64,000 nt of DNA from Acidobacteriota bacterium (lineage in GTDB: Bacteria; Acidobacteriota; Terriglobia; Acidiferrales; UBA7541): the NCBI GenBank assembly GCA_003225295.1, contig QHYZ01000081.1, positions 1-64,000 on the forward strand, read 5' to 3'. Shown here piece after piece: positions 1 to 64,000 of this stretch (its first letter is position 1; every line of letters starts with the position of its first letter). Both the position numbers and the translations under genes were made by a program. The notes below the pieces were generated by a model. It was not told where the DNA came from. It ran no database searches and saw only the letters and a list, made by a program, of their open reading frames with translations.

Positions 1-118
1 CGAGTGTGTATAATCTTTGCGATTTTCGACGTCCAAAAGGGAATTCCCAATAGGATGTTGGACAAAAGGTAGGGTGTACGTGTTTCGCATCTCTAGCTTG
101 GCCGTCGGAGGAGCAACC

Positions 119-607
119 ATGCACAAATTCCCTATGAGCATTCATCCGCATCGTTGGGCACGTACGAGCTATCTATTCTTGGCGTGCGGATTTCTGTCGT
201 GGGCCGTGACTCTCTCTGCGCAAGCCCCCAAATCCGGTCCCAAACCTGGCATAGTGCGCCAGCTTACGGAAGTGAAATTTCCGACCGGTGACGGTCCCGA
301 CTGCCTTCAATTCTTCCTGGAAACCGGCGACCTAAAAACGGGGCCTTCCACCGCCATCATGAAAGCGGCCCCCAAGTGCGTCGTCCCTCCCCACTACCAC
401 ACAGCGGAAGAGCAGTTGATCATCGTAAAAGGAAATGTCTCCACCGGAATGCAGGGCATGCAAGATACTGTTCTCGGCCCCGGCGGCTTCGCCATGATGC
501 CCAGCAAGCAGCCTCACTGGTTCACATGCACCGCCAAAGAAGAATGCCTAATGTTCGTAACCTTCGACCGCGCCTACGACATCGTCTGGCTCAAGCCCAA
601 CAAATAG
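119..607 (+). CDS. Secreted cupin-domain protein
   Basis: This encodes a small exported single-domain cupin of 162 residues. The first 35 residues have a basic start and a hydrophobic stretch ending near ALSAQA, which looks like a Sec signal peptide. The cupin metal-site pattern is visible as PHYHTAEEQ and, about 45 residues later, KQPHWF. The frame is open further upstream, but the ATG at 119 is preceded by GGAGGAG at 107-113 and gives the signal peptide at the true N-terminus. The substrate is unknown; cupins range from enzymes to sugar or metal binders. The gene stands alone, with a broken DoxX-like gene converging on it. Confidence 0.8.
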   Translation: MHKFPMSIHPHRWARTSYLFLACGFLSWAVTLSAQAPKSGPKPGIVRQLTEVKFPTGDGPDCLQFFLETGDLKTGPSTAIMKAAPKCVVPPHYHTAEEQLIIVKGNVSTGMQGMQDTVLGPGGFAMMPSKQPHWFTCTAKEECLMFVTFDRAYDIVWLKPNK

Positions 608-944
608 CGCCAGCGAACTTCTGCGCCTGAGCGCGGGAATCTCCCGGCCCTAAGAACTTGCCGGAGGGATCCATGGCAGCACCGCGGTGGAGGTGCGCCG
701 CCTGGTCCGCGAAGAGTGGTTGCTTGGAGTTGAAGCCATTGCAGTCGTGCCGGAATAGTTGCTTGGCGACCCACGGCACTACCTTGTGCCACAGCATTTG
801 ATATTTTTCCGAGAGCGAGTTGGTGTAGGGAAGGGAACCCCGCGGAAAGGGAAGGTTGCACAGCACCAGGTAAACAAACGCGACTCGAAATGTGAAGAGG
901 CGGGTGAATGGCCAGCGAACCGCTTCTTGAATTTGACTATCCAT
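591..944 (-). pseudogene. Truncated DoxX-like membrane protein
   Basis: The first 70 residues resemble the N-terminus of acidobacterial DoxX-family membrane proteins: a hydrophobic helix containing YLVLCNLPFP, then SLSEKYQMLWHKVVPWVAKQLF. A GGAGG lies just upstream of the ATG at 944. After about residue 75 the hydrophobic pattern stops and the remaining reading is low-complexity and charged until a stop at 591. The family normally has several more membrane helices, which are not found here in any frame. I read this as a gene that kept its start and lost its 3' part. The family match is from memory of the motif and is moderate. Confidence 0.45.
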
Positions 945-1363
945 CGTGGACCTCCACGCTGCTTGCATTCCACCTGCGTGCGCAATCGAAGCCCCCCGTT
1001 CCGGTGGCACATCTTAGGTCTTGCCATAAGCCAGGTCAGCCCAGCCCGGCTTGGTGCCTAGAAGCCCACAATTTCGTTGCATGAAAAATTCGGTGACCGT
1101 TGCTAGAACACTCTTTCGGACGGTTCTTAATTCGCCGAGCCCCGAATTCGCAATCCGAAAACCTTGAAAGTAAAGGGGCGACTATCGGATTACAGTCACA
1201 AGTGAAATATCCCAATCGTAAAAAACTCATTTCCGGCGCAATGCAGGTTGCTCAAAAGCCAACGATAACCGCATTTGGTAGCGAACCCGGGATGAAGTCC
1301 GGTGTAAAATCGCCGGTAACTCTAAAGTCCAGAGGCGATGTCAGACTCCTCCGAAAAGCAGAC
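945..1363. other. Intergenic region without a supported gene
   Basis: Open frames here have no recognisable motif, no convincing ribosome binding site and overlap one another. The region lies between the start of the DoxX-like remnant and the diguanylate-cyclase-like gene, so it may hold divergent promoters, but no clear promoter boxes were found. Confidence 0.5.
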
Positions 1364-3275
1364 ATGAAGATCCGGACGAAACTCCTCTTGGCGTTGGGTG
1401 CCATATCGCTATTAACGCCAGTGGCGGCATACGTCGCTGCCCTCATCAGCGATCTCCGCATTTTTCCTTTGCCCTCAGCATGAACGAATACGAAGCCCAA
1501 CAGGGAGTGAATGCTCAAAGACTTCAAGCCGATCTGAATATGATCGGATCGGCCGTGGAGGGCTCTCAGAGCGAAACGTACCGAATACACTCCGTGCCCA
1601 GAGAACGGGAAGATGCCGAACAGCAGCGCAGACTAGCAAATGCCGCACTCCGTTCGTGGATCGCGGCCTATGCAGCACATTTGGACGTCATCACGCGGTC
1701 CGAAGCGCAGCAAGTGCAAGACACTCGGTTGGTGGGACGTGCCAGCATACCGGATGCTGCCGAGCAGCGCGAAACACAACTCCTGAAAAAGCTAAGTGAT
1801 TCGCTTCCCGGCCTCAAATCGAAGGCAGAAGATTTCATCCGGCTATCAGATAGTTTTTCTCAAGCGGAAGGAGAATTTGTCCAAGAGGTCTTCGAGCCAG
1901 AGGTTCGCGGCGAACTTACGAAGACTGTGCAGGAATTGACGGATGAAACTGAGCGGGCAGCTGAGAACTACCGTCGCAGCATCGAGGCAGTACAGAAACA
2001 GTCCTATAGACAGACCATTGTGATCGTCCTTCTTGCTCTGGCAGTTAGCACCGTCCTTGCAGCGGTGGTGTCCGGCGCGGTCATCAGCCCGATTCAAAGG
2101 CTTCGCGATGCGGTGGCGCAGCTCGGACTCGGCCATATGGATACGAGAATCGGCATCCATTCAAAAGACGAATTTGGCGAGCTTGCGGTTGGTTTCAACA
2201 CGATGGTCGAAAATCTTGCGAAGGCACACGAAAGACTTAAGAATTCCATGGGAGAACTGGAATCCCGGAACCTGGAGGCCTGCACCCTCAGCGAAATGGA
2301 GGACTTGCTGCAATCGTGTTTTACGCTGGAGGAAGCTTCAGGCGTGATTGCCTCCTCGGCCCAGAAGCTGTTTCACGGATTCTCGGGCGCCGTGCTGGTG
2401 TTCAGCGCTTCGCGGAATGTCCTGGAAGCCAACACGATCTGGGGACCGAATACTCCTGTGGAACGAGTTTTTAGCCCGAATGACTGCTGGGCCTTGCGCC
2501 GGGGGCACTTACATCATTCTGGCAGCGACGACGGCGCCGTACGTTGCACGCATTTCGGCTCGGATTCTCGTCTGCCTAGTCTCTGCACCCCTCTCATGGC
2601 TCACGGCGAAACACTCGGCATTCTTTGCCTTGTGACGGAACCAAACGGAGGAGCACCGGCCCCCATTTCCGAATTTAACGTACAACTAGCTGTTTCCGTG
2701 GCGGAACAGGCTGCTCTCTCTTTTGCTAACCTCAAGCTTCGCGAGAAGTTGCGCTACCAATCCATTCGCGATCCCCTCACGGGCTTGTTCAACCGACGCT
2801 ACCTGGATGAATCCCTGGAGCGTGAACTATCCAATGCGACACGCAAGAACCGGAGTCTCGGCGTCATCATGCTCGACGTGGACCGCTTCAAGCAGTTTAA
2901 CGACATGTTCGGCCATGATGCGGGCGATACAGTGCTGAGGGAACTCGGTGACTACTTGGCGAGATTCATCCGCCGCGGGGATCTAGCCTGCCGCTACGGG
3001 GGGAAGAGTTCACGCTGATTTTGCCCGAGTGTTCGGTGGAAGACACGCGCCGCCGCGCGGAAGAGCTGCGTATTTCATTTCAACAACTTTCCATAAAGCA
3101 CAGGGATATCGTGTTGGGCAAGGTGACTCGTTCTTTGGGGGTCGCTGCTCTACCGGACCACGGAACGACTGGTGTGGAACTTCTAGCGGCGGCGGACGGC
3201 GCTCTTCTCAGAGCAAAAGAAGAGGGACGTGATCGGGTCTTGATCGCCGAAGTCGCCGTCAATCGTGCTGAGTAG
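1364..3275 (+). pseudogene. HAMP-GAF-GGDEF diguanylate cyclase, two frameshifts
   Basis: Read across two breaks, this is a membrane c-di-GMP synthase. It has an N-terminal membrane helix (1364 onward, LLLALGAISLLTPVAAYV), an outer sensor region, a second helix near 2020-2080, HAMP (about 2080-2260), GAF (about 2290-2730) and GGDEF (about 2755-3250; DPLTGLFNRRYLD is clear). The first break is near a T5 run at 1461-1465; one extra T would join MKIRTKLLL to SMNEYEAQQ. The second is a G6 run at 2998-3003; one extra G restores RYGGEEFTLILPE, so the break falls exactly in the catalytic GGEEF. The C-terminal part (3021-3275) continues with family-like sequence. Either the gene is dead or the sequence has two homopolymer errors. 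Confidence 0.8.
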
Positions 3276-3543
3276 CTTCCTCCAGACAGACAAAGTCGAG
3301 AATGCGTCAATGAGAGATTGGTCTGGGTAATAGTAGAATTGGTACCTGGCATTTGCAGCCGAGGTGACCTCTTTCTTTTTTGGGAGACATGTTAGACCCA
3401 CGCGTTGGTAGTGCCGTGGGGCCGGATCGCACCACGCGTGCGTTTGCGCTTAAGCCCAAGCGCTGCAATTAATTACGGCGCGACATCGTTGGATTGAAAG
3501 GAACGCTGTAGGCCGTACAGTGACAAAACTCCGTGCTTGAAAC

Positions 3544-3807
3544 ATGGAGAAACTGACTAGGTTTTCAGACTTGAAGGCCGCATCGGGCATCCAGAAGTTG
3601 CACACAATTATGCGGCGCGGCGAGCATTGGGCTGAAACGCCATTTTTTGGCGTTGGCGAGGCAGTCGAGTATCAATTGTTCATAGCAAGGCGGACACGCG
3701 GTGCGCTGTTCGTTGACTTAAGTGAAAAGACGACCTACCATTTCGTGCAACAGCGCTTCCCAAGAGGGGCGAACTCATTCGGCGAGTATCGAAGAGAACT
3801 TTCATGA
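3544..3807 (+). CDS. Hypothetical 87-aa ORF before the kinase
   Basis: This open frame ends with an ATGA overlap on the start of the Ser/Thr kinase gene. Such an overlap is typical of coupled genes, but the ATG at 3544 has no clear ribosome binding site and the product (MEKLTRFSDLKAASG...) matches no family I know. It could be an upstream leader or chance. The 268 bases before it (3276-3543) hold nothing I can support. Confidence 0.25.
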   Translation: MEKLTRFSDLKAASGIQKLHTIMRRGEHWAETPFFGVGEAVEYQLFIARRTRGALFVDLSEKTTYHFVQQRFPRGANSFGEYRRELS

Positions 3808-6113
3808 TCGGGCAGATCATTTCGCACTACCGCGTCATCGAAAAGATCGGTGACGGAGGCATGGGCGTGGTTTGGGCGGCCGACGATACGCGGTTGGCCC
3901 GCCGTGTCGCGCTGAAATTTTTGCCCGACGAGCTCGAACGGGATGCTTTGGCGCTCGAGCGGCTGAAGCGCGAAGCGCAGGCCGCCTCTTCGCTGAACCA
4001 TCCGCACATCTGCACGATCCATGACATTGACTCCGACCATGGGCGGCGCTTCATCGTCATGGAGTTCCTCGATGGCCAGACGCTCAAGCATCGCATCGTG
4101 AAATCGGCCTTCCAGATTCCCGAGATGGTCGAGTTCGCCACTCAGATTGCCGACGCGCTCGAAGCCGCCCATGCGCAGGGGATCATGCATCGCGACATCA
4201 AGCCGGCCAACATTTTCATCACCGAGCGCGGCATGGTCAAGGTGCTGGATTTTGGCCTGGCCAAATTCACGCGTACTGGCCAACAGCGCGTGGACAACGC
4301 ACAGCGCTCCGTGGGCGCGCTGGCTAGGTCCACGGAAGAAGTTCTGACCGGTTCGGGGGTGGCCCTGGGCACGATGCCCTACATGTCACCCGAGCAGGTC
4401 CGCGGCGACGATCTCGATGCGCGCACGGACCTATTCAGTTTCGGAGCCGTGTTATATGAGATGGCCACCCGGCGCATGGCGTTTCAAGGAAACACGCCGG
4501 ACAGCATCACGGATAAGATTCTGAACGGAGAACCTGTCTATCCCTCGCAGATCAATCCGGCGCTGCCTGCCGCGCTCGAGGCCATCATCCGCAAAGCCCT
4601 CGAGAAACAGCGCAGCCTGCGCTATCAGACCGCCTCGGACCTACTGGCCGATTTGCAGCGGCTGAAACGCGACATCGATTCACGACGGCAAAGAGACTCT
4701 GACATCGTCCCGCCGATGCCGCGCGCCACCAAAGCCATCGACTCACTTGCCATCCTTCCGCTGGCCAACGAGACGCGCGATCCGGAGACGGACTATCTAA
4801 GCGACGGAATCACGGAGACTCTCATCAATAATCTCTCGCAGCTTCCAAAACTCCGCGTGCTCCCGCGCAGCACTGTGTTTCGTTACAAAGGTCGCGAGAT
4901 GGACCCCACGGCACTGAGCCGCGAGCTCGGCGTGCGCGCCGTTCTGACCGGCCGCGTAGTGCAGCGCGCCGACACGCTGACCATCAAAGTCGAGCTGGTG
5001 GATGTGGCCCGACAGGCGCATCTGTGGGGCGGAAACTTCAGCCGCAAGCTCGATGATATTTTTGCCGTGCAGGAAGAGATCGCCCAGCAGATCTCCGAGC
5101 ACATGCGCCTACACCTGAGCCCCCAAGAGAAAAAGAAGCTCGCCGCACGAGATACGGGGAACCGCGAGGCCTACCAAGCCTTCTTGCGGGCTCTCTACTT
5201 CTGGAACAAATGGACACCAACGAGTTCCTGGCGGGCGCTGGAGTATTGCCGCCTGGCAATTGAAAAAGACCCCGGCTATGCCCCGGCACATGCGGTGATG
5301 GCAGACTGCTATACCTCTTTAGCAGTGTTTGGTGTACTGCCTGCCAAGGAGGCGTTTCCGAAGGCGAAAGCCGCGGCGTCGAAGGCTGTCGAGATGGGGC
5401 CTTCCCTTTCCGACGCGCATCTGGCGGTAGGATTGATCAGCTTGTACTTCGATTGGGATTGGGATACCGCGGAGCGGTATTTCCGCCGCGCCGTCGATCT
5501 CAGTCCCCATTCGGCGCGCGCGCATTACGGGCTCAGTCTCTGGCTCTTGGTACAGCAAAGACAGCAAGAGGCCATTCAGGAAGCAGATTGCGCCTTGGAG
5601 CTGGATCCGCTCTCGCTGCCCATGAATTTCAACGTGGGATACCTCAACTACTTTGCTGGGAACAACGACCGAGCCATCGCGCAGTTTGAGAAAATTTTGG
5701 AGATGGATCCATCGTTTGTGTTGGCCAGCTTGATTTTGTGTCCGGCGTATCTGCGCAAAGGATTGCTGCCGGAGGCACTCGCCACGGTCGAGAAGGCGCT
5801 CCCGCAGTCTAGGAATTGGTCCAGTCTGCGCGCCATGCTGGCCGTCGTATATGCCGGTTCCGGCAGAGCAGGCCAAGCGAAGGAAATCCTGGAAGAACTG
5901 AAGAAAGAGGGAGCATCGGTCCCGCTGCTCTCGTATTGGGCTGCGATTATCTCCAACGTGCTGCAGGAGAAGGAGCAGACGCTCGATTGGCTGGAAAAGG
6001 CCTGCGAAGAGCGCATCGGCTTGCTCGCTCTTCTCAAAGTCGCTTCAGGGTTCCGCAACCTGAGTCAGGAACCGCGCTACCAGGCAATCCTTGAGCGCAT
6101 TGGCATGCCATAA
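3804..6113 (+). CDS. Ser/Thr protein kinase with TolB-like domain and TPRs
   Basis: The 769-residue protein begins with a Hanks-type kinase domain (residues 9-280): glycine loop GDGGMG (16-21), VALK with the ATP lysine at 38, HRDIKPAN (129-136), DFG (149-151) and SPEQVRGD in the activation segment. Residues about 313-440 form the TolB/FlgO-like N-domain often found in such proteins (AILPLANET, YLSDGITETLI, VLTGRVVQ). The rest is a run of TPRs to the end. There is no membrane helix, unlike PknB-type receptors, so it probably acts in the cytosol as a scaffolded kinase. This architecture is common in acidobacteria. Its substrates cannot be read from the sequence. Confidence 0.93.
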   Translation: MIGQIISHYRVIEKIGDGGMGVVWAADDTRLARRVALKFLPDELERDALALERLKREAQAASSLNHPHICTIHDIDSDHGRRFIVMEFLDGQTLKHRIVKSAFQIPEMVEFATQIADALEAAHAQGIMHRDIKPANIFITERGMVKVLDFGLAKFTRTGQQRVDNAQRSVGALARSTEEVLTGSGVALGTMPYMSPEQVRGDDLDARTDLFSFGAVLYEMATRRMAFQGNTPDSITDKILNGEPVYPSQINPALPAALEAIIRKALEKQRSLRYQTASDLLADLQRLKRDIDSRRQRDSDIVPPMPRATKAIDSLAILPLANETRDPETDYLSDGITETLINNLSQLPKLRVLPRSTVFRYKGREMDPTALSRELGVRAVLTGRVVQRADTLTIKVELVDVARQAHLWGGNFSRKLDDIFAVQEEIAQQISEHMRLHLSPQEKKKLAARDTGNREAYQAFLRALYFWNKWTPTSSWRALEYCRLAIEKDPGYAPAHAVMADCYTSLAVFGVLPAKEAFPKAKAAASKAVEMGPSLSDAHLAVGLISLYFDWDWDTAERYFRRAVDLSPHSARAHYGLSLWLLVQQRQQEAIQEADCALELDPLSLPMNFNVGYLNYFAGNNDRAIAQFEKILEMDPSFVLASLILCPAYLRKGLLPEALATVEKALPQSRNWSSLRAMLAVVYAGSGRAGQAKEILEELKKEGASVPLLSYWAAIISNVLQEKEQTLDWLEKACEERIGLLALLKVASGFRNLSQEPRYQAILERIGMP

Positions 6114-6215
6114 TCATCTCGGTAGTACGCCAGGTCCCATTCGCGACGATTTTATGGCGAACTGACGTAACAGTGCTCACGCGTTGTCAGAAGCTCATCA
6201 ATGAGAATCTTTAGT

Positions 6216-6569
6216 TCAAGTACCGCACGTGCATGAGTTGTGAGAACGGATGGAGCGAACACGCCCCACATCCTCATAGATCACCTGGTCTTGTTTACGC
6301 GCCGGATGAAAGCACAGAAGAGATACGACGGAAGGCCGAACCACGTTCTGAGTGCACTGCGTTTTCTCCTGGGGCGCGCGCGAATCAGTGGCAGCAGCCT
6401 CCAGTAGAGTCGCCGCCACAGCGGGGTCAATGAACTCGTTTTCGGCATGCTCGATTGCGCGGATGCCGATCTCCTCGGCAGCGTCGAGGACAGAGGGGCA
6501 TATCTTCCGCCCAAGGCGATCCATGGGGTTGAAGCGGAAGCAACGATGAGGGTGCCGGCCTCCATCCAT
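6216..6569 (-). pseudogene. Possible decayed gene, helical protein fragment
   Basis: The reading from 6569 contains a protein-like helical stretch (KICPSVLDAAEEIGIRAIEH). The frame one step over then carries LPSYLFCAFIRRVNKTR near 6285-6340, which would continue the same protein after one frameshift. The layout (helical segment, then a conserved aromatic-basic helix) is reminiscent of some sigma-like or regulator proteins, but I do not recognise the family with certainty. The C-terminal half of the open frame as written (many Cys, Ser, Arg) looks out of frame. Treat it as debris unless a homologue is found. Confidence 0.3.
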
Positions 6570-6979
6570 AATGGGCCATCCTCAGCCCAAAAGGCGCCGG
6601 TTGGGGCGCGCCGTAACTAGGGCGAACCGTCTTCCGGTTGTTACTACTACCTATCTCACTGCTCCAAGAACTCAGGCATCCGCTCTGCATTCGAGGGCAA
6701 TCTTGCCGCTGCCTATTCAGAATACCGGTTTGTCGGAAACGTCAATCGAAGAGGACAAGAAAGTGGCCCGTCTGGATACACGCTCGGCCTTCGAGTTGAA
6801 ATACTTATCCATAGAATTGAGAAGACAAGCATGGATTTTATCGGAAGCTGCGTGTTCGCTTAGTACCCCGGTGCTAGAGCGTGGTTGGACTTCTTCAGCT
6901 TCGCGAGGTGGGGCGGTATTTTTTTCATTTCCCTGCAAGTAGGGATTCGGAACGATAGTGAATCGACGGAGAAATTAGG
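6570..6979. other. Intergenic region, no supported gene
   Basis: A 123-codon plus frame (6571-6942) exists but shows no motif, no ribosome binding site and biased composition. Nothing else was recognised before the adenylyltransferase-like gene. Confidence 0.4.
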
Positions 6980-7854
6980 ATGCGAAAACTGCCGGATGAA
7001 CTCCATGTCCTTGAAAAACTGACTGAGTGGGGAAGAACCCAGCCGTCAGTGCGAGCGTTGATCCTCACCAGTTCGCGAGCCCGCCCCGAAGCTGCTGCGG
7101 ACCTGCTGTCCGATTACGACGTTGTTCTCGTGGTCACGGATTTAGGGCGGTTCGAGAAAGAGGATGCGTGGATATCAGATTACGGCAGACCCATTGTGCG
7201 CTGGGGTGATCAAAGCTCGATATACGGATTAACCACCCTTTTCAGGGGAGTACTCTATGAGGATTACGTGAAAATCGATCACAGCGTTTGGCCCCATGCC
7301 GTGTTGGAGCGGCTATCCGCTGAAGCGGACCTGCCGGACTCCCTCGATGTCGGCAATCAAGTCCTCCTCGATAAGGACACTCGAACCTCTCGATGGAAGC
7401 TGCCGTCTTATATGGCCCATGTCCCTGGCAGACCTACGGAAGCGCAATACCTGAGCCTGATCGGAGAGTTCTGGTGGGAAGCGACGTATGTGGCGAGGAG
7501 CCTATGGCGAGAGGACCCGGTTTTTGCCAAGTTCTGTTTAGATTACCAGATCAAGTTGGAAGTCATGCGCCGCATGTTGGAGTGGCGCATGGAGATCGAG
7601 CACGACTGGCGGATAAGACCGGCGTTCACGGTCGCGACTTGAACCGCCTATTGCCAGCGGACATCTGGGAGCAATGGTCCAGGACTTATGTCGGTTCGGA
7701 TGTGGCAGAGAATTGGGTCGCGCTGTTTCTCACCATAGAGCTGTTTCGACGTGTCGCAAGGGAAGTGGGCGCCCCGCTCGGTTACACGTACCCGAAACAA
7801 TTGGACGATGAGGTCGCGACTTACCTGAACGCGGTGAGACGTTTCCATCTGTAG
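6980..7854 (+). pseudogene. Frameshifted ANT(6)-type aminoglycoside adenylyltransferase-like gene
   Basis: The product resembles streptomycin 6-adenylyltransferases (AadK/ANT(6) family): nucleotidyltransferase signature SSRARPEAAADLLSDYDVVL near residues 31-50, a central FWWEATYVARSLWREDP stretch and a C-terminal part with LLPADIWEQWSRTYVG. The first frame stops at 7642; the matching C-terminus lies in another frame to 7854. One extra base within CCGG at 7619-7622 would give IRPGVHGRDLNRLLP, the expected family continuation, so a one-base deletion is inferred. As written, the enzyme lacks its last 70 or so residues and is probably inactive. In family members the enzyme transfers AMP to streptomycin; soil copies may have other substrates. 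Confidence 0.75.
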
Positions 7855-7855
7855 C

Positions 7856-8032
7856 TCAATCTGGCTTTGATCGCTCCAACTCGCGCTTGACCTCACGAGC
7901 CACGAAGTCTACGAAGCGCTGCGCATCCTGTTCCAGCTCAGCCGTTGTCAATCCGCGATGCTTCAGCCGATTCTCTCTAGCGCCATGAATAGTCGCGCGC
8001 CAAATGGGCGAGACCGTTTCGATCGCCTCCAC
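7856..8032 (-). CDS. Short helical protein or C-terminal gene fragment
   Basis: A 58-codon frame starting with GTG reads as a well-formed helical, charged protein (for example HRGLTTAELEQDAQRFVDF) and ends one base past the adenylyltransferase-like gene, on the opposite strand. There is no ribosome binding site at the GTG. The neighbouring frame upstream (about 8035-8100) continues in protein-like fashion (VGILTADDAW), so this may be the 3' end of a longer gene broken by a frameshift near 8030. No family is recognised. Confidence 0.4.
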   Translation of the reverse strand: MEAIETVSPIWRATIHGARENRLKHRGLTTAELEQDAQRFVDFVAREVKRELERSKPD

Positions 8033-8322
8033 GCATCATCCGCTGTAAGGATACCTACTATCGCCTGGAGGCTATTTCGGAACAGTCCGGAGCAAGGTCT
8101 GTGCTGTATCTGTTGCGGCGCCTCCCAACGGGCGTACCTGGGCGCACGGTAATCATCTATTCACCAGCCGATCCCTTCATGCGAAAAGGGTAGCGTCCGC
8201 CGCAGGACGGCTTGGTTCAAACGGGGTTGTAGGAAGCCAACAAAAACTCCAGCCGTCTTGTCCCCTACACGGAAGTTGAATCCCGGCCGTTGTACGGCGT
8301 TACTGGAAGGTACAGACGCCGC
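8033..8322. other. Upstream region with possible 5' part of a broken gene
   Basis: On the minus strand two frames each look partly protein-like (one begins MITVRPGTPVG near 8155), possibly the disrupted N-terminal part of the 58-codon fragment. On the plus strand I see no gene. The region leads into the palindrome and start of the selenoprotein gene. Confidence 0.3.
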
Positions 8323-8346
8323 GCGTCGTTTACATGTAAACGACGC
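8323..8346. promoter_or_regulatory. Perfect 24-bp palindrome, candidate operator
   Basis: The half site GCGTCGTTTACA is followed directly by its exact reverse complement, with no spacer and no mismatch, centred between 8334 and 8335. There is no T-run after it, so it is not a typical terminator. It lies about 100 bp before the start of the selenoprotein gene, a suitable place for a dimeric repressor to bind. Which regulator reads it is unknown. Confidence 0.6.
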
Positions 8347-8448
8347 TCCATACCACCTTTCAACAAACAATACTCTTGCCAACTACAGAGAACGGGAGGG
8401 CGAAATTGGGACTACACTGGGAGGGAATGCCACAGGAGGTGAACGGCC

Positions 8449-9063
8449 ATGGCGCGAATCAGCGGGGCTGATCCGAACAAGCAGGGACTGTTGAGCGGTT
8501 TGTTGACGCGCATTGTTTATGGGATGACGAAACGCAAGCTGGGACGCTTGGTGATGCCAGTGCGCATCGCCGCGCATCACTCAAAGATTCTTTGGGGCTA
8601 TGGGCAGATGGAGCAGTCGCTGCTCGGGAGCCAGCTGGTGGACGCGGGATTAAAGGATTTGGCGCAGTTGCGGGTAGCCACGCTAGTGGGGTGCCCATTT
8701 TGAATTGACATCGGTTCTGCGGTCAGCAGAACCCGGGGGATTTCAGAGGGAAAAATGGTGGCGTTGCCGCAGTACAAAAGCAGTGCGCTGTTTTCGGAAA
8801 GCGAAAGGCTGGTGCTGGAGTACGCAGACGCGATGACGCAGACACCGGTTGAGGTGCCGGACACGCTGTTTGCAAAGCTGCGTGAGAAGTTCTCGGACGC
8901 GCAGCTGGTGGAATTGACAGCGACTTTGGCGTGGGAAAATTACCGCGCGCGTTTTGATCACGCGTTTGGCGTGGAGGCGGAGGGATTTACACAGGGGAGC
9001 TACTGCGCTATGCCGGTGCGGGGAGCGGCAAAGGCGCAGGCACAACACGCTAACTCCCGATAG
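8449..9063 (+). CDS. AhpD/CMD-family selenoprotein (Sec at TGA 8701-8703)
   Basis: This 204-residue protein belongs to the carboxymuconolactone decarboxylase/AhpD-like fold, whose redox-active members reduce peroxides or disulfides through a CxxC pair. The first 84 codons end LRVATLVGCPF; an in-frame TGA follows, then IDIGSAVSRTRGISEGK and the rest of the domain (SERLVLEYADAMTQ, TATLAWENYRARFDHAFG, YCAMP) in the same frame without another stop. The TGA replaces the second Cys of CPFC, as expected for selenocysteine. A perfect stem-loop sits at SECIS distance (8713-8733). The start is firm: AGGAGGTGA at 8434-8442. Without Sec insertion the product would stop before the active site is complete. 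Alternative: a nonsense mutation with a restart at ATG 8755. The selA/selB/selC genes are not in this window. Confidence 0.85.
8713..8733 (+). promoter_or_regulatory. Bacterial SECIS-like hairpin
   Basis: GGTTCTGC (8713-8720) pairs perfectly with GCAGAACC (8726-8733) around a GGTCA loop (8721-8725). The loop GGUC starts 18 nt after the UGA. From memory, the E. coli fdhF SECIS also presents a GGUC loop after a stem preceded by CAUCGGUU, at nearly the same distance; here the bases before the loop are CATCGGTT plus CTGC. SelB binds such loops to deliver Sec-tRNA. The hairpin lies inside the coding sequence. Confidence 0.82.
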
Positions 9064-9187
9064 TTCGCGTACTCGGGCATCAAGTGCCTCTCACCGGCCG
9101 GAAACGGCATTCCCGAATCGAACTCCGCGTGAGCACTGGTTCCGCGACATGGCGGAAATTTAACCCAACTTCTATCCGCAGTACGAA

Positions 9188-11236
9188 CTACTGCTGGTGG
9201 ATCTGGATATTGCCGCTGGTAATGAACCCACCATTGCTGTAAGAGAAATTCGGGCCGCTTACGCTGATGAAAAACGTGTCCTTGCCCGCAGCAGGGTCAC
9301 CATCACAGGTGTTGACGTTGTAGTTGTAGCCCGGTTTTTGATTGAGTTTGGCACTTCCCTTAAACGTTGCACAGTTCCCTGAGAAGGTGACCGTTGGCAC
9401 GGTGACGTTCGAGCTGTGCACGTCGATGCTGCCACCGGTCGCTCCATCATCGTGGTAGGAAAGCGACGCGTTGGGCGGATCATTCTTCGCGACGAACCCG
9501 AAATTGGCGGAGAGACCAGGCTTTTGGGAGGGGATTTGGCCGACACCTGTGATCTTCTCTGCTCCTAGAGGCGGTGGTGGAGGGGAGCCCGCGCAACTGC
9601 CCGTCGTGACGACGGAGCCCGCTGTTGCCATGAGTTGGTGTGTGAAGTTCGCCCGGATAAGCCGCCGCGATGTCGGATTGTCAGGTCCATTGTCGGGCCC
9701 CACGCCCGTATTTACCTTGTGATCGTCGGAGAAGGCAACATTGGCGAAATGCCGTGGGTCGAAAGCGACCTGGAAGAGGTCGGCAAGGCTACGGTCCGCT
9801 CCACCACCAAGGCCGCCCGTTGATAGCGTACCGCGGTGGATGACGTGATCGCTTATCACGCTCTGGAAGAAAAACGGCGTGGCATCGTGACCGTTGACGC
9901 TCTCGGCGTAATATACGTTCCATTGCGCCCAGCCCTGCATGCAGCTTGTGCCGCTATTGCAGGCCGCTCCTTGCGAGGGTGGGTGTCCCGGCTCCAGCGC
10001 CCCGCGGTCGTTGGAATTGCCTGGTCGATCATCGCCGAACCAGACGATACCCACGTGGCCGTTGCCGTCGGCCGCGACCCAGGGGAAGACGTTGGCGTTA
10101 CCAATCGTCGTACCCGAATTCAGCTGGATGGGAGTCGTCCAAGTCGTGCCTTGATCGGAGGAGGAGGAGAAAAGGATGTTACTGTTGTCTGACCATACCG
10201 CGTAGACGAACCCAAAGTCATCCACGGCAAGGGCTGGGAAAAGATTCTCCGCACCTTGATTCTGCGCACCCGCCGGGCCAGGGAAGACCTTGAAGTCGGT
10301 GAAAGTGAAGACCGGCAGGCCGACCTTTACGTCGGTTGAGACGCCGACGTAGACGCTACGGAGCGCTCCACCCGAAAGGTTTTCATTCGCGCTGTCCGGT
10401 GCCACGAAGATCTGGTAGAGGTTTCCGCGGCTCGGACAACTACTGCGATCCACCTTGATCTGCCCGGCGACGTTGGCGCTGTTGCTCGCTGGCACTCCGC
10501 CCGCAGCCGGGAAGGTTTGAGGATCAATTGCCTCGGCAAAGCCATTGAGGTAAGTCTCACCGCCGTCGTTTGAGCGTTGCACCTCGATGTTGAAGGTGGG
10601 AGCATCGTGGTAGTTCAGGTAGACGTTCAGCGCATTGATGCCGTCGATCCACTGGCGGTCGTCGCCCGGGATGAGCGCGACAACTGGATTCGGCGTGCTG
10701 AAAGTGTTTCCTTGATCGGTCGAATGCGTCCCGGTAATGCCAGGTGCCAGGGTTAAGCTCACCAGCGCGAGGTTCGGGACGCCGCGTGACGGATAGTTCA
10801 CGGCGATATCCACGTCACCGCCACCCAAACCTAAGCCGAAAGGATCTAGGTGGTTGTTTGCGCAGCCGCCCTGCTGGGCGTTGAAGATGCCGCAGTTGTC
10901 CGGCTGGCCTTCGTACTTGAATGGGTAAGCGCCGCCCATACCAGGTTGGCCGTCGGCCGCGGCGTAGTAGCGGTGCAGGTCCACGCCGCCGGGCACGCCG
11001 CGGATGCTTGAGACGTAGACTGTACCTTGTTGGTCGACGCGGACGCTAGGCTCGAGTCCGCGCACGATAAACGAGGCACCAGAATTGGCGATCGGCGCGG
11101 TTAGCGGCAGTGGCAACTCCTGATTGTCGCTGAACCCGTTGATGGCCAGTACGGAGCCGTGGCCAATCACCAGAGCCAGTGCACCTACCAGGCCCGTGAA
11201 GCCGAGAGCAAGACCAAAACAAAATCGAGCTTTCAT
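9188..11236 (-). CDS. Secreted BNR/sialidase-like repeat protein
   Basis: The protein (682 residues from the ATG at 11236, preceded by AGGAGG at 11245-11250) has an N-terminal signal peptide (ALGFTGLVGALALVIGHGS). The body shows BNR/sialidase-type beta-propeller repeats: STDQGNTFSTP, RSNDGGETYLNGF and SSSDQGTTWTTPIQL. Such proteins bind or cleave glycans outside the cell or serve as structural propellers. The last 115 residues (KITGVGQIPS onward, NFGFVAKND, ATFKGSAKLN) form a separate beta domain like those appended to secreted repeat proteins. Sialidase catalytic residues could not be assigned, so an enzyme activity is not claimed. Confidence 0.75.
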   Translation of the reverse strand: MKARFCFGLALGFTGLVGALALVIGHGSVLAINGFSDNQELPLPLTAPIANSGASFIVRGLEPSVRVDQQGTVYVSSIRGVPGGVDLHRYYAAADGQPGMGGAYPFKYEGQPDNCGIFNAQQGGCANNHLDPFGLGLGGGDVDIAVNYPSRGVPNLALVSLTLAPGITGTHSTDQGNTFSTPNPVVALIPGDDRQWIDGINALNVYLNYHDAPTFNIEVQRSNDGGETYLNGFAEAIDPQTFPAAGGVPASNSANVAGQIKVDRSSCPSRGNLYQIFVAPDSANENLSGGALRSVYVGVSTDVKVGLPVFTFTDFKVFPGPAGAQNQGAENLFPALAVDDFGFVYAVWSDNSNILFSSSSDQGTTWTTPIQLNSGTTIGNANVFPWVAADGNGHVGIVWFGDDRPGNSNDRGALEPGHPPSQGAACNSGTSCMQGWAQWNVYYAESVNGHDATPFFFQSVISDHVIHRGTLSTGGLGGGADRSLADLFQVAFDPRHFANVAFSDDHKVNTGVGPDNGPDNPTSRRLIRANFTHQLMATAGSVVTTGSCAGSPPPPPLGAEKITGVGQIPSQKPGLSANFGFVAKNDPPNASLSYHDDGATGGSIDVHSSNVTVPTVTFSGNCATFKGSAKLNQKPGYNYNVNTCDGDPAAGKDTFFISVSGPNFSYSNGGFITSGNIQIHQQ

Positions 11237-11610
11237 ACTGACCACCTCCTTACTTTCTTGATCATCTCCATCTGCTTATTGGGCCATTTTCTTCGTCTAT
11301 GCCTATTGAGTCGAAGCTGGCCTGGCGAGCCGCTCCACCCACGCCAACTACATCCCGTAGGTTCCATTCACAACGGAGCCTAGCGCTGCCACGGATTCCC
11401 TTGAAAACCTGGCGCGCAGACCCCGGTATGCAGCGAAATTATTGATGGAATCTAGAGTTCTGAGGAATCCGGTGAATCCCGCAAAAATATCTACAGGGTT
11501 TACCTGAATCATGGCGGGCGTTAGCGGCGTAAGGACAATTGAATCATCGTGAATCATGGCGCGGGAGATGGAAATCGGACCCCATGTCCGAGACTTGGGA
11601 AGCTGGCACC
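11237..11610. other. Intergenic region between propeller gene and permease remnant
   Basis: No motif-bearing frame was found. It probably contains sequence left over from the missing part of the permease gene, but nothing in it is recognisable as such. Confidence 0.35.
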
Positions 11611-11906
11611 CTAAACGGCCAACACAAGGCAACATTTCCGCCGTTCGAGAAAGAAGGCGCAGAAGAGGGCAGGGAAGCGAAAGACTCCCAGCCTTGTAGC
11701 TCGCACCGCTTCCTTCGTAACTTCGAGGTCTCCCCGCTCCAGCCGCACGGCTCGAAGCGCATCCTTGCGGCTCATGCCCTGCTTCATCTTTTCTTCGGCG
11801 GCCATCTCCAGGAAGCCGTTTAGTTCTTCGTCCAGCTCCTGGCTGACCTGCTCTTTTCGGAACAGCGCTCGGAGCCCGCTCGTTATATGCTTCGCAGCAA
11901 TGACAT
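11611..11906 (-). pseudogene. 5' remnant of MacB/FtsX-type permease (ADOP family)
   Basis: This starts eight bases after the PadR gene, where an intact permease would be expected. ATG at 11906 reads MSLLRSI, then a frame change near 11885 leads into SGLRALFRKEQVSQELDEEL and GMSRKDALRAVRLERGD, the soluble N-terminal region seen in acidobacterial PadR-linked permeases (compare the intact copy at 15247-17883: LRRRLYDDLSEEIRQ, GGMSRKEAAYAARREFG). The expected WESF motif appears one frame over near 11680. The roughly 800 following residues, including all membrane helices, are missing. The regulator has therefore lost its partner. Confidence 0.7.
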
Positions 11907-11913
11907 GGTTCGC

Positions 11914-12255
11914 TTACGAGGCCTCCAAGATTCTGGCGATCGCCGCCACTTGCCTTCCCCATTCTCGTGTTTCGCTGTTGAGTCTCTTTCGTCCTTGGGC
12001 TGTTAGGACGTAATACTTGGCGCGCCTGCTATTCTCGGTGGCTTTCCACTCGCTGCTGATCAGCCCCGCTCGTTCGAGCCGCTGAAAGGCGACAAACAGC
12101 GAACCGGCACTCAGGCGGAAAACGCCCTTGCTCATCTGTTCGAGCCGGACGGCGATCCCATATCCATGCATGGGTTCGAGCGCCAGCGTTTTCAGGATGA
12201 GCATGTCCAGAGTTCCCTCCGACGAGATCACTCGGCTTGTCCGCCATAGACGCAT
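11914..12255 (-). CDS. PadR-family transcriptional regulator
   Basis: This 113-residue winged-helix repressor has the usual PadR start (GTLDMLILKTLALEPMHGYG), recognition region SAGSLFVAFQRLERAGLI and wing EWKATENSRRAKYYVLT. The C-terminal helix is short, as in regulators paired with MacB-type permeases. It is followed at eight bases by the remnant of such a permease. A short inverted repeat ACTAcgaTAGT at 12304-12314 upstream could be an operator but has only 4-bp arms. The start codon has only a weak ribosome site. Confidence 0.88.
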   Translation of the reverse strand: MRLWRTSRVISSEGTLDMLILKTLALEPMHGYGIAVRLEQMSKGVFRLSAGSLFVAFQRLERAGLISSEWKATENSRRAKYYVLTAQGRKRLNSETREWGRQVAAIARILEAS

Positions 12256-12506
12256 TCCCCCAGGAGCAAGAACACGTTTCTCCTACTGATTGTCAAGAGG
12301 AAAACTACGATAGTGGGATACTTGGATCCCTGCCGTGTCAAGACCCTGGAGGAGAGGAACCGCGAACTGACCGAACTGCTGGAGCGGTGTGATCGCCGGA
12401 GACCTGAGCGCCTGCACAAGAATCGTTGTGACCCACCGACAACGGAGTCGCGGGTCCGGTAGACAAATCCTCTGGGCTCGATTGTCTTATTATTGAGCGT
12501 CAAGAC

Positions 12507-12989
12507 ATGAAAACCAACCAAGTGCCGATCATCGCCGCATTTGCAGGCTTTGTAATACTCCTTCTCTTGCCACCGTTCATGCCAGTTCACGCGAAGTCTT
12601 CGTTCGCCGGAACCTGGGAAGGGGAAATGAATAACCTCCCAGGGATCGATCTCAAGATCGAATACGCAGGCGGAAAAATCAGCGGCGTTATGATTTTCTA
12701 TTTCCAAGAACGCAGCGATCCCGGTGCTCGATGGCACGTAGCTTCCGAAAGTCCCGTTCCATTGCTGGTGCCGCATGTGGAAGGTAAGACTCTCACGTTT
12801 GAAGTCCAGCACCACAAATGCCACACCTGCCCGGAGCTCGGGCCGAGTGTAAAGTTCCGCATGGAGCTTGCTGGGCCAAACGAGGCGCTCCTGTGGAAGC
12901 TGGAGAATGAAGAACAAGAAAAGAACAAAGAGCTCGGTCCGGGCCTGAAGCTCGTGCGCCGAAATGAGTCCCACCCGGACACAAGCTAG
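12507..12989 (+). CDS. Secreted hypothetical protein, lipocalin-like beta domain
   Basis: A signal peptide (PIIAAFAGFVILLLLPPFMPVHA) precedes a beta-rich domain of about 125 residues: SFAGTWEGEMNNLPGIDLKI, then alternating strands to ALLWKLENEEQE. The layout FAGTWEG...L.I...GGKISG resembles secreted lipocalin-like or calycin-type domains, an uncertain fold guess. A CHTC pair lies in the middle. It stands alone, just upstream of the sigma-factor operon but without sharing an obvious promoter. The 250 bases before it hold no supported gene. Confidence 0.65.
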   Translation: MKTNQVPIIAAFAGFVILLLLPPFMPVHAKSSFAGTWEGEMNNLPGIDLKIEYAGGKISGVMIFYFQERSDPGARWHVASESPVPLLVPHVEGKTLTFEVQHHKCHTCPELGPSVKFRMELAGPNEALLWKLENEEQEKNKELGPGLKLVRRNESHPDTS

Positions 12990-13047
12990 AGTGGCTGCAA
13001 CGCACAGAGGTAGGCCTTATTTACTATAAATAGCGTGAGACCGCGAC

Positions 13048-13554
13048 GTGCACCGAACTGACGGAGATACCGCCGAGATCGAGTTCCTGTATCGCCAGCA
13101 CGGGCCGGCGCTCCTGCTCTTCGCCCAGGGGGTTACGGGTGAACGGAGTCGCGCTCAAGATGCCGTCCACCAAGTGTTCTTGAAGTTGATCGAGAAAGGG
13201 AGTCTCAACCGAGTGGCGGACAAGAAGGCTTACCTATTCGCGTGCGTACGAAACGCCGCTCTCAACGAAGGCAAGCGTCGGGACCGAAATACGCCGCTTG
13301 AGCCGGACTCGGCCTGGTTTAGTCCCCCAGACCGAGACTATGTGGGAGAACGGAATCTGAGGTGTGCGCTCGGGGCTCTTCCGAATGATCAACGACAAGT
13401 CATGGTTCTGCACATATGGGGCGAACTCACCTTCTCGCAGATAAGTGACCTGCTGGATGTTAGCTCGAACACGGTAGCATCGCGATACCGCTATGCCCTT
13501 GCCAAGCTACGCGACTCGATGTTCGCGAAGGAGAATTCTTGTGCCAACTCTTGA
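13048..13554 (+). CDS. ECF-type RNA polymerase sigma factor
   Basis: The 168 residues carry both sigma-70 regions of ECF factors: region 2 (IEFLYRQHGPALLLFAQ, QDAVHQVFLKLIEKG, DKKAYLFACVRNAALN) and region 4 (ALGALPNDQRQVMVLHIWG, TFSQISDLLDVSSNTVASR, YALAKLRDSM). The start is a GTG at 13048. The next gene overlaps it by 14 bases and encodes a membrane protein, the usual sigma/anti-sigma arrangement. It probably directs RNA polymerase to its own operon and to envelope genes when the partner releases it. Confidence 0.92.
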   Translation: MHRTDGDTAEIEFLYRQHGPALLLFAQGVTGERSRAQDAVHQVFLKLIEKGSLNRVADKKAYLFACVRNAALNEGKRRDRNTPLEPDSAWFSPPDRDYVGERNLRCALGALPNDQRQVMVLHIWGELTFSQISDLLDVSSNTVASRYRYALAKLRDSMFAKENSCANS

Positions 13555-13945
13555 TGATGAGCGCTTCGAGGCACATTTGAAGCGGTTCCGCCCGCTCGCT
13601 CCCGAGCCACTCCCGACAGTAGGAACTAGCCGTCGGGCTCGGAGTACGTTCGTCCTGGGCGCATGGGCTACGGCAGCGGTGGCCATCCTTGTCGTAGGGG
13701 CGCTCACATTACACATTCGCACTAACCGCGCCCGTGTCACCGAAACCATCGGAAATGTCGGAAACCCCGGGCACCTTACGGAAGACCAGCCGTTAACGAT
13801 GCGAAGTGCCAATGCTTTGATGGCGAAAGCGCCGTCCTTTAAGTCGATGGTCGACGACATGGCGTTTCGTGGCCAAAAGATCCCACTCCCGAAGGGCAAA
13901 CGTAGCGCCGTTGCCCTGCTAGGCAAGGAGAAGATCAAGCTATGA
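13541..13945 (+). CDS. Single-pass membrane protein, likely anti-sigma factor
   Basis: From the GTG at 13541 (GGAG about 8 bases upstream) the 134-residue protein has a cytosolic N-terminus (PTLDDERFEAHLKRFRPLAP), one membrane helix (VLGAWATAAVAILVVGALTL) and an outer tail. The short DDERFEAHLKRFRPLAP segment could hold the sigma factor. No ZAS zinc motif is visible, so assignment rests on gene order, overlap with the sigma gene and topology. It overlaps the next gene by ATGA, so the three genes are likely translated together. Confidence 0.65.
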   Translation: MPTLDDERFEAHLKRFRPLAPEPLPTVGTSRRARSTFVLGAWATAAVAILVVGALTLHIRTNRARVTETIGNVGNPGHLTEDQPLTMRSANALMAKAPSFKSMVDDMAFRGQKIPLPKGKRSAVALLGKEKIKL

Positions 13946-14811
13946 AACACATCACTGCAATTTCATCGTTGATCCTGGTTGTACTACTACCGGGTGTTTG
14001 TGTATCCGCTCAGAGAAACATGGCTCTTGCGGACAACGCGGCTTTGCGCTATTGGTCCGCATTCTCGGCAGTGCAAGACTCCGCGATAACGGACGAGCAA
14101 GCAAGGGAGCTAAACGCTATCCTCGATGGTACGGCTCCCTACGATGATACGAAGTACAAAGATTTGCTTGAGAAAAACACATTGGCCCTGGAAATCATGG
14201 CCCGAGCAACGTCTCTCGCTAACTGTGACTGGGGCCTGGATTACGGGGCAGAAGATGTGCCTGTTGAGTATGCCAGAAAGGCGCTGGTGCTCGGGCGGCT
14301 CAACGTTCTTTATGCGTTTCACCTGTTTATTGCGGGCAACAAAGATGGAGGCGTGCGCACTTTCGCGGCGGGACTGAGGTTTTCGCATGATGTCGGGAAT
14401 GGTGGATCACTTTTTGCAACGCTGATCGCCAAAGATCTTCTCGTCAATCACCTAAGAGCAGTAGCCGACGTGCTCCACCTGGAGCAGCTTTCTGCAGCTC
14501 AGAGAGCGCAGTTGCAGGAAGCCGTTAGACGATTGGGGGAAGGACTTGATTGGCGAACGGCGGCAAAGCTTGATCTGGAAGGCCTTCGCAGTCATTACGC
14601 GGGAGACGCAGTCACGTCCACAGCTCTGACCCGGATTATTTCATCGTATGTTGCTGTTCTCGAAGATCAGTCCAAACTGCCAACCCTGGATGCAGCGATT
14701 CGCAGCGCACCGCAGCAACTTGCGAACCTCATCCCGAATGCAAAACGCGTTCTGGAGCAAAAACAAGACTTGAACAATAGGCTTCTGCAGACACGTTCAC
14801 TACTGCAGTGA
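13942..14811 (+). CDS. Secreted helical protein of sigma operon
   Basis: The third gene of the sigma/anti-sigma operon starts within the stop of the second (ATGA). It encodes 289 residues with a signal peptide (ISSLILVVLLPGVCVSA) and a largely helical mature part (ALRYWSAFSAVQDSAITDEQ, LLVNHLRAVADVLHLEQ, AVRRLGEGLDWRTAAKLDLE). No family is recognised. The pairing suggests an exported product of, or a sensor partner for, the sigma system. Confidence 0.75.
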   Translation: MKHITAISSLILVVLLPGVCVSAQRNMALADNAALRYWSAFSAVQDSAITDEQARELNAILDGTAPYDDTKYKDLLEKNTLALEIMARATSLANCDWGLDYGAEDVPVEYARKALVLGRLNVLYAFHLFIAGNKDGGVRTFAAGLRFSHDVGNGGSLFATLIAKDLLVNHLRAVADVLHLEQLSAAQRAQLQEAVRRLGEGLDWRTAAKLDLEGLRSHYAGDAVTSTALTRIISSYVAVLEDQSKLPTLDAAIRSAPQQLANLIPNAKRVLEQKQDLNNRLLQTRSLLQ

Positions 14812-15246
14812 CGCCGGCACTTGCGGCCCGCTCTGTGCGGATCGCAATCTGGGGCAAGAGCGTCCAATTGCCCGGTGACGCCGCTGAGTCATTCGTCGGC
14901 GCTACGCCAAATCTCGGCAGGTCGTTTACAATGACGCGCCCAGCCACTTCTCAACAGAGAATATGCTTGAGAGCTACAGATGATTCAATGACCTGTAGTT
15001 CAAGCGCTTGCGCGTTCCGGCGACAGCTCAAACGTTCCCGTTTCCCCTTGGGGTAGCGGACACACAAGGTCGGTTGGAGGGCGAGGTGTTGTCGGCGTTA
15101 TGTGGCGTTTTCTCTTCTGTTGCCCGCGAAAGTCGCCCCTCGCCAGAATTCCGTATTTGGACAGCCGTCCACAACATAACCTGATGACACAAAGGAGATA
15201 GGAGGCGTGTTCGGACGCGGCACGACAACCGGTCTAAGCCGTACTT
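14812..15246. other. Convergent intergenic region, no gene
   Basis: This lies between the ends of the sigma operon and the permease gene. No motif-bearing frame and no strong terminator hairpin with a T-run was identified. Confidence 0.5.
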
Positions 15247-17883
15247 TCATTCATAGCGGAGGGCAACCGTGGGGTCCACGCGCATCGCTCGCCGGGCCGG
15301 GATGTAACAGGCCAACAGCGCAGCCGCGATGACCAGCAATGGGGTAATTATCAGAACCGGTAAACTGCGAAGCCATGAACCTTGATGTGCGCCGGCGAGC
15401 ATGCCAGGAATAGGCAGCGCCAAAAGGAATCCCAATGCAGTCCCTATGGCGGTAAGAAGTACCCCACCTCCGACCACCAATCTGAACACACTTCCTTTCT
15501 CCGCTCCGAGGGCCATCCGCAATCCGATCTCGTGAGTCCGTTGCGCCACAATATGCGAAACCACGCCGTAGATTCCCATAGTCGCGAGGCACAGGGCCAG
15601 GGTCGTAAACGTGCCCAGAAGTCCTCCCAGCAGGCGATCACCTGCGCCCTTTCCATCGAGCACTTGCCTCATTGTCTTGATGTTGCCAATCGGCTGATCC
15701 TTGTCAACAGCCCAGATGGACTCCCGAACCGTAGGCGTGAGAGTGGCGGGGTCCCCGCCGCGAATCACCACCACCATCGTGCGCAGAGGGTCTTGGAGGA
15801 AGGGTATATACATCTGGGCAGTGTCGTCGCTTTGTCCTACGCGGTCGATGACGTCTCCCACAACTCCGACGATCTCGCGCGAATCTGGCAGGCCGGGCGA
15901 ATCTGTGTACGTGCTTACAAACGTGCCGATCGGGTCCGTCTTAGGCAAGAACCGTTTCACAAAAGTCTGATTGACGATGACTACTTTTGTGGCACCGGCA
16001 GTATCAGAAAGTAAGAATTGTCGACCTCTGAATAGGGGAATCCTCATCACCTGGAAGTAATCCGGCGAAACGATGTAGCTCGCCGCGAGCGGTCGATCCT
16101 GCGGTTCAGGCACGGGCCGGTCTGCAACGTCGAAGGGAAGTCGGGGTGGAAAGGACTCCGGAAGTTGTCTTGTCACACCCGCAAACTGCACTACAGGCAA
16201 ACCCTGAATTCGCCCCACAACATCCTTGAAAAACTCAGCCTGCTTAGCGGGGTCAGCATACTTCGACGCAGAAAGAGATAAATCGATGGTGAGCACTTGT
16301 TGTGGATCAAATCCCAGTCGAGTTCGCGCCTCCCTGATCACGAGTTGCACTGATTCTCCCGTGCTGACCATCAGCACCATCGCTAATGCGACCTGAGCAA
16401 TAAGAATCGCGCTTCGTATCCTGGTTCGCCTCGCACCTGGCGATGCGGTTCGGGCACCTTCTTTCAGCCCGGTGTGAAGATCAGGGGTCGAGCTCTGAAG
16501 GGCGGGCATCAACGCGAACAACACTACTGTAAGACAGGTGACTGCAAGCGTGAAAAGCAAGACCGTGCCGTTGACTTCGATTTTCCCCGCAAACCATGTC
16601 GTCCGAGGCTCGAAGTTCAAACTAGCTCGGAGAAATTTCAACCCTACGACTGCCAGGAGGATGCCGAAGATGCCGCCGAGCAGCGCGAGGAGAAAACCTT
16701 CCCCGAGCAACTGCTGCATTAGCCGCCAACGGCCGGCTCCCAGAGCCGCACGAACCGCGAATTCGTTTTGGCGAGCCGCCGAGCGCGCTAAGAATAATCC
16801 GGCGACGTTGGCGCACGCTATCAGTAGGACAAATCCAACGACGCCCATTAGAAACAAGACCGCTGTACGAACGTTCGGTTCCACCAGTATTTCCCTGAGG
16901 CCCACGAATCTCGGAGTCCAGCCTTTATCAGCCAGACTGTCTTGTTCAAAACGCTGAAGGATCGTGGCCGCCTGGGCCTGGGCCTCACGGAGGCTTGTGC
17001 CATTCCTGAGTCGCGCCAAAACATTCAGATTCCGGACATGGCGCTGATCCTGAAGAAGGGACCGGGTAACAAACGACTCCGGAATCCACACCGCGCACGG
17101 CAGAAAGCTGTACTTGAATTCTGCGGGCATCACTCCGATAACTGTGTAGGTCTGCTGGGCAAGAGTGAGGGGCGTGCCGATGATTCCGGGATCGCCGCCG
17201 AACCGCCCCTGCCAAAGATCGTAGCTGATGACGGCGTCAGACTTCTGTTTTGCCACATTCTCACCGGTTGTGAAGGTGCGACCCACGCGTGCGGGGACTC
17301 CGAGAAGCTCAAAGTAGTTGGGCGTCGCTTGGGCGGTGGTGATGAGTTCAGGCTGGCCTTGTTCGGTCATCACCAGGTCGTCGTAGGAGGCGGCTGCTAT
17401 TTCCGTGAAGAAGCGCCCTTGTTCACGCAATGCGGAGAATTCCGACGCGGAAACGGCGTTCCTATCCGAGCCTTTTTCAGGATTCGCCAATGTGATTACA
17501 ACTATGTGTTCCGGGTCCTTGACGGGGGGATCGCGCAGCAAAATGCTGCTCACCATACTGAAAATTGCAGAATTCAAGCCTATTCCCAAGCAGAGTGTAA
17601 TGATTACGGTAAGACTGAAGGCAGGAGTTTTCCGCAAGGCACGCAAGCCATAGCGAAGATCCGCGAAGAAGCTCTCGATGGAGGTCCAGCGCCAGACCTC
17701 CCGGCCGTCCTGTTCGCTCAGAGTTACATTGCCAAATTCGCGGCGAGCGGCGTACGCCGCCTCTTTTCTAGACATCCCGCCCGCAACCAACTCCTCGATC
17801 TTTTCTTTGAGATGTTGCCGAATCTCCTCTGAAAGATCGTCATAGAGACGACGACGCAAGAACAGTCGTTTGACCCAGTTCAT
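15247..17883 (-). CDS. MacB/FtsX-type ABC permease (ADOP family)
   Basis: The 878-residue protein has the PadR-linked N-terminal region (DDLSEEIRQHLKEKIEELV, GGMSRKEAAYAARREFG), a first membrane helix (LTVIITLCLGIGLNSAIFSM), a MacB-like periplasmic core, three helices with the FtsX domain (about 330-470), a second periplasmic core and a final FtsX domain (THEIGLRMALGAEKGSVFRL and three helices). This duplicated MacB layout without an ATPase gene next door defines the acidobacterial orphan permeases. No transport substrate is known. It starts 13 bases after the PadR gene and shares its promoter. Confidence 0.92.
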   Translation of the reverse strand: MNWVKRLFLRRRLYDDLSEEIRQHLKEKIEELVAGGMSRKEAAYAARREFGNVTLSEQDGREVWRWTSIESFFADLRYGLRALRKTPAFSLTVIITLCLGIGLNSAIFSMVSSILLRDPPVKDPEHIVVITLANPEKGSDRNAVSASEFSALREQGRFFTEIAAASYDDLVMTEQGQPELITTAQATPNYFELLGVPARVGRTFTTGENVAKQKSDAVISYDLWQGRFGGDPGIIGTPLTLAQQTYTVIGVMPAEFKYSFLPCAVWIPESFVTRSLLQDQRHVRNLNVLARLRNGTSLREAQAQAATILQRFEQDSLADKGWTPRFVGLREILVEPNVRTAVLFLMGVVGFVLLIACANVAGLFLARSAARQNEFAVRAALGAGRWRLMQQLLGEGFLLALLGGIFGILLAVVGLKFLRASLNFEPRTTWFAGKIEVNGTVLLFTLAVTCLTVVLFALMPALQSSTPDLHTGLKEGARTASPGARRTRIRSAILIAQVALAMVLMVSTGESVQLVIREARTRLGFDPQQVLTIDLSLSASKYADPAKQAEFFKDVVGRIQGLPVVQFAGVTRQLPESFPPRLPFDVADRPVPEPQDRPLAASYIVSPDYFQVMRIPLFRGRQFLLSDTAGATKVVIVNQTFVKRFLPKTDPIGTFVSTYTDSPGLPDSREIVGVVGDVIDRVGQSDDTAQMYIPFLQDPLRTMVVVIRGGDPATLTPTVRESIWAVDKDQPIGNIKTMRQVLDGKGAGDRLLGGLLGTFTTLALCLATMGIYGVVSHIVAQRTHEIGLRMALGAEKGSVFRLVVGGGVLLTAIGTALGFLLALPIPGMLAGAHQGSWLRSLPVLIITPLLVIAAALLACYIPARRAMRVDPTVALRYE

Positions 17884-17896
17884 GATTCACCTGGCG

Positions 17897-18220
17897 CTAG
17901 GACACGCGTAATCGCTGCAAGCATCCTCTCAAATCGTGACACTCATACTCCAGATGCTTCGCTCTCTTTGCCGTCAGTTTATAAATCCGCACGCCATGAT
18001 TCGTGGGCAAGATGCTCCATTCGGCCTTGACCAAGTCCGCCTTGAGTAGCCGCTGGAGCGTCGGATACCGCGAGCCTTCTTCAACCTGGAGCAAATCGTT
18101 TGACGTTCGCTTGATTTGCTGTGCGAGGACGTGGCCGTGAAGGGGCTGCCTCTTCAACGTGCAGAGGATCGCCATCTCCAACGCGCTAGGGAAGAGATCT
18201 CGCTGCTCACGGGTTCTCAT
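17897..18220 (-). CDS. PadR-family regulator of the downstream permease
   Basis: This PadR winged-helix protein (107 residues from the ATG at 18220) shows ALEMAILCTLKRQPLHGHVL, EEGSRYPTLQRLLKADLVKA and the wing EWSILPTNHGVRIYKLT. The frame is open to a GTG at 18247, but the ATG is better placed. It forms an operon with the permease at 15247-17883 and very probably represses its own promoter, where a palindrome lies 36 bases upstream of the start. Confidence 0.88.
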   Translation of the reverse strand: MRTREQRDLFPSALEMAILCTLKRQPLHGHVLAQQIKRTSNDLLQVEEGSRYPTLQRLLKADLVKAEWSILPTNHGVRIYKLTAKRAKHLEYECHDLRGCLQRLRVS

Positions 18221-18255
18221 GGATGGGAGGTGCTCCCCAGGCTTCACTCAGCTAC

Positions 18256-18279
18256 TTTTAGTCTAGGCCTAGACAAAAA
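18256..18279. promoter_or_regulatory. Palindromic operator upstream of PadR-permease operon
   Basis: GTCTAGGCCTAGAC (18261-18274) is a perfect 14-bp palindrome; with flanking TTTTA and AAAAA it extends to 24 bp with one mismatched pair. Its position immediately upstream of the PadR gene fits an autoregulatory site. Spacing to -10/-35 boxes could not be fixed. Confidence 0.6.
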
Positions 18280-18523
18280 TGGTATGGATGCGCTGGCTTG
18301 AAGTCAAGAGGGGAGAAACGGGGGAGAAACGGGCTTCTCCTCAGCCAGGCACAGATTCTCCAACCACTTGGCACCTGCACGAGGGAACACCAGGGAACAC
18401 TAAGCCTGGCTTGATGGGCCGGTCGGCTTTTTTGGATGGCACTGACCGTCATGCCAGTAGACTCCACGCAAAATGATCCGTATAGGTTAATACCTAATCG
18501 GCATCCAGTACCTGAGGATCTCC
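18280..18523. other. Intergenic region with short direct repeats
   Basis: The stretch contains a tandem copy of GGGAGAAACGG (about 18312-18333) and a repeat of AGGGAACAC (about 18380-18400). No gene is supported. It would carry the promoter of the TPR-like gene that follows. Confidence 0.4.
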
Positions 18524-19039
18524 ATGAACTTCGGATTTGCACCGGAGAGAACCAAGGGCACAGTGGAGCTCGATCCTATGGTTGAGTTTTGGCAAGGCGT
18601 CGAGCTGCTCAAGAACGAATGTGCACAAAAGGCCTTGGTCAGATTGCGACGTGCATTCGAATGCGAAAACCATAACCGTTACTACGTCTCGCTTCACGGA
18701 TTGGCGCTTGCACGTGGCGAAGGGAGCTGGGAGCAAGCCTCGGAGCTTTGCGGAATAGCGGTACAACTAAAACCTACACAGATCCAGTCCTGCCTGAGTC
18801 TGGGAGAGTTGTATGCATCCGCAGGGCTGCGCGAGAAGGCTTCGGATAAGCTGGACGGCGCCTTGGAATTATTCGGCGAAGATGCACGACTAATGCAGGT
18901 CCGCAGCAAAGTACAGAACCGCCGTACTACTCCAGTGCCTTTCTTCTGGCGCGAGCATTTCTTGAGTCGTGCTCAAGTGACAGCGTTTCAGTTTACAGGG
19001 TTCAGCTCAAACTGTTTTTCGGCGAAATGTGGATTGTGA
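18524..19039 (+). CDS. TPR-like small protein
   Basis: The 171 residues have two to three TPR-type helical hairpins (FWQGVELLKNECAQKALVRL, SWEQASELCGIAVQLKPTQI, CLSLGELYASAGLREKASDK). The family layout, TPR repeats followed by a basic tail with a PVPFFWREHFLSR motif, is one I associate with acidobacterial proteins of unknown role. The last 20 residues look less conserved and could be out of frame. There is no signal peptide. Confidence 0.65.
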   Translation: MNFGFAPERTKGTVELDPMVEFWQGVELLKNECAQKALVRLRRAFECENHNRYYVSLHGLALARGEGSWEQASELCGIAVQLKPTQIQSCLSLGELYASAGLREKASDKLDGALELFGEDARLMQVRSKVQNRRTTPVPFFWREHFLSRAQVTAFQFTGFSSNCFSAKCGL

Positions 19040-19105
19040 ATACCCGTGGCCTAACAATGCAGCACCGGTTATCCAGAAATGGTTGCTTTAAAAAAGAGGT
19101 GTTCA

Positions 19106-19651
19106 ATGAAAACGCAGAGAAAAGCAGCGGCTACATTGTCTGTTCTGTTGTTAGTCTTGGCAGTGGTGAGTTTTGAGAGCACGTTCGCGGCCAAGCCCGT
19201 TTTGCCGGAGAACCAACAAGTCGTGGTTCGTTTCGAATGTGACGCGCTGGCCTCCAGCGTAGGTCTCCTTGACGGTAGTGTGGGAGCTCCCGCGTTGCCG
19301 CCCTCTACACCTTGTGCTCAGGTGATAGCAAATTTCCTAGACACGGGCTTCCGGCAGATGTCAGCAGAGGAGTCTTCTGCAAGCGGGAGTTTTGTGTTTG
19401 GCGAAACTTATACATTGATAGCTGAGCGAGTGGTGGCGTCAAAGCCTGAGCATGATGTTCTGCGCTTGGTTTGCCAGGGAAATCTCTTGAGTGTACAAGA
19501 TGGCAGTGCAGGAGCCCCCTTTATAGCAGCCAGCACTTGTTCTCAAGCGTTGGCAGATGCCCTGAATCAGCATTTCAAGTTATCGTCCACAGAAGGCTTA
19601 GTCGTATTACTCCCGTTCTATGCCGCCTACACTCTGGTTCGGTCACACTAG
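19106..19651 (+). CDS. Secreted protein with internal duplication
   Basis: The 181-residue product starts at the ATG with AGAGGTG just upstream and has a signal peptide (LSVLLLVLAVVSFESTFA). The mature part contains two related segments: VRFECDALASSVGLLDGSVG then GAPALPPSTPCAQVIANFL, and LRLVCQGNLLSVQDGSAG then GAPFIAASTCSQALADAL. Each has a Cys in the first strand and one before a short helix, so two disulfide-linked repeats are likely. No family is recognised. Confidence 0.65.
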   Translation: MKTQRKAAATLSVLLLVLAVVSFESTFAAKPVLPENQQVVVRFECDALASSVGLLDGSVGAPALPPSTPCAQVIANFLDTGFRQMSAEESSASGSFVFGETYTLIAERVVASKPEHDVLRLVCQGNLLSVQDGSAGAPFIAASTCSQALADALNQHFKLSSTEGLVVLLPFYAAYTLVRSH

Positions 19652-19745
19652 AAGTAGCCACGGAAAAATGAGAGGAGGATGAGGGGCGGGCCAGTGAGAT
19701 CGGAGACCTCGACACGCTTGAGGAGTGAATTTTCGGCGTGAAAGC

Positions 19746-20588
19746 CTACTTGACAGCCCCGACCGTAAAGCCGGCAATGAAGCGGTCAAGGAACAGGTTA
19801 TACAAGAAGGCGATCGGCAGGCTGGCGATCAGGCATGCGGCCATCAGCGCTCCCCAGTAGTACACATCTCCGCGAACCAAAAAGATCGGGATGCCCGTCC
19901 CTATCATCTGATTTGATTCGGAAGAGATAAACGTCAATGCATAGACAAACTCCTGGGTCACCAGCGTGAACGTGAAGATCACAACAGTGAGAATCCCCGA
20001 AGTGGAAATGGGAATCACCATTTTGGCGAACGCGCCGAAGCGCGTAAGACCGTCGACCATAGCGGCGTCTTCCAATTCCTTGGGGATGGATTTGAAGAAG
20101 CCCATGAGCAGCCAGATGGAAAAAGGAACGGTGAAGCTGGGGTAGACCAGAATGAGAGCCCAAAGAGAGTCCTGCAAGCCGAGATAGGCAACGACCCTCG
20201 AAAGAGGAATGAAGAGCAAGGTCTGGGGGACGAGGTAGGTAAGAAAGATCGCGATGCCCAGTCGCTCACCCCAGCGTCCGGAGAGACGGGCGAGCGAGTA
20301 GGCCGCGGGAACGGCGAGGACCAGGGTGATGGCAACGACCACGATACCGACGAAGGTAGTGTTAGCCAGCCAGCGCACGAAGCGAGTTTCGGTGAAGAGA
20401 AACTTCAGATGATCGAGAGTGGGCTTGGCATTAAAGACGAAAGGGTTGTTCTCCATGGTGTAGAGATCGACGTTTTGCTTGAAGCTGGTAATGACCATCC
20501 AGTAGAAAGGGAAAGCCAGTAAAACGGTGAAGACGGTGATCACCAGGACGTGAACAACTTTGCCCCAGATGCGTCGAGAGAGCCTCAT
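19746..20588 (-). CDS. Sugar-type ABC transporter permease (MalG-like)
   Basis: This is an inner-membrane permease of 280 residues with six helices. The EAA loop that docks the ATPase is visible as KELEDAAMVDGLTRFGAFAKMVIP. It is the last gene of a four-gene operon (binding protein, ATPase, two permeases), six bases after the first permease. The CUT1-type layout points to import of a carbohydrate, but the substrate cannot be read from sequence. Confidence 0.92.
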   Translation of the reverse strand: MRLSRRIWGKVVHVLVITVFTVLLAFPFYWMVITSFKQNVDLYTMENNPFVFNAKPTLDHLKFLFTETRFVRWLANTTFVGIVVVAITLVLAVPAAYSLARLSGRWGERLGIAIFLTYLVPQTLLFIPLSRVVAYLGLQDSLWALILVYPSFTVPFSIWLLMGFFKSIPKELEDAAMVDGLTRFGAFAKMVIPISTSGILTVVIFTFTLVTQEFVYALTFISSESNQMIGTGIPIFLVRGDVYYWGALMAACLIASLPIAFLYNLFLDRFIAGFTVGAVK

Positions 20589-20593
20589 GCGGA

Positions 20594-21508
20594 TCAGTTG
20601 ACCTCAGCGCGATGCGCGACTCGCAGCATGAAGTAAGCAATGATGATGAGCAAGGGAACGAGAAAGAGAGAGATGGCCGCGCCCGCGGCAAGGTCACTTC
20701 CCTGAATGCCCATGGCGAAGGCGAGCGAGGGGAGCGTTTGCGTGGAGTCGAATGGCCCGCCGGCGGTGAGAATGTAAACGACAGTCATGTCAGTGAAAGT
20801 GAAGATAAGGCCAAATAGCACGGCCACGCTGAGGATGGGCCGCATCATGGGTATGATGATCTGGAACTGCGTGCGCCAGAAGCCGGCGCCATCGACAGCG
20901 GCGGCTTCCGGAATGTCCTTGGGGATCGCGGTGCGCCCAGCGAGCAGGATGACCGTGGAAAAGGGCATGAGACGCCAACTATGCACAAGAAGAACGGAAG
21001 CGATGGCCAGATGCGGTTCACCCAGCCACATGGGAGCGTTGAAGGGCTTGTAGAAGTGGAGCGCCACGAGCACCCAGCTGATGACGCTGTAAATGGAGTC
21101 CAGAATCCATTTCCATCCGATGGCTCCCAGCGCGATCGGCGCCACCCATGGAAGAAGGATCAAGAAACGGATGAAGCCGCGCCCGCGGAAGGTCTTCTCC
21201 AAAGCGATAGCTAGAATATTGGCGCCGACGATGACGACGATTTGAGAGCAGATGGTGAATATAAAGGAATTGCGGATGGCGATGCGGAAGCTGGGACTCT
21301 TCAGGATGCTGCGAAAATTTTCCAGGCCAACATAATGCATTTCGGTGTTGCCGATACGGGCGTCACTGAAAGCATAAAAAATGGCCAGGAAAAAAGGTCC
21401 GGCAACCAGCAGCAGGATATACAGGACTGCAGGAGTAAACATGGCGGCACCGAGGAGCGGGCTTTGCGCCGCGCCGACGGACTTGATTTTGGCACGCCCT
21501 ATTGCCAC
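20594..21508 (-). CDS. Sugar-type ABC transporter permease (MalF-like)
   Basis: The 304-residue membrane protein has six helices and the EAA loop IPKDIPEAAAVDGAGFWRTQ. The GTG start at 21508 overlaps the end of the ATPase gene by 10 bases, so translation is probably coupled. It pairs with the MalG-like permease to form the channel. Confidence 0.92.
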   Translation of the reverse strand: MAIGRAKIKSVGAAQSPLLGAAMFTPAVLYILLLVAGPFFLAIFYAFSDARIGNTEMHYVGLENFRSILKSPSFRIAIRNSFIFTICSQIVVIVGANILAIALEKTFRGRGFIRFLILLPWVAPIALGAIGWKWILDSIYSVISWVLVALHFYKPFNAPMWLGEPHLAIASVLLVHSWRLMPFSTVILLAGRTAIPKDIPEAAAVDGAGFWRTQFQIIIPMMRPILSVAVLFGLIFTFTDMTVVYILTAGGPFDSTQTLPSLAFAMGIQGSDLAAGAAISLFLVPLLIIIAYFMLRVAHRAEVN

Positions 21509-22536
21509 GAAACCACCTTAGGCTCGACGCGTTTCTCGGTGGAGCGATCAAAGAATTTCAGCTCGCGTTGGGGCACCGCAAAGTCGTAGGTTCCGCCGAG
21601 CGAAAGGTCTTGCGCTGAATTGAGTCGCGAGAACACTTTCTGGCCACCGAGCTTTCCGCTCGCCGGTGTGCCGGAGACAATCCATTCCGAGCCGAGGTAT
21701 TCGATGTTTTCCACTTTGAAGCGAAAGGCTACGGCTTCTCCGTTGACAGAGGAAACCGGGCGAAAATGCTCCGGTCGGAAACCAACGATTACGTCGGAGA
21801 GTTCGGCGAGGTTCATGGGAGGCGATCCCAGGAAAGTGGCGACGAAAGTGTCCGCAGGGTTATCGTACACCTCGGTAGGCGTGCCCAGTTGGTGGACCAC
21901 GCCTTTGTTCAAGACCAATACGCGATCGCCCATGGCCATGGCTTCCACCTGGTCGTGCGTGACATAGATGGTAGTGGTGCCCACTCGGCGGTGAAAACGC
22001 TCGAGTTCTTCTCGCGCAGAGGCGCGCAGCTTGGCGTCCAGATTGGAGAGGGGTTCATCTAGCAGGAAGACGGCCGGCTCTCGCACGATCGCGCGGGCCA
22101 ACGCGACGCGCTGTCGCTCACCGCCTGAAAGTTCACGGGGCTTACGGTCGAGGAGCGCGCCGATGCCCAGAAGGGAAGCAGCCCACTCAACCTTCTGTTT
22201 GTGGAGGTCCTTCTTGACTTTCTGGGCCTTTAAGGGGAAAGCAATATTCTTGTAAACGGAGAGGTGCGGGTACAGAGCATAGCTCTGGAAAACCATGGCG
22301 ATGCGGCGATCGCGCGGAGAAAGTTCGTTGACCACGCGACCGCCGATAAGGATTTCACCGGAAGTGGGCGTTTCCAGTCCGGCGATCATGCGCAGGAGTG
22401 TCGTCTTTCCTGACCCCGAAGGCCCGAGGAAAACAAGAAACTCGCCTTCGCGAGTCTCCAGGTTCACGCTGTTGACGGCTCCGAGCTCCCCTTCCTTGAA
22501 TACCTTGGTCAGACTCCGCGTCTCAACAACAGCCAT
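21499..22536 (-). CDS. ABC importer ATPase, MalK/UgpC-like
   Basis: All ATPase motifs are present in the 345 residues: Walker A GPSGSGKTT, Q-loop FQSYALYPHLSV, signature LSGGERQRVALARA, Walker B VFLLDEPLSNLD and H-loop THDQ. The C-terminal OB-like extension (from about residue 240) is typical of CUT1 ATPases that serve carbohydrate importers. It lies between the binding-protein gene and the two permeases. Confidence 0.94.
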   Translation of the reverse strand: MAVVETRSLTKVFKEGELGAVNSVNLETREGEFLVFLGPSGSGKTTLLRMIAGLETPTSGEILIGGRVVNELSPRDRRIAMVFQSYALYPHLSVYKNIAFPLKAQKVKKDLHKQKVEWAASLLGIGALLDRKPRELSGGERQRVALARAIVREPAVFLLDEPLSNLDAKLRASAREELERFHRRVGTTTIYVTHDQVEAMAMGDRVLVLNKGVVHQLGTPTEVYDNPADTFVATFLGSPPMNLAELSDVIVGFRPEHFRPVSSVNGEAVAFRFKVENIEYLGSEWIVSGTPASGKLGGQKVFSRLNSAQDLSLGGTYDFAVPQRELKFFDRSTEKRVEPKVVSWQ

Positions 22537-22551
22537 CGGGCCACCGTCCGG

Positions 22552-23895
22552 CTATTTCCATCTGGCAAAAATGCGCTTGTATTCCTCTTCGGCTGCCTTG
22601 GCCGCATTCTCCGGAGTTTCATCGCCGCGCGCAACCTTGGCAAACATCGTCGGGATGACCCACGCTTTGAAGGCCTCATCGATAGCCGCACTGCCGTAAC
22701 CAGGATAGCCAACGTTGGTGGCCCAATCGAGAACGTCACCGAGCACTTTGTACTTGTCCGGAGGCGTGGCCCGGGGATCACTGGCAATTTCCTTCTTGAG
22801 ATCCGGCACAGTGCTCGGGAAACAGGGGAAATTGTAAAACTGGCCCGCAACAAAGCCATCGTGGAAAGCGTCGATGTAATCGATCAAGAATTGCTGAGCA
22901 CCTTCCTTGTTTTCCGCGAAGTCCCAGATGATATAGCAGTCCATGACGTGCTCCGCGGCGATGCGCCGGACCGGGCCCCGCAGCGCGCGGGAGACCATGA
23001 TCTTGCTCTCGATGGGGAGATGCTCCCGTTCGGCCTGGCGCGTGATAGAGATGGCATTGGCGACGAAAGAGACACGGCCGGCGAGCATGGCTTGATTGTT
23101 GGATGGCGGAGTCCAGGTAAAGACCTCGGGGGTTTCGGATTCCTGGTAGAGAGCCTTCATATACTTCAGGGCTTCGATGGTTTCCTTGGAGTTGAGCGCG
23201 ACGTTGCCAGCCTCATCCTGCTCAGCGCCGCCGAAGGACCACAGCAGGGCGCGCATGGCCATGCTGGTGTCGAGTTCTTGCGAGAGTCCGAGTCCGCAAG
23301 GATGACCACTCTTATCGCGGATTTTCTTTGCGCCGATGCGGAGGTCTTCCCAAGTGTCGGGACCATTCGGGAAACCCGCGTCGGCCCACCAATCCTTGTG
23401 CCAGTTGCCAGGATCGGGGACATAGGAATCGGAAAAAGCGAAATAGCGCTTGGTCTTTGGATTGTACGTAGATTTGTGCCCGAGATCGATCTTCTTACCG
23501 TGCTTCTTCTCTACTTCCTGATACACGTGGGTCATGTCGATCGTTTGTTTCTCGTAGGCCGCGGGCGGCGAGAGCAGCATGAACAGATCATGGCCCTTTT
23601 GCGCGGAGGCCTCAGAGGCAGCCTTTGCCGATAGGTCGACAAGGTTGATGTGATCGATGATGACATTGGTGTTGTTCTTCTGTCCCCACTGCTTGCAGAA
23701 TGTCCCATCGAACCAAGTGTCGTAAGCGGGGACGAAGTGACTCCACTGGAGAATCTTCAGAGTCTTTTGCTGCGCCGCAGCACGTTCCGGAAACAAGAAA
23801 AATGGACCGGACGCGGCGCCCAGAGCAAGAGCACCACTCCCCGTCCACCTGATGAAGTCTCGACGTGACCGGCCTTCCTGCTTTTTCTTTGCCAT
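22552..23895 (-). CDS. Tat-exported ABC substrate-binding protein
   Basis: The 447-residue protein carries a twin-arginine signal (RSRRDFIRWTGSGALALG, then a hydrophobic stretch and ERAAAQ), then a family-1-type extracellular solute-binding fold (ILQWSHFVPAYDTWFDGTF, GTIVEALKY-type helices, VSFVANAISI). A strong GGAGGG site precedes the start. Tat export implies that it folds, perhaps with a bound ligand, before crossing the membrane. It delivers substrate to the MalF/MalG/MalK-like importer encoded downstream. Confidence 0.9.
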   Translation of the reverse strand: MAKKKQEGRSRRDFIRWTGSGALALGAASGPFFLFPERAAAQQKTLKILQWSHFVPAYDTWFDGTFCKQWGQKNNTNVIIDHINLVDLSAKAASEASAQKGHDLFMLLSPPAAYEKQTIDMTHVYQEVEKKHGKKIDLGHKSTYNPKTKRYFAFSDSYVPDPGNWHKDWWADAGFPNGPDTWEDLRIGAKKIRDKSGHPCGLGLSQELDTSMAMRALLWSFGGAEQDEAGNVALNSKETIEALKYMKALYQESETPEVFTWTPPSNNQAMLAGRVSFVANAISITRQAEREHLPIESKIMVSRALRGPVRRIAAEHVMDCYIIWDFAENKEGAQQFLIDYIDAFHDGFVAGQFYNFPCFPSTVPDLKKEIASDPRATPPDKYKVLGDVLDWATNVGYPGYGSAAIDEAFKAWVIPTMFAKVARGDETPENAAKAAEEEYKRIFARWK

Positions 23896-23992
23896 CTCTC
23901 TACCCTCCGAAGAACAGATGGGTCCGGGAAGCTCACTTTGCGAGTGGAAGAAACCTGCCCGAACCGATAATGCTACTGGGCCGGTGCGCGAG

Positions 23993-25471
23993 TCAATCGG
24001 CGGAACTCGGCTGTTTCATGCCCCCGACCTCGTCCCAGATCTTGGTGCCGTGCGTCTCCTTCAGAAGCAGGCTGCCGACGACAAAGGTCATGCCCGCCAC
24101 GATCATTGGATAGTACAGTCCGGCATAAATATTGCCAGTGGCAGCGCACGACGACAACCCGATCAGTGGCAACAGTCCTCCAAAGACGCCGTTGCCTATG
24201 TGATAGGGTAAGGACAGTGATGTGTAGCGTATCTTGGCGGGGAAGGCCTCGACGAGATAGGCCGCGATGGGCCCGTACACCATGCAAACGTAGACCACTT
24301 GGATGAGCACCAGAAGCACCAGCATGGGGATGTTCGGACTCGGTGCTTCCTTGGCAGCAACAAAAGCGCCGGTGGCATCGGTGGTTCGAGGCGTCAGGCT
24401 GATGGCGCCAGTTACCTTGTTCCTTGCCGACACAACATCTACAACATTATTGCCGGCATAGTGCTCCATTGCTTTGTAGATCGGGATGTAGGTGAGCACG
24501 GCGATGAGGCACCCTACCATCATGATGCCCTTGCGTCCAATCCGGTCCGAGAGAGTGCCGAACACGGTGAAGAGTGGCATCCCGAGCAACAACGCGATAG
24601 CAATGATGTAGTTTGCTGTGCGTGCATTCACCTTGAGAATCGTCTGCATGTAGAACAGTGCGTAGAACTGTCCTGTATACCAAACCACGCCCTGGCCGGC
24701 GGTAGCGCCAAAGAGTGAGATCAGAACGCGCTTGAGGTTTTCCCATTTTCCGAAGGAGTCCTTGAGCGGTTGTATAGATGTGGTGCCGGCGGTCTTGATC
24801 GAACTGAAGATGGGAGATTCCTTCATCTTCAAGCGGATATACAGGGAGATGGTGACCAAAATGATGGAGATCAGGAAGGGAATGCGCCATCCCCATGCCG
24901 AGAAGGCCTCCTTGCTCATCGAATACTGCGTAGCGAGGATGACGATGAGAGAGACGAATAGACCCAGCGTGGCGGTAATCTGAATGAAACTAGTGTAGAA
25001 GCCCCGCCGGCCGTCGGGCACATGCTCAGCTACGTAAACAGCTGCGCCGCCGTATTCGCCACCGAGGGCCAGCCCTTGCAGCACACGAATCAATATCAAG
25101 ACGATGGGCGCGAACCAACCCGCTGCACTGTATGTGGGCATGAGACCAATCAAAAACGTGGCTCCACCCATGATGGTAAGCGTCACGAGGAAAGCATACT
25201 TGCGGCCGACAAGGTCCCCTATCCGTCCAAAAAAGAGTGCGCCAAAGGGACGCACCAGGAAACCAACGGCAAATGTGGCGAGATAGGCGATGTAGGCAAA
25301 GGTGTCATTTCCGGGCGGATAGAATTTCAACGAGAGGACCGCGGCAAGGCTGCCGAAAATATAAAAGTCATACCATTCGATCATGGTGCCGACAGAGGAG
25401 GCAAGAATTACTCGCCAAATATCATACTCGGCCGTACTACCCATGGGCATTGCATCTGCTCGGCTGGCCAT
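23993..25471 (-). CDS. MFS transporter, metabolite:H+ symporter type
   Basis: The 492-residue protein has 12 predicted helices and the MHS-family signatures: EWYDFYIFGSLAAVLSL, FGRIGDLVGRKYAFLVT (the loop 2-3 DxxGRK motif) and RVLQGLALGGEYGGA. The family imports organic acids, proline/betaine or similar with protons. A longer insertion (about residues 360-400) enlarges the periplasmic side. The start at 25471 is set by GGAGGA just upstream, although the frame is open for another 61 codons in sequence that belongs to a porin-like tail. It lies 97 bases upstream of the sugar-type ABC operon. Confidence 0.92.
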   Translation of the reverse strand: MASRADAMPMGSTAEYDIWRVILASSVGTMIEWYDFYIFGSLAAVLSLKFYPPGNDTFAYIAYLATFAVGFLVRPFGALFFGRIGDLVGRKYAFLVTLTIMGGATFLIGLMPTYSAAGWFAPIVLILIRVLQGLALGGEYGGAAVYVAEHVPDGRRGFYTSFIQITATLGLFVSLIVILATQYSMSKEAFSAWGWRIPFLISIILVTISLYIRLKMKESPIFSSIKTAGTTSIQPLKDSFGKWENLKRVLISLFGATAGQGVVWYTGQFYALFYMQTILKVNARTANYIIAIALLLGMPLFTVFGTLSDRIGRKGIMMVGCLIAVLTYIPIYKAMEHYAGNNVVDVVSARNKVTGAISLTPRTTDATGAFVAAKEAPSPNIPMLVLLVLIQVVYVCMVYGPIAAYLVEAFPAKIRYTSLSLPYHIGNGVFGGLLPLIGLSSCAATGNIYAGLYYPMIVAGMTFVVGSLLLKETHGTKIWDEVGGMKQPSSAD

Positions 25472-25571
25472 GTGTCCTCCTCTTGAACTACGCTCTCGAT
25501 GAGCGATTCGTAAAGTCCAGGCGAGCCGAGAGCTTGAGGCCGGTGGCTCGCCTGGAGAGAGTGTTGAGAGT

Positions 25572-25781
25572 TCAGAACGTGAAGATGGTGCCGCCCTCGG
25601 ACCCTGGGTCGCGCCAGGTGCGAGACGGAACGCCATTAGACAACGGCAATGCACGAGTCGGTCCCGACACAGGATTGGTCTCGCAGAGCGACTGCTTGAA
25701 AGCGTAAGTCACCCAGTTGTTAAGTTTGTAGTACAAGGTACCGACAGACATAGAACTTTTATGCCGTGCACCAGCTGCCAT
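25572..25781 (-). pseudogene. Porin C-terminal duplicate fragment
   Basis: The 69-codon frame begins with a good ribosome site (GGAGGTTAAGACC before the ATG) and reads TLYYKLNNWVTYAFKQSLCE, ending GGTIFTF. This copies the last strands of the neighbouring porin (LTYRLNKWVTFVQETSY, ending EFGTIFTF). Only the C-terminal outer-membrane strand signature is kept. It is most likely what remains of a second porin gene, now joined to a new start. A 7-bp hairpin (GCGGACC-CTC-GGTCCGC, 25802-25818) lies just upstream. Confidence 0.6.
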
Positions 25782-25915
25782 GGTCTTAACCTCCTCCGTA
25801 TGCGGACCCTCGGTCCGCGCCCCAGTTCAGTCTGTCAACGCCCGATGTGGAGATGTCTTCCTTGCGAGGCCGACGGGCCCTGCATTCGCAAGGGCTCCGC
25901 GAACGTTTGGTTCGC

Positions 25916-27841
25916 TCAGAATGTGAAGATCGTTCCGAACTCGTTGCGCCACGAGTGCGCCTGAGTTGCCGGAATGCCTCGGAAGATCTTCCCGCCGTGG
26001 TTGGCAGCGCGAGTGTTAATGTAGCTTGTTTCCTGAACGAAGGTGACCCACTTGTTCAGTCGGTAGGTCAGCGAAGCCGAGTCGAGATCCGTACGGGCGA
26101 GACCGTTTGCACCTGAACGGCGGACATCTTGGGCCCTCGCTCGGTCAGTCCCATACGAGAAGTGCAAAACCCATCCGGAGTTGTAGCCCTCTGAACTGAA
26201 GTTGAAGATGCGTGAAAGGGGGAAGCTCGCCTCGAGGAATCCGCCCAAGCCCCGAACAGGGCGGAAGCTTTGAGCAACTACGGGATTGCCGTTGCAATTA
26301 AATGTGGCTCCGGCCCCTGTCGCGCCCGTGCATCCGAACAAAACAGTGCGACTGTCCAAGGCCGTGACCGCCGCAGCTACGGTGGTGGGAATGGTGACTG
26401 CTCCGTTCAAGTCGTTGAAGACGTCATTGAGCTGGCCACCAAACGGGAAGCGCAAATCGCCGCCCTGGTAATACTTTCCAGTGAATGTGACCCACGGTGT
26501 CGGCAATTGCGCTTCGGCGGTCCAGATGTTTTGGGGATTGTCGAGTTGGAGGCCCCGAGGGAAAAAGTCCCTGATTGAACAAGTTGCCGTCGCGCAGCCT
26601 GCCGCTCCGGGAATCACGGTAGTGGGGAGGTTGCCGAAGGGGATGATTTCGTTTATTTCCGCGTGATGACCGCTAACGATGACCTGCGCGGGCACGACGC
26701 CCTGCCAGCTATGCGAGAGCGGAAACTGGAAGACGATCCGGCTCTCTACTGCTGGCTGGTTGCTTTCTGGGCCAGCCCGGTCACCAAACCGTGCCCGTTG
26801 TTCGTCAGTGAGCGCGGCGGTACCCGCTACCGGCAGCACGATTGCAAACTCGGGCTGAACTTTCAGATCCCCAGAGTGAAATTGGACGCCGGTCCGAAAC
26901 ATCGGTGCGCGCTCCCAGAGGGAGCCCATTCCGATTGCTGTTCCCGTGGTTTCGAAGAGGCTTGGCAGCGTCGAAGAATAAAGGGTCCAATCCTGGCCGA
27001 ACTCCGCGAACCACGGCAGGCTTCCGCCCAGCTTGGTGTCGAGCCGAGCCCACGCCAGTCGCGTTCGGAATTGGCCGTTCCGAGGTGAGCTGATGTTTAC
27101 GCTGTTCTGGTTTGTGAAGTCGCCTTCGTAATCGGCTTCGACCCTGCCGGTCACCACAATGTTTGAGTTTTTAGGAACCCATTCGAGCTGGCTGCCGATG
27201 CGGAAGGACCGTGCTTTGATATGGACTTGAGGATCGCTTGTGGGCCCAGTATCGGCGAGCAGGAGCGGAAGCGGGAAGTCTTGGCTGCCGAACGTGGGGC
27301 CGCCACTCGATGCCGTGTCGGAGACTGCGCTGGCTTTGAAGAACCCGTACAACTTCATATTCGCCCCGCTGCCCAGCTTGATGTCGGGAATCAGCCCGCC
27401 TTGCTTCGGGATATCAATCGGCAAGACGCGCAGAGGAGCCACTGCTGGGATTACTTGCGGTTCTTGGGGCGGCGGCACGGCGGAAGCGCCACCCACGCCA
27501 TTGCTGATGGGCACGCGGTAAACAGCAGCGATTGCAGTCGGACTGCTCGTTCCTGCGTTGTAAGCGTTTATCATGCCCGGCGTGCCCACAGCCTGGTCGT
27601 AATCGGCTTGTGAGATTACGCCCTTCATCAGGAGTAGCTTGGCCAGCCGCTGGTCCGCGTCGTTGGCAGACGACGCTTGGCTGATCTGCGCTACTTCCTC
27701 CGCGGTCAAGATTCCCTTTGCCTGCAAGACGCGAACGAGCGGGTTGACAACGGATTTGCCGTCAGCCGGCCTCTGCGCCCAGCTGCGATCGCACAAGGCA
27801 AGGGTTACAAGCAAACACACCACCACCGATTTCCTTCTCAT
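25916..27841 (-). CDS. DcaP-like outer-membrane porin
   Basis: The 641 residues start with a signal peptide (SVVVCLLVTLALCDRSWA), then a helical N-terminal region (LVRVLQAKGILTAEEVAQIS) that may pair in a coiled coil, a linker, and a beta barrel beginning LYGFFKASAVSDTASSG and closing with the terminal Phe of outer-membrane proteins (GTIFTF). This layout matches the DcaP trimeric porins, which admit organic acids or oligopeptides. It is the first gene of a minus-strand transport group that continues with the MFS and ABC genes. Confidence 0.85.
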   Translation of the reverse strand: MRRKSVVVCLLVTLALCDRSWAQRPADGKSVVNPLVRVLQAKGILTAEEVAQISQASSANDADQRLAKLLLMKGVISQADYDQAVGTPGMINAYNAGTSSPTAIAAVYRVPISNGVGGASAVPPPQEPQVIPAVAPLRVLPIDIPKQGGLIPDIKLGSGANMKLYGFFKASAVSDTASSGGPTFGSQDFPLPLLLADTGPTSDPQVHIKARSFRIGSQLEWVPKNSNIVVTGRVEADYEGDFTNQNSVNISSPRNGQFRTRLAWARLDTKLGGSLPWFAEFGQDWTLYSSTLPSLFETTGTAIGMGSLWERAPMFRTGVQFHSGDLKVQPEFAIVLPVAGTAALTDEQRARFGDRAGPESNQPAVESRIVFQFPLSHSWQGVVPAQVIVSGHHAEINEIIPFGNLPTTVIPGAAGCATATCSIRDFFPRGLQLDNPQNIWTAEAQLPTPWVTFTGKYYQGGDLRFPFGGQLNDVFNDLNGAVTIPTTVAAAVTALDSRTVLFGCTGATGAGATFNCNGNPVVAQSFRPVRGLGGFLEASFPLSRIFNFSSEGYNSGWVLHFSYGTDRARAQDVRRSGANGLARTDLDSASLTYRLNKWVTFVQETSYINTRAANHGGKIFRGIPATQAHSWRNEFGTIFTF

Positions 27842-28414
27842 CTCGAATACCCCCTGTGACTCAGCATTGCAATGCCGGTCAGGTGTTCAGACGTGAAAGG
27901 CCCTAAAACGCCCCGTTCATATACGCCTTGTCTTTGGTTGTCAAGAAATGACTTTGCAAAACGGGGAGTGAGAGAAGCAGGCTTTTTGGAGTTCCCGCTC
28001 AATCTTGCAGAAAAAATATCGGGCTTTCATTACTCCTTGCTCCTATTCTTTGCCGGAGCTGCTAGGGGAAATAAATGCCGTTGCCGGAGGGCGAAATTTG
28101 GCGCCCCACGTGGCTGTTCAATGCCATGCTGCTCGCATTTGCAAATGCCGGGCAAGCGGGGGCGTGCTCGACCTACGAGGTTCTCGACTGGGTCGGCGCA
28201 GGACTGAGAAGTCCGCTCGCCTCCCCAGGCCATCTACTTCCACTTCTTCGCGCTCACACTTTAGTTGCGCTGGCCGGGTACGTCGCCAGTAGGCTCTTCC
28301 AATTTGAAACAAGAACTCGACAAAGCGAAGGCTTTGTGCAAGATTCCGTCTATTCAGAAGCCGCAAGAGTGGATCGGTCGGGGGACGATGGGCGGGATCA
28401 AGACCGGAGATGAA
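27842..28414. other. Divergent promoter region between porin and liv genes
   Basis: No gene is supported. The region must hold the promoters of the porin (leftward) and the branched-chain-type operon (rightward). No palindrome strong enough to call an operator was seen. The frame of the binding protein is open back to 28265 but lacks a ribosome site there. Confidence 0.45.
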
Positions 28415-29665
28415 ATGAAAATGAAGTGGTTATCGGCATTGGCATTGGTGGGATTGCTGCTTGCAGGGTTCGGTGCACCGAACGCAACGAGCAATCCTGC
28501 GGCGGTGGCTGCCAAAGATATTCCCGTAGGCGTGGTGTTGCCGCTGACCGGACGTGAGGCCAAGCCGGGTCAGTTCCAGAAAGAAGGGATCGAGCTGGCG
28601 ATCAAGCAGATTAATGAAAAGGGTGGAATATTCGTTCGCGAACTGAACCAGAAACTGCAGCTGCGAGAGGTGTTTTATGACGATGGATCGGACCAGGCAA
28701 AGTCCGCTGGACTCGCCGAACGCGCGATGAGCTCGGACGACGTGGTGGCGGTGCTGGGAGGCTACTCCACGGCACTGGGCGAGGCGGAGTCGGTGATGCC
28801 GGACCGTTACCAAACTCCGTGGATTACCACCGGAGCTGCGGCGACGAGCATTTTCAACCGGGGATACCAATGGATCTTTGGGACGCTCAGCCCAGTGGAT
28901 TTGCTGGGGTACACGACCGCAGAATTTCTGGGGACGCTGGTGGACACGGGGAAGCTTCGCAAGGGACTGAAGGTGGCGCTGGCGCTGGAGAACACCGACC
29001 ACGGCGTGGACTACGGCAATGGAATCAAGAAATGGATTCAGGAGCGCGGCGGATATTTCACGGTGGTCTTCAGTGAATCGTTTGATCTGGGATCGCCGGA
29101 TTTTTCCGGGCTGCTGCAAAAGGTGAAAAACGCGCATGCTGACATTTTTCTGGCGGATGCGCACCTACAGGACTACATCACGATGCACCGGCAGTACGTG
29201 CAGGCGGGCCTGCACCACACGATGATCAGTTACGGGGCGCGTGGGCCGGAGACCGACGCGCGGAAAGCGCTGGGTGATGCAACAGACTATATTTTTGCAG
29301 GGATCTGGTGGTCGAAGAACCTGCCCTACCCGCAGGTGAAGAAGTTTGTGGACGATTACAAAGGGTTCACCGGCAGAGAGCCCGATTCCTGGTATGCGGC
29401 CACGGCTTATGAGGCGGTGCGGGGACTGGCCGCCGCGATTGAAAAGGGAGGCGCGCTAAAGAAGGCGACGATCCGGGACGAGATGCGAAAGCTCGACCTC
29501 CGAGAGTCGCTCCTGCCCGGGCAGGTGCTGCGGTTCGGCAAGGGGGGCCAGGTGGACACGCCATTCGTGATCGTGCAGAACAAGCCCGGCGGGAGAGTGG
29601 ATCTGGTGTACCCCAAGGACGCCGCTAACGGAGAGGCCGTCGTGCCACCAGCGGCCCAAAAATAG
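28415..29665 (+). CDS. Branched-chain-amino-acid-type ABC binding protein
   Basis: The 416-residue periplasmic protein has a signal peptide (WLSALALVGLLLAGFGAP) and the LivK/LivJ-type Peripla_BP_6 fold: IPVGVVLPLTGREAKPGQ, EGIELAIKQINEKGGI and AVLGGYSTALGEAESVM. The ATG at 28415 has GGAG at the right distance. Such proteins bind branched-chain amino acids, amides, urea or small aromatics; the ligand here is unknown. It opens a five-gene operon with the matching permeases and ATPases. Confidence 0.93.
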   Translation: MKMKWLSALALVGLLLAGFGAPNATSNPAAVAAKDIPVGVVLPLTGREAKPGQFQKEGIELAIKQINEKGGIFVRELNQKLQLREVFYDDGSDQAKSAGLAERAMSSDDVVAVLGGYSTALGEAESVMPDRYQTPWITTGAAATSIFNRGYQWIFGTLSPVDLLGYTTAEFLGTLVDTGKLRKGLKVALALENTDHGVDYGNGIKKWIQERGGYFTVVFSESFDLGSPDFSGLLQKVKNAHADIFLADAHLQDYITMHRQYVQAGLHHTMISYGARGPETDARKALGDATDYIFAGIWWSKNLPYPQVKKFVDDYKGFTGREPDSWYAATAYEAVRGLAAAIEKGGALKKATIRDEMRKLDLRESLLPGQVLRFGKGGQVDTPFVIVQNKPGGRVDLVYPKDAANGEAVVPPAAQK

Positions 29666-29671
29666 TCCCTC

Positions 29672-30565
29672 ATGGATGCAGCCGATTTCGTCAATCTACT
29701 GGTGTCAGCCCTGTTGCTTGCGGGCATCTATGCGGCGATGTCGGTGGGCATGACGATCATCTACGGGGTGATGAAAATCGTCAACCTGGCACACGCCGGA
29801 TTTCTGATGCTGGGCGCTTACTATGTCCTGGAACTTCATGAGCGGTTGAATATCGATCCGCTGGTCGGGTCGGTTCTGGCGTTCCCCGTATTTTTGCTGG
29901 CCGGCATGCTGGTCCACTGGACGCTGGTGAAACGAATACCCGTATCCGACCAGCCGACGCTGGCTTCCTTGCTCCTAATGTTCGGCCTGTGGCTGGTGCT
30001 GCAGAACATCGGCTACCTCATTTGGGGAAGCAGCGACCGATCCATTCTTACGTCGCGGACCTTGTCCTCGATGCATCTGGGACCCATCACGATCCCCACC
30101 GTTCGGGTGATAGTTTTCATACCGGCGGTGTGCTCGCTCGGATTACTCGAGTTCGTGCTGCGCAAGACGTGGTACGGGCGGGCGGTGCGGGCGCTGATGC
30201 AAAACCGCTATGCGGGGCGCCTGGCGGGAATTCCGGTGGAGAAAATGGCGCGGCTGACTTTCGGAGTGGGCATCGGATTTGCGGGGGCGGCCGGGGGACT
30301 GCTTGCGCAGCTGTATTCGTTCAGTCCGGACTTCGGGCACGGGTTTTTACTGCGCTCGTTCGTGATCATTGTATTGGGAGGACTTGAGTCTTTCTGGGGC
30401 GCGGCTGCGGGGGCGCTGGTGCTAGCACTTGTGGAAACGTTCAGTATTCTCGTGTTGCCGGCAGGATACCAGCCGGCGATTGCCTTCTCACTTCTGGTGC
30501 TGGCCCTGGTTTTGCTTCCTGGCGGGATCGCCGGAATCTTTGCGAAGAAACATCGCTGGGCATGA
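29672..30565 (+). CDS. livH: Branched-chain-type ABC permease LivH
   Basis: The 297-residue membrane protein has the LivH signature MKIVNLAHAGFLMLGAYYV and the loop motif YAGRLAGIPVEKMARLTFGV, with about eight helices. It follows the binding-protein gene by six bases and overlaps livM by four (ATGA). Confidence 0.94.
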   Translation: MDAADFVNLLVSALLLAGIYAAMSVGMTIIYGVMKIVNLAHAGFLMLGAYYVLELHERLNIDPLVGSVLAFPVFLLAGMLVHWTLVKRIPVSDQPTLASLLLMFGLWLVLQNIGYLIWGSSDRSILTSRTLSSMHLGPITIPTVRVIVFIPAVCSLGLLEFVLRKTWYGRAVRALMQNRYAGRLAGIPVEKMARLTFGVGIGFAGAAGGLLAQLYSFSPDFGHGFLLRSFVIIVLGGLESFWGAAAGALVLALVETFSILVLPAGYQPAIAFSLLVLALVLLPGGIAGIFAKKHRWA

Positions 30566-31545
30566 GGGCTGCGAGCACGCAAATGGGTCGCTTTCTGAAT
30601 TACCGAGTTGCCGGGTGGGGAACGCTTCTCATAGTTTTAGGGATTCTGCCGTGGTTCGGAATCAGCTCGAACCTCACGCGGTTATTGTTCACCGCGCTGG
30701 TCTGGATCATCGCGAGCGTAGCATGGAATCTACTTGGGGGGGTTACCGGGCAAGTATCGTTTGGTTTCGCCGTGTTTTACGGACTGGGGGCCTATGCGGC
30801 GGCAATGGGGATCAACGGCGGACTGCATCCTCTCGCAGCGTTCACAATTTCCGGGTTGGTGGCCGCGCTCGCGTCGATATTCATCGGCCTGCCGACGTTT
30901 CGTCTGCGGGGGCCGTATTTTGCGATTGCGACCATCGGGGTGAGCGAGGCAGTGCGCGTGGTGATGACGAATCTCTCGTTCACGGGCGGCGCCAGCGGCT
31001 ACCGCATCGCCGAACATGGCCGCTTCCGGCCACTCGAACATTACTACACCGCGCTAGGATTCTCCGCCGTGGCAGTAGTGATTTCCGCGTGGATCCATGA
31101 GTCAAAGTTTGGGCTCTCGCTGCAGGCCGTCCGCGAGGACGAAGAGGCTGCGGCGGACATCGGCGTAAACCCGCTAAAGGCCAAGCTGATGGTGCATCTG
31201 CTGGCCGCCACACTGACAGGCATCGCCGGAGGTGTGTACGCCCGCTATGCGGCGTACATCCACCCGCAGGGAGTGTTTGGGTTCCACACCAGCGTGGCCA
31301 TTCTGCTGATGCCCATCATCGGCGGGGCGGGCACCGTGGCTGGGCCGGTGATCGGCGGTTTTGTTTATGGATTGGTGCAGGAGGAACTGGTCGCGGCGTT
31401 TCCGCAGTTCCATCTTCTTTTGTACGGCGCGCTTCTGATCGTGATCATTCTCTTTGAGCCGCGGGGCGTAACAGGATGGCTGGGCAGGCTGCGCGGGTTT
31501 ATTGAGAGAATATGGAGGAAGAGTGCCACCGCTTCTGTCGGTTGA
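30562..31545 (+). CDS. livM: Branched-chain-type ABC permease LivM
   Basis: The 327-residue partner permease shows WNLLGGVTGQVSFGFAVFYG near the N-terminus and the cytosolic loop QAVREDEEAAADIGVNPLKA that contacts the ATPases. It closes with YGALLIVIILFEPRGVTGW. The start overlaps the livH stop; a second ATG at 30583 is possible. Confidence 0.94.
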   Translation: MRAASTQMGRFLNYRVAGWGTLLIVLGILPWFGISSNLTRLLFTALVWIIASVAWNLLGGVTGQVSFGFAVFYGLGAYAAAMGINGGLHPLAAFTISGLVAALASIFIGLPTFRLRGPYFAIATIGVSEAVRVVMTNLSFTGGASGYRIAEHGRFRPLEHYYTALGFSAVAVVISAWIHESKFGLSLQAVREDEEAAADIGVNPLKAKLMVHLLAATLTGIAGGVYARYAAYIHPQGVFGFHTSVAILLMPIIGGAGTVAGPVIGGFVYGLVQEELVAAFPQFHLLLYGALLIVIILFEPRGVTGWLGRLRGFIERIWRKSATASVG

Positions 31546-32251
31546 GCGCCTGACCAAGTACTTCGCCGGGCTGGCGGCGTTAAAGGACGTCAGCTTCGAA
31601 GTGGAAGAAGGCCAGATTTGTGGATTGATCGGGCCCAACGGAGCAGGAAAGACCACGCTTTTCAGCATCATCGCGGGCTCGGTTTCTCCTAGTTCTGGCA
31701 CCATCACCTATTCGGGAAAGGATGTCACACGCTGGAAATCGTTCCAGGCCGTTCGCGCCGGTGTGGCACGCACGCATCAGATCACGCGGCCGTTTCGCTC
31801 GATGACCACGCGGCAAAACGTGGAAATAGGGCTGCACTTCGGCCGCGGACCGGCGAGCGGGAGCACCTGGGGTGAGGTTGCCGAGATTTTGGAAGGGGTG
31901 GGACTGGGGCGCGTGGCGGACAGGCCAGCGGCATCGCTCTGCGTCGGAGATCAAAAGCGGCTCGAACTGGCGCGCACCCTGGCGGCAAAGCCAAAACTTC
32001 TACTCTGTGATGAGGTTTGCAGCGGGCTCACGGAAACAGAGATGAACGAGGTGCTCGATTTGCTGCGGCGCATTCGCGGGCGAGGCACCACGATTCTCTA
32101 CGTGGAGCACAATATGCGGGCGATCATGTCCACCTGCGACCAGGTGGTCGTTTTGAATTTCGGAGAGAAGTTGACGGAAGGACCGCCCCTGAAAATCCAG
32201 AATGATCCGGCCGTAATTGAGGCCTATCTAGGCAAGACTGCAGCAGATTGA
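31523..32251 (+). CDS. livG: Branched-chain-type ABC ATPase LivG
   Basis: The GTG at 31523 (GGAGG just before it) gives 242 residues with Walker A GPNGAGKTT, H-loop VEHNM and the long helical insert of LivG proteins (TRPFRSMTTRQNVEIGLHFG). Two motifs differ from the usual family forms: the signature is LCVGDQKRLELAR rather than the common YGxQR type, and Walker B is LLLCDEVCSGLT with Val after Glu. The family tolerates such changes, and all catalytic residues remain. Confidence 0.92.
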   Translation: MPPLLSVERLTKYFAGLAALKDVSFEVEEGQICGLIGPNGAGKTTLFSIIAGSVSPSSGTITYSGKDVTRWKSFQAVRAGVARTHQITRPFRSMTTRQNVEIGLHFGRGPASGSTWGEVAEILEGVGLGRVADRPAASLCVGDQKRLELARTLAAKPKLLLCDEVCSGLTETEMNEVLDLLRRIRGRGTTILYVEHNMRAIMSTCDQVVVLNFGEKLTEGPPLKIQNDPAVIEAYLGKTAAD

Positions 32252-32266
32252 GAGCGGATCGAGCCA

Positions 32267-32989
32267 ATGGCAGAAGCGCTTTTGCGAGTGGAAGCACTGG
32301 ATGCGGCCTACGATGCCGTGCAGGTGGTCTGGGGACTCAACCTACAAGTCCAAGCGGGCACGGTTACCAGCCTGATTGGATCGAATGGCGCGGGGAAGAC
32401 AACGACGATGAATGTCATCGCTGGCACGTTGCCCGCGCGAAGAGGGGAAATTATCTTTCGGGGGGAAGACATCACCACGAAGCCACCGGACTTGCGGGTC
32501 GGAATGCGACTCAGCCTGATTCCCGAACAGCGGCAATTGTGGCCGCGGATGACCGTGGAGGAAAACCTCTTGCTGGGAGCGTTTCCCCGCAGGCTAAGGG
32601 GGAAGGCCAAAGAGAATCTAAAAAACATTTATGAGATGTTTCCACGGCTCGGGGAGAGGAGGAAACAATACGCCGGAACCCTGTCTGGCGGAGAGCAACA
32701 AATGTGCGCCATCGGGCGCGGGCTGATGGCGGAACCGCTTCTCCTGATGCTCGACGAGCCTTCGCTCGGGCTGGCGCCAATGCTTGTGGATGAGATTTTC
32801 CACTATGTGCGTGTGATCGCCGCGCGTGGCGTGACCATCCTTCTGGCCGCGCAAAATGCCAACTACGCGCTGCAATTCTCCGATTATTGCTATGTCATGG
32901 AGTCCGGCCGCATCGCGTTGGAGGGACGAAGCGAAAAACTACGCTGCGACCACCACGTGCGCCGCGCCTATATGGGAGCGGCGAGCTGA
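32267..32989 (+). CDS. livF: Branched-chain-type ABC ATPase LivF
   Basis: The second ATPase (240 residues) has Walker A GSNGAGKTT, signature LSGGEQQMCAIGRGLM, Walker B LLLMLDEPSLGLAP and AQNANYAL where LivF proteins usually have EQNxxxAL. It is the last gene of the operon, 15 bases after livG. Confidence 0.93.
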   Translation: MAEALLRVEALDAAYDAVQVVWGLNLQVQAGTVTSLIGSNGAGKTTTMNVIAGTLPARRGEIIFRGEDITTKPPDLRVGMRLSLIPEQRQLWPRMTVEENLLLGAFPRRLRGKAKENLKNIYEMFPRLGERRKQYAGTLSGGEQQMCAIGRGLMAEPLLLMLDEPSLGLAPMLVDEIFHYVRVIAARGVTILLAAQNANYALQFSDYCYVMESGRIALEGRSEKLRCDHHVRRAYMGAAS

Positions 32990-33116
32990 TTATGGGCACA
33001 AATGATGCTTGGCGATGCAGGAATTAACTCCGGCCCTCGGGCACCGATACCTGACGACCTAATGCACGCGCTAAACGATATCTACCCTCAACAGCCACAG
33101 TAAGGAGAATTCCAGT

Positions 33117-33392
33117 ATGGCAACCGGTCGGGCACTACTTAAGAATTGGTTCCTGGTCTCCGGATGCATGGGAATCCTCGTCGCCCTTGCACTCGGCTTT
33201 ATGGCTCCGTACCGCCTTGTGAGCCAGCGGATTCTTCTTGTATTGTGGCCCTTCTCAATCATTGGCCTTGCAGACCCGTCTGAATTCTCACACAAAATCA
33301 TCTTCGCAGCTGTCGAATTCGGTGGCAATTTCATTTTGTACGGAGCGATAGGGACACTGATCGGATTATGCTTCCGCCGGAAGTCAACTTGA
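33117..33392 (+). CDS. Small two-helix membrane protein
   Basis: A clear AAGGAG site precedes the ATG. The 91 residues hold a helix (WFLVSGCMGILVALALGFMA), a likely second one (LVLWPFSIIGLA) and a third near the end (FILYGAIGTLIGLCF). No family is recognised. It sits alone between the liv operon and the RHS/IS debris. Confidence 0.65.
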   Translation: MATGRALLKNWFLVSGCMGILVALALGFMAPYRLVSQRILLVLWPFSIIGLADPSEFSHKIIFAAVEFGGNFILYGAIGTLIGLCFRRKST

Positions 33393-33393
33393 C

Positions 33394-33651
33394 TTGTGTC
33401 TACGTGCGGCGCTTCTGCCCGTAGATGATCTGATGTCAGCCCGCAAATTCACCGGCAAAGAATGCGATTCCGAATCCCAGCTCGATCATTTCCGGTTCCG
33501 AACGGTCGGCTCCATGATGGACCGTTGGGTGCCTCCGGACCCAATAAACTTGACGGCGAAGCGGTTGATAAATCCGGCGAAGACGCTGAATAAGTACGTG
33601 TACGGCGGCAATAATCGCGTCCTTTCGGCCAGCCTGCATGAATTTTGCTAA
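33394..33651 (+). pseudogene. RHS repeat-associated core remnant
   Basis: Residues 17-73 of the open frame match the RHS core seen before toxin tips: KFTGKECDSESQLDHF, then MMDRWVPPDPINLTAKRL and TLNKYVYGGNN, where the family has KFTGKERD, MGRWMSPDP and NKYVYGGNNP. The thousands of residues upstream and any C-terminal toxin are absent, and no ribosome site is present. It is a fragment of a larger RHS gene. Confidence 0.7.
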
Positions 33652-33699
33652 AGGAACCCAGGGTCGAAAATCCGAAAATCACTGCGCTTGTGCTTGTAG

Positions 33700-34240
33700 G
33701 TTACGCCTGCCCGCCGGCCGCTGAACGGCATCTTGGTGCGCGCTGAGCAGACTGGCCATCTCCTTGTCCAGTTCGCCGATCTGTTCGTCGATCGTCGATC
33801 AATCGGCACCCGTCCGGCATCAATCGCAACGCCCCCAACGCCATCCTCAGCAGCCGCCGGTACACAGCATGGAACTCCGTACGGGCATCGAGCGCGTCGC
33901 ACAACTGTTCCGGCGTGGCGCGTAAGCGCTCATCCGCCAAAGCGGCCAGAGCGACTGGGCCGGTATCTCCTTCGGCGAGCGCCTTCAGCATCCGCCGGGC
34001 ACTGAGCCGAACAGATCGGAGACGAGGCTGGATAACTTGATAGGTGCCTCTTCCAAGAGTGACTCCACTTGGTTCTGCAGCCGCACCCGATCGCACCTTA
34101 ACTGGTATTTCCTGCGCGTAACTGTCCGCCATAGACGTTACTCGGCATCGGGCACAAAGCTCAGAATCAATTCCCGGGCCACCAGCCGCTTCACCAGGCG
34201 TTCGGCATCCGGGAAATCCTGGGAAATCCCTCTTGCGTCC
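33700..34240 (-). pseudogene. Decayed IS110-family transposase
   Basis: Pieces of one transposase appear in successive frames on the minus strand: DAERLVKRLVARELILSF (about 34155-34215), a stop after FVPDAE, TRRKYQLRCDRVRLQNQVES (about 34055-34125), SARRMLKALAEGDTGPVALA and LRATPEQLCDALDARTEFH (about 33820-34000), then IGELDKEMASLLSAHQDAVQ (about 33725-33785). These match the central part of IS110-type transposases. Neither the N-terminal DEDD part nor the C-terminal Transposase_20 part is present, and no terminal repeats were seen, so the element is dead. It overlaps the last codons of the ligase-like gene. Confidence 0.75.
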
Positions 34241-35705
34241 CCGCCGTCCGCCATTGGACTGAGCCGGCGCCAGATGCAACGTTTCGGCTCTCCGCCTCGC
34301 GCCTTCCCGCTTCTCGCGTAGCGGCTTCCAATACCTTTCCAGCGTTTCCCACACTGGTTTCCCCTGGATGCGCGTTAGACCAGGCCAGTGCCAGGATCAT
34401 AGTGAACACCAGCGCATTGGCGGGGATATACAGATTGAAGTCGGCCAAACTGTGCACCAGAATTGCCGCAATACCCCCGATGCACCCCAGAGAAACGGCT
34501 TTGTCGAAGCTTTCTTCCGTTTTCTTGTATTGACAGGCGGTTTGGGCGAGCACCCAGAAGATCGAACCAAACACCAAAATAGCGCCAGGCAAGCCAAGCT
34601 CGCTAGCGACCTCCAAGTAATCGCAGTGGGCGTGCTCGACGAGGAGAGTGAGGAAAACGGTTTGAACGGAAGGATAAACTGTCGAAAAGGAACCCAACCC
34701 GGTTCCGAGAAGAGGATGATGGCGAATCAGCCCGAGCGTATCGCGCCAAATCGAAATGCGATTCTGACCGCTGAAATTGTATTCTTGTCCGAGAGTTTCA
34801 AAACGGCTCATCACCGGATCACTGCCGATCCACACGACCAGCCCGAGGACACCAAGAAAAAGCAATGCGGCGACTGCCGCCCTTGTTCGCGCCCGCATGG
34901 ACGCAGTTCCATCAAGTGCCAGAATGGCAATGAGTGAAACCAAGACAGAAATAATTCCCATCCGCGAACGCGAAAGGACTAGGGCGACGAAGAGAAGGGT
35001 GGCAAGAAAAAGCCAGAACACGAGAGAAAGGAACTCCGTCCTGGAAGCAATTTTGCCGAGTGTGGCTGTTCTGCTTGAAGGGTTCTGAAACAGAATCCTC
35101 GTCCGGCGCAAAGTAAGAGCCACAGCAAACGGCAAGACCATTTCCAAAAAACCAGCGAAATGGTTGCGGTTGATGTATGTGCCGGTGGCCTCTTCCAAAT
35201 AGTATTTTTTGACGTAGGCGAAAATCTGCTGCCATCCGGTGAGATATTGGATCAGCCCGTAGAGAGCTTCGAAAACGCCGAACGACACAATGGCAAAGAC
35301 GAGCCGCCTCTTCGCATTGCGGTCCCGGCACAGGGCCAAGGTCAGGAAGTAAGCCGTCAAGTAACTGACCAAGAGCAAGAGGTGCGACACCGTTTGGTAC
35401 TGCGCCATGCTGACAGTGAAATGAGACTCGCCAACTAGATCGTCGGGCACTCTCCCAAACAGGGGAGCCAGGGAAACGGGAAGCGGACAGACTTGTAGCA
35501 GAACCAAGGCGAGCAGGAGAAGAGGGCTCGCGATGGGAATGTGGGCGGAGGTAACTCGCGAAAACCGGCCTGAGAGAACGAAGAGGACCCCCAGTCCCAG
35601 GATGATGACTTGCGCTACTGCGAAAAACGAAGGCGCCGTACCACCGAAGGCCAGAACTGCCACACACACGGCACCGATGAGGCCAACTTCAAGCAATCGA
35701 ACCAT
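34191..35705 (-). CDS. O-antigen ligase/Wzy-like polymerase (second copy)
   Basis: The 504-residue integral membrane protein has about ten helices and a large outer loop with the Wzy_C/WaaL-type pattern (TGTYINRNHFAGFLEMVLPF, GQNRISIWRDTLGLIRHHPL, GTGLGSFSTVYP, EHAHCDYLEVASELGLPGA). It would polymerise or ligate polysaccharide repeats in the periplasm. The C-terminal 20 or so residues run into IS110 debris, so its natural end may be altered. It is the last gene of the cluster, 17 bases after the BY-kinase gene. Confidence 0.85.
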   Translation of the reverse strand: MVRLLEVGLIGAVCVAVLAFGGTAPSFFAVAQVIILGLGVLFVLSGRFSRVTSAHIPIASPLLLLALVLLQVCPLPVSLAPLFGRVPDDLVGESHFTVSMAQYQTVSHLLLLVSYLTAYFLTLALCRDRNAKRRLVFAIVSFGVFEALYGLIQYLTGWQQIFAYVKKYYLEEATGTYINRNHFAGFLEMVLPFAVALTLRRTRILFQNPSSRTATLGKIASRTEFLSLVFWLFLATLLFVALVLSRSRMGIISVLVSLIAILALDGTASMRARTRAAVAALLFLGVLGLVVWIGSDPVMSRFETLGQEYNFSGQNRISIWRDTLGLIRHHPLLGTGLGSFSTVYPSVQTVFLTLLVEHAHCDYLEVASELGLPGAILVFGSIFWVLAQTACQYKKTEESFDKAVSLGCIGGIAAILVHSLADFNLYIPANALVFTMILALAWSNAHPGETSVGNAGKVLEAATREAGRREAESRNVASGAGSVQWRTAGTQEGFPRISRMPNAW

Positions 35706-35722
35706 AGAAGGCTCGCGATGGT

Positions 35723-38116
35723 TCAGTCACTCGCTTTTTGTTGGGGCGGCATCTGGAAATTCGCTGTGACCACAGTTTCGTGCGAAGGACAGTCAGGATT
35801 GAGACCATACGGGCCATAGTTGTAATAGCCGTTAGTGCAGATGTCCACGTTATTTAGCACTACGCCGATCAAGTTTCCACCCACGCCGCGGATTCCGGAC
35901 TGCGCGTGCATAAATTGCTCGCGAGGCGTCGTCCCGCTCTTTACCACTAGGAGCACTCCATTTACAAGCGGAGCGAGGATGCGGCTGTCTGCCAGGGCAA
36001 GCATAGGCGAAGAATCGAGGATTATAAAGCCGTACTCCGCGCTCGCGGATCGGATCAGCGCACTCATGCTCTGGGAAGAAAGCATCTCCGACGGGTTCGG
36101 GGGCACGGGGCCACAAACCAAGAGATCAAGGCCACGCGATCCGGAGGGACGCACCACGGCGCGCCAATCCTGCTGGCCGGTAAGGTAGCTGACCAATCCC
36201 AGGCTTCCACTGGTTCCGAACAATTTGTGTAGCGAGGGATAACGCAAATCCGCGTCCAAAAGCAAGACTCTATGGCCGAGCTGTGCCAGCGAAATCGCCA
36301 GGTTGCACGCGACAGTGGTCTTGCCCTCGGCAGGCTGCGTGCTCGTAACCAGAAGCGAACTCGGAGGCCGGTCCGGAGTCGAAAGCAGAACCGAGGTACG
36401 GAGATTCCGGAACGCTTCGACGAGAGAGGCGTGTTGCGTTTCGTCGCGATCAATGCGGTGCCAGTAAGAGTGCGAGTTTTTGCCAGCTACATTTCCTTTG
36501 AACTCGAACGCTTTATCCCGTGGGAGGAACCTGTGGATGCCATGCTGGTCGCTATCTGACGGAGGCACAACTGGAATCAGGGCCAGAGAAGGAAGGCCAA
36601 ACAGCCGCTCGACGTCGTCATCGCCCTTGAGCGTGTTGTCCATGCGCTCCTGGAAGAGCGCGGTGCCGATACCAAGTCCTAGTCCGAGAAACATAGCCAC
36701 AGCCAGATTCAGGAGGATTTTCGGCTTAACGGGTTTCGCCGGCGGTTGGGCCGAATCCACGAGGCGGATGTTGCTAGCCTTCAGGCTCGCGGAGACGCCG
36801 GCTTCTTTCAGCTGCAGCAGCAGGCCTTCGTAGAGCTGTTTGTTTGTGTCCACTTCGCGCTTCAGAATGTTGTACTGGACTGATTTCTCGGCGATCAGGT
36901 TTACCTGCTTTTGTTGGTCGTCCAGCGCCTGCTGAACCAGGTTCTCGCGGCGCACCGCAGCGGAATAATCGTTGACCATCCTGTCGGCGGCACGCTGGCG
37001 CTCCTCCCGAAGCGAGGCCGCGATTTCATCAATTTGGCTCTGAATTTCCTTCACCCGGGGATAATCCGGATTAAACGTGGTTGACAACTGAGCATGCTCG
37101 CGCTTGAGTTCCGCCAGGCGCTCGCTCAAGTCCTGAATCAGCTTATTTTCGAACACTCCAGGCAAAGCTCCGGACTCCCCCGTTTGGACCAACCGGTAAA
37201 GAGCTTCCTTTTCGTATCGCTCGGATTGAGCTTTGGTGAGCTGCTCCTGCAGTTGTCGCAGCCGCTCGTTCGCGACGTTCTGGCTGGCGCCTTTATCTGT
37301 TTCAAGGAAGACTAGGCCGTTGCGTCGCGCGTAACTTTGAAGCGCATCTTCCGATTTCTCCAGTTTTGCTTTCACGCCTACCAGCTGCTGCGAAAGCCAC
37401 TCCGCAGCCTTTTGTGTTGCCTGCCATCGTGCTTCCAGGCTTTGGTCGACATAGTCCGCGGCAAGGGTGTTGACGACGCGCGCGGCAAGCTCTGGGTCGT
37501 GCGAGTCAAATCGAACTGCCACAAGACGGCTGCGGTTGACGGGATCGATGGTCAGCCGATCCAGAAATCGCTCGAGGACTCGCTCGGAAAGCTCCCGATC
37601 GCGGACTTGCGGTACTGGACCAACTGCAAAAGTTTGCGTCGTGGAAGGCTTTCTCGTCTCTGGCCAGAGTTGCCACCACTTGCGGGTGTTGAATTCGCGG
37701 AGGGTTTCCAGGTGGAGCTGGTCAATTGCGCGACGCGCCAGGCTTTCACTGGCAAGTATGCTGTATTGCGTTCTCAGGTACGCGTCGGACACGGCATCGA
37801 GCTCATAGAGTTCTTTGATGGTCGGGATGTCCGGATTCTCTTTCTGAATCTCCAGCAATGCCTGTGCCCGGTAGACCGGCCTCTGCTTGAGCGTCGCGAT
37901 GAGGATCACTGTAAACAAGATGAAGAAGACGACGAGGATTGACGGCAGGCGCTTGCGAAGGATGCGGCCATAGCTGCGGAGGTCGAGTGCCTCGCCAGAT
38001 TCCAGAATCTCGTAGGAATCAGGCAGCTCTACGATCCGGGTGTTGAGAGCGTCCGGCCCGCGCCGCTCGAGCTGGTGACGGCGGCCATAAAGCTCGACTT
38101 GATCGCGGTCGTCCAT
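35723..38116 (-). CDS. Wzc-like polysaccharide co-polymerase and tyrosine autokinase
   Basis: This 797-residue inner-membrane protein combines a Wzz chain-length domain and a BY-kinase. Helices lie at residues 58-76 and 466-488, with a coiled-coil periplasmic segment between them (about 240-420). The kinase part has the RxxE-type segment EAFRNLRTS (568-576), Walker A TQPAEGKTT (593-601), Walker A' LLLDAD (618-623) and Walker B IILDSS (698-703). A C-terminal tyrosine group is at 764, 765, 767 and 770 (GYYNYGPYG). It controls chain length and export together with the Wza-like protein encoded just upstream. Confidence 0.94.
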   Translation of the reverse strand: MDDRDQVELYGRRHQLERRGPDALNTRIVELPDSYEILESGEALDLRSYGRILRKRLPSILVVFFILFTVILIATLKQRPVYRAQALLEIQKENPDIPTIKELYELDAVSDAYLRTQYSILASESLARRAIDQLHLETLREFNTRKWWQLWPETRKPSTTQTFAVGPVPQVRDRELSERVLERFLDRLTIDPVNRSRLVAVRFDSHDPELAARVVNTLAADYVDQSLEARWQATQKAAEWLSQQLVGVKAKLEKSEDALQSYARRNGLVFLETDKGASQNVANERLRQLQEQLTKAQSERYEKEALYRLVQTGESGALPGVFENKLIQDLSERLAELKREHAQLSTTFNPDYPRVKEIQSQIDEIAASLREERQRAADRMVNDYSAAVRRENLVQQALDDQQKQVNLIAEKSVQYNILKREVDTNKQLYEGLLLQLKEAGVSASLKASNIRLVDSAQPPAKPVKPKILLNLAVAMFLGLGLGIGTALFQERMDNTLKGDDDVERLFGLPSLALIPVVPPSDSDQHGIHRFLPRDKAFEFKGNVAGKNSHSYWHRIDRDETQHASLVEAFRNLRTSVLLSTPDRPPSSLLVTSTQPAEGKTTVACNLAISLAQLGHRVLLLDADLRYPSLHKLFGTSGSLGLVSYLTGQQDWRAVVRPSGSRGLDLLVCGPVPPNPSEMLSSQSMSALIRSASAEYGFIILDSSPMLALADSRILAPLVNGVLLVVKSGTTPREQFMHAQSGIRGVGGNLIGVVLNNVDICTNGYYNYGPYGLNPDCPSHETVVTANFQMPPQQKASD

Positions 38117-38120
38117 GTTC

Positions 38121-39320
38121 TTACCAATGGAAAATCAGCAGCCCGGCGAGCGTTTGCGCGGCCACTTCCGCTCCTCGGCCGAACGTGGTCTTCGCAGCAC
38201 TGTTCGGCACGAAAATTATGTCTTTCGGGTCGAGCAGCGGATCTGCAGCTTTCCCCGCCAGGATCTTTCCCAAGTCAAGAGGCGTCTCCTTCCGTTCACC
38301 ACTCTGTTGGTCGGTGCGGATGATTCGCGCTTCGGCCTTCGCAGCCGTACGAGTGAGGCCCTCGCTCAAGGCCAGCGCCTGCAGGACAGAAATCTTTTCA
38401 TTTGATTTCAGAGCGAATCCGCCTGGTTTTCGAACCTCGCCAATCACGTAAACAACCCCGGCGCGGGTAACCTTGACGATGTCGCCGGGATGAACCAGGG
38501 GATTGCTGCGAGAATCAGCGGACTCGAGAAGGTCTTTCAAGTTGACCTGCACGGCATTTTCGGATGTGGGTCGATCGCCGTTGAGGCCCGAGGCTAAGGT
38601 TTTGGGCTCGCCAGTGTTTTGCGCGCCGGAGGTAGGTTGATCTGTTGCGGAGGAATGATTTGCGGCTGGCTCTGGTTCCGCAGACAAAGCCGCACCTCGC
38701 AGAATGATGGCCGTTTCTCCGGCATCGTCGGCCAAGCCTTCGGCGAGGGAGAGAACCTCGAGCAGCGTCTTGCTTCCACGGATCTGGAAGACCCCTGGCC
38801 GCCTCACCGCCCCCATCACTGAAACCGGATGGCTTTGCATCTCGCGTACAAACACGCTGACGTGCGGATCCTTCATATAGGTGCGGTGAAGGAGTTCCTG
38901 GAGGACACATTCTAACTCCCTGGGAGTCATTCCTGCCGCTCGAACTGACCCGAGCAAGGGGAGCGAAATGTCACCGCCTGCTGAAACGCGGACTTCGCGA
39001 TTCAGTTCCTGGGCTTCGAAAATATTGATGTTGAGTACGTCTTCGGGACCGATTCGGTATTCCCCGGTGCTTACGGCCGGTGCCGATGAGTTGGAATCCA
39101 GTAGCTCCTTTAGGCGGCGATTCCAATCCTCGGCAGTTTCCAAGTTTGGCTGAGGCGCATTCTGGTTCTGACTTGCCGCTTGTGGAGTGGAGAGAACTTC
39201 TTGGTTGCCTTGGATAGAATCGATTGTCTTGGCCGACAGCACATCCTGCGGGAAACACCATAATCTTATGGTGATTGCAAAGATCCCGAGAGCCAACCCT
39301 TTGGACCCAGTTCTTTTCAC
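38121..39320 (-). CDS. Wza-like polysaccharide export protein (SLBB domains)
   Basis: The outer-membrane export protein begins with a hydrophobic signal (GLALGIFAITIRLWCF), followed by the Poly_export domain (GEYRIGPEDVLNINIFEAQE, VRVSAGGDISLPLLGSVRA) and two SLBB domains (VSVMGAVRRPGVFQIRG; VYVIGEVRKPGGFALKSN) separated by a 70-residue low-complexity insert. No lipobox cysteine is evident. The frame is open to 39380 with a TTG; I prefer the GTG at 39320, but the start is not certain. It lies four bases before the BY-kinase gene. Confidence 0.9.
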   Translation of the reverse strand: MKRTGSKGLALGIFAITIRLWCFPQDVLSAKTIDSIQGNQEVLSTPQAASQNQNAPQPNLETAEDWNRRLKELLDSNSSAPAVSTGEYRIGPEDVLNINIFEAQELNREVRVSAGGDISLPLLGSVRAAGMTPRELECVLQELLHRTYMKDPHVSVFVREMQSHPVSVMGAVRRPGVFQIRGSKTLLEVLSLAEGLADDAGETAIILRGAALSAEPEPAANHSSATDQPTSGAQNTGEPKTLASGLNGDRPTSENAVQVNLKDLLESADSRSNPLVHPGDIVKVTRAGVVYVIGEVRKPGGFALKSNEKISVLQALALSEGLTRTAAKAEARIIRTDQQSGERKETPLDLGKILAGKAADPLLDPKDIIFVPNSAAKTTFGRGAEVAAQTLAGLLIFHW

Positions 39321-39469
39321 TTGAATAGCTCTGACTCCGGCTTTGGAACGTAGACTGGACAAATCCAGACTACGAACCAAAGCAGCGAAAGTCGATTAGG
39401 TGCACCCTTGAATTAGAATGCAGGTGAAGACCTGAGGTTGAATGAGCCGAACTATCCGGAAGCAAAGGG

Positions 39470-41065
39470 TTAGACAGGTGTTTGGCGGCCAGGTGTTCGC
39501 TTTGGCAGGCGGCTACCGTCAGCTTCGAAATTCTTCAGCCGCAAGCTGTCCAGAAGCAAGTAAATGATGAACTGCGAGCCGTAAACCAAGTAGCGTCTCC
39601 ACAAGCGGCGTGGCTCTTGCAGAAGCCGAAAGAACCATTCGAGGCCGTGTTCGCGCATCCAAGGTGGTGCCTGTTTCCGTCTCCCCGAAAGCATATCAAA
39701 GGCCGCGCCTACGCAAACCAGCACAGGGACGCGCAACTGTGCCTTGTGGTTGTGCATCCAGCGCTCCTGTTTTGGCGCTCCCAGTCCCACCCAGAGCACA
39801 TCCGGGGCAGCACTGCGTATCATCTCCACTATTTCTTCATCTTCCGTTGCATTCAGCGGTCGATAAGGTGGCGAGCAAGTCCCAACCACGTTCAGCCCCG
39901 GGAACCGAGCCTTAAGTGAAGCGGCCAGGTGGTCGGCAACACCCGGCTCCCCCCCGTAGAAAAAGTGTCGGTAGCCCTTCTCGGCGCTTTCCTCACAAAA
40001 CGCCAAGAGCAAATCTGGTCCGTAGACGCGCCTGCGCAGGAAGTGACCTTGGCGCCGCCCCAACCACACTAGCGGCATGCCATCGGGCACGACCAGGTCC
40101 GTGGCGTTGAGAATTTCCTTAAAGGAGGGATCATGTTGCGCTTCCACGACACCGTGCATGCTGGTAGCTGCGATGGAATGACACCCATCACGCTCGCGGA
40201 TCCATCCGTTCATTTGCTCGACGACTTGCCCGATTTGCACCGCGTGCGTTCGAACTCCCAGTACGTCGAACGTCGCACTTTCAAATTGCCGGTTGTTCGG
40301 TCCCCTCGCCACTGTTTTGGCGGAGTGCGCTGGTTTTGCCAAAACTGCGTAAATGGAGACCCCCAAATTGCCGAGCGGAGTACTCTCTAGGCGCGCGACG
40401 ATCCTCCGGTAAGTGTTCTTAAAAGGCAGCGGAAATGAGTCGAGCGGAGGAAAAATAAATCCGGACTCTTGAATTTGAAATCCGACTTTCCGAGCTATGG
40501 CGAAGAGACCGCGGCGCGTATAGATTCGTGCGTAGCAGATGTGCCGGCGAAACGACTCGGGTAGCCACGAAACCAGGGGGACATTTCGACCAAGCGAAAA
40601 AGTTCCCAGCCGGCAGGGATGGCTCTCAAATGGATAGAACTTGTTCGGAACAAAAAGGGCCAACAGCCCTCCCGGTTTTAATACGCGAAAACACTCTGCC
40701 AGCACTTTCGTGTCGCAGTCCGTATGCTCGAGAACTTCAATCATGGTGACTACATCAAAACTCTCCGAGGCAAATGGCAGATCTTCACCGCTCCCTTGCA
40801 CGCGCGGGATGGCTTCCCGAAACGCCTGCAAATGCGGCATATGAAGATCAATCCCGCAAACGTAATCCGCTCGCCGCGCAATTTCTTCCGTGTAACACCC
40901 ATTGCCGCACCCAAGGTCGAGGACCCGCTTGCCATTGAAATTCAAGATCTGATCCATTTTCCCCATGCGCTTGCTGACAGCATACGAGCCGTAGGATACG
41001 GGACCTCCAAGCTTGATCGGGCTTATTCCCGACGTGTTTTCAAATTGCCCTCTTCTAACTAGCAT
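39470..41065 (-). CDS. Methyltransferase-WecG/TagA glycosyltransferase fusion
   Basis: Residues 1 to about 250 form a class I SAM methyltransferase (VLDLGCGNGCYTEEIARR, then DVVTMIEVLEHT and LKPGGLLALFVPN). Residues about 265 to 505 form a WecG/TagA/CpsF glycosyltransferase (SIAATSMHGVVEAQHDPSFK, DLVVPDGMPLVWLGRR, VGLGAPKQERWM, CVGAAFDMLSGRRKQAPPWM). These domains are usually separate proteins; one continuous 531-residue frame joins them. The start ATG overlaps the previous methyltransferase stop (TGATG). It probably adds an N-acetyl-mannosamine-type sugar to the lipid-linked chain and methylates the chain or the same sugar. Confidence 0.88.
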   Translation of the reverse strand: MLVRRGQFENTSGISPIKLGGPVSYGSYAVSKRMGKMDQILNFNGKRVLDLGCGNGCYTEEIARRADYVCGIDLHMPHLQAFREAIPRVQGSGEDLPFASESFDVVTMIEVLEHTDCDTKVLAECFRVLKPGGLLALFVPNKFYPFESHPCRLGTFSLGRNVPLVSWLPESFRRHICYARIYTRRGLFAIARKVGFQIQESGFIFPPLDSFPLPFKNTYRRIVARLESTPLGNLGVSIYAVLAKPAHSAKTVARGPNNRQFESATFDVLGVRTHAVQIGQVVEQMNGWIRERDGCHSIAATSMHGVVEAQHDPSFKEILNATDLVVPDGMPLVWLGRRQGHFLRRRVYGPDLLLAFCEESAEKGYRHFFYGGEPGVADHLAASLKARFPGLNVVGTCSPPYRPLNATEDEEIVEMIRSAAPDVLWVGLGAPKQERWMHNHKAQLRVPVLVCVGAAFDMLSGRRKQAPPWMREHGLEWFFRLLQEPRRLWRRYLVYGSQFIIYLLLDSLRLKNFEADGSRLPKRTPGRQTPV

Positions 41066-41784
41066 CACGCCTCTTCATCAAGGAGGCCAGTTGCTCCCCG
41101 AGCCGTTTGCCATTGGTACGATTCGGTCGTGCAATCCTCATGCACTCTGTACATTGCCGCCAGGCTGTTTGGAAACACCCGAAGTCCCATCTTCAGAATG
41201 CGAGCTTCCGGAAACAAACAGCAGAGATCAGGCGGCGAGAGCAGATTAATCTCCAGCGGTTCTCGCATGTAACCGGGCGACAGGCACACAATGCGGCGCT
41301 GCAGCTTCGGAGTCAAAAACTGATAAAAAGGCAACAGGGTGTGGGGTTCTATCGGGAAATGTTTGTTGGGCGTCGCCACGAAGTAACCTTTTGTCGCGAC
41401 GCGGCGGATTTCGTTGGCAAATTCTTTCTGTCTTGCCCAGCTACCCACATGTTCGATCACTGCATTGGAGAAGACCCAGTCAAACGATTTTGACTTGAAG
41501 GGCAGATTACGTCCATCCGCCTCAACCGTCTTAACACAAATGCTCGTCGGGATTTGAAAGTGTCGTGTGTCTAAGTTGACGGCAACAACCCGCGAAAAAC
41601 TTAAATACAGGGCGAGGAATTCCCCATCAATTCCCGTCCCACCACCTACATCCAGTAGCGTGTCCTCCGCGGATGCGTCTCCCACTAGACGCAAGAACAG
41701 ATCCACCTTTTGCCGGCGCAATTTCCGGTGGACGGGCCTTAGCCAGCGCAGGAATTGATCTCTGAAACCGCTCAGGACTTGCAC
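41065..41784 (-). CDS. SAM-dependent methyltransferase
   Basis: The 239-residue protein has motif I DTLLDVGGGTGIDGEFLAL and the catalytic-loop region SFDWVFSNAVIEHVGSW followed by KGYFVATPNKHFPIEPHTL. It belongs with the small methyltransferases that modify sugars in polysaccharide clusters. The stop overlaps the start of the fusion gene. Confidence 0.87.
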   Translation of the reverse strand: MQVLSGFRDQFLRWLRPVHRKLRRQKVDLFLRLVGDASAEDTLLDVGGGTGIDGEFLALYLSFSRVVAVNLDTRHFQIPTSICVKTVEADGRNLPFKSKSFDWVFSNAVIEHVGSWARQKEFANEIRRVATKGYFVATPNKHFPIEPHTLLPFYQFLTPKLQRRIVCLSPGYMREPLEINLLSPPDLCCLFPEARILKMGLRVFPNSLAAMYRVHEDCTTESYQWQTARGATGLLDEEA

Positions 41785-41892
41785 AGTTCACCTCACAAGC
41801 TGAGAAGTAAGCCCTAGGGGCTCGGAAAAGCGCTGTCTTCTCTCGACAGCAGACCAGTACGTAACTCTCGGTACAACTCGGCCCTCCGCACG

Positions 41893-42768
41893 TTACACTT
41901 CTTCAGAACTGCGCCGGGCAATGATCTTGAAGCTTTCTAAGAGTCGCAGTCGTTCGTTCAATAATCGAACAGCGCTAGTCCTTCCGGTCGCATATCTCTG
42001 GTGCTCCACAATCGCAAACCCGGTCATCCTGAGAAGATGCAGGATTCGGGTGTCGTCGAGGCCGGAAAGGGCATGATATTCCGCTAGATCGCCCGGACTC
42101 GCCAGGGTGCGGCCCAGCATAGGATCCCGAGGCAGAAAGAGTTTTCGTAGTCTTCGTTTGACGCCTGGCAGGAAATCCGCGGGGTCAAGTGTGAGTTTCG
42201 CGACAGCAGTGTCCAGAGAGTGGAATGCCCGCGCCCAGAACGGTCGCTTCGGAACCACAGGATCAAAATTGGAATAGAAAAACCCGCCGGGGCGGACCCG
42301 ACGAGCGGCAAGCATCACGACGCGCTCGTATGAATGCAAGTGGTGAAGAACCGCGCTAAAGGCAACGACATTGTAGGTGATGGTACTGGCCGTAAGGAAT
42401 CGCTCTATCGAACTGCTGATGAGCCTCGGCGAAAATCCTTTCGTGCGCGCCTTTTCTTTCAACAGTCCTAACATTTCGTCGGACACATCCACAACCGTTA
42501 CTTTCCAGCCCCGCTCCAACATTTTCAAAGCGACATTTCCCGTGCCGCCGCCACAGTCGAGGCAACTGGGCATCCGTCCATGGGTGACCAGCCACGCCTG
42601 AATTCTGTCCAAGTCGTCTTCCATGGACTGCTGGACGTTTGGATCGAATGTGCCGGTTTCGTAACGGTCATATTTGTCGGCGATCTGACGATAGAACTCG
42701 AGGTTGGCGGCGATAACCTTGCTTTCGGCGGTGCTTGGGTCGCTCGAATCTGGTCTTGTGTTCTCCAT
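41893..42768 (-). CDS. SAM-dependent methyltransferase
   Basis: The 291-residue protein shows SCLDCGGGTGNVALKMLERG (motif I), VTVVDVSDEMLGLL (acidic motif II) and VVAFSAVLHHLHSY. The last 100 residues add a helical cap. It is followed by a 100-base gap and then the next methyltransferase gene; it starts nine bases after a GT4 gene. Confidence 0.87.
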   Translation of the reverse strand: MENTRPDSSDPSTAESKVIAANLEFYRQIADKYDRYETGTFDPNVQQSMEDDLDRIQAWLVTHGRMPSCLDCGGGTGNVALKMLERGWKVTVVDVSDEMLGLLKEKARTKGFSPRLISSSIERFLTASTITYNVVAFSAVLHHLHSYERVVMLAARRVRPGGFFYSNFDPVVPKRPFWARAFHSLDTAVAKLTLDPADFLPGVKRRLRKLFLPRDPMLGRTLASPGDLAEYHALSGLDDTRILHLLRMTGFAIVEHQRYATGRTSAVRLLNERLRLLESFKIIARRSSEEV

Positions 42769-42777
42769 GGGGAGATC

Positions 42778-44061
42778 TCAGGAGGCGTGTCTTGGCGCGG
42801 TTGAGGATCCGACGTTGTCTTCATCTTTGATTCTTCCGTCCAGGATTGCAGTCAGCCTGCTAGAAGATCTCTCTTGCGAGGAGGAGCACTCTTGTATAGC
42901 GCTCCGATAAATGTACATCAGTGCTGCGTAATTTCTTTCCGCCGTGTACTTGGTTTCATACTCTTTGCGGCATTCGCGCCCCATCGCGACCGTTTCCGCC
43001 CGGCGATTCCATGCGCGTTCTACCTTCGCCCGCAAGTCCTGAGCATTGCCCGCAGTGAAGTGCATACCTGTTCGTCCACTCTCGATAATTTCCGCCATGA
43101 CCCCCAATCGCGAGGCGATAACTGGAGTTCCGCAGGCAAATGCCTCGACAATCGTTAGGCCAAAGGTCTCGTACCATTCACTTGGGAATATGAGAAAGAC
43201 TGCGCGCTGCATGGCAACGTGCACCTGCTCGCGAGGCAACAACCCCTCGAAGCAAACGCGGGAAAGCCCCGCGCGGTCTCTTTCTGCCTCTAGCTCGGAG
43301 CGCAGTGGTCCGTCACCCACGATGCGCAATGGAATGGCGATTTGCAGTAGCTTCCAGGCCTCCAGCAGTGTGCGCAGGCCCTTTTCGGGCGAAAGGCGCC
43401 CGACAAACAGCACGTAGTCACGCGTTTGCGTGCGCATGCCCGGATCTGGATACAGGAAGTGCGGTTTCACACTGACTTTTGCGGCGGGCAGCCCCGCACG
43501 CAAAAACTTTTTGCGCACGAATTCCGTCGGTGCGATGTACCGGTCCACCACCTCGATCCAGGTACCCTGGAGGCGATGAAACGCCAGCGTCAAGGCGACG
43601 GCAGCAGTCGCGGCGCGCGAATCGCGATAACATCCGTGACGAACGCCTCGCAGAAGACTGTGGCTCACGCACTCCTCGCAAACCTTACCCTCGCGATAGA
43701 GATTGGCTGAAGGGCAAAGCAAACGGTAGTTGTGTAGTGTCTGAATCACGGGCGTTCTGGCCTCACGACAGGCGTAGTACGCACCAGGCGAAACGAGTGG
43801 AAAGGTGTTGTGGAAATGAACGACATCGGGGCTTTCTTGCCGAAGGATACTGCGGATCCTTCTGACGCTGTCATTGGCTGACACCGCTCCGAACCCCAGC
43901 TTCGCTCTGGAGAGAAACCCATCAAGCACAATCTCGTCGTTGCTGCGAGCAAATTCTACGACTCGGTGCCCGGCCGCCAGTAGGAGGTCTTTCTCCGCCC
44001 GGAACACCGTATCTTCCCCCCCGGGCTGCCGATAATAGTTGTGAACCAGCACAATCTTCAC
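42778..44061 (-). CDS. GT4-family glycosyltransferase
   Basis: The 427-residue enzyme begins MKIVLVHNYYRQPGGEDTVF and has the GT-B layout with C-terminal motif EWYETFGLTIVEAFACGTPV, the E-x7-E nucleotide-sugar site of retaining GT4 enzymes. The HFHNTFPLVSPGAYYACREA region belongs to the acceptor side. It would add one sugar of the repeat unit at the cytosolic face. The tail of about 30 residues is Ser-rich and may be dispensable. Confidence 0.92.
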   Translation of the reverse strand: MKIVLVHNYYRQPGGEDTVFRAEKDLLLAAGHRVVEFARSNDEIVLDGFLSRAKLGFGAVSANDSVRRIRSILRQESPDVVHFHNTFPLVSPGAYYACREARTPVIQTLHNYRLLCPSANLYREGKVCEECVSHSLLRGVRHGCYRDSRAATAAVALTLAFHRLQGTWIEVVDRYIAPTEFVRKKFLRAGLPAAKVSVKPHFLYPDPGMRTQTRDYVLFVGRLSPEKGLRTLLEAWKLLQIAIPLRIVGDGPLRSELEAERDRAGLSRVCFEGLLPREQVHVAMQRAVFLIFPSEWYETFGLTIVEAFACGTPVIASRLGVMAEIIESGRTGMHFTAGNAQDLRAKVERAWNRRAETVAMGRECRKEYETKYTAERNYAALMYIYRSAIQECSSSQERSSSRLTAILDGRIKDEDNVGSSTAPRHAS

Positions 44062-44065
44062 GCGC

Positions 44066-45244
44066 TCATCTCCTTACACGAATCGCTGCATCGGCTGAAC
44101 CATTGGCTGGCGCGGCTTGTGAGCCCCCTTGTCTTGCCCCGTTTTCAACACCAACTATGTACATCAGCCCCTCACCAAGTCTCTTCTTGAAATGCGCTTG
44201 TGTGTATTTCTCGCGCAAACTTCTGTGCCCTGCTTCGCCGAGGGCAATCCTCCTGTTTCGGTCGGACAGTAGAGCGCGGATAGCGGTGCCAATTTCTTCC
44301 GTGCTGTCTGGGTTTACCAGGAGACCGCTGACATCGTGTTGGATCACCTCGCTGCTGGCGTCCTGATTTCCACCTATCACGGGCATCCTGTGCTTCCAGG
44401 CTTCGAGAAAAACTATCCCGAAGCCTTCACCCTTGGATGGCATCACGAAGATGTCACAGCTCTCGTACATGGCGTTCAGGGTCCAATCATCCACGTAGCC
44501 TAGGAAGTGGACGTTAGGGGCCACTCCATCCGCCTCGGCCTGTGTCCTCAGTTCTTCCGCCAAAGGCCCGTGACCCACTACGTAGTAATGGGTCTCCGGA
44601 AACAGGGGTAGAACATTTTTGAGCGACGAAATGATTTTGTGATGGCCTTTGTATTTGTCTTCTAAACGTGAAACAGTCAATAAACGATCTTTTCCTTCAA
44701 GCCGGGTCTTTCCGAGAGGCTTCCCAGGCTCCTCCTCTGCTAAGTCGACGGCATTAGGGAGAACCATGAACCGGCTGCAATCCAGACCATAAGCCTGCAG
44801 CATCCTGAGTGCCGTGAACCGGCTGACGGACACTATGTGATGTATGAATCGGCTGACGATTTTGCGCTCGAACAATCGGGGCTCTTCCCAAGCTTCAACT
44901 CCATGAACGAACAGCACCTGCCGAGCATGGGGCGCCAAATAATGTGCGATGGTGGCGAGAGGAGTCAGAAGAGTGTGACCGTAGAGGATGACATCGGGTT
45001 TCTGCCTGAGAATCGTCCAAGCAAAACGGAGCAACATGCGCAACTTGCGACGCCCACAGGGCAGGAAACGCACGCCAGGAGCTACTTTCTGCTGGTCTTG
45101 GCTGTTGTCCCAAAGCACCAAAACCGAGGCGCTCGTGATGAATGTGTCGCCCAGCTCCCCAAGACACTTCACTACTCGTTCGTTGAAACGCTGTATCCCT
45201 CCAACACTCGAGTAAATGCCTAACGCGCAGAAGAGCACGGTCAC
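44066..45244 (-). CDS. GT4-family glycosyltransferase
   Basis: The 392 residues hold a second GT-B enzyme with MPSKGEGFGIVFLEAWKHRM as the E-x7-E site and LLTVSRLEDKYKGHHKIISS in the nucleotide-binding domain. It begins with GTG overlapping the stop of the methyltransferase gene upstream (GTGA) and ends four bases before the next GT4 gene. Confidence 0.92.
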   Translation of the reverse strand: MTVLFCALGIYSSVGGIQRFNERVVKCLGELGDTFITSASVLVLWDNSQDQQKVAPGVRFLPCGRRKLRMLLRFAWTILRQKPDVILYGHTLLTPLATIAHYLAPHARQVLFVHGVEAWEEPRLFERKIVSRFIHHIVSVSRFTALRMLQAYGLDCSRFMVLPNAVDLAEEEPGKPLGKTRLEGKDRLLTVSRLEDKYKGHHKIISSLKNVLPLFPETHYYVVGHGPLAEELRTQAEADGVAPNVHFLGYVDDWTLNAMYESCDIFVMPSKGEGFGIVFLEAWKHRMPVIGGNQDASSEVIQHDVSGLLVNPDSTEEIGTAIRALLSDRNRRIALGEAGHRSLREKYTQAHFKKRLGEGLMYIVGVENGARQGGSQAAPANGSADAAIRVRR

Positions 45245-46128
45245 TTGGTTACCCTAATCAAGAGATTCTTTGTTGGAATGCGCGGCCTGGAGCTTCCCTC
45301 TGCCATCCAAACCAGAATGTGGAGCCCCCGCAGATAGAGTTCTCTTAAGTACCCAAGCCAGGTCGTGGCATTCCACGAGGGTCGAACTTCGATGCAGTCT
45401 TCCCGGAAGCCGGCCGTCATCAACAGAGTGACAGCCGAGCTTTCTGTCACGCCGTACTCATGCGTTAGATCATGGTAGCGGTGGAATAGCGCCAGGATGC
45501 TTCCCATGTTGGGCGTTTGAAAAACCGCGCATCCGCCCTTGGCTATTCTCAGATAGACGTTGTGCAGAAAACGAACAGCTCGCTCTTTGGGCAGGTGCTC
45601 AAGCAGGTCGAAACAATAAACCATATCGTATTCAGTCGTCCTCTGGAACTCGTCGAGTCTCAATGCATCGTGTTGTTGTACGAATGCCAGGCCTCTGCGA
45701 TGACAAATTTGCACGTTTTCGGGGGAGAGATCGAAACCCGACAAGTTCCCGTATCCAAGCTCACTCAAGAAAGCCAGGAACACCCCCTCGCCGCAGCCAA
45801 TGTCGAGGATGGATGAACTCTTCTTTCTTGGGAGCCATGGCCCCAAAATGCGCGCGAAAGACTTGAACATTACTTTGCGAGTCCGTGGATCCACTCCGTC
45901 AGCACGCCGCGTCAGCGTGTGATATCGCTTCAGAAGAACCTCTTGGGTGGTCCCGTTCGGTATTGAGAGTTCACAAAGTTGTTCTAGAGCAGGCTCGACA
46001 ATTGCCCCGCCCCTGAGCTGAGCACAGTTGTTGTCGAAACGGTTCTCTCCAAGCTCGGACATGCTGAAGCCGGGAGTCTCTCCAGCGGATTGAGGGCCTT
46101 CGCCCGATATATTTTCGTCAGCAACCAT
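45241..46128 (-). CDS. SAM-dependent methyltransferase
   Basis: The 295-residue protein has SSILDIGCGEGVFLAFLSEL (motif I), LSGFDLSPENVQICHRRG and DMVYCFDLLEHLPKERAVRF. It overlaps the upstream Wzy gene by 11 bases and the downstream GT4 gene by four, so it is part of one transcript. Confidence 0.9.
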   Translation of the reverse strand: MVADENISGEGPQSAGETPGFSMSELGENRFDNNCAQLRGGAIVEPALEQLCELSIPNGTTQEVLLKRYHTLTRRADGVDPRTRKVMFKSFARILGPWLPRKKSSSILDIGCGEGVFLAFLSELGYGNLSGFDLSPENVQICHRRGLAFVQQHDALRLDEFQRTTEYDMVYCFDLLEHLPKERAVRFLHNVYLRIAKGGCAVFQTPNMGSILALFHRYHDLTHEYGVTESSAVTLLMTAGFREDCIEVRPSWNATTWLGYLRELYLRGLHILVWMAEGSSRPRIPTKNLLIRVTK

Positions 46129-47659
46129 ACGAGTACTCCCTCAGCGAGCGTTCCAGGTCAAGCATTTTGCTCATTCGCAAACCGACGCCGCTCCCCACCC
46201 AGAAGAGGGACGCTAAGAATGGGCTTTCGAGCAGTAAATTGGCCGACCCATAGATACAAAGTGCAACTTGGGCCAAGATGGCAATCTGCAAGAAAACGAC
46301 GCAACGCTTCTGCGAATGGCAATGAACGGCGCGTAAAGCGGTCAAGAAGAAATAGAGGAGCAGAGCAAGCAAGGGAAGAAGACCGGAAAGCCCCATTTTA
46401 TATAGCACGGTCAAAAATGTGTTGTGCGGCCGCGGATCGTTATCAAGAGGCGACGGTTCAAAGGTAAAGGGAATCCCAAATCCTTCGCCAGCCATAGGAT
46501 ATTCCTCGAACCGTCTCCAGGCCTCCTTCCAAGCAGAAACTCGAAATTGCCAATTTGCGTCCTCACCAGAATTGAGAACCCCAGAAGCCAGATCTTCAGT
46601 TGCTCGCTCGGCAAAATCGCGGCCCGCCTCGGTGTGAAGAAAAACGAACGCCATTGTGCCCAGGAGCATGGTGACTGTGACCGCGGTTGCTACTAGGTGT
46701 GCTGCACGAATCTTCGTTCGAATCACTCGGCTACCAAACAGCCCCATGAAAAGCAAAACCGCAAGAGACACGAAAAGACTTCGCGCGTTTGCCAGCATCA
46801 GACCCAGGCACAGCGTACCCGCGAAAATCCATCCAGCTCGTTTCCGAAGCAGTCGGCTTGCCATCGCCACCACTGTGCCGGCCAGAGCAATCAAAATGTA
46901 AATTCCGTAGTATATGAAGCGCCTTTCTCCTGGGGCGACGACGAACCAAGCGATTGCGTTCAGCGAGGCCAAGGCCGCTCCGAGGAGAAACCAAACAGCC
47001 AGCCTTTTAATCGAGATCCAACTCCGAAACAAGTGATATCCAACGAATAGATATAGGGGATACACCACCAGGGCCGAATCACGGAGCACCAACATTGTGT
47101 CCCGACGTCCCCAGAAACCACGCGCCCCGGCCAGAACACCGGCCCCCAGAAGTAACAGCAGCAGGAGATTCACCGCCATTGGCGTGCGCCGATAGTGAGG
47201 TCGCGGGAGGGAAAAAATTGAAGCAAGCAGGACAAGGAGGACTACATCCGTCACGAATAAGGGTGCCCCAGGCCAGCGAAGGTATGAAAAATCCTTTGTA
47301 TACGCCACAGTGCAAAACACAAACCACAAGAACAGTCCCACGTTCAGCGAAACCCTTGCCTTGCGCACATAGCCGATCATCAAGGGGAAGGTCCCTGTCG
47401 CAAACAGAAGGGCGGCCAGATGCGGCTGATATTCCAACGGCCCGTTCCAACTTTCTTGCTGGTCCAGAATTGGAGTCCGTGTCAGCCCGTCCGCAACAGC
47501 AATCGCGGCTCCGACGATCACAATGAGGACCAGCCAGAAATTGACTATGCGCCCCTGAGTTTGCCTGCGGATGAGTAGCGGAGAGACGGGGCGGTCAGCG
47601 GCCTCAACTGAATGGGTCACGTGACCGGCTCCTAGAGCGAGCACCCCATTCCTACTCAT
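46118..47659 (-). CDS. O-antigen ligase/Wzy-like polymerase (first copy)
   Basis: This 513-residue protein has about eleven helices and the Wzy_C-type loop (SGEDANWQFRVSAWKEAWRR, FEEYPMAGEGFGIPFTFEP, RPHNTFLTVLYKMGLSG). In this order the gene probably encodes the polymerase for the repeat unit. The frame is open to 47734, but the ATG at 47659 has a GGGA site. It overlaps the following methyltransferase gene. Confidence 0.87.
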   Translation of the reverse strand: MSRNGVLALGAGHVTHSVEAADRPVSPLLIRRQTQGRIVNFWLVLIVIVGAAIAVADGLTRTPILDQQESWNGPLEYQPHLAALLFATGTFPLMIGYVRKARVSLNVGLFLWFVFCTVAYTKDFSYLRWPGAPLFVTDVVLLVLLASIFSLPRPHYRRTPMAVNLLLLLLLGAGVLAGARGFWGRRDTMLVLRDSALVVYPLYLFVGYHLFRSWISIKRLAVWFLLGAALASLNAIAWFVVAPGERRFIYYGIYILIALAGTVVAMASRLLRKRAGWIFAGTLCLGLMLANARSLFVSLAVLLFMGLFGSRVIRTKIRAAHLVATAVTVTMLLGTMAFVFLHTEAGRDFAERATEDLASGVLNSGEDANWQFRVSAWKEAWRRFEEYPMAGEGFGIPFTFEPSPLDNDPRPHNTFLTVLYKMGLSGLLPLLALLLYFFLTALRAVHCHSQKRCVVFLQIAILAQVALCIYGSANLLLESPFLASLFWVGSGVGLRMSKMLDLERSLREYSYGC

Positions 47660-47744
47660 GCAATTCCCAGCGACGGTAGACAAAGGAATCTTGCGCTTCG
47701 GTAGACTCCCGCAAGAAATCAAACCGCACCTCACAAACTTCGCT

Positions 47745-48590
47745 TTACGACCCCTCTCCCGACAGCACTGCGGGAACCGTACGCATCAAAATCTCTAAAT
47801 CCAGCAACAAGCTCCGGTGCTTCAAGTATTCAAGATCCAGTGCCATACATGTTTCAAAGGAAGGATTCCTGCGTGCGATGACCTGCCAAAGCCCCGTTAT
47901 TCCCGGCTTTACGTCCAGTCGTCTGTGATCCTTGGGTCGGTATCGCGCGTAATCGTCCATGGGATGGGGGCGCGGACCAACCAAGCTCATATCCCCCCTC
48001 AGCACATTCCACAATTGAGGCAGTTCGTCGAGGCTGTACTTGCGAAGAAAACGGCCGAGCCGGGTGACGCGAGGATCATCAGCAATTTTGAAGAAAGGGT
48101 CTTGGCGCTCATTGAAGCGGCGCAAGGAATTTTTCAGCTCGTCCGCCCCATCGACCATGGTCCGGAATTTATAGCAAACAAATTTTTGTCCCTTTTTTCC
48201 TGCACGGAGAGAGCCATAAATGACCGGGCCAGCGGACTCCACCTTGACGGCCAAGGCAATCGCGAGCAAGAAGGGCCAGAGGAGCAAGACACCGATGGCG
48301 GACAATAAAAGATCCATGATCCTCTTCACGAGCAGACCCGTGATGAGCATAGGGCGCGCGCGCACGATGCTGTCGCCCCGGCCAACGGCCGTTTCGAATC
48401 GTCCATAGTGGTCAATCCCGGGCAAGACAGAGCCCCAGATTCTTGCCAGGGACTGCAGAGAAGACATACGTGCCACCGAACTCGTGAGCGCAACTCTCCG
48501 CCGGCGAACCACATGTCCTGCCGATAAATTGCAGCGGCTAAAGGCTTGGGTCCGAAGATCGAGAGGTTCACCGGGCATCAAATCGACCAC
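47745..48590 (-). CDS. Initiating sugar-phosphate transferase (WcaJ-type)
   Basis: The 281 residues end in a bacterial sugar transferase domain: one hydrophobic segment (LLLSAIGVLLLWPFLLAIAL), the catalytic stretch KFRTMVDGADELK, RKYSLDELPQLWNVLRGDMS and VGPRPHPMDDYARY, and PGITGLWQVIARR. It lacks the N-terminal four-helix region of full-length WcaJ. It would transfer the first sugar-phosphate to undecaprenyl phosphate. It is the first gene of the polysaccharide operon. Confidence 0.92.
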   Translation of the reverse strand: MVDLMPGEPLDLRTQAFSRCNLSAGHVVRRRRVALTSSVARMSSLQSLARIWGSVLPGIDHYGRFETAVGRGDSIVRARPMLITGLLVKRIMDLLLSAIGVLLLWPFLLAIALAVKVESAGPVIYGSLRAGKKGQKFVCYKFRTMVDGADELKNSLRRFNERQDPFFKIADDPRVTRLGRFLRKYSLDELPQLWNVLRGDMSLVGPRPHPMDDYARYRPKDHRRLDVKPGITGLWQVIARRNPSFETCMALDLEYLKHRSLLLDLEILMRTVPAVLSGEGS

Positions 48591-48983
48591 CCCGAGCTCT
48601 TGAGTATTTCCAGCGGACTCAAGTGCTCAAAATACTGCATGAGCCAGCACTTTCAGCTGCACATCAAAGCAGGCCAAGCGTAGAGAGTGAACAAGAATCA
48701 GTCGATAGGGTCTAGACTCTAATCGTGGCCAAGGTGAAAACCTTAGGAGGCGAGTTTGAGCTGCCCTTCTCCGGCAACCCTTGTAGCAACGAACCCCCTT
48801 TAGGGGTAGATCCCTTAGTCTTTCCCTAGGGTTTCCACGGGCTCCCAGCGGAGGTAACCCCCCTATCGACAATGGAAGACTTAGATGCTAAAAAATCTTT
48901 GTCAGCCCTCCGCGACCTTTCTTCGGTCAGGCAGATAGATACCGGTGATTTTGACTATCACACCACTTTCCGCCGGAAAACAG
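48591..48983. other. Divergent promoter region of polysaccharide and FecR genes
   Basis: No gene is supported. The region carries clustered C-run/G-run inverted motifs (48794-48865, listed separately) and must hold the promoters for the leftward polysaccharide operon and the rightward FecR gene. Confidence 0.5.
48794..48865. promoter_or_regulatory. Clustered CCC-TA-GGG inverted motifs, candidate operator
   Basis: Four related elements occur within 72 bases: ACCCCCTTTAGGGGTA (about 48794-48808), TCCCTTAG (48811-48818), TCCCTAGGG (48823-48831) and ACCCCCCTA (about 48857-48865). The first and third are inverted repeats. Similar CCCCT/AGGGG sites are bound by LuxR/NarL-type response regulators, so a shared activator is possible; no such regulator gene lies in the window. 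Confidence 0.4.
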
Positions 48984-49736
48984 ATGCGGGGTCCCGCAAT
49001 CTATACTGGTCTTCTTCGGCTTCTTGTCGCGCTCCTCCTACTCCTTCTCGCAGTGACCCGTGCCCGGGCACTGCCCCAGGAGCAAGAGAGAGAGACTCTG
49101 GGTTCCCTCACAAGCATTGGGGAGGTCTATGTGAATGACTCCCCGGCGCCCGCCGAAATCACGATTTTTTCGGGCGACAGAGTGCGTACCGGGGAAACCG
49201 GCTCCGCGACCTTTAACATGAGCGGAAAGGGCTCGCTCAAACTCTCTCCGCGCAGTCAAGTCCTCTTCTCCGGGAAATACGAATATACGGCTGAGTTGGA
49301 GGCAGGAGCGGTGGTGATGAATTCCGTTAGCGGACCAAATGGATTTACACTTCGGATTGGAAATGATGTGCTGGTTCCTTCCTTCAAACAGCGTACGGCA
49401 TTGGCATCAATTGACCGTGCTGCCGATGGTTCTTTCCTGGTCACTTGTTCGGACGGGGCCATAGGCGTCTTAACCCTGAAGGGGACATCGGGCCTGTTTC
49501 TCCAAGTTGGTCAGTCCGTGACCGCGGCACCGAACGGACAATTGTTCCCAGTAATACAACAAGCCGTTACCACCGAGAAATTGCTTTCCGGGAGGTCATC
49601 TTCTGGAGCCCGAAAGCCTAGGGGTAGCTATGGGGGATGGGGATTTCTCGGGCTGGCAGCTGCCGGGGCAGCCGGAATTGTGGCGGCTCAAAGCCACGGC
49701 GGCGGAAAGCAATCCATTAGCCCCTCTGCACCTTAA
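48984..49736 (+). CDS. FecR-domain secreted/membrane protein
   Basis: From the ATG at 48984 the protein (250 residues) has a hydrophobic N-terminal segment (LLRLLVALLLLLLAVTRARA), a FecR-type beta domain (GEVYVNDSPAPAEITIFSGD, TGETGSATFNMSGKGSLKLS), and a C-terminal Gly/Ala helix (WGFLGLAAAGAAGIVAA). FecR domains bind signals or glycans outside the membrane. The gene is divergent from the polysaccharide operon. An in-frame ATG at 48945 is also possible; neither has a strong ribosome site. Confidence 0.75.
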   Translation: MRGPAIYTGLLRLLVALLLLLLAVTRARALPQEQERETLGSLTSIGEVYVNDSPAPAEITIFSGDRVRTGETGSATFNMSGKGSLKLSPRSQVLFSGKYEYTAELEAGAVVMNSVSGPNGFTLRIGNDVLVPSFKQRTALASIDRAADGSFLVTCSDGAIGVLTLKGTSGLFLQVGQSVTAAPNGQLFPVIQQAVTTEKLLSGRSSSGARKPRGSYGGWGFLGLAAAGAAGIVAAQSHGGGKQSISPSAP

Positions 49737-49877
49737 GATCGCGGCCCGAGCCTGCTGGCTATTTGTAAAACCGTGGGGCGCTGCCTCAAGCCCCGTTTCA
49801 ATATCTTAAGGGATCGCCACGGCACACCGATGAGATGGCCTCTTTGGGTATCCTGCGCCCTCGGAAGGCTCTTCGCT

Positions 49878-52166
49878 TTAATTCTTAGGGTTTGACGGAC
49901 CCGCCATCCGAAACTTGACTATGACATCTTGCTCCGTTTCCACTGGTTGCCCACCGAGCAAGGTTTTTGCGTAATGCCATTCGCGAATCGCACTGGTGGC
50001 TGCCTTCGCAAGCAAAGCTGGCCCGCTGGTTAGCTCGACGTTCTGCACGGACCCATCGCCGCCGACAACAACGTGTAACTTTACGGTGCCCTCGATGCCT
50101 TGGCTCTTCGCGTCCTCAGGATAAACTGGTTCGACAAGCGAGATGGCGCGGCCGATCTGCAAACTTCTTTCACTCGATGGTTTCTGTGAACTGATGTCTG
50201 AGGGGACTCGGATCGATGGGTAAGGATCAGTGCTGACCGCCACCGACCACGTCGGAGCCACGGAAGCAGTTGGTGGCTTCAAAGGAGGCGGGGGACTCTC
50301 TTTCACCTCAGTCGCCGTTCCACTCGGGACGCGCGCGGCCGGGCTCGTGGCTGGCATGGCGGCGCTTTCGGTTGGTTGAGCAGGCAAACTTCCCACCACT
50401 TGGCTTCGAGCATTCTCCGCCGCTGGGCTCGTTGCCGGCGTGGCGGTGCTTTCAGTTGGTCGAGCAAGCGAATTTTCCACGACCTGGCTTAGAGTATTCT
50501 CCACGGCTGGATTCAGCACAGCGACAACAGTGCGCTCCGGAGGCCTTGCAGGCTGATTCTCCGGCAAGGAGTTCTGAGCGCGGCGAACAGCACTATTAAC
50601 AGTGGGCCTGGCGGCACCGCCGTCTATGTTGCCCACCTGCGGAAGTTCGGCTTCCAATTGCTCTGCGGAACCATTCGGGGGACGGTCAGCGGGCACCCGG
50701 TCGAACCCATCCGGTTGTGGCCCGCTAGTCTCCGATAGGAGCGCGGGAGCATCTGTAGTCTTAGGCGCTCGAATTGGTTTATTCAGCTCCGCCAGCTGGT
50801 TCGGGCCTTCCGTACTCTGTCCGATGAAGGCAATCAATTCTTTCCGGGCGGCTGGCGGCGTTGCAACCCATCCTATGGCTACCGCCGCCACACCGGAAAG
50901 TATGACGGTCACCGCAACTCTCCTCCGACTCTCAGCTCCTCCTTCTGTACTCAGCGGATTAAATACAGGTGTCGATTTGTGCTTGGATTCGTTTCTCTCT
51001 GATGTCTTTGGGGGCCAAACATCCGACGCAACGAATGTCGCTATTTCCTTCTCAGCATTCCTGCCGGTCACAACAAGAGGCGGAGGAACGGAGCCCTGCC
51101 AGTGTTGTTGAACTACCCTGCCTGAGGGTGGACCTACAGGCGCAAGGATTTTCAGTTTGGGAATCTCGGGTATTTCCGGATGAATTGCGAGGCTGTCCGG
51201 AGCCGCGACGTTTTGCGCCTGAAGTTCACGCAGCAACTCCTGGCGGGAAATCCGCCTGGCGATTATCCGGCGCGCCGATTCTGTCGCATTGACGAATCGA
51301 ATCCCGGCCTCTCGTTTTGATTTACTGATCCACGCAATCTGCCCGCTTACTTCGATCTGATCCCTCGACCCCCTGAATTTAATCCGTATGGATGGAAGGT
51401 CCTTCTCGGTCAAGGTAACAGCGGTGGCAACAGCAAGGCCGCCTTCGCTGATGTTAAGCAGCCAGCCTCCGATGTCCCGGCCCAAGTCGATGTAACTGAT
51501 GGGCCTGTTCAGCTGCCGGGGATGAACGCGGCGTTCGCTAGGCTGGGCTGAACTGTCTTCGCCAGCCAGGTTGTCTGATCCGACCCAAGTGGATTGCGCG
51601 AGAAATTCCGCAACAATTCCCGGCGGTTGGTTGATGAGCACGGAAAAATCTTCCGGCAGGTACGGCACAGGGATGCTTTGTTCCGCAACGGTGCTGGACT
51701 CCACGGCATCCGGCGGCGAGAACACTGACGTTCCTGCCAGCACACTGCCCGCCGGGCGTTGTTGTGGTTTCGGGTCTCTCTCTGCTCCAAACGGAGGTTC
51801 GCCTGGCGAGCTTTCGACGGCAAGCCAGTCAGTGATTCGCTGGCGCGTCTCTGCCGGCAATCCGACGAATCTTATCCCCGCCGTTTTTCCTGATTCACTT
51901 TTCCAGGTTATCTGTCCGGTTGCTTTCATCCAGCCACCGGAGTCCGGCAATAGAATCCGCATGCTTAGAAGCTCATCCCCACCCATAATCATTGCGGCAG
52001 AGAGGGCCAATCCGTCCTCACTCATGTTGTAGATGAGACCGCCGTTCACCTTCCCCAGGTCCGCGTAGATCGGTGGGGTAACAGGCGTGCGTGCCCGCGC
52101 ACGGCGTTCGGTGGCTCCGAGAGCTTTCTTTCGCGCGCTATGTGATGTGCCCAGCATGCCCTGCAA
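49878..52166 (-). CDS. PilZ-PilZ-TM-TonB fusion protein
   Basis: The 762-residue protein has two PilZ domains. The first (about 20-115) keeps the c-di-GMP motifs RxxxR (R22, R26) and NMSEDG; the second (about 210-302) keeps RxxxR (R213, R217) and NISEGG. A membrane helix follows (417-435, VAVTVILSGVAAVAIGWVA), then a long Pro/Ser/Thr-rich segment with two copies of an about 30-residue repeat (around ARPTESTATPATS and AQPTESAAMPATS). The last 90 residues are a TonB C-terminal domain (ISLVEPVYPEDAKSQGIEGT, GSVQNVELTSG). It would link c-di-GMP levels inside the cell to a TonB-type contact across the periplasm. The union of these parts is unusual. Confidence 0.85.
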   Translation of the reverse strand: MQGMLGTSHSARKKALGATERRARARTPVTPPIYADLGKVNGGLIYNMSEDGLALSAAMIMGGDELLSMRILLPDSGGWMKATGQITWKSESGKTAGIRFVGLPAETRQRITDWLAVESSPGEPPFGAERDPKPQQRPAGSVLAGTSVFSPPDAVESSTVAEQSIPVPYLPEDFSVLINQPPGIVAEFLAQSTWVGSDNLAGEDSSAQPSERRVHPRQLNRPISYIDLGRDIGGWLLNISEGGLAVATAVTLTEKDLPSIRIKFRGSRDQIEVSGQIAWISKSKREAGIRFVNATESARRIIARRISRQELLRELQAQNVAAPDSLAIHPEIPEIPKLKILAPVGPPSGRVVQQHWQGSVPPPLVVTGRNAEKEIATFVASDVWPPKTSERNESKHKSTPVFNPLSTEGGAESRRRVAVTVILSGVAAVAIGWVATPPAARKELIAFIGQSTEGPNQLAELNKPIRAPKTTDAPALLSETSGPQPDGFDRVPADRPPNGSAEQLEAELPQVGNIDGGAARPTVNSAVRRAQNSLPENQPARPPERTVVAVLNPAVENTLSQVVENSLARPTESTATPATSPAAENARSQVVGSLPAQPTESAAMPATSPAARVPSGTATEVKESPPPPLKPPTASVAPTWSVAVSTDPYPSIRVPSDISSQKPSSERSLQIGRAISLVEPVYPEDAKSQGIEGTVKLHVVVGGDGSVQNVELTSGPALLAKAATSAIREWHYAKTLLGGQPVETEQDVIVKFRMAGPSNPKN

Positions 52167-52310
52167 TCATGGACCGGGAATCCTGCAAGAACCCTTCCAA
52201 CATTCACTCAAATCATAGGTTTATGCAACACTATCTTCAATCCGGTAAAACCCTGCATTGACCCGAAATACCGTGCCTCGAACCGTGAAGAGTCGTCCCA
52301 GGGGGTGCGG

Positions 52311-53576
52311 CTAGTTTTCTGGGGTAAGACTGACTCGGTCGATCCAGACAGTGCCGCCGATCAGGTTGTCAAGTTTCTCGCTCGGGGGCCGCGCGACTCT
52401 CACGATCAGTAAGTGCGTGTCGGCCTTGGTTTTAAATTCAAGGTGTTGGGAGGACCAGCCGGACGTACCCACGGTGTTTTCGGTCGATAGGAACAGCTTC
52501 CCCATATCGAAGGCATCGAACACCTGGAACCTTGGTCCGCTGTCCGTGGAAATCCCTTTCACCCGTAAAGCGCCGGAAAACCGGTACTGGGTGTTCGGCA
52601 GGACGGCCACGTACTCCAATACGTGTCCATAGTCGAGGTTGCGCTTCCCATCGAATTCGATGCGAAGCGCGCGCGCACCCTCGAAAGCATCCTGGAGATC
52701 CATGCTCACCACAGCTCCATCGACAGGGACAATGCGCCAATCGAACCCCCCGTCAAGAATATCGTGTTCGAAACTCCCGTTTCTCACCAAATTTGAATTG
52801 TTTACAAGTGGGCCAATTTGCGCCGGGAAGCGCTCGGCCAGTGTGGACCACGCTGCGACCAGGCGGTCGGGCTCGTGGTGTTGGATGAGTGCGTCAAGAT
52901 AGGGGAAGGCCTGCCGGAGGTCAAACGGCAATTTCAGCTGGAGCAGCCGGAGCCAAACTTGTTCGGCAGCCGTCACGTTACCCGCTTCCATTTCGAAGTT
53001 GAGATAGTCAAAGAATACGGACGCCTGGGGAGGAAGCATCTGCAGAATCGCGCGATTGTCCCGCGTCGCGCTGGCGGCAAGCCGGAACACGTCGCGGTGC
53101 GCGGCGCTGTTTCCTACGAGCACAACCTGCAGCGCGTCTAGTGCTTCTGGGATCCTGCGAGTCCGAAATGCAAAATTGGCGAATCTCCAGTTGATCTCCG
53201 GCGAGTTAGGGAAGAGCCGGAGCGCCCGCTTGAATGCGCTCAATGCGTCATTGGTTCGCCCGGCCCAATCGTAGGCTGAGCCAAGATCACTCCAAAAGTG
53301 AGCGTCACAGGGGCTCAAGCGCGTTGCACTCTCGTAAAACGGAACGCTGGCATCTAAGTTTTTCGTGGACCCATAGAAGTGCGTGAAGGTGCCCAACGCG
53401 TCATAATACTGCGGATTATCGCGTTCCCATTGTATGGCGGATTGAACCGAGGTTGGCGACTCTTGGCGGAAATACCAATCAGCGACCCCTCTTCTTCCCA
53501 CTCGGCAGATGCAGAAAACCAAGCCAAGCGCCAAGCAAATTCGAATCGCAAATGTGAATAACTGCCGCTCACTCAA
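52311..53576 (-). CDS. TPR protein with carbohydrate-binding-like C-terminus
   Basis: The 421 residues begin with one membrane helix (FAIRICLALGLVFCICRVG), then TPR-type repeats (about 50-170; FWSDLGSAYDWAGRTNDALS, INWRFANFAFRTRRIPEALD). The last 150 residues (NLVRNGSFEHDILDGGFDW, ALRIEFDGKRNLDYGHVLEY, RFSGALRVKGIS) have the jelly-roll pattern of CBM4/9-type modules. This membrane-anchored combination may act in polysaccharide handling; its gene lies near the exopolysaccharide cluster and next to the PilZ-TonB gene. Confidence 0.8.
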   Translation of the reverse strand: MSERQLFTFAIRICLALGLVFCICRVGRRGVADWYFRQESPTSVQSAIQWERDNPQYYDALGTFTHFYGSTKNLDASVPFYESATRLSPCDAHFWSDLGSAYDWAGRTNDALSAFKRALRLFPNSPEINWRFANFAFRTRRIPEALDALQVVLVGNSAAHRDVFRLAASATRDNRAILQMLPPQASVFFDYLNFEMEAGNVTAAEQVWLRLLQLKLPFDLRQAFPYLDALIQHHEPDRLVAAWSTLAERFPAQIGPLVNNSNLVRNGSFEHDILDGGFDWRIVPVDGAVVSMDLQDAFEGARALRIEFDGKRNLDYGHVLEYVAVLPNTQYRFSGALRVKGISTDSGPRFQVFDAFDMGKLFLSTENTVGTSGWSSQHLEFKTKADTHLLIVRVARPPSEKLDNLIGGTVWIDRVSLTPEN

Positions 53577-54029
53577 GTTTCACCGCTCGGGGGTCTCACC
53601 TTCGCAACTTCCCCTGGGGAGTGAAGTTTCTGGATTGCAGCGAAGTGCCAGCGACGGGGCCAGCGCCAACCTTTGAGGCGAATTCAGTTGGGCGGCACGT
53701 TTCCCATCTTCAGTATGAAGCTGACTGTAACTGTAAGGTGGCCTCCACGGTTCGATCTTGCCCCGGCCAGTCGCCAGACGCAACATCAAATCATGTATCC
53801 AAGAATTGTTCCCGCAAACTAGGCAAACGAGCTTGTAGTGCTGCTGGCGTTTGCTTTCGTCCATGTTCGGGTCGCATACGTTTATCGTGTTGCGGATGTC
53901 TGCGTGGCGCATGACACGGAACGTACCTCAGGCTTTTGGAACAAAAGCCTGCTGAACCATGTTGGGAAAAAGGATTCGTCGACCAGTCCGTGGTTGCAGA
54001 TCGTATCGACATCTGCATGCGCCGCTGTC
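53577..54029. other. Region with an unsupported minus-strand frame
   Basis: A 110-codon minus frame (53580-53912) contains KLVCLVCGNNSW, a possible zinc-binding pair, but its second half is Pro/Ser/Arg-rich and no ribosome site was seen. I do not call a gene. An inverted repeat GGCTTTTG/CAAAAGCC near 53931-53951 is present without a T-run. Confidence 0.35.
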
Positions 54030-54203
54030 TTAGGAGTGGCCTGATGTGGCACGCAGGGCCACCTGAACGCCTTCCCATAGTGCAAAGCCGCAGACCGATA
54101 GAATGGCTAGAATGGCAATCGCCACGACGATTTTCGTTCGTATGCCGGTGGCAGATTCTTTGGTCGGAAATGAACTCTCAGGGTAAAGCGATTGTGTTTT
54201 CAC
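54030..54203 (-). CDS. 57-aa single-pass membrane protein
   Basis: A 58-codon frame starts with GTG directly after AGGAGGAGAC, a near-perfect ribosome site. The product has a polar N-terminus (KTQSLYPESSFPTKESATG), a basic RTK and one membrane helix (IVVAIAILAILSVCGFALW), and a short outer tail. No family is recognised. Small size hides it from most length cutoffs, but the ribosome site and clean topology support it. Confidence 0.6.
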   Translation of the reverse strand: MKTQSLYPESSFPTKESATGIRTKIVVAIAILAILSVCGFALWEGVQVALRATSGHS

Positions 54204-54892
54204 TGTCTCCTCCTAGTGATCGATCGCGCAGGTACAAGCCCTGCTCGGGGGACGACAAAGAACGCGGTCGCAGCACCGAACAACGACCAGGATTCCATTC
54301 GCGCACTCGCCGCGTGCGCAATTACATTCTGCGGAAAGTCAATCGCGTTCAATGCGGTTGAACAACGACTGCGTAAACTATTTGTAAACTTCATGAGACG
54401 CATCCATTCAAGTTGGCGCACACTGATGACGTTCGTGATTTCGGAAAGGCTGGCCGTCCAGCGCAAGGGCATGACTATTCGCTCGTCCTCTTGGGCCATT
54501 TGCTCTTGAGCAACGACCTTTCCATGATTTTTGAACCCGCGCAGGAAGCGTTCATGCCCCCTGCCATGGCCAGGTTCCGTTCGGAACTGAACGCCTTTGC
54601 CCATACCATTTGTTCTATGTAGCGGCTGTGGGCGTGCAACTGCTGAAGTGCAGAACCCAGAGTTCTCGATTTTTTCGACGGTCACACGCTTCGGTGGCCC
54701 TTCGGTCTGAGCGCGCCTTAGCTGGGCATCTGCGACCGAGGTGTCGACTCCAAGAATCATGCCCGTGTAACATTTTCCCGACTGGTCTACGTCTAATGAT
54801 TGACGCAATGAACGTCCGCGGGAGTGCCTGAAAGGGACCAGAGATCTCTGCGCGGAACCACACTAGGATCAAGAGGGAGTGAGGAATCCAGC
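54204..54892. other. Region with unsupported 202-codon minus frame
   Basis: A minus frame at 54200-54808 is long but has no recognised motif, uneven composition and no ribosome site; it also runs into the start of the 57-aa gene. I leave it out. The stretch just before 54893 should hold the promoter of the DUF5666-like gene. Confidence 0.35.
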
Positions 54893-56137
54893 ATGGCATT
54901 CAGCGAAGTGCCTAGGCGAAAAGGGGTCTTTTCGATGGCAACAGCTGTTCTGATCTTAGGTGCAGGGAGTTCATTATTGATCTACGGTGGGGAGGTGCCT
55001 GCAGCGCAAGCGCAGTCCACCGCCCGCCCCGTTGGAACGATTAAGACGGTTTCCGGGAATACCATTACGTTGACGACCGATGCCGGAAGCGACGTGACCA
55101 TTTTGGTGCAAGACAGTACGAAGTTCGTCCGCATCGCCCCCGGTCAAAAAGACTTGAAAGACGCTACGACGATGGCCTTGGCCGATTTGCAAACGGGCGA
55201 CCGCATTCTGGTCCGCGGCAATCTTGACAGCGATGGAAAAGCAGTCCTGGCTGCCACCGTCATCGCGATGAAAAAGGCGGACATTGCCGATAAACAAGCC
55301 CGCGAGCGCGAAGAATGGCAAAAACAAGGCATCGGAGGCCTCGTCAGCAGTGTAGACGCCACCAACAACACCATCACCGTTTCGCTTCCGGCGATTGGTG
55401 AGAAAAAAAACGTGATGGTCCACATCTCCAAAGACACTATCCTCCGCCGCTATGCTCCGGACTCCATAAAGTTTGATGACGCCGGGCGGGCTCCCCTCGA
55501 TCAAATCAGGCCGGGCGACCAGCTTCGCGCCCGTGGCACGCGCAGCACCGATGGCAGCGAATTGACTGCGGCCGAGGTCGTTTCTGGTTCCTTCCGCAAT
55601 ATTGCCGGAACCATATCTGCCCTCGACCTTTCCGCAGGCAACCTCACGGTCCAGGATCTAGCCACCAAAAAACCGATCACCCTAAGAATCACTGAGGAAT
55701 CGCAGTTGCGCAAACTGCCTCAGCCCATGGCACAGCGGATCGCGGCGCGCCTGAAGGGCCTTCCACCCGACGCACAGTCGTCTGCATCGGCGGAGGGGGC
55801 TGCGAATGCGAGACAAACAATGAAGCCTAATGGTCCGCCAGCCGGTGGGTCTGCGACTGGGGGGTCCGGGGGATCGGGAAGACCCGGCGGAGGGGGCAGC
55901 GCCGACTTGCAACAGATGATTAACCGCATGCCTGCCGCCCTGCTGGCGGACTTGCAGAAGGGCGACGCCGTCATGGTTGTGGCGACCGAAGGCGGGGCAA
56001 GCGGCGTGTCCACGGTGATTACCCTGCTTGGCGGAGTTGAGCCCATTCTGGAGGCTTCACCCAAGAGCAGCGCGTCCACAATCCTTTCGCCATGGAGCCT
56101 CAGCAGCGGGGGCGGCGGGGAAGCGGCCACACCGTAA
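54893..56137 (+). CDS. Secreted DUF5666-like repeat protein
   Basis: The 414-residue protein (ATG 54893, GAGG nearby) has a signal peptide (FSMATAVLILGAGSSLLIYG). The mature part contains repeated OB-like beta domains with the recurring form GTIKTVSGNTITLTTDAG, GGLVSSVDATNNTITVSLP and GTISALDLSAGNLTVQDLAT, each followed by a LxxGDRILVRG/IRPGDQLRARG turn. This is the DUF5666 pattern. A Gly-rich linker (about 325-350) precedes a last partial repeat (DLQKGDAVMVVAT). It is followed 43 bases later by a TonB-dependent receptor gene and is likely co-transcribed with it. Confidence 0.82.
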   Translation: MAFSEVPRRKGVFSMATAVLILGAGSSLLIYGGEVPAAQAQSTARPVGTIKTVSGNTITLTTDAGSDVTILVQDSTKFVRIAPGQKDLKDATTMALADLQTGDRILVRGNLDSDGKAVLAATVIAMKKADIADKQAREREEWQKQGIGGLVSSVDATNNTITVSLPAIGEKKNVMVHISKDTILRRYAPDSIKFDDAGRAPLDQIRPGDQLRARGTRSTDGSELTAAEVVSGSFRNIAGTISALDLSAGNLTVQDLATKKPITLRITEESQLRKLPQPMAQRIAARLKGLPPDAQSSASAEGAANARQTMKPNGPPAGGSATGGSGGSGRPGGGGSADLQQMINRMPAALLADLQKGDAVMVVATEGGASGVSTVITLLGGVEPILEASPKSSASTILSPWSLSSGGGGEAATP

Positions 56138-56180
56138 TGCTGCCCAGCTTCAAACAAAATACATTCGTTCAGGAGAGCTG

Positions 56181-59168
56181 ATGCGTTTTCGGCCCATTCG
56201 CATTGTTCTGTTGAGTTTGGTCTTTACTTCGTCAATGTTCTCGGTTGGTGGGATTTTACAGGCCCAGACGCCGACGGGAGCACTGAATGGCGTGGTCACG
56301 GATCCCTCGGGCGGAGTCATTGGGAAAGCGGCCGTCCGTCTGACGGGCGCAAGCGGCGCGTCACTGGACACCACCACGAACCGGGACGGCTTCTACGAGT
56401 TCAAGGGACTGGTTCCCGGGACGTATACGCTGAAGGCGGTCGCCAAGGGCTTCGCTATTTTCACCGAGGAAGGCGTCCAGATCCTCGCCGGGAAGACTCA
56501 GCAGTTGAATATTGGTCTCGTCATTCAGATTGAGGAAGAAAAGGTGGAGGTTTCTGACTCTTCCTCGAAGGTCGATATTGCTCCTTCGAACAACGCCGGA
56601 ATGGTGGTCATGCAAGGCAAAGACCTCGAAGCGCTGTCGGATGACCCCGATGAGCTGCAATCCGAACTTCAATCGCTGGCTGGCCCATCGGCAGGCCCGA
56701 ACGGCGGCCAGATCTATATAGACGGGTTTACGGCCGGCACACTCCCTCCCAAGGCCTCCATTCGTGAAATCCGCATCAATCAGAATCCATTTTCTGCCGA
56801 ATATGACCGGTTGGGTTACGGCCGCATTGAAATCCTCACCAAGCCGGGAACGGATCAGTTTCACGGGCAGCTTTTTTTGACCGCAAACTCTTCGTCGTTT
56901 AACTCGCGGAACCCCTTCGAAGTTATCCCCGCTGGCACGCAGCCGCCGGGCTACGATTCCAGGCAGTTCAGTGCCAACGTTGGGGGGCCGCTGGTTAGCA
57001 AGAAGGCGTCATTTTTCTTTAACATTGAACGGCGGGACCTCAACGAACTATCTGTCGTTAGCGCCCAAACCGTGGACCCCACAACCCTTGCAGTCACTCA
57101 GTTTAGCGACGCTGTCGCTAACCCCCGTACGCGCACCAACCTCAGCCCCAGACTTGACTATCAGGTCAGCAACAACAACACGCTTACGGCCCGCTACCAG
57201 TATGAGCGAGAAAATGAAACCAACAATGGCATTGGGCAGTTCAATCTTCGTTCACTGGGGTTTAACCAACTGAATACCGAGCACCAGCTCCAGATCAGCG
57301 ACACACAAATCCTGAATGCCAAAACCATCAACGAGACGCGTTTTCAATTTATTCGCGAAACCAGCGACCAGACCCCGCAGAGCACGGGCCCATCGATTTC
57401 CGTCCAGGATGCCTTCTATGGCGGCGGCAACGGCGCCGGAATCACCAACGACACGCTGACTCGCTACGAATTCCAAAATTACACCTCGATGTCCCATGGG
57501 AAGCACTTCCTGAAATTTGGCGCAAGGCTCCGCGCATCCAGGGATGTTAATGAGTCGATGTCCAACTTCAATGGCTCATTTAGCTTCGGTTCGCGCCCTG
57601 ATCCTACTGCTTCCGGTTGCGGCGTACCAAACCCGCCCCCCGCGTGCCCGCAGCTCTCTGGGCTGGATGCTTACCTCATCACGCTTCAGTTCTTGGCCGC
57701 TGGAAACAGCCAGGTAAATCTTCAAAACGCCATCGCCCAGGGAGGTGGCGCCACTTTCTATTCCGTCACTACGGGCAGCGCATTGGCGGACGTCACTTAT
57801 TTCGATGCCGGGCTGTACGCTCAAGACGACTGGAGGCTTCGTCCGAACATCACCCTAAGTTACGGTCTGCGCTTCGAAACCCAGAATGATTTTGGCGACC
57901 ATGCGGATTTTGCCCCGCGGCTCGGTCTCGCTTGGGGCATCGGCGGGACTGGCAAGAATCCTCCAAAAACTGTCCTCCGCCTGGGGTCTGGGATGTTTTA
58001 CGACCGCTTTTCTTATGACCTCTTCTTGCGGCAGGAACGGCTCAACGGCACAACACAACAGCAATTCCGCGTCACGAATCCGCAGTTTTATCTCTTCGAC
58101 ACACCGGCGCCAGCCTTATTGCCGCAGAGCAATCCGACTATTTATCAGCCCAATCCCAATCTTCACGCTCCGTACACTATCCAGACGGGCGTCAGCCTGG
58201 AGCGCCAGCTCACGAGATTCGCCAACTTGTCGGTGACCTATCTGAATTCGCGAGGAGTCCACCAGTTTTTCACCACGAATCTGAACCCCGCCGATCCGGT
58301 AACGGGTTTGAGGCCCGGTCAAACCAACGAAAACATTTTCCAGTATCAGTCCGAAGGCATCTTCAAGCAGAACCAACTCATTGTGAATAGCAGCATTCGA
58401 ATGGGGACGAAGCTTTCGCTTTTCGGCTACTACACGCTCAACTACGCAAACAGCGATACCTCCGGTGCGGGGAGTTTCCCTTCGAATCCCTTCGACGTGA
58501 GCCAGGATTACGGCCGCGCCTCCTTCGACGTTCGCCATCGCGTGTTCTTGGGAGGAACCGTGGGGTTGCCTTACGCGTTTCGAATCAGCCCGTTCCTCGT
58601 CGCGCAATCCGGTGTTCCGTTCAATATCACCACTGGGCAGGATCTTTACCAGGATTCCATCTTCAATACGCGGGCGACGTTTGGCTCGTGCACGCCCGGC
58701 GCAACCGGCGTCAAAGCTACCCCCTATGGTTGCTTTAGCCTGGCCACGCAGCCTGGCCAGGCGGTTATTCCGATCAACTTTGCGGAAGGCCCGGGGCGCT
58801 TCTCTGTGAATCTTCGTCTGAGCAAGACCTTCGGTTTTGGCAAAAAAGCGGAAGCAACCTATCCGGGCGCTGGCGGGCCGGTCGGCGGCACGTTTGGCCG
58901 CGGCCCAGGTGGTCCTGGCGACCGCGGACCGCGCGGTGGCGGTGGTTTCGGCGGCCGGGGCATGGATGGTGGCGGCTCAAACAATGACCGTTACAACTTG
59001 ACGTTCAGCGTCTCGGCCCGGAATGTGTTCAACAAGGTCAATATCGCCACTCCGATCGGCGACCTGAGTTCGCGACTGTTCGGCGGGGCCAACGGTCTTG
59101 CTGGGGGACCGTACTCTTCTTCGACGGCCAATCGCCGCATCGACTTGCAGGTATCGTTCAACTTCTAG
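56181..59168 (+). CDS. TonB-dependent receptor with carboxypeptidase-regulatory domain
   Basis: From the ATG at 56181 (AGGAGAG before it) the protein is 995 residues. It has a signal peptide (IVLLSLVFTSSMFSVGGILQ), a carboxypeptidase-regulatory-like beta domain (about 33-115; GVVTDPSGGVIGKAAVRLTG, RDGFYEFKGLVPGTYTLKAV), a plug region and a 22-strand-type barrel ending in Phe (RRIDLQVSFNF). A 45-residue Gly/Arg/Pro-rich loop near residue 900-940 lies between the last strands. Such Oar-like receptors import large substrates or export protein in acidobacteria and myxobacteria. The open frame extends upstream into the preceding gene but has no start there. Confidence 0.92.
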   Translation: MRFRPIRIVLLSLVFTSSMFSVGGILQAQTPTGALNGVVTDPSGGVIGKAAVRLTGASGASLDTTTNRDGFYEFKGLVPGTYTLKAVAKGFAIFTEEGVQILAGKTQQLNIGLVIQIEEEKVEVSDSSSKVDIAPSNNAGMVVMQGKDLEALSDDPDELQSELQSLAGPSAGPNGGQIYIDGFTAGTLPPKASIREIRINQNPFSAEYDRLGYGRIEILTKPGTDQFHGQLFLTANSSSFNSRNPFEVIPAGTQPPGYDSRQFSANVGGPLVSKKASFFFNIERRDLNELSVVSAQTVDPTTLAVTQFSDAVANPRTRTNLSPRLDYQVSNNNTLTARYQYERENETNNGIGQFNLRSLGFNQLNTEHQLQISDTQILNAKTINETRFQFIRETSDQTPQSTGPSISVQDAFYGGGNGAGITNDTLTRYEFQNYTSMSHGKHFLKFGARLRASRDVNESMSNFNGSFSFGSRPDPTASGCGVPNPPPACPQLSGLDAYLITLQFLAAGNSQVNLQNAIAQGGGATFYSVTTGSALADVTYFDAGLYAQDDWRLRPNITLSYGLRFETQNDFGDHADFAPRLGLAWGIGGTGKNPPKTVLRLGSGMFYDRFSYDLFLRQERLNGTTQQQFRVTNPQFYLFDTPAPALLPQSNPTIYQPNPNLHAPYTIQTGVSLERQLTRFANLSVTYLNSRGVHQFFTTNLNPADPVTGLRPGQTNENIFQYQSEGIFKQNQLIVNSSIRMGTKLSLFGYYTLNYANSDTSGAGSFPSNPFDVSQDYGRASFDVRHRVFLGGTVGLPYAFRISPFLVAQSGVPFNITTGQDLYQDSIFNTRATFGSCTPGATGVKATPYGCFSLATQPGQAVIPINFAEGPGRFSVNLRLSKTFGFGKKAEATYPGAGGPVGGTFGRGPGGPGDRGPRGGGGFGGRGMDGGGSNNDRYNLTFSVSARNVFNKVNIATPIGDLSSRLFGGANGLAGGPYSSSTANRRIDLQVSFNF

Positions 59169-59197
59169 ATCCGCTAGAATCCCGGCCTGAGGCGGGG

Positions 59198-59353
59198 ATG
59201 AAAAAACGGAAACAGATTTTGGATAAGGGCACGGAGGCCCGGCGAGTGGCGCGGAAGTCCGGAATTGCGCCGGCCGCCACACGGGTCATTCCCGACAAAC
59301 GGAAACGCCCGCCCAAGCACAAAAAGCAATGGCTGGAAACGCAAGCGGAGTAG
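59198..59353 (+). CDS. 51-aa basic protein
   Basis: The frame starts at an ATG just behind GGCGGGG and reads MKKRKQILDKGTEARRVARK, then PAATRVIPDKRKRPPKHKK before the stop. It is very basic (about one third Lys/Arg). I recall similar short KQILDKGTEARRxAR proteins in acidobacterial genomes, of unknown role, perhaps nucleic-acid or ribosome associated. It sits between the TonB receptor and the thioredoxin-like gene. Confidence 0.6.
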   Translation: MKKRKQILDKGTEARRVARKSGIAPAATRVIPDKRKRPPKHKKQWLETQAE

Positions 59354-59462
59354 CCTGCAGTCATCCCGGGCGCGCGCTCTATAAACCGCAAAAACGGCGA
59401 CGACCCGCCGCACTCCAAAGTCCCGTTACAATAAGTCCTGACCGGACCTAGTTTTTCGAGCT

Positions 59463-59960
59463 TCATCCCGGTTTGTTGGCTGGAACTATCTCGTCGGGAC
59501 GGAAGAGCGGCGCCAGAGATATTTTTTTGCGCTCGGCGAGCTCGGCGCCAACCGTCTCCAAATCCTTCTTGTCAAATCCCATGGAACTCACTTTCACGGT
59601 GCCGTCGATGTCGATCAGAAAGATCGTGGGCACATTAGTCAGGCCGTAAGCGTTGGAGACCACGTAGCCATTTTCGTCGTCGATAAGGATCGGAAATGTT
59701 ATCCCATACTCCCGGGCGAATTTGGCTGTGGACCGAGCGTCGTCTTGAGAAATCCCCAGAAAGGTTACGGCATGGCCTCCGTAGTGTTTGCAGAGGCGTT
59801 CGAGAAAAGGGAATGTGAATTGGCAAACCGGGCAGGAAATCTTGAAGAAAGCGGCGACTACGGGGCCACGTTCCACGAGGGTGGCGAGCGAGTATTCCTT
59901 GTTGTCGAGAGATTTGAGCGAAAATCCGGGAGCGATATTCCCGGCAACGATGTGGGTCAT
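59463..59960 (-). CDS. Thioredoxin-fold protein (AhpC/TSA/TlpA-like)
   Basis: From the ATG at 59960 (AGAGGA site) the 165-residue protein has a thioredoxin fold: NIAPGFSLKSLDNKEYSLAT, active site FKISCPVCQFTFPF (C43, C46), FLGISQDDARSTAKFAREYG and cis-Pro in GLTNVPTIFLID. It lacks a signal peptide at this start. The open frame to 60098 adds a low-complexity N-terminus and is less likely. The protein probably acts as a peroxiredoxin-like or disulfide reductase enzyme. Confidence 0.85.
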   Translation of the reverse strand: MTHIVAGNIAPGFSLKSLDNKEYSLATLVERGPVVAAFFKISCPVCQFTFPFLERLCKHYGGHAVTFLGISQDDARSTAKFAREYGITFPILIDDENGYVVSNAYGLTNVPTIFLIDIDGTVKVSSMGFDKKDLETVGAELAERKKISLAPLFRPDEIVPANKPG

Positions 59961-60122
59961 GTGATTCTGAGTCCTCTTTCTGCCCGTCGCGAAAATCGCC
60001 CGGGATAAACGTGAAAGCCGCCGCAGAATTTCCATCGCCTGAGTGTAGCGCAGAGAAGTAGAGGGCCGCAAAGTGGGAGTGGCGTGGGTCAGCTGCAAAG
60101 CCGGGCCACTCGAAAAGCAAAT

Positions 60123-60150
60123 CGCCCGCTGCGGATATCCGCAACGGGCG
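60123..60150 (-). terminator. Intrinsic terminator-like hairpin after the Kelch gene
   Basis: The 28-base inverted repeat (CGCCCG, one mismatched pair, then TGCGGATATCCGCA) is followed on the minus strand by ATTTGCTTTT. It lies 120 bases past the Kelch-gene stop and is well placed to end that transcript. Confidence 0.6.
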
Positions 60151-60269
60151 AGATTGGGTCAGAAATCACTCCGAAACTGGAGCGTATTAACTGGCGGCGA
60201 CCGGTTAGCGTGAGGGAATTGCTCGAGTCACCATTCACACATAGTGCTATCACTCCCTCATTCCGCAAA

Positions 60270-63020
60270 TCAATCCTTATAAGGCAAATATCTCCACATG
60301 TCGTTGAGATAGCCGTTCCCGGTGGTACTGGTGGAATCGTAGCCCACACCGCCAAAGAGCCAGAGTTGGCCATTGCCGTCGACCCAGTGCGTCGCATTAC
60401 TGCGGCCACCCGGAGTCCATATCTCGTACGTCTTATATGGGCGTAACTCATCGCCATAAACGCCGTTGGCGGCACCGGTGTTCGAGCCCTTGATCCACGT
60501 CCACGTGCCGGGCTGGCCAGCGGTCGAGTTCGGAGTGTATACCCATAGGTCGTTGAGGGCGCCGTTGCCATTGGTTCCGGTTGAATCCAGACCCCAGCCG
60601 CCATAGAGCCAGAGGTTTCCCCCCGCGTCGGTCCAACCACTGGCACCCCAACGCGACCCGGGAAATGCGCCAGTCGTCATGACAGAAGAGCAAATGACGT
60701 TGCTGCCGACCGTGAGGCCAACCGTTAGGCCACACGTGCTCGCTGCACCTGTGGTATTCACCGGCCCGACCACCGTTTGAGCTTCGTAAATGCCCGTCTG
60801 ATTTGCTTTAGTGTCGCCCATTACGAAAGTCCACTGCTTGGCAGTGATGTTGTATACCCAAAGATCGTCCAGAATTCCGTTGGCCGTCGGTGGATTGTTT
60901 CCATCTTCGCCTTCTCCCCCGAAGAGCCACAGATTTCCAGCGGCATCCGCCCAGCCAACCGCCTCTTGGCGTCCTCCGGGCGCGTTCGTGCCTGATGCAA
61001 CTCCTGGAGTGCCATAGATGCCAACCTGATTAGCCAAACTGGAGCCCGTGATGAAAGTCCACGTGCCACCCGTGTACTCCCATAGGTCGTTGAGGAATCC
61101 CAGGGTTCCGGCGCCGTCTTTGCCAAATCCGCCGAAGAGCCAGAAATTCCCTGAAGCATCCGTCCAGGAGACAGCGTTCGTTCGAGCCCCCGGGTATGGA
61201 TTCGCGCTAGGCGGGTAGATGCCGTTCTGATCGACACCGAAAGTGGCAGAACCGCTTTGCCAGGTCCACTGGCCAGCCGTGGCCGTGAAGTCGGCGAACA
61301 AGGCGCTCGCATTGAATTTCCAAAGATCGTTTAGATAGTTGCCGCCATCGGAACCTCCGAAAAGCCAAAGATTTCCGGTTGTGTCGGTCCAGGTGGCCGC
61401 TCCCAGCCTTGCTGTCGGAATTCCAACAGTTCCGTTACCAGGAAGAACATAGGAGCCGCCCTGCCCCTCGTGCTGCGCGTTGGCTATAATCTGTGCGCCG
61501 ACTGTGGTGGGTGGGACGGTGTTGACCACCGTTGGGTCGTAGCCGCCTTGCAACTGCCATTCGCAGTAATCGCCGAAAATCATGACGCACACCCAAAGGT
61601 CGTTCATGGGAGCATTCAGCGTGTCTTGCGGGCTGCCCCCCGCCAATTCCCAGCCGTCGCCACCGAACAGCCAGAGGTTGCCACTTTTGTCCGTCCACCC
61701 AGCTGCGCCGTATCGCGCTCCAGGGGTGTTGGTGAAAGGGTTCGGTAACGTCGTAGGTGCAGTTGCCGGGAACGAGCCGTACTGCGGCGCGCCAATCGGT
61801 CCGGCGGTTTTTGTGCCGTCGATCCATGTCCAGTCATCATGCCCACAGTCGACTACCACGGTGCTGACGCTCGCGGTTACCACGCCCTTATAGTTCCACA
61901 GTGTGCAGCCCTGGCTCTGGGTGCTAGCAGAGTGAAATACCGAGACCTGGTATTGGTCGTTGAGAGCTTCCTGCGTGGCAAACGTGAAAGGTCCGTTTTC
62001 CGTGACATTTAGTGTGTTGCCCAAGTTATTCTGCAAAAGGAAGCTGCCGTCCGTAAGCACGCCATTGTTGGGGAGGATCCCGGCAAGGCCAACGACTTTT
62101 CCACCGACGCTATACGTTACCGCAGGGCAGACAATGGCAATGTTGGTGACGTTGGCAGTAGCAGTGCCGGTGCCTGTGCCAGAGCTGACAGTGCAATTCT
62201 GTGTCGGCGCGGTGGGCTGCGCGAAGACTGTTACATTGTAGGTGGTGCCAGTGGGAACGAGCTTTTTGAATGTGAAGGCCTGATTCCCATTCGCGGGGCT
62301 AATCGGGAGCTGTTCGGAATCGCTGCTGTTTTGGAGGATTAGGCCCGTGCCGACAACTCCGGTAACAGTGCCACCGATGGAGAAACTCAGTACGCAATTC
62401 ACGGCAACGTTCGTGACGTTTGCGGCGGCCGTTCCGCTTCCACTGGTCACCGTGCAGATCTGGTTGGGGTTGACCGGTTGCGTGACAACTGTAACGGCGT
62501 AGATATCCGCCCCGGTTACAGGCGTCTTGAAGACAAAAGGTCCATTCGCCGTAACCGTGAGGCTGTCGCCTCCGTTGTTCTGCAAGATTACGCTCGAATT
62601 GGCGACGAGCCCGGAAACTGTGCCGCCGATGGTGGCGGTCACTGGATTTGTAGTGCATGCGACTACGACACTGCTAACGTTGGCGCTGACGTTGCTGCCG
62701 CTGCCCGCAGTTACCCCGCAAGTCTGCGTCGGATTGCTGGGCTGCGTTTGAACGGTTACCGCGTACGACCCGCCTGTGATGATGGTGGTTTTGAACGTGA
62801 ACGAGCCGTTCACAGTGATCGTAAGGCTATCCACGCCATTATCTTGCAGAACCAGACCCGTGCCCGCTAAACCGGAAACAGACCCCCCGACAGTGAAGGG
62901 ACCGCCGCCCGAACCTGAGCCGGAGCCTGAACCCGAGCCGACGGGGCCGCTGCAGGCGGAAAGGACAAGAGAAGTCAGGGTTAGGGACACAGAGACGACA
63001 GACTTGAAGGTGGACTTCAT
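60270..63020 (-). CDS. Kelch-repeat lipoprotein with N-terminal beta repeats
   Basis: The 916-residue protein (ATG at 63020) begins with a lipoprotein signal ending LTSLVLSAC, then GSGSGSGSG, so it is probably anchored by Cys. Next come four repeats of about 80 residues of the form GGTVSGLVANSSVILQNNG followed by SLTVTANGPFVFKTPV and YAVTVVTQP, each closing with a Cys. The second half (from about 400) has six or seven Kelch-type blades with the motif WTDASGNLWLFGG and LNDLWVYNI. It should form a beta-propeller at the cell surface. No enzyme motif was seen. Confidence 0.88.
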   Translation of the reverse strand: MKSTFKSVVSVSLTLTSLVLSACSGPVGSGSGSGSGSGGGPFTVGGSVSGLAGTGLVLQDNGVDSLTITVNGSFTFKTTIITGGSYAVTVQTQPSNPTQTCGVTAGSGSNVSANVSSVVVACTTNPVTATIGGTVSGLVANSSVILQNNGGDSLTVTANGPFVFKTPVTGADIYAVTVVTQPVNPNQICTVTSGSGTAAANVTNVAVNCVLSFSIGGTVTGVVGTGLILQNSSDSEQLPISPANGNQAFTFKKLVPTGTTYNVTVFAQPTAPTQNCTVSSGTGTGTATANVTNIAIVCPAVTYSVGGKVVGLAGILPNNGVLTDGSFLLQNNLGNTLNVTENGPFTFATQEALNDQYQVSVFHSASTQSQGCTLWNYKGVVTASVSTVVVDCGHDDWTWIDGTKTAGPIGAPQYGSFPATAPTTLPNPFTNTPGARYGAAGWTDKSGNLWLFGGDGWELAGGSPQDTLNAPMNDLWVCVMIFGDYCEWQLQGGYDPTVVNTVPPTTVGAQIIANAQHEGQGGSYVLPGNGTVGIPTARLGAATWTDTTGNLWLFGGSDGGNYLNDLWKFNASALFADFTATAGQWTWQSGSATFGVDQNGIYPPSANPYPGARTNAVSWTDASGNFWLFGGFGKDGAGTLGFLNDLWEYTGGTWTFITGSSLANQVGIYGTPGVASGTNAPGGRQEAVGWADAAGNLWLFGGEGEDGNNPPTANGILDDLWVYNITAKQWTFVMGDTKANQTGIYEAQTVVGPVNTTGAASTCGLTVGLTVGSNVICSSVMTTGAFPGSRWGASGWTDAGGNLWLYGGWGLDSTGTNGNGALNDLWVYTPNSTAGQPGTWTWIKGSNTGAANGVYGDELRPYKTYEIWTPGGRSNATHWVDGNGQLWLFGGVGYDSTSTTGNGYLNDMWRYLPYKD

Positions 63021-63581
63021 AGCGATCGATTGCTCCTTTGGTACCTCGCGCCTGAAAGACTGCGGAAAATTGCCAGGGATTCGACATTCCCCCTGGTTGG
63101 CCCAAGCTGGACCCAAATATGCGTCAGGGATTTTATTTGAATGCGGAATTGTCTGGGCAGGGCATATGGATATCAATCACCTGCCATCCGTTCGTAGCGT
63201 ACTGTGCGCTTTTTATCGAGGCAAGATTCAATAGCCCTAATGTGTCTACATGAGCAATATATTTTCAGAATGCGGTACGTAAACGAAACTACGCTGGCGG
63301 ACCTCGGAGCCGATCAATCCGAGATCAAGGTCTTCTAATGAGAAGCTGTCCAAGGCCAGGTCGAGTTTCGGGCTGGGCTAAGCCTTGGTAATGACTAACG
63401 GGCAGGAGATCCCACGGATGGGCTACCCCATTCATACCGCAAAATTGGCGCATGTGTCGAGGCGTTCCCAACCTTGGCGGGCTAGGGGGAACGCTCAGCA
63501 AGGCTGGTGGGGGGGTGTCGGGCGAGGAGGTAGCGGGAGGCGCCTGGGCGTCGTCGTCGCAGCGGCTGGCGTGGAGCGTGG
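63021..63581. other. Intergenic region, no supported gene
   Basis: A short plus frame (63385-63585) is Gly/Arg-rich and lacks a ribosome site. The region should carry the Kelch-gene promoter; AT-rich sequence at about 63240-63290 is a candidate but no boxes are assigned. Confidence 0.4.
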
Positions 63582-64000
63582 TTAGTGGATTTGCTTGGTT
63601 TTGCGGGACATGTAGTCCATGAGGAGATACTGACCGAGGGTGTAGGGTGTGGTGAAGTAGGCTTTTCCTCGGCACATTTCGGTGATTTTCTGGACGAAGT
63701 GGACTAGGGAATAGTCGCTGGCCAGCATGAACGTGTTGATCATGATGCCGGCGCGCTTGCATTTGTTCACTTCTTCGAGCGTCTGGCCGACGACGAAGGG
63801 GTCGAGGCCGAAAGCGTTTTTGTAGATGCGGCCGTCTTCGAGGGTGAGGGCCGAGGGTTTGCCGTCGGTGATCATGACGATTTGGCGCATGTCTTTTTTC
63901 TGGCGGAGGAGAATGCGCTGGGCCATGCGCAGGCCTTCTCGGGTGTTAGTGTAAAAGGGGCCAACCTGCACGCGTGCGAGTTCGCTGAGGGGAACTTCTT
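63582..64000 (-). CDS. VWA-domain protein, partial (window edge)
   Basis: The frame is open to the end of the window, so only the C-terminal 139 residues are seen. They contain the MIDAS threonine region [18 protein letters not shown], helices of a von Willebrand A fold ([18 protein letters not shown]) and [20 protein letters not shown], and end [10 protein letters not shown]. Such proteins partner with MoxR-type AAA ATPases. The start lies beyond position 64000. Confidence 0.85.

Follow-up and report, generated by a model that had tools for sequence, protein, structure and literature searches.

Gene and Surroundings

The window, that is, the whole stretch of 64,000 nucleotides that was analysed, carries on its forward strand at 8449-9063 a gene which very probably encodes a single selenocysteine (Sec)-containing AhpD/CMD-fold protein; the assignment rests on the translation, a match to PF02627 (E 4.1e-5), and the predicted fold. 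The frame running from the ATG at 8449 through the TGA at 8701-8703 (codon 85) to the TAG at 9061-9063 is one and the same, uninterrupted apart from the TGA. With the TGA read as Sec, the product has 204 amino acids followed by the TAG stop, U85 lies within GCPFU, and 119 codons follow the TGA. The original prediction that the domain continues for 119 codons past the TGA, and that standard annotation would split the gene, is thus borne out: translation with table 11 yields two ORFs, 8449-8703 (84 aa) and 8755-9063 (102 aa). The Shine-Dalgarno sequence AGGAGGTG is located at 8434-8441, 7 nt upstream of the ATG on the forward strand, and G-rich sites resembling AGGAGGTG precede the start in many relatives. 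Cys or Sec occurs in the protein at positions 82, 85, and 186 only. The Cys82 codon (8692-8694, forward strand), the first residue of the CxxU motif, is invariant in 90 aligned proteins; the Cys186 codon (9004-9006, forward strand) belongs to the C-terminal tail (GFTQGSYCAMP).

Upstream of the gene, an adenylyltransferase-like gene ends about 600 nt ahead of the ATG at 8449, and downstream there is a 685-aa ORF on the reverse strand; because of this gap and the opposite orientation, the flanking genes are unlike operon partners of the selenoprotein gene. When flanks of up to 3 kb were compared in 78 homologous loci, no cluster of neighbours occurred in more than eight of them. This absence of a conserved operon gives no pointer to the substrate. 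Six loci (L095, L096, L103, L111, L117, and L121) each have a neighbour in one and the same cluster of sigma factor genes; in L121 the sigma factor gene lies 1.3 kb off. Five of these neighbours (all but that of L096) were scanned and match TIGR02957/SigJ, that of L103 slightly below the TIGR02957 cut-off; we take SigJ/TIGR02957 to be ECF41. The arrangement recalls, by analogy, the pairs formed by ECF41 sigma factors and COE genes, with the selenoprotein as the partner. Such pairs are described in the available part of PMC3426412. Unlike them, the gene in the window adjoins no sigma factor gene, the nearest one seen being at 13048-13554.

Several other features of the window deserve mention. 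A perfect 24-bp palindrome at 8323-8346, 102 bp ahead of the start codon, is the only gap-free palindrome in the window with arms of at least 10 bp, and its 20-bp core is the sole copy in the genome even with three mismatches allowed. It is possibly an operator; as a conserved operator it was rejected, since no counterpart was found in 11 relatives within 300 nt upstream. The adenylyltransferase-family (PF04439) gene at 6980-7854 has its C-terminal part in a different frame and looks either frame-broken or affected by an assembly error. At 1480-3275, a HAMP/GAF/GGDEF protein is encoded whose GGDEF domain is divided over two ORFs at about 3018.

Codon 85 in Homologous Genes

Homologous loci were collected in two scans that may partly share species. 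In the scan of bacterial genomes, the protein with Cys in place of Sec served as the query and the best 80 of 84 loci were kept; in the scan of the phylum, 396 genomes including that of the window were searched, 88 had a match at E <= 1e-10, and 30 loci were made. Among the 110 loci, 108 have a readable codon 85 (L131 and L132 gave none). In these 108 loci, the window included, the codon is TGA in 89 cases, TGC in 14, TGT in four, and TCG in one; neither TAA nor TAG was found there. The bacterial-genome scan gave TGA in 73 of its 78 readable loci, even though the query pattern GCPFCIDI could, by the tool's description, match only TGY. By record titles, the 80 loci include Acidobacteriota, Planctomycetota, Myxococcota/Deltaproteobacteria, Rokuibacteriota, Gemmatimonadota, Actinomycetota, Chloroflexota, Neomarinimicrobiota (Fidelibacterota), and one gammaproteobacterium. 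The Sec-encoding rows of the tree span eight phyla by the same titles (all the named groups except the gammaproteobacterium), the phylum labels being dependent on binning, since most records are metagenome-assembled genomes.

The comparison with AhpD/CMD homologues that had been suggested as a check places the TGA opposite the second Cys of CxxC in the Cys-containing homologues, in agreement with the original reading of the CPFC motif; by this alignment, Sec85 would occupy the place of the second Cys in the AhpD CxxC motif. In all 19 loci with Cys or Ser codons, the translation runs through without a stop. Downstream of the hairpin described below, the dN/dS ratio is 0.22 (L056), 0.08 (L057), and 0.09 (L060) in the three of seven pairs where dS is finite, dS being saturated in the other four. 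Judging by these ratios, purifying selection acts on the portion of the gene past the TGA, contrary to the relaxed evolution that would have marked a recent nonsense change.

TGA is a stop codon in table 11 and the halves of the gene are listed as separate ORFs, so that a nonsense mutation, leaving a pseudogene or a truncated 84-aa product, could be suspected. We regard it as extremely unlikely, given a TGA common to 89 of the 108 loci, the low downstream dN/dS (0.08-0.22 for the three pairs whose dS is finite), and the covarying hairpin and set of sel genes described below. Equally unlikely is termination at the TGA followed by re-initiation, resulting in two proteins. The 102-aa ORF does open with an ATG, at 8755, but the corresponding Met103 is present in just three of the 90 aligned members (Leu in 55, Ile in 30, Cys and Val in one each), the 19 homologues with Cys or Ser are free of stops throughout, and the modelled protein is one compact domain. 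Finally, any readthrough would likewise hold the frame open, including that by a suppressor tRNA or an altered code with, for example, Trp at TGA. Such a non-Sec reading is nevertheless extremely improbable: Cys is the aligned residue in 18 of the 19 non-TGA loci, several relatives end this very gene with TGA (e.g., L060 and L061), and both a SECIS element and the sel genes are present. Decoding of the TGA as Sec is the reading followed below.

Two homologues have peculiarities of their own. In the Rokuibacteriota homologue L092 (3001-3570), the Sec position is taken by Ser and the residue before it is Cys (CPCS), although selA is present in its genome and L094, next to it on the tree, retains the TGA. 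In L056, the nearest relative (96% identity; 1064-1185), the first 42 codons are out of frame with the remainder, the break being either in the gene or in the assembly.

SECIS Hairpin

A hairpin at 8713-8733 on the forward strand (stem 8713-8720/8726-8733, loop GGUCA at 8721-8725) starts 9 nt past the TGA, and its loop is spaced 17 nt from the UGA. Alone it folds at -14.1 kcal/mol, with z = -2.0 in a 76-nt stretch. The bSECIS model, as given in the available part of PMC13188914, requires a loop of 3-9 nt, a stem of 4-16 bp, G in the first two loop positions, a spacing of 16-37 nt, and a minimum free energy of at most -7.5; in a comparison made by hand, the hairpin agrees with it in every respect (5 nt, 8 bp, GG, 17 nt, -14.1 kcal/mol). 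A search of Rfam with positions 8400-9100 at E <= 1 returned no match. Since the z score of the single sequence is modest, the case rests on the conservation and covariation of the hairpin.

These were assessed in an ungapped alignment of 82 of the 89 TGA-containing rows (80 of them distinct; the locus of the window is L026), from which L027, L028, L039, L041, L046, L052, and L053 were omitted because their hairpin is shifted or missing or their identity is low. The covariation score of the 82 rows is 0.244, compared to a mean of 0.078 after shuffling and a maximum of 0.138 when slid; both-sided changes occur in six of the eight stem pairs (44 of 640 cells). At the outermost two positions, pairing is seen in just 11 and 23 of the 80 rows, and thus the common core of the hairpin consists of six pairs. 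The coding sequence appears to be constrained as well: Ser inside the stem is encoded by TCT in 68 of 71 rows, whereas outside it these genes use TCT for 52 of 867 Ser codons, and Arg is encoded by AGA or AGG in 70 of 73 rows versus 151 of 1324 codons outside, a codon usage indicating that the hairpin forces rare codons (Ser TCT, Arg AGR). The stem TCTGC...GCAGA is present in no Cys locus. The identification of the 8-bp stem with the GGTCA loop just past the TGA as a SECIS element, proposed originally from this sequence, is therefore upheld by the bSECIS model and by covariation in 82 sequences.

Among the TGA-containing rows, L028 and L125 have no good hairpin, and the hairpin is shifted in L027, L039, L041, L046, L052, and L053. 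The last five of these (28-31% identity) have a TGA-bearing CxxU motif and a strong hairpin with a GGC loop, 2 to 3 nt farther from the TGA than in the clade of the window, and possibly represent other branches of AhpD-like selenoproteins.

Sel Genes

The search for sel genes in the rest of the genome, suggested along with the original prediction, found selA, selB, selC, and selD. The NCBIfam models score over their cut-offs for selA (574 bits), selB (359 bits), and selD (345 bits), and among 14 control genomes the cut-offs are passed by selB in two, selA in one, and selD in two. With the tRNA-Sec model RF01852, whose gathering score is 47, a gene of 68.7 bits is found, and ARAGORN reports the same gene as SeC with the anticodon tca. 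Since RF01852 also exceeds the gathering score in five of the 14 control genomes and in a second place in the genome of the window (47.6 bits), the assignment depends on the higher score together with the ARAGORN result. The SelD of this genome has an in-frame TGA of its own (KAAGUAAK).

Presence of selA was checked in the genomes of 50 among the 80 loci first listed: it was found in 41 of 45 genomes with a TGA-bearing locus and in four of five with a Cys or Ser locus; of the five genomes among the 50 that lack a selA match, four have a TGA-bearing locus. In the phylum sample, selA is present in 14 of 15 genomes with TGA at codon 85 (the exception is G104) versus 252 of 396 overall. As sel genes are common in the phylum, this co-occurrence is in itself weak evidence.

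Fold and Family Membership

The AlphaFold2 model (pLDDT 96.8) is one compact domain and predicts, with high confidence, the all-helical AhpD fold. The match to PF02627 (CMD) passes the gathering cut-off only narrowly (23.9 versus 23 bits); 89 of the 90 aligned members have a CMD match at E <= 0.001. The 13 best structural entries, with Z from 18.4 to 21.9, are AhpD/CMD-like or titled as of unknown function, and Bmp8 appears among them twice, which assigns the model to the AhpD-type fold. The nearest solved folds are 6k40 (Z 21.9), 2oyo (21.4), 2prr (20.7), 2pfx (20.3), and Bmp8 (20.1); AhpD of M. tuberculosis matches with Z 10.8. By family profile, 2o4d (E 3.8e-37) and Bmp8 (E 3e-22) are matched. 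TIGR01926 (peroxid_rel) scores 29.2 bits, below its cut-off of 81.8. A tblastn search of plasmids gave 253 records, all with identity below 60%; E. coli ynjA is among the matches listed.

The best-scoring solved structure, 6k40, is an AhpD-like protein of D. radiodurans, which we take to be DR1765; its fold resembles that of the window protein (rmsd 2.2 over 180 aligned residues), but it has CxxC, no Sec, and 18% identity. According to the available part of a review, D. radiodurans becomes more sensitive to H2O2 when its AhpD-like protein is lost, and the CxxC of DR1765 is reported as important for H2O2 resistance (PMC8945050).

In classical AhpD, the proton relay includes a Glu 15 residues before the second Cys, a His four residues after it, and a His just before it. 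The relay of the M. tuberculosis type is absent from the window protein, which has Gly89 at +4 and Phe84 at -1. Relative to Sec, the residue at -15 is not conserved; at +4, the 89 Sec loci have Gly (62), Asn (14), His (12), or Val (one), and Phe occupies -1 in 68 of 75 Sec rows. As many Cys homologues have His where the window protein has Gly89, and as the -15 position is not conserved, the classic AhpD chemistry may not apply. By raw counts, His at +4 occurs in 12 of 89 Sec loci versus 12 of 19 Cys or Ser loci; a link between Sec and the loss of this His was considered and rejected, the starred branches of the tree giving only three independent pairs, which is not significant.

A selenoprotein that acts as a reductive dehalogenase, similar to the debrominase Bmp8 (6ohi and 6ohj), or as a reductase of another electrophile, rather than as a peroxidase, is an unlikely though not negligible alternative. 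Bmp8 is among the closest folds (183 residues aligned) and profile matches, its CMYC aligns with CPFU, the residue four positions past its second Cys is Phe, not His, and the entry title C82A fits a first Cys at residue 82 in the entry numbering. However, other AhpD-like proteins are equal or better matches, 6k40 by structure and 2o4d by profile. Bmp8 has Cys where the window protein has Sec, and the identity over the structural alignment is 16%. The neighbour genes, among which only sigma factors are annotated, favour neither side. The literature search found no study of Bmp8.

Clade of the Window Protein and Tail Cysteine

The protein alignment has 90 members: the window protein, 74 of the other 88 Sec loci (at least 175 aa, with an ATG start), and 15 of the 19 Cys or Ser loci (L045, L047, L049, and L051 were left out). 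The clade of the window comprises 71 of the 90 rows with an SH-aLRT value of 96 and includes 67 Sec, three Cys, and one Ser proteins; a single quick tree underlies this division between 71 inner and 19 outer rows. The whole tree needs seven changes of state. This distinct clade, the missing AhpD His relay, and a conserved third Cys in the tail were not part of the original prediction.

Cys at position 186 is found in 63 of the 71 clade rows, in a tail of the form G-F-S/T-x-G-x-x-C-x-x-P, and in none of the 19 outside rows, six of which have a Cys somewhere past N164; L135 has a tail Cys nearby but out of column. The three Cys-coded and one Ser-coded members of the clade retain the tail Cys, and thus it follows the clade rather than Sec itself. 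No Cys beyond positions 82, 85, and 186 is present in 52 of the 71 clade rows. The tail at 181-190 is modelled confidently (mean pLDDT 94).

The nearest selenoprotein model of NCBIfam, NF053654 ("GroundWater_YciW, YciW-related (seleno)protein"), is likewise of the CxxU type, and residues 1-177 of the window protein align with its positions 1-173 of 179. With Cys in place of Sec, the window protein scores 136.8 bits (E 6.5e-40) against the equivalog cut-off of 310, and nine other proteins of its clade score 111-134, all far under it. In contrast, 300.8 bits were obtained, also with Cys for Sec, for L034, a member of a different Sec clade (CxFUQDINAAV), none of whose six rows has a Cys in the Cys186 column.

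Discussion

AhpD-like (COG2128) and CMD-domain (PF02627) selenoproteins with the CxxU motif have been in print since 2005 (PMC1088965), and are also described in PMC1794560, PMC2398784, PMC9312934, and PMC13188914, as far as the available parts of these papers go. Consequently, the window protein belongs to a known kind, and the premise that AhpD-like proteins are among the reported prokaryotic selenoprotein families holds. By description, the AhpD-like/CMD selenoproteins of Zhang and co-workers share with it the CxxU motif, the CMD/AhpD domain, and a SECIS element past the UGA. In the available parts of the sources, three selenoprotein families were counted for Acidobacteria in 2006 (PMC1794560), and one Acidobacteriota genome is listed with three known selenoprotein genes (PMC12013277). 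The tail Cys received no mention in the accessible parts of the AhpD-like/CMD selenoprotein literature, in a search aimed at other features of these proteins.

Taken together, the alignment of TGA with Cys, the SECIS element, and the sel genes support the initial proposal of Sec in a CxxU motif. Very probably, the gene encodes one 204-aa AhpD/CMD-fold selenoprotein, with UGA 85 decoded as Sec by means of SelB, the hairpin, and the tRNA-Sec of the genome; as to the decoding step, it is almost certain from the genomic data that SelB, acting on the hairpin just 3' of UGA 85, would direct the insertion of Sec with the genome's own sel genes and tRNA-Sec.

AhpD uses the second Cys of its CxxC motif as the peroxidatic residue, and hence Sec85 is the presumed attacking residue. 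By analogy with the family, Sec85 would, somewhat more probably than otherwise, reduce a peroxide or a similar electrophile, the selenenic acid being then resolved by Cys82. Cys186, to judge from its conservation, might then take part in the passage of electrons from an outside reductant, a step to which we give slightly less than even chances. The proposed relay Cys82/Sec85/Cys186 is speculative. Still more tentatively, the clade could be a branch of the AhpD fold, undescribed so far and dominated by Sec, with three redox residues, namely Cys82, Sec85 replacing the Cys/His relay, and Cys186 as a dedicated resolving residue in the tail; as part of the same rather doubtful reading, it would form a thioredoxin-reductase-like shuttle on an AhpD scaffold, distributed over eight phyla and, in some places, put under the control of ECF41-type sigma factors.

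Overall, a gene split in two by table 11 is, in all probability, a single selenoenzyme gene. It belongs to a broad clade where Sec outnumbers Cys 67 to three (with one Ser) among the sampled rows, and the conserved tail Cys, along with the missing His relay, makes a concrete and testable proposal on how Sec may be used in these proteins.
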